Source: a virus. Taken from it: 39,069 nt of DNA. The stretch spans positions 1 to 39,069 of IMG/VR virus record IMGVR_UViG_3300032215_000091. One strand, given 5' to 3'. The notes beneath the pieces were generated by a model, which saw nothing but the letters and a program-made list of their open reading frames with translations, was not told where the DNA came from and did no database searches. Position 1 is the first letter of the stretch. Each line of letters opens with the position of its first letter. Shown in pieces: positions 1 through 39,069 of this stretch. Both the position numbers and the translations under genes were made by a program.

Positions 1-168
1 AACATAGTTACCTGAGAACAATGTTGGCTTACTTGTCAAATCATTATAATTACCACTGAACAGTGCTGGTTTGTTAGTTAAATCAACATAGTTACCTGAG
101 AACAATGTTGGCTTACTTGTCAAATCATTATAATTGCCACTGAATAAAGCTGGTTTACCACTTAAGTT
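1..168 (-). repeat. In-frame 42-nt tandem repeats in the fibre gene
   Basis: Four contiguous 42-nt units (14 codons) occur as two 84-nt super-repeats at 1-84 and 85-168. Positions 1-42 and 85-126 are identical, and the next 18 nt differ by one base. The units encode alternating LFSGNYNDLTSKPT and LFSGNYVDLTNKPA. The array probably continues past the left edge. Near-identity at DNA level suggests recent unit duplication or homogenisation. Confidence 0.92.
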
Positions 169-1194
169 AGCCCATGTTATATTAGCAACAGTATTACTTA
201 AATTACTTACGTTACTATTTGTAGCATAATTAGCAATGTTTGGTGCACCACTTAGATTAGCGTAATTACCACTGAATAACAAATGAGTTGTATCTGTCAA
301 GTCAGTAATATCTTTGGGAAGACTTGTTGTCAATGCGTAACTGCTTAAACTACTGGTTGTTGCATAACCACTCAATGCACTATTAGTTATATAACCGCTA
401 TTATTGATTAAGTTACTAGTATGTGTTGGTAATGTAGGTGTACCAGTCAAATTAGCATAAGTTACATTTGCTATTTTGTTAGTAACATAAGTTTCTGTAG
501 CTAAACCACTAATGCTAGGAATACTTGGTAAATTAGACAAGTCATTGTAGTTGCCACTTAATGCTACTGCACTTAAACTTGGTAGATTGGTCAAATCATT
601 GTACGCACCACTTGTAGCGACTGTTGCTAGTGTTGGTTTACCACTTAAGTTGGCGTAAGTTACATTAGCAATTTTGTTATCTACATAAGTTGTACTTGCA
701 CCGGCAGATGGTTTATTTGATAAATCATTGTAATCACCTGAGGTTGCAACGTTTGCAAAAGTAGGTTTACCAGTTAAACTAGTCCAAGTTGTGCTGGCTA
801 CTTGTTGACTAGTCCAACTTAAGTTACCAGCACCATCAGTCTTAAGAACATACCCATTGCTACCACCGGTAATTTTAACATGAGAAGATAATCCTAAATT
901 AGCTATTGCGCTTACATTTAGATTTGCAACACTTATTGTTTCAGAAGTTAAAATATTTGTATTAGCATCATATGTAAGTTCTGCATCTCCGGTGGCTACG
1001 TTATTTTTGTTAATTAATACTTGATTGTTTGCACCAACCGTATTTAAATTATACTGAATAATATTAACAATAGTATTGCTAACTTGAGTGTCAGTGGCAT
1101 ATTGCAATGTATAATTAGCATTTTCAGCACTTGGATAAATTAATCCAGGGTCGTTACTTGTGTTAATAAACAGTTGTGATGGGTCTTTTGGCAT
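1..1194 (-). CDS. Repeat-rich tail fibre / adhesin protein, C-terminus cut by window edge
   Basis: An open frame reads from ATG at 1194 (MPKDPSQLFINTSNDPGLIY) to the window edge without a stop, giving 398 residues. The start has AAGGA about 8 nt upstream and lies 12 nt past the stop of the nucleotidyltransferase gene. After about 100 residues of non-repetitive N-terminus the protein becomes Asn/Ser/Thr-rich with many copies of a motif like GNYNDLTSKPT. These tighten into regular 14-residue units at the edge. The motif family is common in phage tail fibres and is thought to build elongated trimeric shafts. A structural fibre role is therefore likely. The receptor-binding tip would lie outside the window. 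No promoter is seen in the 12-nt gap, so it is probably cotranscribed with the gene upstream. Confidence 0.8.
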   Translation of the reverse strand, partial: MPKDPSQLFINTSNDPGLIYPSAENANYTLQYATDTQVSNTIVNIIQYNLNTVGANNQVLINKNNVATGDAELTYDANTNILTSETISVANLNVSAIANLGLSSHVKITGGSNGYVLKTDGAGNLSWTSQQVASTTWTSLTGKPTFANVATSGDYNDLSNKPSAGASTTYVDNKIANVTYANLSGKPTLATVATSGAYNDLTNLPSLSAVALSGNYNDLSNLPSIPSISGLATETYVTNKIANVTYANLTGTPTLPTHTSNLINNSGYITNSALSGYATTSSLSSYALTTSLPKDITDLTDTTHLLFSGNYANLSGAPNIANYATNSNVSNLSNTVANITWANLSGKPALFSGNYNDLTSKPTLFSGNYVDLTNKPALFSGNYNDLTSKPTLFSGNYV

Positions 1195-1206
1195 TTCTTT
1201 TCCTTA

Positions 1207-2076
1207 TTATGGCCTTAAGAGTGGGGGAATACCCGCACGGCTTATACTACTACCTAGTTTACTAGCATTTTGCTTCAAAGTCTCTGGACCAATGTCAACA
1301 GTTAATGCAGTTTTATATCTAGGATCATTTCTTTCTTTATAGCTAGGGATATATCCACTAGCACCTTCAGGTAAACTTAATCTTTCACTGTGTAAAACGT
1401 TAAGTCTATCAAACAACTTTTTAATAATGCCTTTACTACGCAATGCTTTGAATGCTAGATTCTCAGGACCAAACTCACCGTGTAAATGTAAACCGTTCTT
1501 ACGATATTTCTTAATCTTGTCAATTACAATTTGTATCTTGTTTGGATCATTGTGCTTTAATGCTACTTTGGCCAAGTCACGCATTTTATTGAACTTTAAT
1601 TTAGTTGCCATTTGGTCTAAATTAGCACGTGATTTTCTAGGTAATTTGATCCATTTGTCATGTAGAATGCTATATTCACCCAAGCTGATAACTGGTTCGT
1701 TGGCATCTTGTATATATAATTCTACTTCGTATCCGTTAACAATAATATCATGTGTATCATTGTATAATGTCTTTTTAGCGTGAAACAATTCACGATAGAC
1801 TAATTCATCATTTAGCTTACCCATATCTACTAGGATATGTAAGTCTATATCACTGTGCTTTGTATAAGTGTAGGCTGCATTACTGCCGGATAATGTGATG
1901 TCCATTACTTGTATATTGTCAAGACCTAGATGGTCAATAAAGTCACCCGCAATTAACAATAATTGCTCTCTTACATCATCACGCATGGTGTCTCCGGCAA
2001 AAATTGCATGATTTAATTCATCATGGAAGTAAATTGCGTCATGTAGCTTGAAACTGTCTAATTCTTTAAGGTTCAT
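1207..2076 (-). CDS. Pol-beta-superfamily nucleotidyltransferase
   Basis: This 289-aa protein has the minimal nucleotidyltransferase signature. Gly-Ser is at residues 64-65 (LSGSNAAY), followed by SDIDLHILVD with catalytic carboxylates D76 and D78. A later strand, YEVELYIQD, supplies the probable third acidic residue. The family transfers nucleotides to protein, RNA or small-molecule hydroxyls; the substrate here cannot be told. The C-terminal half is basic and helical with no recognised domain. The gene stands alone after a terminator, and a late-type box (CATAAATA) ends 5 nt before the ATG, so no ribosome-binding site fits and a leaderless late mRNA is predicted. A second pol-beta-type gene lies at 6305-7033, but the two are too different to look like a recent duplication. 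Confidence 0.82.
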   Translation of the reverse strand: MNLKELDSFKLHDAIYFHDELNHAIFAGDTMRDDVREQLLLIAGDFIDHLGLDNIQVMDITLSGSNAAYTYTKHSDIDLHILVDMGKLNDELVYRELFHAKKTLYNDTHDIIVNGYEVELYIQDANEPVISLGEYSILHDKWIKLPRKSRANLDQMATKLKFNKMRDLAKVALKHNDPNKIQIVIDKIKKYRKNGLHLHGEFGPENLAFKALRSKGIIKKLFDRLNVLHSERLSLPEGASGYIPSYKERNDPRYKTALTVDIGPETLKQNASKLGSSISRAGIPPLLRP

Positions 2077-2089
2077 AACTATATTTATG
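2074..2089 (-). promoter_or_regulatory. Start-codon hairpin overlapping late promoter
   Basis: On the minus strand CATAA (part of the late box) can pair with TTATG (part of the start codon region) across a 6-nt loop. The stem is only 5 bp, so this is the weakest of the hairpins of this type. Confidence 0.35.
2082..2089 (-). promoter_or_regulatory. Late-type promoter box CATAAATA
   Basis: It matches the T4 late -10 box (TATAAATA) except the first base. It lies between a terminator and the ATG at 2076, with 5 nt between box and ATG, so the start point would fall on or next to the A of ATG. Confidence 0.65.
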
Positions 2090-2090
2090 C

Positions 2091-2121
2091 AAAAAGGCTA
2101 ACGCAGTTGCCTGCGTTAGCC
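2091..2121 (-). terminator. Rho-independent terminator after the glycosyltransferase gene
   Basis: It is a perfect 10-bp inverted repeat (GGCTAACGCA / TGCGTTAGCC) with a 6-nt loop. On the minus strand it is followed by five T. It lies 23 nt past the glycosyltransferase stop and just before the late box of the next gene. Confidence 0.92.
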
Positions 2122-2143
2122 CTTGGGGGTAAGAAGTCTACTA

Positions 2144-3064
2144 TTAAGCGGCTGCTTCTACAGTAGTTTCTTGTGGTGTTGCATCAACAGTTGTAGCTGA
2201 GATAGCTTGTTGTTCTTGTTGTTTCTTTTGCAAATCTTGAATATACATTGGACCAATTGTGTCCATCAAGTGTTGTTGATTTTCCATACAGAATACATAT
2301 GAACCAGAGTGACGTAACAATACACGTTTGTCAACATATACTTTACCACCAATATCACGCCAGTTTTCACAGAATGTCCAGTCTTCACTGTAGTAACGAT
2401 TCTGACGAACTGCTGTGTCAAAATATGTTTTCAAGTGTTGGTCATACTTTGGATCTAATCCAATGTCGTTTTTGTATTGCTTTACAGCTGGGTGTGTCTT
2501 AAGCTTTTCGAATACATGGCGCTTCATTAACAAGAATCCAGTACCTGCTTTAGATACTTCTTGGAATCCATCACTACCTTCTTCTGCACCCTCAAATCCA
2601 TTGACAACCCACTTGATAGGCATAGTCTTCATTGGATATAGTCCACCGATAACATCTACGTCACGGTTTAGCAATACTAACAAGTGCCATGGTTCCCAAC
2701 CAATGTCAGCGTCAACAAAGAATAAATGAGTTGATTCTGTTTGTTCTAAGAACTTTGCAGTTAGTGTGTTACGGGCACGACTGATAAGACTTTCGTTAAC
2801 CATTGTTTCCAATGTCCAGTCAATACCAAGTTGACGGGCTGTGTTTGCCCACTTGATGAATGACATGAAAGTTGATTCAGTCAACATACCACCATAGCAT
2901 GGCATAGCGATATGCACACGGGTAGTACGCAAGAAATCAACGTTAACTTGAACTTGATTTCCCTGAGCTTGCTTTTGCTCTGCTGCCGCTTGTTCAGCGA
3001 TTTCCTGCACCTGTTCTACGGGTACAGTTTTCTCTTCGGTTTTTTTGGTTTTCTTTGTTGCCAT
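2144..3064 (-). CDS. GT-A-fold glycosyltransferase-like protein
   Basis: This is a 306-aa protein. Residues 1-45 are a Lys/Glu/Gln-rich, probably disordered leader. From about residue 48 there is a family-2-like nucleotide-binding core: RVHIAMPCYGG, then SRARNTLTAKFL, then a DxD-type metal and sugar-nucleotide motif, FFVDADIGWEP (D118-D120). Later GTGFLLMKR and the SEDWTFCENW segment fit the acceptor and catalytic half of such enzymes. It may glycosylate phage DNA, virion proteins or host surface sugars; the sequence does not say which. ATG follows a GAGGA site 6 nt upstream. It has its own late-type box and a strong terminator, so it forms a single-gene transcription unit. The C-terminal 30 residues are Gln/Thr/Ala-rich low complexity. 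Confidence 0.78.
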   Translation of the reverse strand: MATKKTKKTEEKTVPVEQVQEIAEQAAAEQKQAQGNQVQVNVDFLRTTRVHIAMPCYGGMLTESTFMSFIKWANTARQLGIDWTLETMVNESLISRARNTLTAKFLEQTESTHLFFVDADIGWEPWHLLVLLNRDVDVIGGLYPMKTMPIKWVVNGFEGAEEGSDGFQEVSKAGTGFLLMKRHVFEKLKTHPAVKQYKNDIGLDPKYDQHLKTYFDTAVRQNRYYSEDWTFCENWRDIGGKVYVDKRVLLRHSGSYVFCMENQQHLMDTIGPMYIQDLQKKQQEQQAISATTVDATPQETTVEAAA

Positions 3065-3088
3065 TTTGTCCTCGTTAAAATGTATAAT

Positions 3089-3096
3089 TATTTACA
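3089..3096 (-). promoter_or_regulatory. Late-type promoter box TGTAAATA
   Basis: It is a variant late box 24 nt upstream of the glycosyltransferase ATG. The predicted leader of about 19 nt includes the GAGGA ribosome site. Confidence 0.45.
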
Positions 3097-3121
3097 CACT
3101 GAGGACCGGTACGAAATATTT

Positions 3122-4597
3122 TTATTCTTCGTCTATATAATCAAATGATTCGTTTGTATTTGTTTTTTTGGGGCGATTGATACTTACTTTGATAAACTCT
3201 TTATCGTCTTGTTTAGGTGATGGTTTGTCTTTATAATTCTGAATATCCTGATATTGTTTGATGGCAGATTGTTTGGTTACTTCTTTAACTTCTTCTTCCG
3301 CCACACCTTGCTCTACGCTTTCACTTTTGTATGTAGCTCCAGTGCAGACCCAAGCAGGGCCAGTGTATCCTTGCGGGAATGCCTTCAAATGCTGAATAGT
3401 CCTATGCCAACCTTCAATCAAATCATAACCGTTTGATAATTTAGCAACAATAATTGGTTCTGCACTCACACCCTTTTGCTGAATCATTTGTGATTGCTGT
3501 GCGTGTCTTTCAGCATCTCGTGGAACTTGAAAAGGATTAGAACTACCACCTTCACGACTAGCGAGCATACGCTGAGTTTTTGGTGTAAAGATATCAAATG
3601 TTATGGGCAGTTTAGTCAGTGTCCATTTACAATTACCAAAGTCTTGTTTATTTCTTTTTAGAAAATCATCTAATTCGGCCTGGTCACGAATTCCTTTGGC
3701 TTGTGCATATAAGAAGTCTTTCAACACATAGTCAGGCCAAGTTGGAAAATGTCGCTTCACAAAGGCAAACAAACTGTCTCTAGCTTCCGTCAAGCCTTCC
3801 GCCACACCTTGCTGGCTTTCTTTAAGAGCAACCTTCATCAATTTGACAAATTGAATTTTCTTTTCTAATGAAGCTTCTTTCAATAAAGGTTTCGCTTTGC
3901 GAACAATATCAATCACACTTTCTTTTAGTGCTTTATCTTTGATTTGTTTAACTGCTTTTTGTTTTGGCTCTTTGACCTTTTTAGGTACGTTTAATCTGCT
4001 TTTTGCTCTGTTCATAAATTCTAATACCTCTGCGTCTGATAATGCATCGGGCATAGCATCTCGCCAATATGCAAATTGTTCTTCTTCTGTTGTGTTAGGA
4101 TCTTTTAATATCTCACGCATTGGTGTTGCTCTTGGTCCAGCTTCGCTTTGTGCTGGATCATTTACTTGCTGTCGTGAAATTATTTGTAAACTTTCTAAGC
4201 CATAGCTTTGATAAGGTACGTTACCTGATTTGTCTGGTTTCATTAACCATTGAAAGGGTTGAACTTGGTCTTCGCCCAACACTAATAATACATTTTTGTA
4301 TTGTTGACCAACAGACGTTAACACTGATGCTAAAGTACTTCCTGCATGAAAAATACCAGCATATTGCGGGAACACTTTTTTATATATGAATAGTTTTTCT
4401 TCTGGTGTTAATGGATCTTCTTTGCCCATTGTTTCTGAAACAAAAAAGAAAGGTGTTGCTTTTAATTCTTGTGCTTGAACTATAACTGCTTGCGCCAACA
4501 ACATATGACCTTTGTGACCCATGCCACGTCCCCAACCTACCACAGCATCTGCTTGTGCTTGTTGCAACGCTTCAATGATATATTGTTTTAAACTCAT
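3122..4597 (-). CDS. HIGH-type nucleotidyltransferase fused to a ParB-like C-terminal domain
   Basis: This is a 491-aa two-domain protein. Residues 18-205 carry cytidylyltransferase-like motifs: VVGWGRGMGHKGH, with the HxGH signature at 28-31; PLTPEEKLFIYKKVFP at 62-77; LLVLGEDQ; and an ATPMR motif at 157-161, corresponding to the S/TxxR motif of adenylyl/cytidylyltransferases. A Lys-rich linker (205-262) leads to QQGVAEG (262-268) and LTEA (269-272). Residues 375-410 contain EPIIVAKLSNGYDLIEGWHR, resembling the ParB/Srx GxxR strand-helix. The N-terminus MSLKQYIIE then A resembles a T4 capsid-targeting sequence. Its ATG overlaps the stop of the ligase-like gene by 4 nt, so translation is coupled. 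The substrate is unknown. The nucleotidyltransferase assignment is firm in fold and the ParB-like assignment is tentative. Confidence 0.75.
   Translation of the reverse strand: MSLKQYIIEALQQAQADAVVGWGRGMGHKGHMLLAQAVIVQAQELKATPFFFVSETMGKEDPLTPEEKLFIYKKVFPQYAGIFHAGSTLASVLTSVGQQYKNVLLVLGEDQVQPFQWLMKPDKSGNVPYQSYGLESLQIISRQQVNDPAQSEAGPRATPMREILKDPNTTEEEQFAYWRDAMPDALSDAEVLEFMNRAKSRLNVPKKVKEPKQKAVKQIKDKALKESVIDIVRKAKPLLKEASLEKKIQFVKLMKVALKESQQGVAEGLTEARDSLFAFVKRHFPTWPDYVLKDFLYAQAKGIRDQAELDDFLKRNKQDFGNCKWTLTKLPITFDIFTPKTQRMLASREGGSSNPFQVPRDAERHAQQSQMIQQKGVSAEPIIVAKLSNGYDLIEGWHRTIQHLKAFPQGYTGPAWVCTGATYKSESVEQGVAEEEVKEVTKQSAIKQYQDIQNYKDKPSPKQDDKEFIKVSINRPKKTNTNESFDYIDEE
3296..3312 (-). repeat. 17-nt repeat, copy 1 (encodes QGVAE)
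   Basis: This 17-nt string is identical to the one at 3797-3813 and in the same frame, encoding EQGVAEE near residue 430 of the HIGH-nucleotidyltransferase fusion protein. Confidence 0.8.
3797..3813 (-). repeat. 17-nt repeat, copy 2 (encodes QGVAE)
   Basis: This is the second identical copy, encoding QQGVAEG at residues 262-268. The two copies flank the ParB-like domain. Confidence 0.8.
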
Positions 4598-5772
4598 ATC
4601 TTTTTTGGTGCCCAGTTTTGTTGGTCAATCAACTTTAAAAATTGACCGGGTAATGGATTGTCAAAGCTAATCTCAGGGTGTGCTTGTACATATCCTTCAG
4701 GATTAGTTTGCATAATGCCACCATGCAGTCCTAAACTTAATGATTTAATTAATTGCATCTTAGCATTAGTTAGTCCTTCAACTGCACCTAGTGTTGCTTC
4801 GTAACCTTTTTTATCTGCTAACATACCCTGTGCTTGACCTTCGCTTAGATTAGCTTGTGCCCATTGTGGAAAGTCTCTGACTAATCCCTGTGTTCTTAAA
4901 TGACTATTGAGATATGTGTATAATATTCCACCTGGCTTGCTTAAGCCCTTTTTAGGTGCAAGATAATTGTCAATGATATTAGCGTTACTACTAATAAAAT
5001 TACCAACTTTGTCAATGTAACTTGTGTCAACACCGGGCATTTCTTCTACATAAGTAGTGCCCTGTACAATAGCATCGGGTGTAGATAAACTTTCTGCATT
5101 TGGATATCTACCTTCTTCTGTACTACCCAATTTATCATACCAGCCAGTGGCTGCTACCATTAACTTTGCCTTTAACTGTTTAGGTGTACCGATTTGTTTA
5201 CCTAAATTACTATCTACTGGAATATGAAACCCAGTGATGTTAGGTTTGAAGTCAAATGTTTTTGTGTTTTTGTTATAAACAGGCATTGCACTTTGGCCGT
5301 CTGGTTTAGTACCGGGATAAAACAACAACCCACCTTCTAAGAATCCTTTTTGTGGACTAATCTTTTCAAAGTAAGGCCACATCTGTGCAAACTGTTTTGC
5401 AAACTGAACTCTACTTTCATCGTTTGGATCAGCATTTCCTGTACCCATAACAAAAGCATATATATCATTTGCATTATTCATTAATGTAGGTGCCCCACTA
5501 CTTGTTTGTGTCTTACCTGACTTCAAGTATGCCCATGCATTCTTTGGAATCATTCTAAAGACACCTCTTTCGTCACGGCCCCAGTATACGACAGGCATAC
5601 CGTCCCATTTTAATTCAATTGAATCATAATTATCAACCATGTGACTCATACGTTCAACTGCATGTAGTCCACCGCTACTACCATTTGAAATGACAAGGTC
5701 CTCTATGTGTTGGTACTTACGTCCAACACCGGGTGCTGCCGCTTCAAATAATAATACGTCTGATAATTTCAT
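4594..5772 (-). CDS. Ligase-like covalent nucleotidyltransferase candidate (KxDG)
   Basis: This 392-aa protein has motifs in the order expected for the ATP/NAD ligase and capping-enzyme superfamily. Motif I is KWDGMP (K55, D57, G58). A motif-III-like strand is GFLEGGLLFYP near residue 145. Motif IV-like PEGYV and motif V-like GQFLKLID lie near the C-terminus. If these align structurally, K55 would be the AMP/GMP acceptor. It also resembles proteins often annotated as DUF6267 in T4-like phages. No separate OB or DNA-binding domain is obvious. The N-terminus MKLSDVLLFE then AAAP looks like a capsid-targeting sequence with a prohead-protease site. It overlaps both neighbours by 4 nt. Enzyme activity is inferred from motifs only. 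Confidence 0.65.
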   Translation of the reverse strand: MKLSDVLLFEAAAPGVGRKYQHIEDLVISNGSSGGLHAVERMSHMVDNYDSIELKWDGMPVVYWGRDERGVFRMIPKNAWAYLKSGKTQTSSGAPTLMNNANDIYAFVMGTGNADPNDESRVQFAKQFAQMWPYFEKISPQKGFLEGGLLFYPGTKPDGQSAMPVYNKNTKTFDFKPNITGFHIPVDSNLGKQIGTPKQLKAKLMVAATGWYDKLGSTEEGRYPNAESLSTPDAIVQGTTYVEEMPGVDTSYIDKVGNFISSNANIIDNYLAPKKGLSKPGGILYTYLNSHLRTQGLVRDFPQWAQANLSEGQAQGMLADKKGYEATLGAVEGLTNAKMQLIKSLSLGLHGGIMQTNPEGYVQAHPEISFDNPLPGQFLKLIDQQNWAPKKI

Positions 5773-6308
5773 TTTCTGTTTTTTTGCACAAACTGTTCAG
5801 CGAGCATTACTAATTCTTCTAATTCTTGTATACTCTCACAATGCCAACGGCGTAGTGCTAGTGCTTTAGGAGTAGGTTTACCACTTGGTGTTTTCATAGG
5901 ACCCTTGTTACCGCCCATTCTAGCACAGAAACTTTTGCGACGGTTGGCAGCTTTGCTGCCTTTCTTCAATTTACTTGGTTTAGTTGTTACGGCAGTCTTT
6001 AGTTTACTACCTGGATTTTCTCTACGATAAGCATTCACCGCCTTTTGACTCATACCAGAAGTCTTATCATGGTGATTGACCTTGTTCCAATCTTCGTCAA
6101 TACTTTCATTAGGTACACAGTTGTTAACTCTTGTGTCTCCTTTCTTTTTAGTACCTTCTTTATGATAACCAGACCAGCAACTTGGGTCTAAGCGTTGTTT
6201 TTCTTCATCTACATTTTTAGGCTTCTTGTGATGCTTTTTCATATTGACAGCAATTGCTGCCTGTTGTGCAGGATTAGCCGCTTCAGTTATAATTTCAGTT
6301 ATTCTCAT
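5769..6308 (-). CDS. Basic Cys-rich phage protein (DUF6321-like)
   Basis: This is a 179-aa, strongly basic protein. It has two conserved-looking blocks. The first is CWSGYHKEGTKKKGD followed by VNNCVPNES (two Cys). The second is SQKAVNAYRRENPGSKLKTA followed by RRKSFCARMGG, KGPMK and ALALRRWHC (two Cys). The second block is widespread in marine T4-like phages and is usually annotated DUF6321. The Cys pairs and Lys/Arg content suggest zinc and nucleic-acid binding, but the role is unknown. The N-terminus MRITEIITE then AANPA fits a T4-type capsid-targeting peptide with cleavage after E9. The gene overlaps both neighbours by 4 nt (ATGA), so it belongs to the same translationally coupled unit as the nucleotidyltransferases. 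Confidence 0.72.
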   Translation of the reverse strand: MRITEIITEAANPAQQAAIAVNMKKHHKKPKNVDEEKQRLDPSCWSGYHKEGTKKKGDTRVNNCVPNESIDEDWNKVNHHDKTSGMSQKAVNAYRRENPGSKLKTAVTTKPSKLKKGSKAANRRKSFCARMGGNKGPMKTPSGKPTPKALALRRWHCESIQELEELVMLAEQFVQKNRK

Positions 6309-7033
6309 TTTAATATCTCCAGTGCTTTACGAAACCATTCAATACTACCTTCAGTAACTGACTCTGAAAAATACTTGTCTTTAATTGCTTTATATTTCTC
6401 AGGATATTGCTCAAGCGCCTTCATCATTAGTGTAGGATTACCCATGTCTTTTGCATTAGCAGTTGGCCCAATAATAATTTTAGCAATTTGATCCTTATCA
6501 TTAGTAACAAGTTCTTTTGTTTCTCTATCAACTAGTCCTTTATATGGACTCATCATTAGACTAGCATGTCCTGGCAATTGACTCATGTTCGATAAGTCAG
6601 CCCACATAGCATGAAGTGTGCCTCCTTTTAATGTAGGGTCACTGTAATCATGCGTATGTAATGGTTGTGCCGCTGCCGCGTTCTCTACTGCCATTATATC
6701 AACTTGAACTACGTTATTAGAATTACCAACTGGAACGCCTACGTGAATACTTACACCGGTACGTGCGGCAAACAGACCTTTACTTTGAAAGTATTCTTCT
6801 AGTGCTTTGCGACTTAATTTTAATTCTTTTGCTGGAAATGCAGTCATTAGTTCTTTTGCATCAACCAATACGTCAATGTCACTTGAAATTTCTTTTTTAC
6901 CTGCGCTACCGATTGGATACAATTGCATATTAGGTGGTAATAATTTTCTTAGATTATCCATGACTGCACTAAAGTTAGCTTTTTCTAACTGTACAGCGTT
7001 TGGGACTACATTTCCACCTTCAAATAATTTCAT
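6305..7033 (-). CDS. Second pol-beta-superfamily nucleotidyltransferase
   Basis: In this 242-aa protein, IGSAGKKEISSDIDVLVD (residues 41-58) is the pol-beta-type signature, with GS at 42-43 and catalytic D52 and D54. VVQVDIMAVE supplies the third acidic residue. The following region (THDYSDPTLKGGTLHAMW) resembles the family's nucleotide and substrate-binding part, as in phage homologues. The substrate is unknown. The start is ATG with AAGG about 12 nt upstream. The N-terminus MKLFE then GG is a short version of the (L/I)xE-G/A pattern seen in neighbours. A weak late-type box (AATAAATA, 7079-7086) lies 45 nt upstream inside the preceding gene. It is the first gene of the 4-nt-overlap cluster that runs down to 3122. 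Confidence 0.8.
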   Translation of the reverse strand: MKLFEGGNVVPNAVQLEKANFSAVMDNLRKLLPPNMQLYPIGSAGKKEISSDIDVLVDAKELMTAFPAKELKLSRKALEEYFQSKGLFAARTGVSIHVGVPVGNSNNVVQVDIMAVENAAAAQPLHTHDYSDPTLKGGTLHAMWADLSNMSQLPGHASLMMSPYKGLVDRETKELVTNDKDQIAKIIIGPTANAKDMGNPTLMMKALEQYPEKYKAIKDKYFSESVTEGSIEWFRKALEILK

Positions 7034-7034
7034 T

Positions 7035-7373
7035 TTAGTAACTTACCTTAATACTTTGAATTGTTCCTTGACTGAACATATTTATTTGCGCTCTCATCCA
7101 AACAAAGTTGCCTTGAATATTAGTATAATTGATTTGTGTTAGATTATTTGCTTGGATAGTATGTACAGTGAACCAATCACTTCCTATTGGATTCTCAACT
7201 AATGTAGCTTGGATAAGAATCTTACCACTTACACCAACTAGATTCCATAACAATGTTTGTGTATCTCTGTTGCCCAAATGATAATTGGCTGCTGGTTTCC
7301 TGTCGCCCGTAACAGTTGATATATTGTTATACGGAGTCTGTGGTAACAGAATCTGAGTGGTAATTTGGCTCAT
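7035..7373 (-). CDS. Hypothetical small beta-rich protein
   Basis: This 112-aa protein is not assigned to a family. It has alternating hydrophobic strands (KILIQATLV, DWFTVHTIQA, NFVWMRAQINM, IQSIKVSY), suggesting a small beta-sandwich like those of phage structural or decoration proteins. Its ATG overlaps the stop of the 55-aa gene by one base (TAATG), so the two are probably translationally coupled. The next gene starts one base after its stop. Location downstream of a late promoter suggests late expression; a virion role is inference. Confidence 0.7.
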   Translation of the reverse strand: MSQITTQILLPQTPYNNISTVTGDRKPAANYHLGNRDTQTLLWNLVGVSGKILIQATLVENPIGSDWFTVHTIQANNLTQINYTNIQGNFVWMRAQINMFSQGTIQSIKVSY

Positions 7374-7540
7374 TACGCTACTACGACCTCAACGACTACA
7401 GAGTCGCCTACTAACTCTTGGGCGACTTGTTCTAATGCTTGTTGAATGTCAGCACTGGCAATAGTAGAAACATCTGATTCGCTGTCCTTGACTATTTTGC
7501 TGAGGGTGATGACTATGTTTTCTGTGACAATCTTTGCCAT
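7373..7540 (-). CDS. Small hypothetical acidic protein
   Basis: This is a 55-aa protein, MAKIVTENIVITLSK onward, acidic and hydrophobic, ending in a Val-rich strand (VVVEVVVA). A frame five codons longer could begin at TTG (7555), but GGAG of a ribosome site lies inside that extension, about 9 nt before the ATG at 7540, so ATG is preferred. The leader can form a hairpin that hides the GGAG (7545-7569). The function is unknown. Confidence 0.7.
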   Translation of the reverse strand: MAKIVTENIVITLSKIVKDSESDVSTIASADIQQALEQVAQELVGDSVVVEVVVA

Positions 7541-7544
7541 GGTT

Positions 7545-7569
7545 AAATACTCCAATTAATAGAGTATTT
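7545..7569 (-). promoter_or_regulatory. Hairpin masking the ribosome site, left arm inside the late promoter
   Basis: It is an 8-bp perfect stem (AAATACTC / GAGTATTT on the minus strand) with a 9-nt loop. The right arm contains most of the GGAG ribosome site. The left arm overlaps the late box GATAAATA (7565-7572), so mRNA started at the late promoter (near 7559) would lack it. Read-through mRNA from the dnaJ-clpA promoter would contain it. Confidence 0.72.
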
Positions 7570-7572
7570 ATC
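7565..7572 (-). promoter_or_regulatory. Late-type promoter box GATAAATA
   Basis: It lies 2 nt before the stop codon of the preceding gene and 24 nt from the ATG at 7540. The predicted short leader retains GGAG. Confidence 0.65.
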
Positions 7573-7573
7573 T

Positions 7574-8278
7574 TTACTCCTGGCGCTTCTCTAGTTTGAA
7601 TCTGCGCTTAATCATATCCCCAAACATCAAAGAAAGTAAAGAATTGGTACTTTCATCGTCATATTCTATATAATAATGTGCTGAACAATAGTTTATATGC
7701 CAGGATTTATAGTGCCCTTTTAGCCAGTGACGTAATGCATCGCTAGGAACTATAACTGTTTTAGTGTTCTTATATCTGTTTATGAACTCAGACAATTCGT
7801 CTTTAAAAGTATCCTTGACACGCTTACTTTTCAAATAAGCACGATATTTGTGCTTGGGTTCTTTTACAAAGGTTTTAATACCTGTGGGAGCAATATCAAT
7901 TATCTCAGTGAAATTGACATGTTCAGGACCTGCAACATTGCGTAGTGTATGCAACAATGCTAAATCGTTGCTAAAAATACCCGCTGTGCTACCCTCAATT
8001 CGCATTGAACAAGTCTTGGACTTTATATGTTTATTCTTCCAATCAATGAAAGTCTCAATGTCATCTAAATCAATTGCTTGAATACGACTAGAATCATAAT
8101 ATCTTCGGTTAACTTCTAATCTTCTTAGATAGTCCAACATAGTATCAATGCCATGCATGTATGCTAATCCGGGGATACTAAATCTAGCACGGTATCTGTA
8201 CTTGCCGTAGTACAATACGTCCCGATAATCTATTGTATCTATTTCTGGTAACTTAGTTGACAACATTAATGAATCCAT
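7574..8278 (-). CDS. Hypothetical basic protein downstream of clpA
   Basis: This is a 234-aa protein rich in Lys, Arg, Tyr and His, with no recognised domain. The stretch DVLYYGKYRYRARFSIPG and the C-terminal block with HWLKGHYKSWHINYC are distinctive. Basic composition suggests nucleic-acid binding, but this is weak evidence. ATG at 8278 overlaps the end of clpA by 26 nt and has AGAGG about 9 nt upstream within clpA. A second in-frame ATG four codons later is possible. It is likely on the dnaJ-clpA transcript. Confidence 0.7.
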   Translation of the reverse strand: MDSLMLSTKLPEIDTIDYRDVLYYGKYRYRARFSIPGLAYMHGIDTMLDYLRRLEVNRRYYDSSRIQAIDLDDIETFIDWKNKHIKSKTCSMRIEGSTAGIFSNDLALLHTLRNVAGPEHVNFTEIIDIAPTGIKTFVKEPKHKYRAYLKSKRVKDTFKDELSEFINRYKNTKTVIVPSDALRHWLKGHYKSWHINYCSAHYYIEYDDESTNSLLSLMFGDMIKRRFKLEKRQE

Positions 8279-10529
8279 TACTATCTACCTCTACATTAAT
8301 TTTCTGTGCTACATCAAACACAATTTTATCATCTACTAAGTTTGCTGTAACTGTGCTATTCTTAATCTTCTCAAACAAAATCTTCTTACTTAAAGGTACA
8401 CGAATCAACTCGTCAATCTTGCGACCTAGAGGACGTGCGCCCATTTTATTATCATATCCATGTTCTGCTAGATACTCAACTACTGGTTCGCTTAAGTTAA
8501 GAGTAATGTCATGTACGTTTTTAAGACTTTTCTTCAATTCGTCTGTAAACTTGATAACAATTTTCTTTATAGCCAATGTGTCTAGTTTGTTGAACTTACA
8601 AACCATGTCAATACGATTTCTAAATTCAGGCTTAAAGAACTCTTTCAATGCTTTATCATCTTCACCTGACTTTTCCTGTGATCCAAAACCAATAACGTTG
8701 CGTTCACTATCACTACTGCCCAAGTTACTGGTCATGATAATGATACAGTTTTTAGCATTGACTTCTTTGCCATTACTACCTGTAACTCGACCTTCATCAA
8801 GCAATTGCAAGAATACGTCAAAGACTTCTGGGTGAGCTTTTTCAACTTCATCAAACAATAATATTGAATATGGATTCTTGCTTAAGTCATTGATAAGCTT
8901 ACCGCCACCTAATTCACCTTCACCAAATCCAACATATCCCGGGGGTGCACCAATGAACTTAGCAATAGCATGTTTCTCGCTGAACTCACTCATGTCATAT
9001 TTCAACAATGTCATATCTAAGTTTTTACTTAACAATTTAGCTAACTCAGTTTTACCTGTACCAGTTGGGCCTAAGAACAAGAAACTACATGTTGGTTTAG
9101 TTTCATTACCAATACCCGCAAATGATACATAAACACGCTCAAGTACTTTATCAACTGTTTCATCTTGACCATATAGTTTGTCTTTGATGTTAGATTCAAG
9201 GTTCTTGATGCGGTCATCAGTGACATCACTCATTTTGTCAGCAGGTACACCTGTATACCGTTCAACTTGTTCGTGTATCAACTCTTTAGTGATTATTGCA
9301 CCCACGTTTTCAAGCACACGTTGTTTAGCACACGCCGCATCCAACAAGTCAATTGATTTGTCTGGATTCTTGCGGTCGTGAATATAGCGAATAGCACATT
9401 CTACGCTTGTATTGATTGCTTCGTCTGTAATTTCTACGCTATGGAAGTCATTCAATCGTACACTTAGTCCTTTAAGAATACGAACTGTACTTTCTTGACT
9501 TGGTTCGTCAATAGATACACGATAGAATCTACGCATCAATGCACGATCCTTCTCAAAACTTTCATAGAACTCTTCCCATGTTGTGCTTGCAATTACTTTC
9601 AATGTGCCCTTAGTAATTGCTGGCTTAATCATGTTAGCAAAGTCAACACCACCGCCACTAGCGTTACCTGAACCCTTCATGGTATGTGCTTCATCAATGA
9701 ATAGAATAGCTTTGCGTTTAGTATTCAATGCTTGTAGGATGTTTTTAATCTTTTCTTCAAAGTCACCGCGGTATTTACTACCCGCAAGTAAGTTAGCAAC
9801 TTCAAGCGAATACAATTCATGATCCTTTAAGAATTCCGGAACAACTTCATCTACAATTTGTTGCGCTAGACCTTCAGCAATAGCAGTCTTACCCACACCT
9901 GGATCACCAACCATCAACACGTTTGACTTGAATCGTTTAGCTAATACATTGATAATGTCATCAACCTCTTTACTACGACCAATCATTGGTTCAAGCTTGC
10001 CATCTTTTGCTAACTGAGTTAAGTTAGTTGTATATTCTTCTAGTATTTCATCTGCTTGAGTATCACTTAATGCGGAAGTATAATTACCACCTTTGTAATG
10101 TTTCTGCCAAAAGGGTACAAACTCGTTCTTAACAATACCATACTTTAATAAGAAATAATGTGCATGACTGTTTGTCTCTGCACTGATACTTAAATACAAA
10201 TCAATAGTTGTAATTGATTTACGACCAGTGAAAAGAACTTGTGTTACACCACGATTGATAGTGCGTTCTAAACTGTTAGTTTTTCTGGGTTGAACTTCTT
10301 CACCTGGACTAACATTAACTTGAATAGCACGTAAACTATCCAAATATATAGAAATCTCTTTGGTTAAATTAGTTGTGTCTGCACCAAATTGATCCAGACA
10401 CTTTTTGAATGGAGGATGATTTACCAACGCTAACAATAAATGCTCTACTGTGCAATATTGATGCTTGCGTTGTTTAGCAAATTCAATAGCCTGTTCGATG
10501 ATTGCTTCTATTTCTACTGAACTATGCAT
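8253..10529 (-). CDS. clpA: ClpA-like AAA+ protein unfoldase
   Basis: This 758-aa protein has the full ClpA architecture. There is an N-terminal Clp repeat domain (about 1-145). The first AAA+ module has GDPGVGKT (208-215) and DEAH (279-282). The second has GPTGTGKT (487-494), LLFDEVEKAHP and the EFRNRID sensor region. There is no ClpB/ClpC-type coiled middle domain, so it is ClpA-type rather than a disaggregase. A loop with IGF (613-615, ERNVIGFGSQ) sits where ClpA carries the IGL loop that docks on ClpP; ClpX uses IGF. It therefore may recruit host ClpP to phage-chosen substrates or remodel proteins itself. ATG has AAGGA upstream, 22 nt after the dnaJ stop, so the two genes form an early operon. 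Confidence 0.93.
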   Translation of the reverse strand: MHSSVEIEAIIEQAIEFAKQRKHQYCTVEHLLLALVNHPPFKKCLDQFGADTTNLTKEISIYLDSLRAIQVNVSPGEEVQPRKTNSLERTINRGVTQVLFTGRKSITTIDLYLSISAETNSHAHYFLLKYGIVKNEFVPFWQKHYKGGNYTSALSDTQADEILEEYTTNLTQLAKDGKLEPMIGRSKEVDDIINVLAKRFKSNVLMVGDPGVGKTAIAEGLAQQIVDEVVPEFLKDHELYSLEVANLLAGSKYRGDFEEKIKNILQALNTKRKAILFIDEAHTMKGSGNASGGGVDFANMIKPAITKGTLKVIASTTWEEFYESFEKDRALMRRFYRVSIDEPSQESTVRILKGLSVRLNDFHSVEITDEAINTSVECAIRYIHDRKNPDKSIDLLDAACAKQRVLENVGAIITKELIHEQVERYTGVPADKMSDVTDDRIKNLESNIKDKLYGQDETVDKVLERVYVSFAGIGNETKPTCSFLFLGPTGTGKTELAKLLSKNLDMTLLKYDMSEFSEKHAIAKFIGAPPGYVGFGEGELGGGKLINDLSKNPYSILLFDEVEKAHPEVFDVFLQLLDEGRVTGSNGKEVNAKNCIIIMTSNLGSSDSERNVIGFGSQEKSGEDDKALKEFFKPEFRNRIDMVCKFNKLDTLAIKKIVIKFTDELKKSLKNVHDITLNLSEPVVEYLAEHGYDNKMGARPLGRKIDELIRVPLSKKILFEKIKNSTVTANLVDDKIVFDVAQKINVEVDSNGFINVVN

Positions 10530-10551
10530 TCTTGTTTCCTTAAAATCTTAT

Positions 10552-11376
10552 TTACTTGTTTCGGGACTGCAATATAGCATCTAATATTGCGTTATCTATT
10601 TTATCAGGAACTATGGGTTTAAGCAAGACATATTGGTCACCTACTGATCCATTTACTTGAAAACCCTGCCCGGGTACACGAACTTTGGTATTAGGTTGTG
10701 TTTTGGGTTTTACGCCCAAATTGAACTTAGTTCCGGATAATGTAGTAAACTCAATGTCAGTACCCGCAATTAAATCTAGTACCGAAATGTCTACTTCACT
10801 ATGCAAGTCTAAACCTTCTCGTCTAAACTTCTCGTTAGCATGTACTCTAAATTCAATTATTAATACTCCGTCGGGTATCAGATTATCATAGCGCATTTGT
10901 CCACCGTTATCTATACCTTTAGGTATATCAACTCTGATAGTTTGATTTCCTGATTGCGTTCTAAATTGCAATATTTGTTCACCACCGGTTAATACTTGTT
11001 CTAATGTGATCCAAATTGTAGTTTTATAGGTAGGACGTTGTTGTCTTTGATGTCCGAACATTGATCCAAACATGTCATGTATGTCCATTCCACTTCTTGG
11101 ATCAAAATTAAAATTGAATCCTCCACCAAAAGGACTACCTGTAGTAAAGTGGAATCCACCGGGTGCGCCATGCACTCCACCAAATGGATTTGGATTGTCG
11201 TATTGTTGTTTTTTTTCTGAGTCGCTTAGTGTTTCATAAGCAGTTTGAATTTTTTGAAACATAGCGGTATCACCACCCTTGTCAGGGTGATGTTGATTTG
11301 CTAGTTTGCGATATGCTCTTTTGATATCTTCGGGGGTAGCATTTCTGTCTACCCCTAGGGTTTGATAGTGTTCCAT
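10552..11376 (-). CDS. dnaJ: DnaJ-like (class B) co-chaperone
   Basis: In this 274-aa protein residues 1-65 are a J domain with the HPD tripeptide at 30-32 (NQHHPDKGG). A Gly/Phe-rich linker (about 62-100) follows. Two beta-rich C-terminal substrate-binding domains contain DIPKGIDNGGQMRYDNL and KVRVPGQGFQVNG. No CxxCxGxG zinc repeats are present, so it is a CbpA/class B type. It should stimulate host DnaK. It starts at ATG 11376 with no ribosome-binding site: the -10 of a near-perfect sigma70 promoter ends only 7 nt before the ATG, predicting leaderless mRNA. It is the first gene of an operon with clpA. Confidence 0.93.
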   Translation of the reverse strand: MEHYQTLGVDRNATPEDIKRAYRKLANQHHPDKGGDTAMFQKIQTAYETLSDSEKKQQYDNPNPFGGVHGAPGGFHFTTGSPFGGGFNFNFDPRSGMDIHDMFGSMFGHQRQQRPTYKTTIWITLEQVLTGGEQILQFRTQSGNQTIRVDIPKGIDNGGQMRYDNLIPDGVLIIEFRVHANEKFRREGLDLHSEVDISVLDLIAGTDIEFTTLSGTKFNLGVKPKTQPNTKVRVPGQGFQVNGSVGDQYVLLKPIVPDKIDNAILDAILQSRNK

Positions 11377-11383
11377 AAGATTA

Positions 11384-11412
11384 ATTATAACACAGTTTGT
11401 GTGCTAAGTCAA
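11384..11412 (-). promoter_or_regulatory. Sigma70-type promoter of dnaJ-clpA (TTGACT-N17-TATAAT)
   Basis: The -35 TTGACT is at 11412-11407, the 17-nt spacer at 11406-11390 and the -10 TATAAT at 11389-11384, with a TGT extended -10. The ATG lies 7 nt past the -10. The spacer holds a small inverted repeat (ACACA / TGTGT) that could be an operator. Confidence 0.9.
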
Positions 11413-11420
11413 TATTTATG
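11413..11420 (-). promoter_or_regulatory. Late-type box CATAAATA abutting the dnaJ -35
   Basis: It sits directly upstream of, and adjoining, the TTGACT -35. A late transcript would start within the early promoter and carry about a 31-nt leader. Confidence 0.5.
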
Positions 11421-12006
11421 AAGCTACGCCGGCAACCTTTTCTTTTGTACGACCGTATGCGGCGATACCTAGAACTGCACCCATTGCGATGTGATAGAGA
11501 CCAGCACCTTGTAATGTTAATGGTTGCCATTGACTGGTAACTGAACCATGACTCATTGCTTGTAGTACTGACCATAATACTGGAAATACAACAAAGTCAC
11601 AAGTACATGTCAACATATAAATCCAACCCATCATTGGGCGCATTTTCTTGTTGATCCAATCTGTTGCGTCTTTATCTAGTTTTACTGTGGATTCTCCACC
11701 TTCGCTCATTGCACCGCCGCCACTCTTTAGTGACTCTGCTTGATTTTGTGTTACTGTTACTGTACTTGTCATGTTAGAACTTCCTTGATTAGTTGGTGGT
11801 GTCATCACTGATGGACCTTGTGCACCTGGACTTACATTTCCAAAGCTACCAAATCCACCTGCTGCCGGAGCTGCCGGCAAACTACCAAAACTGCTTCCTG
11901 CTGGGAATGCAGATACTGCTGGATCGGCTGCCATCATTTCGTGATGGTCATCTGTCTTTGCTAATGGCATAGTGCCATCTGCTTTTTTTGCTAGTAATGT
12001 TGCCAT
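11416..12006 (-). CDS. GTA-type 3TM holin
   Basis: This is a 196-aa protein. Residues 1-110 are Gly/Ser/Pro/Ala-rich low complexity. The C-terminal part matches the holin family named for gene-transfer-agent release (3TM): RPMMGWIYMLTCTCDFVVFP, then VLWSVLQAM, then WQPLTLQGAGLYHIAMGAVL, then GRTKEK. It has two or three membrane segments. It would permeabilise the inner membrane so that the GH19 endolysin (20981-21598) reaches the wall. Start ATG has AGGATT upstream. It lies 1 nt after the 12008-12598 gene and is presumably in a late unit with the two genes above. The long disordered N-terminus is unusual for such a holin. Confidence 0.82.
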   Translation of the reverse strand: MATLLAKKADGTMPLAKTDDHHEMMAADPAVSAFPAGSSFGSLPAAPAAGGFGSFGNVSPGAQGPSVMTPPTNQGSSNMTSTVTVTQNQAESLKSGGGAMSEGGESTVKLDKDATDWINKKMRPMMGWIYMLTCTCDFVVFPVLWSVLQAMSHGSVTSQWQPLTLQGAGLYHIAMGAVLGIAAYGRTKEKVAGVAS

Positions 12007-12007
12007 T

Positions 12008-12598
12008 TTATAATCCTGCCTTTGAAATAAAATCTTTTAATAAACTATCTTTTTCTGTATAAACATTTGCGTTGGGCAATCCAGCAATGTTTCTCATTTC
12101 GTTTAAATCACCGTCATCAATATCTGCTATATCAACAACTTCTTCACCATCATCTTCGCTATCTTCATTTTGTTCACGATATTCTAATGGGATTGTAATC
12201 ATATTTAGCTTTAATGTGTTCAAGTCTGCTTCGTACTCTTCACCATCAATTTTAACTTTCCAATCTTCTAATGTTATTCCAGTTAATGTCTCTAAGTCAT
12301 CCAATATCTCTATCAATCTTTCTGGTGCTTTGCTTCTACGATTTGTTTCTACAAATACAACAAAGCGATTAGTCATTAACTCACCCTCGCTTACTTCACA
12401 GTCATTGACATAATCATAACCTTTGATAATCCAGTCACATAAATCTTCACCAACTGCCTTACCTTTAACTATGAAAGAGAAAGTAATGATTTCATCATTT
12501 TCGCCGGATCTAGCTTCGTATTCATCTACTGATACAGTAGGGATGATTTGATTTTCAAAATCTAAATGGTCTAAACCTTCAACAAGTACTTTTCTCAT
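12008..12598 (-). CDS. Acidic conserved phage protein of unknown function
   Basis: This 196-aa protein is strongly acidic. The first 130 residues look like an alpha/beta fold (ITFSFIVKGKAVGEDLCDWI, RFVVFVETNRRSKAPERLIE). An Asp/Glu-rich stretch (EDSEDDGEE) and the C-terminal motif DLNEMRNIAGLPN follow. That motif resembles the (E)LxxIRKLSGxPEL motifs in the large proteins at 23.7-30 kb, so this protein may share an interaction partner or maturation route with them. ATG has AGGAA upstream, 1 nt after the preceding gene. The function is not recognised. Confidence 0.72.
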   Translation of the reverse strand: MRKVLVEGLDHLDFENQIIPTVSVDEYEARSGENDEIITFSFIVKGKAVGEDLCDWIIKGYDYVNDCEVSEGELMTNRFVVFVETNRRSKAPERLIEILDDLETLTGITLEDWKVKIDGEEYEADLNTLKLNMITIPLEYREQNEDSEDDGEEVVDIADIDDGDLNEMRNIAGLPNANVYTEKDSLLKDFISKAGL

Positions 12599-12599
12599 A

Positions 12600-13223
12600 T
12601 TACATTCCTAAAGGTTGTCCGCCTGGGGCAGCACCTGCGCCCGGTGCTGGGGGAGGTACACCTTGCCCACCCAATGTTTGCTGACTCATATCGCCTTCGT
12701 CATCTTGACCCTCTTTGTCATAGTCTTTTTCATATGCATCATCCAACTCGTCTAACTCAATGTTCTGACCAGCTAAGTCAATAGTACCTTCACGGATATC
12801 ATTCATTAATTGTTTTGGAATCTCAACACGAACTAACCAAACTTCACGTTCAATCATTTTGGGATAATGTGTTCCGGCTTTGTAATCGTCAGGGCTATCA
12901 ATTTTGATAGGTACTTTGATTTTTGTCTTTTTAAAGTGTACAGTGCAACCCAACTTGATAATTCTTTTTCCTGCTCTTGGGTCGGGCATTAGTTTGGCAG
13001 GATACATAAAAATACATGCCACCGTGTACTTTTTAATCTTTGGTCCATCGACTAATTCACCCAAATCCCAGTTCTGATAGGCGTACATATCGGCTTCATC
13101 TAATACTCGTTCAAAGTCTAATAATGTGGATAGGGAAGCATCGCTGGTAAAAATACCCTTGATACTGTCAATAATACTAGGGTAGTCAATATCTGTGAAA
13201 AAATCGGTTGTTGGTGACTTCAT
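12600..13223 (-). CDS. Conserved phage protein, Pro/Gly-rich tail
   Basis: This 207-aa protein has an N-terminal alpha/beta region (IDSIKGIFTSDASLSTLLDF) and a beta-rich centre (IIKLGCTVHFKKTKIKVPIK). An acidic segment (DELDDAYEKDYDKEGQDDE) and a Pro/Gly/Ala-rich end complete it. The family seems widespread in T4-like environmental phages but has no known role. No ribosome site precedes the ATG at 13223; a late box ends 7 nt upstream, so a nearly leaderless mRNA is predicted. It is followed in tandem by 12008-12598 and the holin. Confidence 0.72.
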   Translation of the reverse strand: MKSPTTDFFTDIDYPSIIDSIKGIFTSDASLSTLLDFERVLDEADMYAYQNWDLGELVDGPKIKKYTVACIFMYPAKLMPDPRAGKRIIKLGCTVHFKKTKIKVPIKIDSPDDYKAGTHYPKMIEREVWLVRVEIPKQLMNDIREGTIDLAGQNIELDELDDAYEKDYDKEGQDDEGDMSQQTLGGQGVPPPAPGAGAAPGGQPLGM

Positions 13224-13230
13224 AATAAAG

Positions 13231-13238
13231 TATTTATC
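13231..13238 (-). promoter_or_regulatory. Late-type promoter box GATAAATA (proximal)
   Basis: It is 7 nt from the ATG at 13223, and the predicted start leaves about a 2-nt leader. Confidence 0.62.
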
Positions 13239-13286
13239 ATTTAAAATCTTATTATGTTGATTTAAGAAATACCGGGGTTAGCCTAA

Positions 13287-13294
13287 TATTTATC
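13287..13294 (-). promoter_or_regulatory. Late-type promoter box GATAAATA (distal)
   Basis: It is a second identical box 56 nt further upstream in the divergent region. It would give a leader of about 58 nt for the 13223 gene. Confidence 0.5.
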
Positions 13295-13348
13295 ATAATA
13301 TGTGTGAGAAATACATGACTATTAAACACACTACCAAAAGTCTTAAAT

Positions 13349-13377
13349 AAATGTGAGAGGACAATAAACTCTCATTT
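13349..13377 (+). promoter_or_regulatory. 5' hairpin upstream of phoH
   Basis: AAATGTGAGAG pairs with CTCTCATTT (9 bp with a 2-nt bulge) around a 9-nt loop. It ends 5 nt before the AGGAG ribosome site of phoH. It could stabilise the mRNA or modulate initiation. The rest of the 13224-13394 gap holds the two minus-strand late boxes. I could not find a convincing plus-strand promoter there. Confidence 0.5.
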
Positions 13378-13394
13378 CAATAGGAGAATTTAAC

Positions 13395-14171
13395 TTGAGC
13401 AAAAGAAAAACTGGTGCTCTCCGACAGGAGCAAGAAGCTAGAACGTCATATTCTAAAAAACAAGAAAACACATACTACACACAGGAATCAAAAACAATCA
13501 ACTTTAACTCGTCAAAACCTAAATCAACAAACAAGCATATAGAACTAATACCCAAATCACTCAATCAGGAAAAATACATCTTAGCATTACTAAATCCAGA
13601 AACGGATATAGTAGTGGTAAGCGGTCCTGCAGGTACTGGTAAAACTTATCTAGCTATGCAAGCGGCGATTAAGGCTATGAAAGCTGGAGAATGTGAACGG
13701 ATTATTCTGACACGTCCTGCAGTGGGTGTAGATGATGAAAAGCATGGGTTTTTACCAGGAGATTTAAACGCTAAAATGGAGCCATGGACTCGTCCGTTGC
13801 TTGATGTATTGCGTGAATACTACACAGCAAAAGAAATTCAGTACATGTTGGAAGAACAAGTAATTGAAATTGCCCCACTTGCATTTTGTAGAGGTCGCAA
13901 CTTCAAAAGAAGTTATGTAGTGTTAGATGAAGCTCAGAATTGTACACCTAGTCAACTCAAAATGATTATGACTAGAATCGGCATTGGCAGTAAGATTGTA
14001 GTTACTGGCGATATTGAACAAGCCGACAGAAAATCAGCCGACAACGGGCTACTAGACCTACAAAATCGTTTGGGGAAGGGGGTGATACCAGGTTTGCAGT
14101 TATGCAAGTTTGAACTGAAAGACGTTCAACGACACCAAATTATTGAACATATTTTGGGTCTATATCAGTAA
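13395..14171 (+). CDS. phoH: PhoH-family ATPase, TTG start
   Basis: This is a 258-aa protein. Residues 1-50 are a polar leader. The PhoH core has Walker A GPAGTGKT (77-84), the family motif LTRPAVGVDDEKHGFLPGDL (from 105), Walker B VVLDEAQN (175-182) and the GDIEQADR motif. PhoH proteins bind ATP and are linked to RNA metabolism and phosphate stress; their function in phages is unsettled. The start is TTG: AGGAG lies 9 nt upstream and no ATG is suitably placed. It is one of only two plus-strand genes, divergent from 13223 and convergent with 14140-14460, overlapping it by 32 nt. Confidence 0.92.
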   Translation: MSKRKTGALRQEQEARTSYSKKQENTYYTQESKTINFNSSKPKSTNKHIELIPKSLNQEKYILALLNPETDIVVVSGPAGTGKTYLAMQAAIKAMKAGECERIILTRPAVGVDDEKHGFLPGDLNAKMEPWTRPLLDVLREYYTAKEIQYMLEEQVIEIAPLAFCRGRNFKRSYVVLDEAQNCTPSQLKMIMTRIGIGSKIVVTGDIEQADRKSADNGLLDLQNRLGKGVIPGLQLCKFELKDVQRHQIIEHILGLYQ

Positions 14172-14460
14172 CCTGGTCATCCGAGTCAGAGGGGGAGATT
14201 ACTTCCCCTCTCCAACCATTCTCTTCGGATAGTCTATCAACGATAGCAGGATAAACACCCTTGTAATATGCGTACAAGTTATCCCAATCAGTATCTACTC
14301 GTTGTCCATCAATAATGCATTTGTTAACTTTACGTTCCTGAAAGTCCATAATTATATTGACTGTTTGAAGGTCAGAATTTTTGATTTTCTTCCCCAAACC
14401 AACCAACTCATCAATCTTGCCGTCAGGTTTCTTTACGTAAGTTACAAGTAGATATCTCAT
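14140..14460 (-). CDS. Small conserved hypothetical protein
   Basis: This 106-aa protein (MRYLLVTYVKKPDGKIDE) has a beta-strand-rich N-terminal half, NIIMDFQERKVNKCIIDG and an Asp/Ser-rich end. Similar small proteins follow the clamp-loader gene in related environmental phages, but no function is known to me. Its start overlaps the clamp-loader stop by 4 nt. Its last 32 nt overlap the 3' end of phoH on the opposite strand, so the two transcripts are antisense there. Confidence 0.7.
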   Translation of the reverse strand: MRYLLVTYVKKPDGKIDELVGLGKKIKNSDLQTVNIIMDFQERKVNKCIIDGQRVDTDWDNLYAYYKGVYPAIVDRLSEENGWRGEVISPSDSDDQVTDIDPKYVQ

Positions 14461-15380
14461 GTTGTTAGTTCTGCTAATGTTGCTGCCAAAGAAATTTCGG
14501 GAATGCCAACCATTGATAGATTTACTAAGCCATTGCGAATTACAATGATTGCTTGGTCTTTTTGTTCTGGAGTCTTACCCCACAAGTCTAAGTTATTATA
14601 CATCCAACGATATGTATCTTCAATACGTGTAGGATACAATGCTAAATGTTGTAACAATTGCTGACGACCTTCGATTACTTTACCACTCTTAAACAAACTA
14701 GTGGCTTCAAGCAATAATTCATCTTCGCTATTACCTATACTTACTGGTGGCAATAGTGTTCCCGTACTGCTGTTAACTTGAACTTGATTTAAGCACTTAC
14801 GCAAGTCTGGATATGTGGCACGGACATAACTATCTAGTGTATCCAAATCAAATTGAACGTTTTCAGTAACCAATACGGTTGCCGCCCGTGCAGTAAACTC
14901 TGTCATATCAGTTTTAGTGATATGGAATTCGTGACAACGACTCTTAAGTGCAGGGATAATCTTGTGCTGATAGTTACAAGTTAGAATATAACGAACTGTA
15001 CCTGCATAAGCTTCCATGTCATTACGCAATGCCGCTTGTGCTGCCGCTGTAAGATAATCTGCCTCGTCTAATAGAACGACTTTGAAGTTACCAAAAGGCA
15101 TTGTTTGAACAAAGCCATTGATTTTATCACGCATATTGTCAATGCCGTTTTCACGTGACGCATTAATTTCTAACACATCGTATTCTTGCACATCCAATTG
15201 ATGTATCAATACTTTTGCAAGTGTTGTCTTTCCTGTACCGGGATCGCCGCTTAACAATAGATGCGGGATAGTACCAGAACTAATCCAGCCTTCTACTTGT
15301 TGCTTTTGTCGTGCGTCAACAAAAACATATTCTTCTACTGTTGTAGGACGATACTTTTCTACCCAAAGATTATTCTTCAT
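14457..15380 (-). CDS. gp44: Sliding-clamp loader large subunit (gp44/RFC-like AAA+ ATPase)
   Basis: In this 307-aa protein LWVEKYRPTTVEEYVF is the RFC-box opening typical of archaeal/eukaryal RFC small subunits and T4 gp44. Walker A is GDPGTGKT (45-52), Walker B VVLLDEAD (101-108), sensor 1 TCNY (134-137), and the SRC arginine-finger motif lies at 147-149. It loads the gp45-type clamp for the phage polymerase with gp62; neither partner gene is obvious here, although the small downstream gene occupies the position where gp62 is often found. It overlaps the 15377-15715 gene by 4 nt and belongs to the early operon started by the co-chaperonin promoter. Confidence 0.92.
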   Translation of the reverse strand: MKNNLWVEKYRPTTVEEYVFVDARQKQQVEGWISSGTIPHLLLSGDPGTGKTTLAKVLIHQLDVQEYDVLEINASRENGIDNMRDKINGFVQTMPFGNFKVVLLDEADYLTAAAQAALRNDMEAYAGTVRYILTCNYQHKIIPALKSRCHEFHITKTDMTEFTARAATVLVTENVQFDLDTLDSYVRATYPDLRKCLNQVQVNSSTGTLLPPVSIGNSEDELLLEATSLFKSGKVIEGRQQLLQHLALYPTRIEDTYRWMYNNLDLWGKTPEQKDQAIIVIRNGLVNLSMVGIPEISLAATLAELTT

Positions 15381-15715
15381 CGTTTCAATGCTTCGTAAGT
15401 GATAATGTGATTGAGTGATTCACCCAAGTCTTTGTCATGGGGTACAATATGCAATGAATTTTTCATTCTGTCTGCCTTCTCATCATAATGACGCAATTCA
15501 ACTACATGCCCACCGTTAGCAGAATATAGATTAAAGCAAGTGCCACGACTTTCTAATTCACCAAATGAATCATGTCTTACTGGATTAAGACGAACACTGT
15601 TTTGTCTTTTACTACCAGTAATAGCAAGATTGGGTCCGTCATCATAATCTTTCTCTTGCGGAGTGTTGTTTGCCCAGCGAACCTTCTTTAAAAACCATTT
15701 ATCAAACCATTTCAT
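15377..15715 (-). CDS. Conserved small hypothetical protein
   Basis: This 112-aa basic protein begins MKWFDKWFLKKVRWANN. It has a beta-rich C-terminal half (GTCFNLYSANGGHVVELRHYDE) ending in SLHIVPHDKDLGESLNHIIT. No domain is recognised. It starts 1 nt after the co-chaperonin stop and overlaps the clamp-loader start by 4 nt. Position between two replication/folding genes suggests early expression; its role is unknown. Confidence 0.7.
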   Translation of the reverse strand: MKWFDKWFLKKVRWANNTPQEKDYDDGPNLAITGSKRQNSVRLNPVRHDSFGELESRGTCFNLYSANGGHVVELRHYDEKADRMKNSLHIVPHDKDLGESLNHIITYEALKR

Positions 15716-15716
15716 A

Positions 15717-16079
15717 TTAGTATACCTTATCGCTCATTGTATCATCATTGGGAAGTTCATCACTAACTAATAGGATATCGTTAGGATCAACTTTACGAAT
15801 TGTTTTCTTACCTGACTCATCTTCAATATCAATACCTCTAGTCCATCGTCCATGACTGATTAGTATCCATTCACCCACTTTAACGTCAGTTTGCTCTGGG
15901 CCAACAGCATAGACTTGTGCCCATCGTGGTCTAATACCTGAACTCTTACCATCATCACCCGGAATAATAATTCCACTTGATGTAATACGTGATTCAAAAC
16001 TCATATCGGTAACAATGATTGCGTTACCGATAGGTTTTACTGCTTTAACTTGATGTGCTTCAAATGCTAATTTACTCAT
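15717..16079 (-). CDS. GroES / gp31-like co-chaperonin
   Basis: This 120-aa protein has the Cpn10 layout. VKAVKPIGNAIIVTD is the first barrel strand. SFESRITSSGIIIPGDDGKS corresponds to the mobile GroEL-binding loop with its hydrophobic III core. RWAQVYAVGPEQTDVKVGEWILI and DPNDILLVSDE complete the barrel. It would cap host GroEL, as T4 gp31 does for capsid folding. It starts without a ribosome-binding site: the -10 of a sigma70-type promoter ends 6 nt before the ATG. It is the first gene of an operon with 15377-15715, the clamp loader and 14140-14460. The C-terminal extension is acidic. Confidence 0.87.
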   Translation of the reverse strand: MSKLAFEAHQVKAVKPIGNAIIVTDMSFESRITSSGIIIPGDDGKSSGIRPRWAQVYAVGPEQTDVKVGEWILISHGRWTRGIDIEDESGKKTIRKVDPNDILLVSDELPNDDTMSDKVY

Positions 16080-16085
16080 GTGTTT

Positions 16086-16114
16086 ATTATATGTGAAAGA
16101 TTGTATATTTTCAA
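16086..16114 (-). promoter_or_regulatory. Sigma70-type promoter of the co-chaperonin operon (TTGAAA-N17-TATAAT)
   Basis: The -35 is at 16114-16109, a 17-nt spacer follows, and the -10 is at 16091-16086. It overlaps the end of the upstream gene. Only 6 nt separate the -10 and the ATG at 16079, predicting leaderless mRNA. Confidence 0.85.
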
Positions 16115-16509
16115 GGCTTTTGGCTAACTACCTTAACAATGTCATCGACCGAAAAATCATCGGCTACTTCATCATCATTTAGCAATTCCATTTCTTCAGG
16201 CGTAACAATATCTACTTCTTCTTCTACGGGCAGAGGAACATACGTTGGCTCATCCGGAATCAAATCAGATTTTTTTATTTCTGGTTGTTCTTGACCCTCA
16301 GGTACCATGTTATACATTTTACTAGCAAGAGTTTTATTATATACACCACTAATTCGTTGAGTATTGTCCATAATAACCTGGTTCTTACTATCAATAATAT
16401 CACCTCGGGCGTTAACACCCATATTACCTGCGGCTCTTACGTGTTCATGCTTACTGGCTAATGCTGCCATATCAATTTCTTTTCCGATTGCGGATCTCAT
16501 TCTAGACAT
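16111..16509 (-). CDS. Conserved hypothetical phage protein
   Basis: This is a 132-aa protein. The N-terminal half (SRMRSAIGKEIDMAALASKH, then NMGVNARGD) is basic and helical. The C-terminal half is very acidic and probably disordered (PVEEEVDIVTPEEMELLNDD). I recognise the N-terminal block as recurrent in T4-like environmental phages, without known function. ATG has a strong AAGGAG site upstream. It lies 11 nt after the DnaE-like gene and so is probably on that transcript. Its last codons overlap the co-chaperonin -35. Confidence 0.72.
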   Translation of the reverse strand: MSRMRSAIGKEIDMAALASKHEHVRAAGNMGVNARGDIIDSKNQVIMDNTQRISGVYNKTLASKMYNMVPEGQEQPEIKKSDLIPDEPTYVPLPVEEEVDIVTPEEMELLNDDEVADDFSVDDIVKVVSQKP

Positions 16510-16520
16510 TTTAATACTCC

Positions 16521-17027
16521 TTATTTTAAAAACTCGTCAATTGATAAATCATAATATAATGAGTTGATCCTGTGTACACCCAATAGAAATAATACGAAAC
16601 TAGCGATACTACTACCTCGTCCTACTCCCCATACTACATTATTTGCTCTCATTGTATCAACCAAATACTTAAGATATCTTAGTAACGGGAATAATCCACG
16701 TTCTTGGAACAATATCAATTCTTGCCCAGCACGTTGTAGTTCAGCGTATCCATTTGTTTGGTCAAGAACAAATCTAGCAATATCCATATCAATATATTCT
16801 TTTGGCATGAACCATTTGTTTTGATTCTGTGTGTCAAATTCTTTTACAGATAGATTTGGTTTAGTGTATACGGTGAATTGTGGTTTATTTACAATTTCTA
16901 ATGATTCATTAAAGATGATAGGTTTATCAACCAAAGCACGTTTAAGTTGTGCTTCTGGATCAGTTAGGTAGATATTACAAATATCATCATGTGACAATAT
17001 CTGTTGACCAAATTCATCTGTATACAT
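16521..17027 (-). CDS. DNA polymerase III alpha (DnaE)-like fragment lacking the catalytic aspartates
   Basis: This is a 168-aa protein. Its C-terminal 60 residues fit the C-family polymerase segment FPLLRYLKYLVDTMRAN followed by VGRGSSIASFVLFLLGV and NSLYYDLSIDEFLK. In bacterial DnaE these are the GPGRGSGAGSLVAYxL and LLFERFLN motifs. It stops exactly where DnaE continues into the catalytic D-x-D strand, so it cannot be a polymerase by itself. The N-terminal 100 residues are diverged. It may be an exapted DnaE module, for example one binding host replisome parts or primer-template. It has a strong sigma70-type promoter with the ATG 6 nt after the -10. It is not obviously a decaying gene: it has its own promoter and no frameshift remnant follows. 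Confidence 0.7.
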   Translation of the reverse strand: MYTDEFGQQILSHDDICNIYLTDPEAQLKRALVDKPIIFNESLEIVNKPQFTVYTKPNLSVKEFDTQNQNKWFMPKEYIDMDIARFVLDQTNGYAELQRAGQELILFQERGLFPLLRYLKYLVDTMRANNVVWGVGRGSSIASFVLFLLGVHRINSLYYDLSIDEFLK

Positions 17028-17033
17028 TTTGCT

Positions 17034-17062
17034 ATTGTAACAGATTACAAAACGAATGTCAA
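17034..17062 (-). promoter_or_regulatory. Sigma70-type promoter of the DnaE-like gene (TTGACA-N17-TACAAT)
   Basis: The consensus -35 TTGACA is at 17062-17057, the 17-nt spacer ends in TGT (extended -10), and the -10 TACAAT is at 17039-17034. The ATG at 17027 begins 6 nt after the -10. Confidence 0.9.
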
Positions 17063-17063
17063 A

Positions 17064-17687
17064 TTATGATTTGTCCGTTTTATTGTCAAAGTTAGCAAAC
17101 ATAACTTCGTTAGATGGACCTGTAACAATAGGAGTTATGGGTGTTTCTTCCCAACCCAAATACAATTCTTCCCATGCTATATTGTTCTTAACTAATTTAA
17201 CAATTTTTTTGGATTTATTCTTTTTAGATATTGTATTAATTTTAGTAGAAGAATCATTCCACCATCCTGGTTTATTAAATGGTCCTAAGTTTTCTTCTAT
17301 TGAATGTTTACACCATACTCCGTCACTCATGCTGGACGATATAGTAATATCAGTTACAACTAACCTGCCTTCATTGATGGCATTTAGTTTGGAAATAAGC
17401 ATAATACCAATAATTTGGTCATATGGTTCTTCGGGTAGTGTGCAAACTTTTAAATCAGCATCCAGATACTTCTGTATTGACTCATCTTCATCTTCGCAAA
17501 TGAAAATTGAATTCTGTAAACAGTGATTTAAAAAGTATTTGATACGTTCTAATGCAATATTTTGTTCACGTATGATTTCGGATTCAACATTAAAGTCTAC
17601 ATCAATCTCATAGTTGTTCAATATAAATTCATTGCTGAAGTATACACCGGTTGTAAATGCAAATGCACTATTAATTCTTGCTGTCAT
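17064..17687 (-). CDS. Hypothetical phage protein
   Basis: This is a 207-aa protein with no recognised family. It looks alpha/beta: helices in IIREQNIALERIKYFLNHCL, strands in NSIFICEDEDE and RLVVTDITISSS, and a Lys-rich segment (STKINTISKKNKSKKIVKLVK) near residue 155. A hydrolase-like LLISKL segment is not diagnostic. It overlaps the 84-aa gene by 17 nt, so translation is coupled, and it ends 2 nt before the DnaE-like gene's promoter. Confidence 0.68.
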   Translation of the reverse strand: MTARINSAFAFTTGVYFSNEFILNNYEIDVDFNVESEIIREQNIALERIKYFLNHCLQNSIFICEDEDESIQKYLDADLKVCTLPEEPYDQIIGIMLISKLNAINEGRLVVTDITISSSMSDGVWCKHSIEENLGPFNKPGWWNDSSTKINTISKKNKSKKIVKLVKNNIAWEELYLGWEETPITPIVTGPSNEVMFANFDNKTDKS

Positions 17688-17925
17688 TGGATATGTTTAT
17701 CTGTTGGTCGATGTTTTGTTTTTTATACATCTCATCCATACGTTTCTTTAACTCAATGTTATAGCTGTTGATTACCATTTGAATTTGGTTAGCCATATGT
17801 TGATTATTCATGCGACTTGCAAAGGTCATTTTTTGATACAAACTAGTAATAGTAGTTTGTAATTCTTCCGATGATTTTTTGGATAAATCGTTTAAATCTA
17901 AGAATGGATGAGTAATACCTAACAT
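17671..17925 (-). CDS. Small coiled-coil hypothetical protein
   Basis: This 84-aa, mostly helical protein has heptad-like spacing in EELQTTITSLYQKMTFASRM and IQMVINSYNIELKKRM and an Asn/Gln/Ser-rich end. The function is unknown. No ribosome site is present. A late-type box AGTAAATA ends 5 nt before the ATG at 17925, predicting a leaderless late mRNA, and this box overlaps the stop region of the fibre gene upstream. Confidence 0.65.
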   Translation of the reverse strand: MLGITHPFLDLNDLSKKSSEELQTTITSLYQKMTFASRMNNQHMANQIQMVINSYNIELKKRMDEMYKKQNIDQQINISNDSKN

Positions 17926-17930
17926 ATAGA

Positions 17931-17938
17931 TATTTACT
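17931..17938 (-). promoter_or_regulatory. Late-type promoter box AGTAAATA
   Basis: It is a variant box with 5 nt between it and the ATG at 17925. The spacing matches the box at 2082. Confidence 0.45.
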
Positions 17939-18771
17939 TAGATGCTAGCTAGTGTGATTTTTTTCCAAATAACTGTGCTGCCGTCATAGTTGCCCATACA
18001 CAAATATAGAAATGTACCATCACTACATATTGTTCCTTGCTTATCACCCACTGCACCTATACCGATCGGGGTTCTAGTAGTGATTTGATTAGCTTTTTGA
18101 TTTCTATTGATTGGGTGGATTTCTAATGTAGTTCCGCAATCCTCAGTAGATATCATATACTGTAGTTTAGCTACTCCACCGCCAACTACAAATGCATCTT
18201 TTGGTACGGTTATAGTATTTGTGTAAACTGTGCTAATTGCGGGACTGCCGTTACTAGCATAATTTTCAAGTGTTCTAGCAGTAAAGCCCATACCAGCAAT
18301 AATATTACCGGTACTATCAATAGTTGTGTCAGGGAACTTAATAGTTGCTTGAGTATTAGCTACAGTCAATATCAACTGTACGTTGCTTTGTGTTCCGCTT
18401 GGTGCCCAAGCACCAAAGTTAATTGTTGTGTCACCTGTGATTGTACCATATTGAACATCACCCTGACTTACATTAACTAATTTAACATCAGACCCGGTGG
18501 TAGTGATGTTATTACCTAAATTAAACGTACTTGCTCTAAAACTTTTTACTAGTGCATTGCTAATAAGTGTATTAGCCATATCGTTATTTAATGTAGCACC
18601 AGTCAACCCAGATTTAACAATAACTTTGCTTTGTAGGTCAGTTATCTCAGTACCTGCAGAGTCAAGATTGTTTTTAATACTAGTAAAATTATCTCTGAAC
18701 CCTTGACTGTCATTATTGACACCGGGTACTGGATAATTTGTTTTAATTCCGTTTGTGTTAATTGCGCTCAT
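17938..18771 (-). CDS. Short tail fibre / baseplate fibre protein
   Basis: This is a 277-aa protein. The N-terminus, NYPVPGVNNDSQGFRDNFTSIKNNL, is a phage fibre attachment-type segment. It resembles the N-terminus of the 679-aa fibre at 21609-23648 (ND..D..R..F....NF.EL). The middle is Thr/Asn-rich beta-strand repeats, and the C-terminus (TICSDGTFLYLCMGNYDGST, VIWKKITL) is a small beta domain common at the ends of such fibres. It has a late box (CATAAATA) with a short leader carrying GGAAA, and is late-expressed with the fibres upstream. Confidence 0.72.
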   Translation of the reverse strand: MSAINTNGIKTNYPVPGVNNDSQGFRDNFTSIKNNLDSAGTEITDLQSKVIVKSGLTGATLNNDMANTLISNALVKSFRASTFNLGNNITTTGSDVKLVNVSQGDVQYGTITGDTTINFGAWAPSGTQSNVQLILTVANTQATIKFPDTTIDSTGNIIAGMGFTARTLENYASNGSPAISTVYTNTITVPKDAFVVGGGVAKLQYMISTEDCGTTLEIHPINRNQKANQITTRTPIGIGAVGDKQGTICSDGTFLYLCMGNYDGSTVIWKKITLASI

Positions 18772-18789
18772 AGTTTTATTTCCGTAGTG

Positions 18790-18797
18790 TATTTATG
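18790..18797 (-). promoter_or_regulatory. Late-type promoter box CATAAATA
   Basis: It is 18 nt from the ATG at 18771. The predicted leader of about 13 nt contains GGAAA. Confidence 0.62.
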
Positions 18798-18804
18798 ATT
18801 CAAT

Positions 18805-20976
18805 TTACTTGGGTAAAATTGTTTTTCTTGGAAACAATACGTAAAAATCATGTGAATCAATTGGGTCAGGAGTAGGACTAGCACTGGGTAAGTTTTCCCA
18901 ACTTGGAGTAGACAAGTAATCATTGTAGTCAAATGTAGAACTCTTGTCTACAACGTAACGGTCAATCAAGAAATAGATTTCGTTAAGTTTATGAGCCCAG
19001 TTCTTGTTGATGTTGTTTTTTATTGTTTCCGAATATCCAGGCTTAGTATAACATATTACCCATGCTGATTGAAACCCTAAAATACTACCACTAAGTTGTT
19101 GACTTGACATCCATTTTGGTAACAATTTGCTATCATAGTTTTCTGATAATACACTTGCAATTTGCTTTCTCATATTATCAAAGCTTGCAGGATATACGTG
19201 TTTTATCAAATTACTGCTTGCACTGTCATAGTAAGATATATTAGCATTCAAATCAATTTCATAACTGGTGTAAATATCAGTGCGACTATCAATATTTTCT
19301 CCGGCAGATATATCAATTACTTTAGGTAATGTAATATCTTTAGCAACACTTTTACCATTATTATTTACCAAATTGTCAACAATTTCACTGTATACTACTT
19401 CATATATGATGTTGCCGTTGTCATCCCTTGCTACAGCCGTTTTTAAATTTCCTAATGTAATTTGTCTCCAATAGTGATTTTGATTAATAGCAGAAATATA
19501 TTTTTCAATAGTACTTGAATTTATTCCGTAAACTTGCACAAACTTAACATCTGATGCTTTACCAAAATTATTATCTTCTGGTCTGTATAGATAGTTATAT
19601 GGGATTAGATTGTCGTTATTCAATAAGTCTCTAATTATTGCCCTATCATTTAAATTAGGTGTTGCTTTGAAGTACATTGTTTCTGTAGGCACTGCATAAT
19701 ACTGATTTACTTTCAGTGAAAATATTCTTCTTCCTGTTAATGCCGGAAATAGTTTACTATATGCTTCTACTTCAAACGTAAAAGTGTTTGATGAGCCTAC
19801 AGGAGTAAGTGTTGATTTAGGTTGATTAGCTACTTTACCTGCTAACTCTCCTGTTTGTAATAGTATTAAGTTAGGGGGCAAACTTCCCGATACTAATCTA
19901 TAGTTTAGTGCATGTGATGAAGTTGCAACTATACTTAAATCACTAATAGTATTATTGTTGATTGATCCTAAATTAGCAGGACTTAACCAGTTAATAACTG
20001 TGCTTATATTCTTTATAACTCTTAATTTAAATTTAGTTATGTCACTAACAATGCTAGGTTTAAATATTTTTTTCACACGGACACTGAAATCATAATCACT
20101 TAAACCAGTACTACCCAATGTTGGTGTGCCGCTAATCCATCCTGTCAAAGGATAACCAGTTAAGCCAGGTGGCAAATCAATAAACTCATATATTATTGGA
20201 TCATTCTCAAAGTCATATCCTATAATTTTAAAATTAAAATTAGACCCGCTTACCACTGTTGGTATTACATTATCAGGTGAATAATATCCGTAATATTTAT
20301 CATCCATAGAAGTAATTAAAGATAGTGGGCGATTATTTAGTATTGTCGGGACTCTTGTATGCGCTGCCTTTTTCAATTCTTGATTAAGCACAGTAATTGA
20401 AAATGTTCTAGTTGCAACACCCAAATCGTTTTCAAGCTTAACAGTAAATGAATATGTCTTAGTTGTTGGGTTACGAATATCAGTTATGGGTGGTTTAGCA
20501 TATCCCTTAATTACACCTAAGTTAGTAATCTCTAATCCAGGTGGTAATATACCTGTATTAAGTGTTATATTAGTTGAACTAGCTACCGCTGCCTGCGTGT
20601 ATTGTAATTGAAACTCTACCCAAGTACTATCATTGACAGTGAGAATATTACCTGCTCTAGTAGTAAACGATGGTTGTAACGATCCTAATATTTTAAGAGA
20701 GAACGTGCGGTCAGAAATTAATCCAAATGCATCATACGCACGAACGGTGAAGGTAAAAGTGACGTCATCTGGTATTAATGTTGGTGTGCCATCAATAATA
20801 CCAACTTCGTTTTTGTTTTTCAACGTAATACCACTAGGTAAGCTACCGTTTAGTAATTTGTATTTTACTTCCGATCCTACATTTGCTGGTTTAGCAAAAA
20901 GTGTGACATGCAGGTATTTACCGGGTAAATAAGTACCTAATGATCCTGCGGCTGTAACCCATGTTGGTTGTGCCAT
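18805..20976 (-). CDS. Tail/baseplate fibre with Ig-like (He_PIG) repeats
   Basis: In this 723-aa protein the N-terminal 400 residues hold at least four putative-Ig repeats. Each has an LPxGL/I start, a GTP- or GY-turn and a final FTFTVxAYD-like strand: LPSGITLKNKNEVGIIDGTP, LPPGLEITNLGVIKGY, LPPGLTGYPLTGWISGTP and LPPNLILLQTGELAG. The C-terminal 300 residues are different and mixed alpha/beta (SENYDSKLLPKWMSSQQLSG) and may attach to the baseplate. Ig-like repeats in phage tails usually bind sugars or lengthen fibres. ATG has AGGA upstream and lies 4 nt after the endolysin stop, so it is cotranscribed. Confidence 0.78.
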   Translation of the reverse strand: MAQPTWVTAAGSLGTYLPGKYLHVTLFAKPANVGSEVKYKLLNGSLPSGITLKNKNEVGIIDGTPTLIPDDVTFTFTVRAYDAFGLISDRTFSLKILGSLQPSFTTRAGNILTVNDSTWVEFQLQYTQAAVASSTNITLNTGILPPGLEITNLGVIKGYAKPPITDIRNPTTKTYSFTVKLENDLGVATRTFSITVLNQELKKAAHTRVPTILNNRPLSLITSMDDKYYGYYSPDNVIPTVVSGSNFNFKIIGYDFENDPIIYEFIDLPPGLTGYPLTGWISGTPTLGSTGLSDYDFSVRVKKIFKPSIVSDITKFKLRVIKNISTVINWLSPANLGSINNNTISDLSIVATSSHALNYRLVSGSLPPNLILLQTGELAGKVANQPKSTLTPVGSSNTFTFEVEAYSKLFPALTGRRIFSLKVNQYYAVPTETMYFKATPNLNDRAIIRDLLNNDNLIPYNYLYRPEDNNFGKASDVKFVQVYGINSSTIEKYISAINQNHYWRQITLGNLKTAVARDDNGNIIYEVVYSEIVDNLVNNNGKSVAKDITLPKVIDISAGENIDSRTDIYTSYEIDLNANISYYDSASSNLIKHVYPASFDNMRKQIASVLSENYDSKLLPKWMSSQQLSGSILGFQSAWVICYTKPGYSETIKNNINKNWAHKLNEIYFLIDRYVVDKSSTFDYNDYLSTPSWENLPSASPTPDPIDSHDFYVLFPRKTILPK

Positions 20977-20980
20977 TAAA

Positions 20981-21598
20981 TTATCCTAATAACTTTAATG
21001 CTAATTCGTAATGATGTTTTCTATCTTCAATACCAATAGTACCGCCATTGATGCGTTTAGTAAGTCCTACAAAGTCATCATTGTCGCAGAATTTGTTTAA
21101 GTCGTTATTGTCCCAGAACCAACCTGCGCTAGATACTGCACCTTCCGGTGTCTCCAAATATGCAACAGTTTCTTCAACACTAATACCTAAATCTTCTGCA
21201 AACTTTGTATAGTTAGCACGACCGGTCAATTGAATTAATCCACGACCGCAGAAACGATATCCATCACCTGATGCCTCATCACCGTTGCTCATACGATTAG
21301 CATATACACGATTAGCAATTTTTTCTGGTTGACGTTCATATTGTTTAGCAGTTGCCTCATCAGAGAAATACTTTTTGAATGTGCCCATCAAACCTTTTGC
21401 GCTGTAGTTTAGATTCTCTTTGACGAAATTAAATCCACCTGACTCATGTGCTGTTTGTGCTAAGAATGCGGCTGCTCTACGATGGTCATCATACATATCA
21501 TAATATTCAGCAACTTCATGTAGTGCTGTTGCATATTTTTTCAATACATTTTCTTTTGTCTTTGGACACAATGCCTTTAAAATTTCTAACGTAATCAT
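20981..21598 (-). CDS. GH19-family endolysin
   Basis: This is a 205-aa glycoside hydrolase family 19 (chitinase/lysozyme-like) protein. AQTAHESGGF carries the catalytic Glu at about 52. VKENLNYSAKGL carries the second Glu at about 61. The conserved core GRGLIQLTGRANY follows. It would cut peptidoglycan glycan strands in lysis, working with the holin at 11416-12006. It has no signal peptide, so it depends on the holin. A frame eight codons longer (to 21622) exists, but AAAGGA lies about 8 nt before the ATG at 21598, so that ATG is chosen. It is embedded between two fibre genes and 10 nt from the fibre stop upstream. Confidence 0.9.
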   Translation of the reverse strand: MITLEILKALCPKTKENVLKKYATALHEVAEYYDMYDDHRRAAAFLAQTAHESGGFNFVKENLNYSAKGLMGTFKKYFSDEATAKQYERQPEKIANRVYANRMSNGDEASGDGYRFCGRGLIQLTGRANYTKFAEDLGISVEETVAYLETPEGAVSSAGWFWDNNDLNKFCDNDDFVGLTKRINGGTIGIEDRKHHYELALKLLG

Positions 21599-21608
21599 TT
21601 GTTTTCCT

Positions 21609-23648
21609 TTATAATCTTCCAACTGCTATTTCAATGACACCAATAGCGCCATCAAAGTTTTCTAAACTCTTACCAATCACACTGCCTACTTTAGGTGATT
21701 CTTCTGCTTTTGCTACACCGCCACCAGCAGATACTAACATATCGCCTTTGCGTACTTTACCAATTACTTTGCAAGGAACACGTCCTTGCAATGCAACCAT
21801 TGTAGGGAATTCACATTCCATTGCCGAGTTTAATACATATGCTGGATCAGTCGAAACTACACCTGCAACTTTACTTGACATAATTCTATAAGATTCTGTT
21901 ACTTCATATTCGCCGTCAAAGTCAACTACTGTACCGGGTTCAATATGTTTGTCACCAGCGTATATTTCTGCTAAATCAGCAAAAGTTGCAGTTAGTCTTG
22001 AACCTGCACTCAATCCCCAGTTACCAGTTATTGTACCTGTTGTAGTACTTGCACCAGTAGTCAATAACGGCGTTCTAATATAGCCAGTGCCTACAACACC
22101 CCCGCCTATAATAGTTGACGGTGTATTAATGTCAGCAGTAGAATTTAATCCGGAAGTTGTAGTTAGCCCGGATACAGTCAGACCACTAGTTGAACGTAAA
22201 CTACCTGCAACTAAACTTCCTGTTGCACTTATTACTCCGTTAGTTACTAAATTACCAACACTTGCATTTCCCGTAACTGATATAGTATCTGCATTTACCG
22301 CACTTAGTGCTACAAAGTTATTTGAATTTAATGTTCCTGTATCAGCATTAAATCCAAAACTATTGTTTGTAAACAGTCTTACATTTCCAGTGGAGGTTGA
22401 AGTCATTGCTAAGAAGTATGCACCTGAACTTGCGCTTGATGGGATATTTGCAAAATAACTGACATTTGCACTACTAACGTTACCTATAACATTAGCACCT
22501 CGTAAGTTATTTAAATTACCACCGCCACCAATAAATTGTGTTGCAGTAATATTACCGGTACTTATGTTTTTAGCACCAGTTATATTATTAATTACTGAAA
22601 AATTGTTTGCACTAATTGTTTCATCAGAAGTTATATCACCGTCAGTAGTAATGACATTACCAGATAAAGCACCTGATACTATTAAACTTGTTAATGTACC
22701 TGTACTTGTAATGTTTGGTTGTGCATTTTGTGTAACGTGCAACGCTACTGTAGCAACGTTTGCCAAGGATGCTGTTCCACTATACGTACTATAATTGGCG
22801 TTGGATGCAGTACCAGTAACATTGGCTCCATTTATATGAGTTAATCTACTACCATCACCAATGAAATAATTTGAAGTTGTTGCGTTACCTAAAGTAGCAT
22901 TACCTGAAGTTATATTTCCAGTAACTGCTAAACTAGTTAATGTACCTGTACTTGTAATGTTTGGTTGAGCGTTAGTTGTTAATGTTCCTGTGAAATAATT
23001 ACAAGTTGTTAAGTTACCTAAATTAGCATTAGTTGATTGAATATTACCTAGAACAGTTAATACAGTTCCGTTAAATGTTAAATTAGAACTAGCACCAACT
23101 TTTGAGTTATTGTTAAACAGTATTTGTGTATTACCACCGGTAGCTGATATATTAGGGGAAGTAATAGTATTGGCTGTGATAGTGTTAGCGGTAACACTAG
23201 GAGTTGTTAACCCAGAACCATTTATGTTTAATGTTAAATTAGCTAGTGTACCTACACTAGTAATTACAGGTTGTGCGGCAGTTCTAATAGTACCAGTTAA
23301 GTTGGCAGCTATAATATTAGCAGTACTTAGTGTATTAGCTATTTTAAGAGAGAAAATGTTGTTACTGCTATTTGCTGAGGCTGCGTTACCTGTAGCAGTT
23401 CCGATACCAACTAAAATATTATCATCTGTATTGATAGTTACCTTAGCAATGTTTGCCTTGAGTGTTACTATACCCGTTTGTGATGTTTGATTTAATCCAT
23501 CACCGGCTATTACTCTAACTACACCTGAAGAAAATGTAGTCTCGTATAGTTCCGAGAAATTGTTCTGTGATTTTAAAAACGCAATTCTAACTGGATCCGC
23601 TGCCGGATCGTTTGGATATGCGCCTACGTTAATATTTTCTTGTGCCAT
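21609..23648 (-). CDS. Large tail fibre with ADLAE-type C-terminal domain
   Basis: This is a 679-aa fibre. The N-terminus, NVGAYPNDPAADPVRIAFLK, is an attachment-type segment. A long Thr/Asn/Gly-rich shaft follows with repeats such as NAQPNITSTGTLTSL (twice) and AAQPVITSVGTLANL. The DNA of one repeat (22687-22724 and 22936-22973) is nearly identical. The C-terminal 125 residues begin FADLAEIYAGDKHIEPGTVV, a domain found at the end of many marine phage fibres. It may act as a folding or autoproteolytic chaperone domain like Peptidase_G2, but I see no proof of that. It is the first gene of the fibre-endolysin-fibre unit, after a strong terminator and a late promoter. Confidence 0.85.
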   Translation of the reverse strand: MAQENINVGAYPNDPAADPVRIAFLKSQNNFSELYETTFSSGVVRVIAGDGLNQTSQTGIVTLKANIAKVTINTDDNILVGIGTATGNAASANSSNNIFSLKIANTLSTANIIAANLTGTIRTAAQPVITSVGTLANLTLNINGSGLTTPSVTANTITANTITSPNISATGGNTQILFNNNSKVGASSNLTFNGTVLTVLGNIQSTNANLGNLTTCNYFTGTLTTNAQPNITSTGTLTSLAVTGNITSGNATLGNATTSNYFIGDGSRLTHINGANVTGTASNANYSTYSGTASLANVATVALHVTQNAQPNITSTGTLTSLIVSGALSGNVITTDGDITSDETISANNFSVINNITGAKNISTGNITATQFIGGGGNLNNLRGANVIGNVSSANVSYFANIPSSASSGAYFLAMTSTSTGNVRLFTNNSFGFNADTGTLNSNNFVALSAVNADTISVTGNASVGNLVTNGVISATGSLVAGSLRSTSGLTVSGLTTTSGLNSTADINTPSTIIGGGVVGTGYIRTPLLTTGASTTTGTITGNWGLSAGSRLTATFADLAEIYAGDKHIEPGTVVDFDGEYEVTESYRIMSSKVAGVVSTDPAYVLNSAMECEFPTMVALQGRVPCKVIGKVRKGDMLVSAGGGVAKAEESPKVGSVIGKSLENFDGAIGVIEIAVGRL
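22687..22724 (-). repeat. Fibre shaft repeat copy (also at 22936-22973)
   Basis: About 33-38 nt are nearly identical to the stretch at 22936-22973 and encode the NAQPNITSTGTLTSL unit. Other units in the gene have diverged at DNA level. Confidence 0.75.
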
Positions 23649-23665
23649 AATTATGCCCTATAGTG

Positions 23666-23673
23666 TATTTATC
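23666..23673 (-). promoter_or_regulatory. Late-type promoter box GATAAATA
   Basis: It lies between a terminator and the fibre ATG, 17 nt from the ATG at 23648. The predicted leader carries TAGGG. Confidence 0.68.
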
Positions 23674-23685
23674 GTTTTTAAAGCC

Positions 23686-23715
23686 AAAAAAATAGCCCGA
23701 GAATATCGGGCTATT
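23686..23715 (-). terminator. Rho-independent terminator after the 1684-aa gene
   Basis: It has a 10-bp perfect stem (AATAGCCCGA / TCGGGCTATT) with a 5-nt loop, followed on the minus strand by a run of T. It is 16 nt past the stop at 23731. Confidence 0.92.
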
Positions 23716-23730
23716 AAATGCGAGAATTAC

Positions 23731-26700
23731 TTAGATTCCGCTTAGTTTTCTAAAATCAGACAACAAGTCAGTACTATCTCTCATTAATGTGCCTTCTGCT
23801 GTAACGATTTTGATGATTGGAGCTGTAGCTTGACTACGTTTTTCTCCCATGCCGCCACCGCCACTTAGTGTTCTCATCATAAATTCTAAGTCTTGGTCTG
23901 CTGTATCATCAGCATCATTAGCATATTCTTCTAATTGTCTTGACAACTCGGCTTTAGCCTGCTGAAGCATTTTTAGTTCGTGTTCATAATGAGAAGGATC
24001 GCCGCCAAATTCATAAGCCATCTGACTCAATTGTTTTGGAGTGGCTGCTTTGATTCTTTCCTGTGTCTCTGAATCGTATTGAGAGGCTGCGCTTTCATTT
24101 ACTTCTTCGTAGTCACATCCACATGATTCCATTGGGTAACCGCATTCGTTACACGAATCGTGACCTTCTTCAATACTGCTTGTATCAGTATATTCTTTGC
24201 CACCTATGCTGAATTTTTCACCGTGTTGAGTATTTTTTAATTTCTCAGTAAAATCATTTCCTTCATCTACATCGTCACCGCCAGTATCAAGTCTGCGAGG
24301 ATCTCTTTTTGAAAATTCTGAAGAACTTTGTCCAGCTCCGGCATCGGATGTAGTTGGGGGTGGAGCAGTTGGAGTTGGAGTTGGAGTTGAATTTTTCTTT
24401 TTATCACCATATCCAGCCATGTCCGCAGCCTGGTTTACAGCACTACCAATACCGTTTAAGGCTACCAATCCAGCTCCTGTACTAATTAATGCTTTTTGGT
24501 GTGGAGTATAACCTGACCCTTTATTATGTGATACTACTTTACCTTCATCTACTTCTTGTTCATCGTCACATGCACATGGACTTTCTCCGCATTCTTCGCA
24601 CTCACCATCTTCATGGTCATGTTCTTCTTCGTGACCTTCTTCATGCTCGTAATTTTGGCTATCTTGTTCACCACTACCTTCAATATCAGTCATCTTTTGA
24701 ATCAATTGCATCATATCATCGCCGCCTTCGTCACCTATTTCACTATGTGCTTGAGGACTACCAACTGCGATTAACTGTGCTTCTGGTCCATGATGCTCAC
24801 TACCTGACATTGGAAGACCATAGTTATTAACTTTTTGACCATGTTCTTGTTTACCTCCGCCCATACCACCTAGACCTGCATTACGCAATAGTTCAATGAT
24901 TTCATGTGCGTTACCTTCAGTTGCACTTACATTCACGCTATCATGACCTTGGTCATCAATAGTTGTGCTGATAGTAATGTTTTCATTTAATAATGAATCT
25001 AATTCTTTGCTCCAGCTTTCTAATTGTACGTCTTTCATATCTTTCCCTTCAAATGCCCTTCTAGTTGAGGCTAAGTTTCTGATAAAGCTTCCTGCTTCTT
25101 TAACACCTTCAGGATCAGATACTGCAGGTTTAAATGTTTTAGAATTGTCCGGTACTAATGGTTTGTAATCATCTTTACCCCATCCTGGGCTTGCTGTACG
25201 TGCTGCCGGAGCAGGTGTATTTGGATTAACTACAGGAGGATTAACTGAACCGCGACCCGCACCTGCGCCTTCATCAACTGTACCCTGACCTAGATAATGA
25301 TGGAATGCTGTAACAACTTCACCTAAGAAATCTGGGTCATGGTTTAATTTGTAATGTGCAGACTTAGGTGTCATGCCCATTTGAATCATTTCGTGATATA
25401 CTGCATTAGCAAATTCATCAGAGTCAGAAGCCAATGTAGGATTCTCTTGTGCTAAAGTCTTACCAACTTTCTCGTAAGTATATTCGCTTTCTTCCATTAC
25501 ACGTGCTTCGGAAACTTTCTTCTTTTTACGTAATGCTTCAAAGTCAGCCTTTGTTAGTTTACCTTTTGGTTCTGCAACATCTAAGTTATCTTGCTTACCC
25601 GGCAAATCTTTTGCTTCGTCAACACCTTTTAAACGTCCGTCATTTTCAGCTGGCTTCGTGTCCTTGGCAACTTCTTTTGATGCAGGCTTCTTTTTCTTGA
25701 AGGACGGATAAGGTGCTGTCTGCGTGAATGCGTTGGAGACCGGTCTCACACCTTTGTACTCCGCCTCTTGCATTGAGCCTTCGTCATATTTGTTATACTT
25801 GGCTCTAACAGGTTCAAGATTTTTACCTTCGCGGCCAGCATCGGCCAGGGCTTGCATACCTTTTTTACCGTATTTTTCATGACCTTTAGCGGCACGACTC
25901 ATTTGTTTTTTATTATCTTCTTCAATTTGTGGATCAAATGCACGATTCTCTGCACTATCTTTGCCTCTACCAAAACGTGTTAATTCTTGGTCACCAACTT
26001 TAGCTGTGTCACCTACAGCTAATTTTTGACCTGATGCTCTTAAACCTTTTAGTGCCTTTGCTGTATCATCTCTATGTTGTTGATATTGACCTCCGCCACC
26101 CATGTGATTTTTTCCATACCAGCTAGCAGAGTTACCGTCTTTTGCTCGCATAACATGTGTGTCTTCCATTGTTGTATCTTCAGATTCATTAATCATATTA
26201 TCAGATACAACTTCCATCCAATCTTTTAGACTATGCTTAACAGACTTCTTGCCGACTTCGCCTTTTGCTTTGCTACCTAACATGCCTTGTAAGCCTGATG
26301 TATCAAACTTGGTATCATTACCGTGTTCGTCTTTATCACCTTTTGTTGGGCGACCACGACCACGCTTAGGAGCATCTTTTTTAGCTTCTGAGCCTTTATC
26401 AATTTTGCCAATCTTATGTCCATATTGGTCACGAACATCTTCTTTGCCATAGCTGTTACCATAAGTACCTTTGTGTACTGTAACTTCTGATTCTGTTAGT
26501 TCAGGTAATCCTGAAAATTTTCTTAGTTGATTTAGTTCCATAGTTGATTCTCTCATAATTGATTCTTCAAAGTCTCTCTCATCCGCATCAGTATTGTCTG
26601 AAGTAGTTGCGGCTTGTTTATTACTTGCTTGGTTCATTGCTGATTGAGCAGGTGCTTGTTGTGGTGTCATTGTAGTATTGTTAGCAACGCCTGAACCAGC

Positions 26701-28785
26701 AGTTGATGTTGTAGCCGCTTGAGTTGATTGTGAAGTATTTCCCTGACCAAAAGCTACATCTTTCTTATAATTAACGCCTGCCATTGGGCTACCTGATGTT
26801 GGTTGTGTCGCAGGTGCTCTTGTTCCTAAAGCTCCTTGATTAAATGCTGACGGAGTTTCTGCCGGTGCTCTTGTTCCTAAATTACCTTGATTGAATGCAA
26901 CACTAGCATTCGCAGTTCCTGGATTAGCTGGAGCTGCTGTTGGTGCAGGTTGTCCGCCCATGATGCCTGTCTTAGCTAATTCATTTGCACCGCCTGCTGT
27001 TTGTGCTTGACTACCAACAGGAGGACCTGCAGGTGTTGCTGGTTTAACCATCTTACTACCAGCTGTTGTTGCTGCCTGTGTTTGAGCCGCAGTAGGTCCG
27101 CCCTGACCACCTCTACCACCACCAACAGTAGCGGCTTGTATACCAGCACCACGTTGAAACGATCCAGGAGGACCTGATGCACCGGCTGATGTTACTGCCG
27201 GAGTAACTGCCGGTGGTTTAACCTGATTCATTGCTGATTGAGCAGGCGCTACTTGTGGAGTAACTTTAGCTGAACCAGAACCTGCGGGTTGACCTACTGG
27301 AGCTGCCGGTCCAGTTGTTCCTGTTTGTGTTCCTGCTTGATTTTGCATTGTTCTTAATGACGATGCATTAGTAGCAGTTGTTGGTGCTGTTGCAGGGGTG
27401 GGTGCAGGTTTTTTCATATAAGCCGGCATACCTGCTTCCATTAACTCAGGCATACCTGAAAGTTTTCTTATTCTGTTTAATTCTTCAAAAGACTCTTTAG
27501 TAAAAATTCCCTTGATATTGTCACCTACATTACCCCAGAATTTTTTTCCTGCTTCTCTATTTTGTATGTCTCTAGCATTGTCGGCAGCTATCTTTTCTTG
27601 ACTAGGCAGAGACTGTCTAGGATTTGCTTGACGCCATTGAAGTTCTGCATCACTGGATGTTTTAACAGTACTTCCGTCACGTGATTTCCAACTACTACCG
27701 TCACCGCTTTTAACATCAGCACCGGGTGCTAATGATGCAGGGTTAGTGGGTACTTTACTATCAATTCCTTGACGAATAAAGTAATCAGTTGGATCTGCAT
27801 TTCCCAATTTTTTCTGGGCTTCAGGATCCATACTTGCCTTTTCAGCTGCCTTATTAGCATCAGATTGTGCTCTATCAGTTGTTGGTAGTGAAGGTGCTGT
27901 TGTAGTTGCAGCCTGAGTTGGTGGTTTATTTCTTAATGCATTAAGAATATCATTATTTGTTTGTGATACTGCTGGATTAACAAAAGCACTTGCATTAGCA
28001 TCATTACTATCATCCATTGATGTGTTTGGGTTAGTAAAAGTACTTGCATTGGCATCATTACTATCATCCATTGATGTCTCTGGTGGCTTTGCTGGGGTTA
28101 CTGGAGTTACTGGTGCCGGAGCAGGAGGTTTTTCTGCACTAGGTCCAGGTAATACTGAATCAGGCTTATCTAATTCTGCTCTAGGTTGACCAGAAGGACG
28201 TGTCATTCTTTGTGCAATCTTGTCTAGTGTATCACCTTTTTGTATTTTGTACATATTGCCGCCACCTAAATCAATACTATCACCTGCTTTAATTTGATTG
28301 ACGTTTTTGATTTTGTCTGGATTCAATGCCATTAGTGACTGAGAACCTTCACTACCTTTGTAGCCTAAATTAGGCTGTGGTTTTGGTGGAGGATTTACTG
28401 GTCCTGGAGGATTTGTAACTGTGGCTGGTTGTGTATTTGGAGTCACTGCTGGTGGATTAACTTTTCCACGACCTGCGCCTGCCATATAAGCACCAGTACC
28501 AACAACTGCTAACGGTACAGCAACTGCCGCCGCCTTCTGAGTGTTTGACATGCCTTTTTTGTCGGAAGCCATTGGTTCGGCTGCTTTTGTTTTTGTATCT
28601 TTATACGGAACGTCAGTGACATCAGGTGCGGGTTTAGCTGTTGCATTTGGTTTAGCACCTGTTCTTGGGTCAGGGGCTCTGAATTCAGTTCCTAATGGAA
28701 TAGGTTTAACCACTGCTGGCAAATGAGCACCTCTTAGTGCTGGCAAATGCGGTGCACCCACTTCGTTAAGTTCATTAATCTTCAT
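23731..28785 (-). CDS. Giant low-complexity virion precursor-like protein with LysM-like domain
   Basis: This 1684-aa protein, largely disordered, is rich in Pro, Ala, Gly, Thr and Gln. Visible pieces include the N-terminus MKINELNE then VGAPH, a capsid-targeting-like peptide; a hydrophobic, possibly membrane segment at about 84-104; a LysM-like segment at about 157-195 (MYKIQKGDTLDKIAQRM); and tandem 18-residue repeats (MDDSNDANAS, near 250). Three copies of an ELxxIRKLSGxPEL-xE motif lie near residues 440, 755 and the C-terminus. Two Cys clusters (CEECGESPCAC near 1400, CNECG with CGC near 1550) may bind zinc. The xLxE motifs fit prohead-protease sites, so it may be cut into several peptides. 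It starts 2 nt after the 425-aa gene with AGGAAA upstream and is followed by a strong terminator. Confidence 0.8.
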   Translation of the reverse strand: MKINELNEVGAPHLPALRGAHLPAVVKPIPLGTEFRAPDPRTGAKPNATAKPAPDVTDVPYKDTKTKAAEPMASDKKGMSNTQKAAAVAVPLAVVGTGAYMAGAGRGKVNPPAVTPNTQPATVTNPPGPVNPPPKPQPNLGYKGSEGSQSLMALNPDKIKNVNQIKAGDSIDLGGGNMYKIQKGDTLDKIAQRMTRPSGQPRAELDKPDSVLPGPSAEKPPAPAPVTPVTPAKPPETSMDDSNDANASTFTNPNTSMDDSNDANASAFVNPAVSQTNNDILNALRNKPPTQAATTTAPSLPTTDRAQSDANKAAEKASMDPEAQKKLGNADPTDYFIRQGIDSKVPTNPASLAPGADVKSGDGSSWKSRDGSTVKTSSDAELQWRQANPRQSLPSQEKIAADNARDIQNREAGKKFWGNVGDNIKGIFTKESFEELNRIRKLSGMPELMEAGMPAYMKKPAPTPATAPTTATNASSLRTMQNQAGTQTGTTGPAAPVGQPAGSGSAKVTPQVAPAQSAMNQVKPPAVTPAVTSAGASGPPGSFQRGAGIQAATVGGGRGGQGGPTAAQTQAATTAGSKMVKPATPAGPPVGSQAQTAGGANELAKTGIMGGQPAPTAAPANPGTANASVAFNQGNLGTRAPAETPSAFNQGALGTRAPATQPTSGSPMAGVNYKKDVAFGQGNTSQSTQAATTSTAGSGVANNTTMTPQQAPAQSAMNQASNKQAATTSDNTDADERDFEESIMRESTMELNQLRKFSGLPELTESEVTVHKGTYGNSYGKEDVRDQYGHKIGKIDKGSEAKKDAPKRGRGRPTKGDKDEHGNDTKFDTSGLQGMLGSKAKGEVGKKSVKHSLKDWMEVVSDNMINESEDTTMEDTHVMRAKDGNSASWYGKNHMGGGGQYQQHRDDTAKALKGLRASGQKLAVGDTAKVGDQELTRFGRGKDSAENRAFDPQIEEDNKKQMSRAAKGHEKYGKKGMQALADAGREGKNLEPVRAKYNKYDEGSMQEAEYKGVRPVSNAFTQTAPYPSFKKKKPASKEVAKDTKPAENDGRLKGVDEAKDLPGKQDNLDVAEPKGKLTKADFEALRKKKKVSEARVMEESEYTYEKVGKTLAQENPTLASDSDEFANAVYHEMIQMGMTPKSAHYKLNHDPDFLGEVVTAFHHYLGQGTVDEGAGAGRGSVNPPVVNPNTPAPAARTASPGWGKDDYKPLVPDNSKTFKPAVSDPEGVKEAGSFIRNLASTRRAFEGKDMKDVQLESWSKELDSLLNENITISTTIDDQGHDSVNVSATEGNAHEIIELLRNAGLGGMGGGKQEHGQKVNNYGLPMSGSEHHGPEAQLIAVGSPQAHSEIGDEGGDDMMQLIQKMTDIEGSGEQDSQNYEHEEGHEEEHDHEDGECEECGESPCACDDEQEVDEGKVVSHNKGSGYTPHQKALISTGAGLVALNGIGSAVNQAADMAGYGDKKKNSTPTPTPTAPPPTTSDAGAGQSSSEFSKRDPRRLDTGGDDVDEGNDFTEKLKNTQHGEKFSIGGKEYTDTSSIEEGHDSCNECGYPMESCGCDYEEVNESAASQYDSETQERIKAATPKQLSQMAYEFGGDPSHYEHELKMLQQAKAELSRQLEEYANDADDTADQDLEFMMRTLSGGGGMGEKRSQATAPIIKIVTAEGTLMRDSTDLLSDFRKLSGI
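27970..28085 (-). repeat. Tandem duplication coding for MDDSNDANAS units
   Basis: Two near-identical units of about 54 nt encode NTSMDDSNDANASxFxNP twice within the 1684-aa protein. Confidence 0.8.
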
Positions 28786-28787
28786 TT

Positions 28788-30065
28788 TTATTTCCTATAA
28801 TTCATTAAGTGTATTACTCTATCTAATTCAGACACACTTTCATTTGTTTTAAATGTTTCTTTACTAAACATACTACCGTTATCAGTATCAGTTGATTGCG
28901 GTGTGCTAGTAGTATTTATTGCTGGTGTTTGTTCTTTGTTTGCATCTTTGTTTGCATCTTGGTCAGCGTGATATTGTGCAATAAATTTATCATAGTCATC
29001 CGTGTTTGCCCACTTAGAATCAGGTGTTAGTTTATCTTTAAGATATAAGCCACCGCCCACTAAAGCAGCACCGGTTGCTACTTTCATAGCTCTTGACCTA
29101 GTTTTAGCGTCTGCCGCTTTTTTTTCGTCTCCTGCTATCTTGTCAGACAGTGCTTGAATTTGTTTTTGTTGTGCCGCTTGTTGTGGATTATCAATCTGCT
29201 TTGGATCTACCGGACCTGACGCTTTTGCCGCATCTTTTTGTTGTTGTGCGGCTCTTACTCGTTCTTGATAACTTATATCAGGATTACGTCCTTGTGCGGC
29301 TTTTACATTTGGATCTAAACCTGCTATACCAGAACCGTGAGGAGCAGATACGTGAGGTGCTCTAACGTGAGGTGCACCGGCTTCTGATATAGACTGACCT
29401 GATAATCTCTTTATATCATATAACTCATCACTCTCTTTTACAGGTTCACCTTGTAGTTTATCTGATGCATCCCAGCCTGCTCTGCTACCAGTAAATCCAC
29501 CTACTGTTTGACCACCAAACTTAGTTGTTCCAGTAGCTACTTTTCCTGGCGTTGTTGTAGCTTTAGGTAAGGCTTTAGCTATACCTTTGCCAACTAATTT
29601 GGAACCTAAATAAAATCCAGGGTCATATAAACTTCCAGCGATAGCGCCTGCCATACTAGCGTTAGGACTTCTTTCCCATGCAGCCTGTGATAAGTCTTTT
29701 TGTGTTTGTAAATCTGTACCGGCAAGTTTTGAAGCAACCCAATCAGAACCACCAAATGTTAGTGCATTTGTCCCTGCTCTTACTGCATCATCAGCAGTGT
29801 GTGCAACATTTAATGCCGCTTGTTTTGGATTCTTTTTTGCGAATTCCCAACCTTGTTCCATATCACGACCGGCTTGCTTATATGTTTCAGGATCTATTGC
29901 TGCCTTACCTGCACTAACTGCGGCATTACCAACCATTTTACCGGTATCAACTATATCACTACCAACTCTACCTGCGAAATCACCTATATCTTTAAAGACG
30001 CTAGGTTGGTCTTTAGCACCGCTAGCTCCTAGACGTTCATTAAGAATGATTTCATTGATATTCAT
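28788..30065 (-). CDS. 425-aa Ala/Lys-rich protein related to the 1684-aa precursor
   Basis: This 425-aa protein, Ala/Gly/Lys/Asp-rich, has N-terminus MNINEIILNE then RLGAS, like a T4 capsid-targeting peptide. Hydrophobic glycine-rich segments lie near 140-160 and 330-350 (KVATGAALVGGGLYLKD). Near residue 227 ELYDIKRLSGQSISE then AGAPHVRAPH combines the recurrent LSG motif with a possible cleavage site. The product end AGAPHVRAPH closely resembles VGAPHLPALRGAH at the start of the 1684-aa protein. It ends SELDRVIHLMNYRK, another variant of the motif. It overlaps the small membrane-protein gene by 4 nt. It may be an internal head or injected protein. No enzyme domain is seen. Confidence 0.72.
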   Translation of the reverse strand: MNINEIILNERLGASGAKDQPSVFKDIGDFAGRVGSDIVDTGKMVGNAAVSAGKAAIDPETYKQAGRDMEQGWEFAKKNPKQAALNVAHTADDAVRAGTNALTFGGSDWVASKLAGTDLQTQKDLSQAAWERSPNASMAGAIAGSLYDPGFYLGSKLVGKGIAKALPKATTTPGKVATGTTKFGGQTVGGFTGSRAGWDASDKLQGEPVKESDELYDIKRLSGQSISEAGAPHVRAPHVSAPHGSGIAGLDPNVKAAQGRNPDISYQERVRAAQQQKDAAKASGPVDPKQIDNPQQAAQQKQIQALSDKIAGDEKKAADAKTRSRAMKVATGAALVGGGLYLKDKLTPDSKWANTDDYDKFIAQYHADQDANKDANKEQTPAINTTSTPQSTDTDNGSMFSKETFKTNESVSELDRVIHLMNYRK

Positions 30066-30274
30066 TTTCTCTTGTCAAGTTTATTTTCAATACGATTTAG
30101 TTGTGCTTGAAGTTCAACTACTCTATCGGAAACATTGTCCATTTTGGTACTATTAATTTCAACTTTTTTATCTATAGTTGACATATTGGTATTGACTGTG
30201 AGATAACCTGTACCTCCTAGACTACATGCCCCTATAACTATCCATGTCAGTTGGCTTGTATTAAAATCAATCAT
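30062..30274 (-). CDS. Small membrane protein with coiled-coil tail
   Basis: In this 70-aa protein residues 8-27 (QLTWIVIGACSLGGTGYLTV) form one membrane segment. The rest is polar and coiled-coil-like (DNVSDRVVELQAQLNRIENKL). Topology resembles small phage lysis or membrane-anchoring proteins such as inner-membrane spanin subunits, but it lacks a partner and a diagnostic motif. GGAG precedes the ATG by about 9 nt. Both ends overlap neighbours by 4 nt, so it is coupled to them. Confidence 0.68.
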   Translation of the reverse strand: MIDFNTSQLTWIVIGACSLGGTGYLTVNTNMSTIDKKVEINSTKMDNVSDRVVELQAQLNRIENKLDKRK

Positions 30275-30873
30275 TTGTTAGCTCCAGTTGATGGTTTTGG
30301 TGGACGCTTCATATTAGACATTGGACTCTTAGTTTGAATGCCGTCTTTTGATGTATTCTTAATTGTTGCTGTTTTCTTACCAGAGTATGGAATATCCACA
30401 CTTGGTTTCTTTGGAAGTACTTTATCTAAGTACTGATTTGCATATTCTTTGCTTGCTTCTTTGCCGTTATCTTCTAGATCAGGTTTGTCTAGTAGTGCTT
30501 TCTTGTCATCACTCATTTGATTAGCATATTTGTCATTCTCAGCATTGATGCTATCATCATAGTCAGAAGTCATCACTCTAACTGTATTGATATTCTTACC
30601 TAACAATTGAGCAATTTGCTGAATCATTGGTTCAGTTGCTGGATACTTGAACTCTGCTTTAATAATATGTACTGATTCGTTTGCTAAATCAGGAAACCCC
30701 GAAGGGGACTTAACAATAGGTGTAGACTTTGGATCGCTGACACTTACTGGATCAAATTTGTTCAAATTATATTTGAACATCTCCATAAAGTTTTTGTCAA
30801 CATCACCGGCGATTTTGATAGTGTAACGGTATGTACGTACACTTTCAGTTAGGTAAGAGCGAAGGCTTTTCAT
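30271..30873 (-). CDS. Conserved phage protein with capsid-targeting-like N-terminus
   Basis: This 200-aa protein begins MKSLRSYLTE then SVRTY, matching the T4 capsid-targeting pattern with possible cut after E10. The next about 110 residues look like a small alpha/beta domain (YRYTIKIAGDVDKNFMEMFK, SVHIIKAEFKYPATEPMIQQ, VRVMTSDY). The C-terminal part is Lys/Asp/Pro-rich and probably disordered. It resembles conserved proteins of T4-like environmental phages near structural genes, but the role is unknown. Its start codon lies in a hairpin overlapping its late promoter. Confidence 0.72.
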   Translation of the reverse strand: MKSLRSYLTESVRTYRYTIKIAGDVDKNFMEMFKYNLNKFDPVSVSDPKSTPIVKSPSGFPDLANESVHIIKAEFKYPATEPMIQQIAQLLGKNINTVRVMTSDYDDSINAENDKYANQMSDDKKALLDKPDLEDNGKEASKEYANQYLDKVLPKKPSVDIPYSGKKTATIKNTSKDGIQTKSPMSNMKRPPKPSTGANK

Positions 30874-30895
30874 ATTATTTTTTCCTATATAATAT
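30872..30895 (-). promoter_or_regulatory. Start-codon hairpin overlapping late promoter
   Basis: It is a 7-bp stem (ATATTAT / ATAATAT) with a 10-nt loop holding AGGAAAA. The right arm contains the AT of the start codon. The left arm overlaps the late box at 30893-30900, so transcripts started near 30887 lack most of it. Confidence 0.6.
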
Positions 30896-30900
30896 TTATC
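30893..30900 (-). promoter_or_regulatory. Late-type promoter box GATAAATA
   Basis: It is 19 nt from the ATG at 30873. The predicted leader has AGGA. Confidence 0.65.
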
Positions 30901-30904
30901 TTTA

Positions 30905-31390
30905 TTACGTTTTTTTATTATTAGCTAGTATAGACTTTAGTAGTTCATTGCGGTCTACTAAGTTACCTTCTCCTAATGGAGTAGACTCAATTTCTTCAGT
31001 TTTACTGGCTATCTTATGGTCTAATTGTGCTTTCTTTAATTGTAAATCAAGCATTTTTAGCTTTTTATTAATTTTTGCAGTCTTTGCTGTGATAGCATGT
31101 CCGAGCATACTGCTTGCACTATTGAATATCTCGGCTGCAAAACGACTATCTACTTGCATACCCAAATCCATTAAGTCTTTATAGCTGTCTGTAGCTGTTT
31201 TAGCTAACTCATCCATCTCAGTATCACTAGCTTCTAAGCCACGCACTTGCGGTAATGCGTTCTCAATCTTGGATAATGTATCATATGCCTCAGTGGTTAT
31301 GATATCTATCTCGGCATGCTGTATCATTTCCTCATTTACTGAGGAATTGTCTTCTTCTAATTCAAATAATTCAGTTAGTTTTTTGGTCAT
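30905..31390 (-). CDS. Probable small terminase subunit (gp16-like)
   Basis: This 161-aa helical protein has an acidic N-terminus, a central helix pair (QVRGLEASDTEMDELAKTAT, DSYKDLMDLGMQVDSRFAAE) and a long C-terminal coiled coil (KINKKLKMLDLQLKKAQLDH). The central DSRFAAEIFNSASSML stretch and overall helix plan resemble the gp16 packaging subunit of T4-like phages, where a helical core forms rings. The neighbours gp4-like nuclease, tail tube and sheath support a virion-assembly role. The large terminase is not in the window. Confidence is moderate because the family has low similarity. The start codon lies in a hairpin at 31389-31411. Confidence 0.6.
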   Translation of the reverse strand: MTKKLTELFELEEDNSSVNEEMIQHAEIDIITTEAYDTLSKIENALPQVRGLEASDTEMDELAKTATDSYKDLMDLGMQVDSRFAAEIFNSASSMLGHAITAKTAKINKKLKMLDLQLKKAQLDHKIASKTEEIESTPLGEGNLVDRNELLKSILANNKKT

Positions 31391-31411
31391 ACTGCTTCCA
31401 TATAGCAGTAT
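31389..31411 (-). promoter_or_regulatory. Start-codon hairpin overlapping late promoter
   Basis: It is a 7-bp stem (ATACTGC / GCAGTAT) with a 9-nt loop. The right arm holds two bases of the start codon, and GGAAG is in the loop and stem edge. The left arm lies in the late promoter, so a late transcript starting near 31403 would be free of it. Confidence 0.68.
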
Positions 31412-31416
31412 TTATT
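31409..31416 (-). promoter_or_regulatory. Late-type promoter box AATAAATA
   Basis: It overlaps the stop of the gp4-like gene and lies 18 nt from the ATG at 31390. Confidence 0.6.
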
Positions 31417-31852
31417 ACTTGTTTTTGCCGTTGTAAAACAAGTCATTTTCTGTAACTACACGGAAACTAAACCCCTGTGCTTTACAGTATGCATTGGCTG
31501 CTTGCCACTTAGAATGATTAATTGCAACTATCATCTTGTCTCTTGCATTTGCCACTTTGCTTTCAATAAGACTTTGCTTTTTAGGTTTGATTTCAACTAC
31601 TTCTGCTATTGTCTTACCGTATTTGTTTTGATATACAATGAAAAAGTCAGGAATGTATGTCGTTACTTTACCTGTAAATGGATGACGATATGGTATTCTG
31701 ATTGACTCACTTGCCCATTTAAGTACACTTTTGTTATTATCACAGAACATCATGAATGTCATTTCCCAACCTGATCTGAATCTAGGTTTACCGTTCCCTA
31801 TATATTTTTCTGGGTTTTGTACTTCAAAAATGCCTTGAGCAAATTTACTCAT
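31415..31852 (-). CDS. gp4: Head completion nuclease (gp4-like, TnsA-type)
   Basis: This 145-aa protein shows the gp4 layout of T4-like phages: GIFEVQNPEKYIGNGKPRFR, SGWEMTFMMFCDNNKSVLKW, then the nuclease core with E in SESIRIPYRHP, the PDF motif (YIPDFFIV) and EIKPKKQ. The last two match the catalytic D and ExK of TnsA/restriction-type endonucleases. gp4 acts in head completion after packaging. It overlaps the upstream 116-aa gene by 4 nt. Confidence 0.86.
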   Translation of the reverse strand: MSKFAQGIFEVQNPEKYIGNGKPRFRSGWEMTFMMFCDNNKSVLKWASESIRIPYRHPFTGKVTTYIPDFFIVYQNKYGKTIAEVVEIKPKKQSLIESKVANARDKMIVAINHSKWQAANAYCKAQGFSFRVVTENDLFYNGKNK

Positions 31853-32199
31853 ACTACTATGTTACGTTGAACGGGTTGATTAGGTGTTGGTAACTGTGTT
31901 ATACCATACAACGTTGCATTTGATTTCATTGTATTAAGATAATAAGCCATTTCACCAGTAACTTCAAATGTAGGTTTACCTTTGAAGTTATCTAACAATT
32001 CAAGTACTGATATTCCTGTTGCGGCAGAAATTCTAAACAGATATAAAGTAAAATTACTTGCTATTGTATTAGTATCAGATATTGTTCTAAAATAACTATA
32101 AACAATATCATACTCAGAGCCATTAATATTCAATGAATCATTGAAAACTTCATCAAATGTTTTAATTGTATTCTTACTAGAGTCTACTGTATTTGCCAT
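31849..32199 (-). CDS. Hypothetical tail-region protein
   Basis: In this 116-aa, mostly helical protein the stretch YDIVYSYFRTISDTNTIASN, then ISVLELLDNF, then EMAYYLNTMKSNATLYG is distinctive. It lies between the gp4-like and tube-fold genes in what looks like a virion-morphogenesis block. No function is assigned. No clear ribosome site precedes the ATG, which follows the upstream stop by 4 nt, so reinitiation is likely. Confidence 0.68.
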   Translation of the reverse strand: MANTVDSSKNTIKTFDEVFNDSLNINGSEYDIVYSYFRTISDTNTIASNFTLYLFRISAATGISVLELLDNFKGKPTFEVTGEMAYYLNTMKSNATLYGITQLPTPNQPVQRNIVV

Positions 32200-32203
32200 A
32201 ATA

Positions 32204-33322
32204 TTATTTCACTGTTGATGGGTTGTTTGTGCTATTTTTCCCAGAAGGAAATAATGCCTTAGCACCATTTTGTGCTTGTTGTGTTACTGCCGGTGCCACG
32301 TAACTTCTTACATCATTCTTTATAGCATTGACAATACCAGATTTACTGTTAAATGTTTGTGCTATGCCACCTGCTTTTTTTAGTGCACCTAAATAATTAC
32401 CATTCTCTATATCAGATAGTACACCACCTGCGCTATCTAACAGTCCATTAGGACCCATTATACTTGAAGAGGTTGCTGTACCTAATGGGCTTGGTGTTTT
32501 ATCATACCCGCCACCTGTAACAAAATCATCAGTAGTAGCATTGCCACCGCCACCGCCTTTAATTAAGGCTTTGCCATCAAGACCGCCTTCATAATATTTT
32601 ACTGTTTCGTATGCAATGGTCATGGTGTTAGTCATTGTACCATTACCTTGATTATAGTCATAGTTATCGTGTTTGAAACTTGTAATGATAGGATTAATTA
32701 ACTGATAACAAACAAAACTATTTTGATTAAAACCATATATGTTAATTACGTTAAAGAAATCTTGTTTAAAACCGTCACCGTTTTCACTGCGACTACCATC
32801 ATAACCCCAAGAAATACCTTCATTGGCTGTATCTAAATTTTTATAAATGTTTCGTTGTTGATTTGGTTTAATTTTTTGACTTGTTTTAGTTTTACCATCA
32901 GTTGTAAAATTACCAGGATCTTTATAGTTGTATGTATAGTAGTTGTACCACATGTTACGCACAGTGTTTGCGTTATCATCATGGAATGTTATATTGATAT
33001 CACTATATTTGATTTTGGTTTGTACTACACGCTTACGATTATATTGATTCATTATATGTGTATCAAACGTATAACTAGGTAAGTCAATTGATTTTACTGT
33101 TAATCCATAGGGAATATTTAGTGCATTTAACTGTGGATTTATATCAAAGTATACGTGGAATAGAAACTTGAATTTAGGGCTGTTTGCATACCCTGCTGTT
33201 CTGAATGTAGTTGACGCATGTTGGTAATCACGTACATAGTCAGTACTAAAAAATCCCTTAGCAATTCCATGAATGAAACTACTAGGGGATTCTCCTATGA
33301 TTTGCTCAAAAAGACCAGCCAT
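32204..33322 (-). CDS. Tail-tube-fold baseplate protein (gp54-like candidate)
   Basis: This is a 372-aa protein. Residues about 45-240 have tail-tube features: KFLFHVYFDIN, IDLPSYTFDTHIMNQYNRKR, DINITFHDDNANTVRNMW and INPIITSFKHDNYDYNQGNG followed by TMTIAYETVKYYEG. These recur in gp19-type and tube-initiator proteins. The Gly-rich C-terminus is extra. Next to the true tube gene, a tube-initiator (gp54/gp48-like) role is plausible but not proven. It has a late box 10 nt from the ATG, leaving about a 5-nt leader and no ribosome site. Confidence 0.68.
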   Translation of the reverse strand: MAGLFEQIIGESPSSFIHGIAKGFFSTDYVRDYQHASTTFRTAGYANSPKFKFLFHVYFDINPQLNALNIPYGLTVKSIDLPSYTFDTHIMNQYNRKRVVQTKIKYSDINITFHDDNANTVRNMWYNYYTYNYKDPGNFTTDGKTKTSQKIKPNQQRNIYKNLDTANEGISWGYDGSRSENGDGFKQDFFNVINIYGFNQNSFVCYQLINPIITSFKHDNYDYNQGNGTMTNTMTIAYETVKYYEGGLDGKALIKGGGGGNATTDDFVTGGGYDKTPSPLGTATSSSIMGPNGLLDSAGGVLSDIENGNYLGALKKAGGIAQTFNSKSGIVNAIKNDVRSYVAPAVTQQAQNGAKALFPSGKNSTNNPSTVK

Positions 33323-33332
33323 TTGATATTGT

Positions 33333-33340
33333 TATTTATT
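33333..33340 (-). promoter_or_regulatory. Late-type promoter box AATAAATA
   Basis: It overlaps the first bases of the tube gene's stop region and lies 10 nt from the ATG at 33322. Confidence 0.55.
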
Positions 33341-33968
33341 AACTACCAAAACCAGTGACTGATGTACCAACACCTCTACCAATAGCAATACCAACACCAG
33401 CTGAATCAACTGGAGATTGTACTGCATTATCATAGCGAACTGTTAGTGCAATAGTAACTGCTTCATTTGTTGCATAGTTTAATGTATTATAGTTTACTGT
33501 TTGTAAGAAACATCCGTATAATTCCCATGTTTCTAATACACCAGGAGCACTTGCACCATTGTTACCATCAAGTACTTGATAACGAACTGTGAACTTATAG
33601 TCTTGTCCGCTTCCTGCACTTGCTTGATTAACAAAGTCCATTTGTTTCTGTAATTGTTGACCAACTAATTTAGCAACATTGCCTTGAGCATCATCACGTA
33701 AATTGATAGTAGTTGTCTGCCAATTATGTTTTCCAGCCAAATACAATGTTGAGTTGTAAATTGGTATTGTAATTTCCGTGAATTGTACTTGAGGTCTAGC
33801 AACATCAATAACTTGTTTTGTTAATTCTGATGTTGCGCCGCCTAATCCAAATCCATCAAACAATACTCTAAAGCGATATTGCAATTTAGGCATCAACAGA
33901 CCTTGGGCGCTAGGCGCATTGTCCGCCCCCACTGTCATGTTAAATAATGCCGCTGATACTGATGCCAT
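33339..33968 (-). CDS. gp19: Tail tube protein (gp19-like)
   Basis: In this 209-aa protein LMPKLQYRFRVLFDGFGLG, TKQVIDVARPQVQFTEITIP, TLYLAGKHNWQTTTINLRDD and VLETWELYGCFLQTVNYNTLNY are the typical strands of T4-type tail tube monomers. It should form hexameric rings inside the sheath. It directly follows the sheath gene, as 18-19 in T4. ATG has the best ribosome site in the window (AAGGAG, 8 nt upstream), fitting a highly made structural protein, and its own late promoter. Confidence 0.92.
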   Translation of the reverse strand: MASVSAALFNMTVGADNAPSAQGLLMPKLQYRFRVLFDGFGLGGATSELTKQVIDVARPQVQFTEITIPIYNSTLYLAGKHNWQTTTINLRDDAQGNVAKLVGQQLQKQMDFVNQASAGSGQDYKFTVRYQVLDGNNGASAPGVLETWELYGCFLQTVNYNTLNYATNEAVTIALTVRYDNAVQSPVDSAGVGIAIGRGVGTSVTGFGS

Positions 33969-33987
33969 GTTTATGTCTCCTTAAATA

Positions 33988-33995
33988 TATTTATC
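33988..33995 (-). promoter_or_regulatory. Late-type promoter box GATAAATA of the tail tube gene
   Basis: It is 19 nt from the ATG. The predicted leader begins just before AAGGAG. It lies immediately after the sheath stop codon. Confidence 0.72.
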
Positions 33996-36900
33996 TTATT
34001 TTAATTTAGCGATTCCACCAGTATTCAAAATACGAACTGGAATGTAAATAAATTCTGCTGCTTTGACTGGCTCGATTGCAATATCAATATACAATTCGTT
34101 ACGGTCGATACGGTCAGCAGTATTATTACTGTCATCACATACAACTAAGAAGTCATATAAACCACGTTTTGCAATTAAGTCAATAAACAATGTTTGTACA
34201 ACACCTTGAATTTGACTACGTGTTAGTGAATCGTTTGGTTCAAATACGAACGGACGAGCAACAACTTGTAGACGTTCACGGATATAACATACCAATCTAG
34301 CTACGTTAATACGATCCAATGCACTCATTGTGTCTTTACTTGTCTTGTTACCATAATTTAGTAAGCCAACTCCAGTAAAGAACGCCATTGGGTTAATCTG
34401 ATTTGTGTACAATACATCACGAATACTGTTACGATTCTTAACTACTTGGAACTCACCAGAACCCGCATCAATGTAACCTATATTAGTACAATTATCAATT
34501 GTACCGCGGCGTGTACCTGCTGGAGCTAACCAAGGATAAGCAATTGTATCGTTACGTAGTATTGTACGTAAAATCATATGACTTGCTGGAACAACAGCTT
34601 GTGCACCTGTCAAATCTGTAGCAATTCCACTTGGATAGAAAATACCCATGTATTCACTACGTCCTACCAATCCATCTTCACCAGTAGCAGTTGCATTCAT
34701 GGTGTTGTTAGCCCAGGCTGCAATTTCAGTAGCAGAGTCTGGTAAACGCATTGGTGTATCACCGATAACGAATGCAGTATTGTTTCTTTCATTACTTAAC
34801 TGAACCATGTCAGGCTGTAGTTCTGGATAACCAGGGCTTGCGATTAGATTTAAGAACGTATCTTCTTCACGCACTGCCATGTTAGTTCCGATCGCTGCCT
34901 TCATAGCTTGAACGATTAGATTACGTTGCGCCTTACGACCCATATAAGCTGATCCGTCTGATTTTAATCCGCTTACACTTACCCATGCATTATTTACAAT
35001 AGGTAATTGTCTATCTGGATATTTGGCTGCTGTAAACCAATCTTTCTTAAATGCTTTTACATTATAGCTTGAACGGCGTGTGTTGAATAACAACATACCC
35101 TGTGGGTATGAGGTTGCAACTGGTGCATCTAAATCTAAGTAGTTACTTGTTAACAATGATTTAGTTGTTGGGATAGGATCATTTATTGGATCAACGTCAC
35201 CTCGACCTGCCCAACGTGCATCAGCAAATAAAATACCGTTACTACTTGTTTGGTCGGTGTTATCAATCATAACCCATTTATCAACACCTTCAACTTGTTG
35301 CCAACGATATAGTGCTGGATAGTTTTCTAAATCATTGCTATCTAACCATAAATCACCATAATGCAATGCTGTTAATCCGTTGCTTTGTGTTTCAGGGGCA
35401 TCTGTTGCAATAATTACACCATTCACATCGGTTGCATTTGGTGAGGGGTTACCAGCAGATACCGGATGTCCTGTGCTTTCGTATGCTACGTTACGATAAC
35501 CTTTCCATACACCACCTCGTTGAACCATAATGTCAACTTGGTCAACTGCACTGTAATACCAGTTAGTATTTGTTGGAGGATTTGCGTAAGGAGCGCCTTC
35601 GTTAGCAATGTAGGTAATTCTCTTCCAGTTTGTTAATTGATACAAGTAACCCATATTAGGTGCACCTGATACATATGCCACAGACTGAATTGTAGTTGTA
35701 GTCGGTACTAATGTAATAACTTTAACTACTAAATCATGTGTACCGTTAGTACCAAATAAACTACTTCCTCTGACAGTGATTAAGTCACCAACTCCATAAC
35801 CTGTACCGCCAGAAACAACACTATTAACATTGTAATAATTACCAGTTACGCCAACATTGAATGATGCTCCCGAACCAGAATTATTAGATGAATATTGAGC
35901 TGCGGCAGTAGCGGTTGCCCCGGCAACAGTACCTTTTATAACTTTAGGATTTACACCTGGTTGAAAACCTGCCGTATTTAATACAGTTGAGTTAGTATTG
36001 TTACCTGCTAATCCCATTAATATTTCACCACCTGCAGTATGTGTTAACTGAATATAACCATTGACTACTTTAGCAGTTGTATAAGGAATATTTTGTTGTG
36101 TCCATGCGGTTACAAATTCATTTGGTCCAGGTGTCCCTACATTAGGTAATGTAACTGTATATACTGAAGAACCATTTATTGAATTAGGAACGCTTACTCC
36201 AACAATAAAACTAGAACCTGTAACAAATGTTGGATTTGGTGTTGTGCCAGTAACAATTGTAGGGCCTGCAAATGCTCTTTCATAGAAGTACATAGGACTT
36301 CCGGGAGATACTGCTTCATACGCAAAGTCACCAATCATTGTTCCAGCAACAATATTTTTACCACCAGTTGAATCTAATTTATAGTTAGCCTCATCAATGG
36401 AGCTAAAGACTGTTAGTTTCTTAGAAAGAAAAGCTCCTGCTTTTTTATTAAATTGTGATAACACTAAGTTTACACCACCACCTGCTGTACTGGTCTTAAT
36501 CCATACACTACCCGTTGGTCTTGGTGTATCTTGTTTTGATGTCCATAATGGCATTTGACTTGATGTACCGTATTGAACTGAAGGTTGCCAATAAGGTGCT
36601 GTTGAACTAATACCTAAGTAATCCGGATCTAAAATATTAGGTGAAGAAGCGTCGGCTGCGAAAGTCATTTTAGTGAATGGTTCTGGACTGCTTGAATAGA
36701 TACATAGACGTCCTTGAACAACATTAGCACTTAGATAAGAAATTCCTAAAGCGTTGATAGTATCTGAAACGTCAGATACAGTAGTTCCTCCACCGATAGT
36801 AACGGTAGCAGTAAACTCATCAATCCCATTTACATTATATGTAATAGAAAATATACCGTTTACTAATGAATTCAGCGGTACCGCCGAAATTACTGTTGGA

Positions 36901-37574
36901 ATAGACTTTTTCCATTCAGTTGAACCTAATCTTACCCATACATTACTTGGCGCTTTATACCAGTATTGTCCGTCATTGACTGGATTGCTGGATTCTTGGT
37001 ATTTTGCATTGATTGCATACTGTCCGATATTACCTAAACTAGTTATCGGAACATTATAACCGTCTAAATATTCATCTTCAGTTATTACAATAGGTCCTCT
37101 GTTTGTAAATTTTCCGGTCACCGCACTGAATTCATATATACCCCATTGCGAATTAGTTGAATCTAACCAATAAGTACCGTCTGCTGGATCACCTTTAGGA
37201 CGAACTAATGTTCCAACTAAACTACCCAAGTCAATGTCTGCACGTAGAACATAGCAACGATTAGAAATACCCATTAATGAGTAAGCAGCCAATAAGCCAT
37301 ATTCGTTTAATTCGTAACCATGAATTGGTGTTCCACCTGTTGTTTTGTAGAAGAACGGGTTACCAAACAATGTTACTAAGTCACGTTGACTTGTTACTTG
37401 ATATAATTTACCTGCATTTGCTGGGGTTGTTCCTGCTGCCACTGCTGTTCCGGCAGCATTTAATTTGTTTGTGGCGGTTGCTACCAATAATAGAGGTACT
37501 GAGTTGGACGCGGCTGGTAAGTATTGACTTTGGTCAATTATTGTTACTTGCGTGCCTGGTGATACTAATGCCAT
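33996..37574 (-). CDS. gp18: Enlarged contractile tail sheath protein (gp18-like)
   Basis: This 1192-aa protein is clearly longer than T4 gp18 (659 aa). The N-terminus (MALVSPGTQVTIIDQSQYLP, ASNSVPLLLVATATNK) and C-terminal 450 residues match the sheath family. The latter include GRKAQRNLIVQAMKAAIG, SALDRINVARLVCYIRERLQ, RGLYDFLVVCDDSNNTADRI and AEFIYIPVRI. Between about residues 130 and 740 are inserted beta-rich modules. One contains GGTGYGVGDLITVRG (near 590), a motif common in phage fibre and baseplate domains, and several YW-containing Gly/Asn-rich units (GTYWLDSTNSQWG, DGQYWYKAPSNVW) follow. These probably decorate the outside of the tail. ATG has AAGGAAA upstream. Confidence 0.93.
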   Translation of the reverse strand: MALVSPGTQVTIIDQSQYLPAASNSVPLLLVATATNKLNAAGTAVAAGTTPANAGKLYQVTSQRDLVTLFGNPFFYKTTGGTPIHGYELNEYGLLAAYSLMGISNRCYVLRADIDLGSLVGTLVRPKGDPADGTYWLDSTNSQWGIYEFSAVTGKFTNRGPIVITEDEYLDGYNVPITSLGNIGQYAINAKYQESSNPVNDGQYWYKAPSNVWVRLGSTEWKKSIPTVISAVPLNSLVNGIFSITYNVNGIDEFTATVTIGGGTTVSDVSDTINALGISYLSANVVQGRLCIYSSSPEPFTKMTFAADASSPNILDPDYLGISSTAPYWQPSVQYGTSSQMPLWTSKQDTPRPTGSVWIKTSTAGGGVNLVLSQFNKKAGAFLSKKLTVFSSIDEANYKLDSTGGKNIVAGTMIGDFAYEAVSPGSPMYFYERAFAGPTIVTGTTPNPTFVTGSSFIVGVSVPNSINGSSVYTVTLPNVGTPGPNEFVTAWTQQNIPYTTAKVVNGYIQLTHTAGGEILMGLAGNNTNSTVLNTAGFQPGVNPKVIKGTVAGATATAAAQYSSNNSGSGASFNVGVTGNYYNVNSVVSGGTGYGVGDLITVRGSSLFGTNGTHDLVVKVITLVPTTTTIQSVAYVSGAPNMGYLYQLTNWKRITYIANEGAPYANPPTNTNWYYSAVDQVDIMVQRGGVWKGYRNVAYESTGHPVSAGNPSPNATDVNGVIIATDAPETQSNGLTALHYGDLWLDSNDLENYPALYRWQQVEGVDKWVMIDNTDQTSSNGILFADARWAGRGDVDPINDPIPTTKSLLTSNYLDLDAPVATSYPQGMLLFNTRRSSYNVKAFKKDWFTAAKYPDRQLPIVNNAWVSVSGLKSDGSAYMGRKAQRNLIVQAMKAAIGTNMAVREEDTFLNLIASPGYPELQPDMVQLSNERNNTAFVIGDTPMRLPDSATEIAAWANNTMNATATGEDGLVGRSEYMGIFYPSGIATDLTGAQAVVPASHMILRTILRNDTIAYPWLAPAGTRRGTIDNCTNIGYIDAGSGEFQVVKNRNSIRDVLYTNQINPMAFFTGVGLLNYGNKTSKDTMSALDRINVARLVCYIRERLQVVARPFVFEPNDSLTRSQIQGVVQTLFIDLIAKRGLYDFLVVCDDSNNTADRIDRNELYIDIAIEPVKAAEFIYIPVRILNTGGIAKLK

Positions 37575-37627
37575 GTTAAATTTCCTTTATGTTATGATTG
37601 TGAGGGTTAACGCCCTAGTCGTATTAA

Positions 37628-37635
37628 TATTTAGC
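37628..37635 (-). promoter_or_regulatory. Late-type promoter box GCTAAATA of the sheath gene
   Basis: It lies in the divergent gap, 53 nt from the sheath ATG. CTAAATA is a variant also described for T4-like cyanophages. The leader includes a small AGGG/CCCT hairpin and AAAGGAAA. Confidence 0.55.
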
Positions 37636-37664
37636 AATAATACTAAAAAACGGGTGATTAGCGT

Positions 37665-37676
37665 ACCTTCGAAGGT
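37665..37676. repeat. 12-bp perfect palindrome in the sheath/HNH divergent gap
   Basis: ACCTTCGAAGGT is a perfect palindrome 7 nt before the plus-strand late box of the HNH-like gene. It could be a protein-binding site. Confidence 0.5.
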
Positions 37677-37682
37677 TCAAAC

Positions 37683-37690
37683 GATAAATA
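37683..37690 (+). promoter_or_regulatory. Plus-strand late-type promoter box GATAAATA
   Basis: It is the only ATAAATA I found on the plus strand and lies 4 nt before the ATG of the only late-looking plus-strand gene. Confidence 0.62.
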
Positions 37691-37694
37691 TAGT

Positions 37695-38036
37695 ATGAGA
37701 CCAATATGCAAGACGTGCGGAAAGAATAACACTGCTGTAAACTACAAACGTGACGGAGTAACACATTATCGCAGTATGTGTGATGAATGTGGTCGAAAGA
37801 AAAATAAGCTTAAGCCAAGAGAACCCGGTTGGCAAAAAGCCGGATACAAGAAAAAAATCAAATGTGATTTATGCGGCTTTAATAGTTTGTATCCTAGTCA
37901 AACCACTGTGTTTCATATAGACGGTAATCTAGAACATACCGAGTTTACTAATCTACGCACAATTTGTTTAAACTGTGTTGAAGTAATTAAAAGAAAAGAA
38001 GTTAACTGGCGTAGGGGAGATTTAGAAGTTGACTGA
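37695..38036 (+). CDS. Zinc-binding HNH-endonuclease-like protein
   Basis: This 113-aa protein has four CxxC motifs (C5-C8, C28-C31, CDLC near 57, CLNC near 94). Its core is VFHIDGNLEHTEFTNLRTI, then CLNC, which is the HNH arrangement of first His, Asn-rich turn and closing CxxC. The usual final His after the last CxxC is replaced by Val (CLNCVEV), so catalysis may be lost or altered. It could be a free-standing homing endonuclease or a DNA-binding regulator. Similar genes next to sheath genes occur in environmental T4-like phages. It reads on the plus strand against its neighbours, has no ribosome site, and its last 35 nt overlap the dNMP kinase gene tail to tail. Confidence 0.75.
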   Translation: MRPICKTCGKNNTAVNYKRDGVTHYRSMCDECGRKKNKLKPREPGWQKAGYKKKIKCDLCGFNSLYPSQTTVFHIDGNLEHTEFTNLRTICLNCVEVIKRKEVNWRRGDLEVD

Positions 38037-38649
38037 GGGTAGAATGTAAGTCATCAATTGATCCGTTATTATCAATTTGGTAATCGTAGTTTAGCCCTAC
38101 GCTGGAGTACTCACTAGCATGAATCTTTGCTTTGTCCAACTTAGCTTTGCTCAATGACCAAAGACTGTTCCCATCAGGTCCCTTATTAAATGCTTTTGCC
38201 GCATCATACCATTCAGGTTCAGGGCCTCTATTTGCTCGTAAAGTAATACCACCTGCACTTTTGATAGCATTAACTTCATTGAGAAACCTACAGTCGGTAA
38301 TAACAATATCATCTTTTGTTTGACGTAGTTTATTCTCTACGCTTGCTACCCAGATATCATCATGGAAGTTAGCACGGCATACTTCTGTACCCCATTGTTG
38401 TAGTACCCAGCGTGGTGTAAGTTCAGGTATGCCTAGTCGGTCACTCCACCAAGGATCAACTTGTTCACGCCATTTACGGCTAGATTTAGTTGTACCCTCA
38501 AGCATATCACGTTCCCAGCCAAAGACACTTGCTACTGCGTCTTTAAGACTAGCCGCAAAACTAATGCGTTTAAACTTATGGTTTGTTACTAGATAGTCGG
38601 CTATAGTATCTTTGCCGCTTCCGATTAATCCTGTTACACCTATAATCAT
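38002..38649 (-). CDS. Deoxynucleoside monophosphate kinase (T4 gp1-like)
   Basis: This is a 215-aa protein. MIIGVTGLIGSGKDTIADYL has the P-loop GLIGSGKD (7-14). WREQVDPWWSD, RWVLQQWGTEVCR and VITDCRFLNEVNAI are family motifs of phage dNMP kinases that phosphorylate dGMP, dTMP and modified dCMP for DNA synthesis. A longer frame (to 38691) exists, but GAGGAG lies 6 nt before the ATG at 38649, so that start is chosen. Upstream are a perfect inverted repeat with a TATAAT in it and a late-type box. It is the only nucleotide-metabolism gene here. Confidence 0.88.
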   Translation of the reverse strand: MIIGVTGLIGSGKDTIADYLVTNHKFKRISFAASLKDAVASVFGWERDMLEGTTKSSRKWREQVDPWWSDRLGIPELTPRWVLQQWGTEVCRANFHDDIWVASVENKLRQTKDDIVITDCRFLNEVNAIKSAGGITLRANRGPEPEWYDAAKAFNKGPDGNSLWSLSKAKLDKAKIHASEYSSVGLNYDYQIDNNGSIDDLHSTLSQLLNLPYAS

Positions 38650-38661
38650 ACATTCTCCTCT

Positions 38662-38682
38662 ATTAGTAATTATATTACTAAT
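38662..38682. promoter_or_regulatory. Operator-like perfect inverted repeat upstream of dNMP kinase
   Basis: The 9-bp arms ATTAGTAAT / ATTACTAAT surround a 3-nt centre. On the minus strand the centre forms TATAAT (38674-38669), a possible -10; the -35 position holds only a poor match. It lies between a late box and the GAGGAG ribosome site. Confidence 0.55.
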
Positions 38683-38698
38683 GTATGACATACGCTAG

Positions 38699-38706
38699 TA
38701 TTTAGG
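38699..38706 (-). promoter_or_regulatory. Late-type promoter box CCTAAATA
   Basis: It directly abuts the stop codon of the upstream virion-type gene and is 49 nt from the dNMP kinase ATG. Confidence 0.45.
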
Positions 38707-39069
38707 TTAACCTTGTGACCAAGTTAATGGTTGACTATGGTCAACATATCGTTTTAACTCGTCAATGAGTTGTGTTTGCAGTGCCACACCTTCTGCTTTT
38801 AGTGCAGTACCATTTAATGTAGTACCACCACCTGGACCTGCCAGACTAGCAAACTTTTCACGGGCCTCACCCAATGCTAACTTTACTGTTGCTAATGTAA
38901 AGTCACCAATCCAAACACCTGACCCTGGATCTTGTAACAATTCTGATTCAGGTCGTTGTAAATCACCCCAAATTAATATCTTTTCACCGGTTGCTTTTAC
39001 ATCACGTACTAATTTGATTTGTTTTGTTACCGGATTAAAGGTATATACAATATACCCACCAAACATCAT
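38707..39069 (-). CDS. Virion-type conserved protein, 5' end outside window
   Basis: At least 120 residues reach the window edge without an upstream stop, so the N-terminus may be missing; an ATG pair sits at the very edge and cannot be judged. The C-terminal part, REKFASLAGPGGGTTLNGTA, then LKAEGVALQTQLIDELKRYV, resembles a Gly-rich conserved segment of proteins near sheath genes in T4-like environmental phages. The first 50 visible residues are beta-rich (GGYIVYTFNPVTKQIKLVRD). The function is unknown. Confidence 0.7.
   Translation of the reverse strand: MMFGGYIVYTFNPVTKQIKLVRDVKATGEKILIWGDLQRPESELLQDPGSGVWIGDFTLATVKLALGEAREKFASLAGPGGGTTLNGTALKAEGVALQTQLIDELKRYVDHSQPLTWSQG

Follow-up and report, generated by a model that had tools for sequence, protein, structure and literature searches.

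The window (the whole 39,069-nt stretch of viral DNA analysed here) contains four consecutive open reading frames, all on the minus strand and each overlapping the next by 4 nt, whose N-termini read exactly as the original prediction had written them (Table 1). The tags of the 491-, 392- and 179-aa proteins comprise 9-10 residues and end in IIE, LFE and ITE, in agreement with the T4 propeptide; the fourth, MKLFE, is shorter than every T4 example. The three further N-termini named in that prediction are likewise present, on the 1684-, 425- and 200-aa proteins. An enrichment of scaffold-like motifs among the tagged proteins (p=0.018) rested on small numbers and was set aside.

Table 1. Features of the window; a slash marks the putative cleavage point behind a tag.
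Feature	Position	Strand	Remark
289-aa Pol-beta-type nucleotidyltransferase, without clear tag	1207..2076	-	S-CREM2 gp156 homologue
491-aa protein	3122..4597	-	phrog_3041, E=2.6e-20
Element copy 2, reads EQGVAEE	3293..3313	-	core 3296-3310
Exchangeable ParB/Spo0J-like cassette, residues 268-429	3311..3796	-	
Element copy 1, reads QQGVAEG	3794..3814	-	core CAAGGTGTGGCGGAA at 3797-3811
Tag of 491-aa protein, MSLKQYIIE/A	4571..4597	-	capsid-targeting-like
392-aa DUF6267 protein, ligase-like nucleotidyltransferase	4594..5772	-	invariant KWDG
Tag of 392-aa protein, MKLSDVLLFE/A	5743..5772	-	
179-aa basic Cys-containing protein	5769..6308	-	DUF6321
Tag of 179-aa protein, MRITEIITE/A	6282..6308		
242-aa Pol-beta-like nucleotidyltransferase	6305..7033	-	by motif, GSAGKKEISSDIDVLV
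Short tag of 242-aa protein, MKLFE/GGN	7019..7033		
196-aa protein, tag-like MRKVLVE/G	12008..12598	-	internal copy of scaffold C-terminal motif, EMRNIAGL; tentative
1684-aa probable head/internal protein, MKINELNE/V	23731..28785	-	scaffold-like EELNRIRKLSG; tentative
425-aa probable head/internal protein, MNINEIILNE/R	28788..30065	-	scaffold-like ELYDIKRLSG; tentative
200-aa protein, tag MKSLRSYLTE/S	30271..30873	-	homologue in PA5oct virion (PA5oct 126689-127291)

Behind its tag, the 491-aa protein consists of a HIGH-type cytidylyl/adenylyltransferase domain (approximately residues 14-205), a linker, the ParB-like cassette, a second linker and a tail. Its assignment as a HIGH-type nucleotidyltransferase was borne out by the PHROG match, by the HxGH-type motif GRGMGHKGH and by its fold, which Foldseek matched to PPAT structures with a probability of up to 1.00 (E ~0.01). 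The N-terminal domain is homologous to S-CREM2 gp154 (E=1e-8); queried by sequence with the 491-aa protein, the PDB gave no match. For the 392-aa protein, the predicted ligase-like character is tentatively supported by the KxDG motif, K55-W-D-G58 being invariant across 41 sequences, and by structural comparison, which listed RNA/DNA ligases, ATP-dependent ones among them, but with a best Z of 6.6, modest and under the level taken as safe, and a Foldseek E of 0.3. Residues 1-17 of this protein, spanning the tag, are disordered in the structure model. Tentative assignment of the 242-aa protein to the Pol-beta group stands on its GS..DxD motif; Pfam, PHROG and NCBIfam gave no match.

The tags exceed chance expectation. 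An [LIVMF]xE motif with the glutamate at position 5-10 begins 13 of the 38 window genes; among internal windows the rate is 8.9% (binomial p=1.3e-5). When A, G or S must follow the glutamate, the figures are 6/38 and 2.8% (p=6e-4), and for a run of four strict-tag genes the chance expectation is ~2e-5. Among 1091 non-redundant proteins encoded at related loci, whose tag rates are not genome-wide, the loci having been picked around tagged genes or the repeat described below, the tag signal reaches 11.8% with its glutamate at position 5, 7.2% at position 8 and 9.9% at position 9 over a background of 1.8% (p down to 1e-62), and the N-terminal logos are M[KR]xxE[FI][IL]TE/A and M[KR][IL]xEL[LF]E/[NA]. 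The whole-proteome excess was modest in two long relatives with capsid modules. Approximately 30 directly tagged DUF6267 homologues carry tags that differ in sequence and length in front of the same domain; every one of these tags closes with E, and the next residue is almost always A.

In T4, the internal proteins IPI-III and Alt bear a capsid targeting sequence that is removed by gp21, a propeptide of ~10-19 residues ending in (L/I)xE (PMC9026906, PMC3012670). The T4 record shows IPII and IPIII starting with MKTYQEFIAE/A and gp24 with MAKINELLRE/S, the same form as the window tags (MxxxEFIxE/A type). The cleavage rule also fits capsid proteins of related repeat-carrying phages, in which LxE/[SN] stands at the expected maturation point, before a SATAGATSAGN-type sequence. 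There is no annotated copy of a capsid/protease module in the window, and neither HMM searches nor PA5oct homology found a major capsid protein, portal or protease on a 171-kb relative.

In six cyanophages, homologues of the cytidylyltransferase have tags of this kind, and two of these homologues have been reported in virions: mass spectrometry detected S-CREM2 gp154 (tag MKNFSSFLTE/A; PMC10665884) and the S-SCSM1 NMNAT (tag MKSFLQFLKE/A; PMC9602691), and S-CREM2 gp156, the homologue of the 289-aa protein, was found in virions as well (PMC10665884). The S-CREM2 authors point out that the cytidylyltransferase in virions could be carry-over (PMC10665884). Together with the PA5oct homologue of the 200-aa protein, these homologues make up the virion evidence for the window proteins; virion proteomics of this phage or of a repeat-carrying relative did not turn up. 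The T4-type interpretation is thus partly supported, by comparison: by the T4 form of the tags, the LxE sites in relatives' capsid proteins and the tagged homologues in virions. The PA5oct cytidylyltransferase homologue has no tag and is not flagged by mass spectrometry in the virion. As a decisive test of the tag, the PA5oct virion flags proved weak and were set aside (4/93 versus 1/204, p=0.035 for the strict form; p=0.20 for a looser motif). The tag itself is not discussed in the accessible parts of the S-CREM2 and S-SCSM1 virion reports (PMC10665884, PMC9602691).

The original prediction also held that the pattern is missing from genes with other roles, which is correct in part: three exceptions have a loose form (MSKFAQGIFE/V at 31415-31852, MAGLFE/Q at 32204-33322 and MAKIVTE/N at 7373-7540), and the 196-aa protein has a strict one. 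An N-terminal LxE could be a general amphipathic start, or a peptide that binds the core and stays uncut, with the proteins acting in the cytoplasm during infection. Such a reading draws on the loose motif of some tail and head-completion proteins, on the existence of untagged homologues (in P-HM1, and in several contigs with an MIQRTG start) and on the recombination and replication genes that adjoin cytidylyltransferases in several T4-like phages. However, it sits poorly with a glutamate confined to positions 5, 8 and 9, a strict E/A boundary behind otherwise interchangeable tags, a form identical to the T4 internal-protein propeptides and the reported presence of tagged homologues in virions, and we consider it improbable.

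Beyond the tag, the 491-aa protein has a feature that was absent from the original prediction, namely an exchangeable domain cassette bounded on each side by a copy of a short DNA element. The element is a near-invariant word of ~20 bp, CAGCAAGGTGTGGCGGAAGGC, which reads QQGVAEG in frame and lies on either side of the ParB-like module. Its edges are sharp (~-3 and ~+17) around a near-invariant core of ~16 bp, and 397 of 408 unique copies lie in a QGVAE frame that is open over 150 bp. Wobble bases are 88-97% fixed, and the exact 19-mer matches at least 120 stretches compared with 3 for synonymous versions, a rarity that places the constraint at the DNA level. The element is common to otherwise unrelated phage proteins, all sequences carrying it being metagenomic contigs; it gave chance-level matches in cultured phages (E ~8) and two matches across 257 Gb of bacterial and archaeal genome sequence. 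The ParB cassette had no match in cultured phages, and a literature search with subscription journals and preprints largely outside its coverage returned no phage paper on the linker peptide or the cassette system.

Near-identical phages carry wholly different modules, or none, in the cassette slot. Between the window and one relative (L049), the 742 nt leading to the element show 98% identity; what follows is unrelated, until at the next element identity resumes at 100% for 188 nt. Homology breaks fell at elements in 95 of 617 de-duplicated cases (expected, 1.7; shifted controls, 0-12), and the homology flanking the breaks takes in the whole element on both sides. Cassette-bearing proteins contain GNAT, ParB, HD hydrolase, RMF-like and NTase domains; counts of cassette families are rough because single-linkage clustering of segments merged them into one giant cluster. 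That the differences are assembly chimaeras formed at a short repeat might be suspected of metagenomic contigs, yet the repeat, at ~20 bp, is below usual assembly k-mers, the frame is intact in 97% of copies, the junctions recur across many samples and contigs, and a state without the repeat exists (L051), all of which makes this explanation extremely improbable. A dedicated site-specific recombinase that recognises the element, which would make this a genuine cassette system and not shuffling driven by homology, would account for the core, the sharp edges, the spread among unrelated proteins and the inclusion of the whole element in the homology at breaks. However, homology-driven exchange would likewise keep the element identical, T4-like phages have active recombination of their own, and a non-systematic look identified no linked recombinase; we think a dedicated enzyme unlikely.

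The glutamate of the linker aligns with that of the tag in front of homologous domains (QGVAE/DWNKVNKKDKTSGMS versus MRADEIINE/DWQKVNKKDKTSGMS, and others), which is consistent with a protease site at the linker. In one relative (L077), the sequence GVAE/SASAGATSAGNVG matches a capsid protein behind its LxE site, and linker proteins bear strict tags more often (23/82 versus 100/1051, p=5e-6). A second [LIV]xE shortly after the linker occurred in 69/372 cases compared with 11% in the control, a modest excess on which we place no weight. On the other hand, the linkers may be recombination junctions only, a DNA-level site or short homology, with the multi-domain proteins staying whole. The conservation of wobble bases speaks for this, as does the V at P3 of the linker, neither the L nor the I of the published T4 rule (L/I-x-E), and transfer without cutting is known for some polyvalent proteins (PMC5512222). 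Against it, the linker glutamate takes the place of the tag glutamate before the same domains, and the L077 sequence behind GVAE matches that of a capsid protein behind its LxE site; the frame is kept in nearly all copies, though a joint between coding modules needs the frame anyway. On balance, junctions without cleavage seem to us rather unlikely.

We therefore favour, as the probable explanation, a T4-like internal-protein operon whose 491-aa product is also a cassette carrier, with element-based exchange and VAE/G as a proposed protease site. Each N-terminal tag of 5-10 residues would dock its product on the prohead core, and a gp21-type prohead protease would remove it after [LIVF]xE; the mature cargo would stay in the head and enter the host together with the DNA. 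We infer that this cargo comprises an NMNAT/cytidylyltransferase-like enzyme, a ligase-like enzyme, a small basic protein and a Pol-beta-like nucleotidyltransferase, which may act after entry. In the 491-aa protein, the in-frame modules between element copies read as (Q)QGVAE/G would be swapped through recombination at the element and freed by prohead-protease cleavage at VAE/G. The chances are about even, in our judgement, that many uncultured T4-like phages share this recombination-based cassette system for injected proteins, with the ~20-bp in-frame word as both exchange joint and the protease site that frees the effector domains inside the head, and one tagged precursor delivering changeable effectors.

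As in T4 IPI-III and Alt, a single type of tag, a short N-terminal peptide ending in hydrophobic-x-E before A, G or S, precedes diverse cargo in a T4-like phage; unlike them, the cargo here consists of nucleotidyltransferase and ligase-like enzymes in an operon, cleavage is putative and one cargo protein has swappable internal modules. The virion NMNAT-like and cytidylyltransferase proteins of S-CREM2 and S-SCSM1 share the homologous nucleotidyltransferase domain and tag type, but cultured phages yielded neither the 20-bp element nor the ParB cassette. HsdS specificity subunits, with their domain swapping, and integron cassettes also exchange functional modules at conserved short sequences; here, in contrast, the joint is a single ~20-bp word common to unrelated proteins, in frame and read as a linker, and, unlike for integron cassettes, no integrase was identified. 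Polyvalent proteins of phages and conjugative elements combine several domains (ParB, Pol-beta NTase, GNAT and others of this sort) and are presumed to be packaged and transferred (PMC5512222). The 491-aa protein, combining a nucleotidyltransferase with a ParB-like cassette, resembles them in holding several effector-type domains in one polypeptide, to which relatives add GNAT, HD, RMF-like and NTase domains, yet a single conserved DNA element, itself translated, links its modules and marks the exchange points.

With modules interchangeable at a 20-base repeat, related phages can swap cargo that is probably injected into bacteria. If this holds true, large phages would renew their injected arsenal fast and without breaking the frame, and the tag together with the 20-bp word would serve as a sequence handle that lists candidate injected effectors straight from metagenomes. 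An old question would thereby become testable, i.e. what set of proteins environmental T4-like phages inject as infection begins, and what role these play in the host.

Domain cassettes are swapped in the 491-aa gene at a translated DNA word of ~20 bp, which is directly visible in the sequence. In the 491-aa protein this element is read as QQGVAEG and EQGVAEE, flanking a ParB-like module, and the loci fetched around the tagged genes or the repeat hold 408 unique copies, 97% of them in the open QGVAE frame, with conservation from about -3 to +17 and unrelated flanks. Most copies encode Val by GTG and Ala by GCG, though both codons are rare here, and an exact 19-mer of the element matched at least 120 viral-contig stretches, as against three for common-codon synonyms. 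Bacterial and archaeal genomes totalling 257 Gb yielded two matches, and cultured phages none above chance. Near-identical relatives differ in slot content (see the table); the window and L049 share 98% identity across the 742 nt that lead to the element, then 100% across 188 nt from the next one. Across 76 de-duplicated loci, homology breaks fell at elements in 95 of 617 cases (expected 1.7; shifted positions 0-12), and the matches on either side of a break typically span the whole element. The share of ParB modules is inflated because part of the locus set was fetched via this module. Besides, the HD_4 hydrolase (E=7.6e-17) and GNAT domains that follow a nucleotidyltransferase in locus L088 suggest alarmone- or nucleotide-related cargo.

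Features discussed, by locus (a slash marks the proposed prohead-protease cut)
Locus	Position	Feature	N-terminus or motif
Window	4597-3122, minus	491-aa protein; slot: ParB cassette	MSLKQYIIE/A
Window	5772-4594, minus	392-aa protein	MKLSDVLLFE/A
Window	6308-5769, minus	179-aa protein	MRITEIITE/A
Window	7033-6305, minus	242-aa protein	MKLFE/G
Window	1207-2076	nucleotidyltransferase	
Window	12008-12598	scaffold-like motif	EMRNIAGL
Window	23731-28785	scaffold-like motif	NRIRKLSG
Window	28788-30065	scaffold-like motif	YDIKRLSG
L007, L050		slot: 57-aa cassette	
L048		slot: GNAT + ParB cassette	
L049		slot: 121-aa cassette	
L051		slot: without repeat	
L088	7555-10218	HD_4 and GNAT domains	
G010	125665-125898	small tagged protein	
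G012	94549-94773	small tagged protein	
PA5oct	82921-83142	small tagged protein	

The 39-kb window derives from a T4-like myophage whose tail sheath has its nearest counterparts in the jumbo phages PA5oct and Atu_ph07, and whose gene order and content track PA5oct via a 171-kb relative. Re-reading the ORFs confirmed the four genes of the original prediction, including start codons, N-termini and 4-nt overlaps. Four consecutive strict tags ([LIVMF]xE with E at positions 5-10, then A, G or S) have a chance expectation of ~2e-5, and the loose form, free at the following residue, occurs in 13 of 38 window genes vs 8.9% of internal windows (p=1.3e-5). The pattern is thus enriched over chance, but it is not restricted to these genes; the loose form also occurs on several head and tail genes. 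Some 30 homologues of the 392-aa protein (DUF6267) carry tags differing in sequence and length (MKLSDVLLFE, MRVSDLLLE, MKIQTLLE, MRAIEFLTE, MKPSDFLTE and others) ahead of one conserved domain; each tag closes with E, and A is almost always the next residue. E10 is kept in at least 90% of a 41-sequence alignment, and the structure prediction leaves residues 1-17 disordered. In related loci, selected around these genes or the repeat, N-terminal positions 5, 8 and 9 are enriched in E, and the logos read M[KR]xxE[FI][IL]TE/A and M[KR][IL]xEL[LF]E; the proteome-wide excess is small in two long relatives having capsid modules. In the T4 record, IPII and IPIII start MKTYQEFIAE/A and gp24 starts MAKINELLRE/S; the T4 protease cuts after L/I-x-E, and the first 10 residues of IPIII are enough for targeting (PMC9026906).

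Tagged homologues have been reported from virions. The 491-aa protein is homologous (E=1e-8) to the S-CREM2 cytidylyltransferase gp154 (MKNFSSFLTE/A), which was detected in virions (PMC10665884); the S-SCSM1 NMNAT (MKSFLQFLKE/A) was likewise detected (PMC9602691). Similar tags occur on homologues from S-CRM01, P-SSM2, S-SRM01 and S-B68. S-CREM2 gp156, also a virion protein, is homologous to the nucleotidyltransferase at 1207-2076 of the window (32%, E=3e-31). Carry-over could account for such proteins, as the S-CREM2 authors warn (PMC10665884); the PA5oct homologue of the 491-aa protein has neither tag nor MS-found flag, and across PA5oct the tag is only weakly associated with virion detection. 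Tagged enzymes that are probably packaged in the head, as originally proposed, are well supported by comparison. Small proteins near capsid genes in G010, G012 and PA5oct are tagged alike (MFLNE/, MKLYE/, MKINDIITE/G); that of PA5oct adjoins the portal, is a detected virion protein and may belong to the prohead core.

The capsid module is absent from the 171-kb relative and likewise from the window. A gp23-type capsid protein was found in 12 of the 17 long contigs searched as members of this group. Most of their N-terminal regions carry LLE/ and LLE/G, plus LxE/[SN] ahead of an ATAGATSAGN-type stretch. By comparison with T4 gp23 (FLTE/A in the T4 record), we infer that LxE/[SN] is the cut site, and these predicted sites of repeat-carrying relatives agree with the expected LxE rule. 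The scaffold-like motifs of three window proteins resemble the C-terminal end (..NVIDIKRLAGL) of the scaffold proteins that adjoin gp23 in related phages, and possibly represent a shared capsid- or core-binding motif.

We propose the linker, with V at P3, as a candidate prohead-protease site that would release the cassettes, mainly because tag and linker occupy the same place: for several unrelated domains, homologues follow QGVAE/ when fused and MxxxEFxxE/ when they stand alone, and the E residues align. Tags are more frequent on linker-bearing proteins, and what follows GVAE in locus L077 matches the capsid protein past its presumed cut. Several linker proteins (L085, L099, L125, L164) start with a longer leader that ends in YVLE or YTLE and runs into an ATAG-like stretch, similar to the surroundings of that cut in the capsid protein. 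In L050 and L051, the DUF6267 and nucleotidyltransferase genes, two overlapping genes in the window, are fused into one frame with ITE/A at the junction.

As to function, profile and structure matches bear out a HIGH-type nucleotidylyltransferase as the N-domain of the 491-aa protein. The 392-aa protein, predicted to be ligase-like, keeps KWDG as an invariant motif and matches ATP-dependent RNA/DNA ligases with modest Z, the 179-aa protein carries DUF6321, and a motif marks the 242-aa protein as putatively Pol-beta-like. Cassette exchange at a translated 20-bp word is undescribed as far as we searched, and the tagged, probably packaged enzymes are fresh examples of an already known kind; they could plausibly modify or repair nucleic acids, or serve nucleotide and NAD metabolism, at entry.
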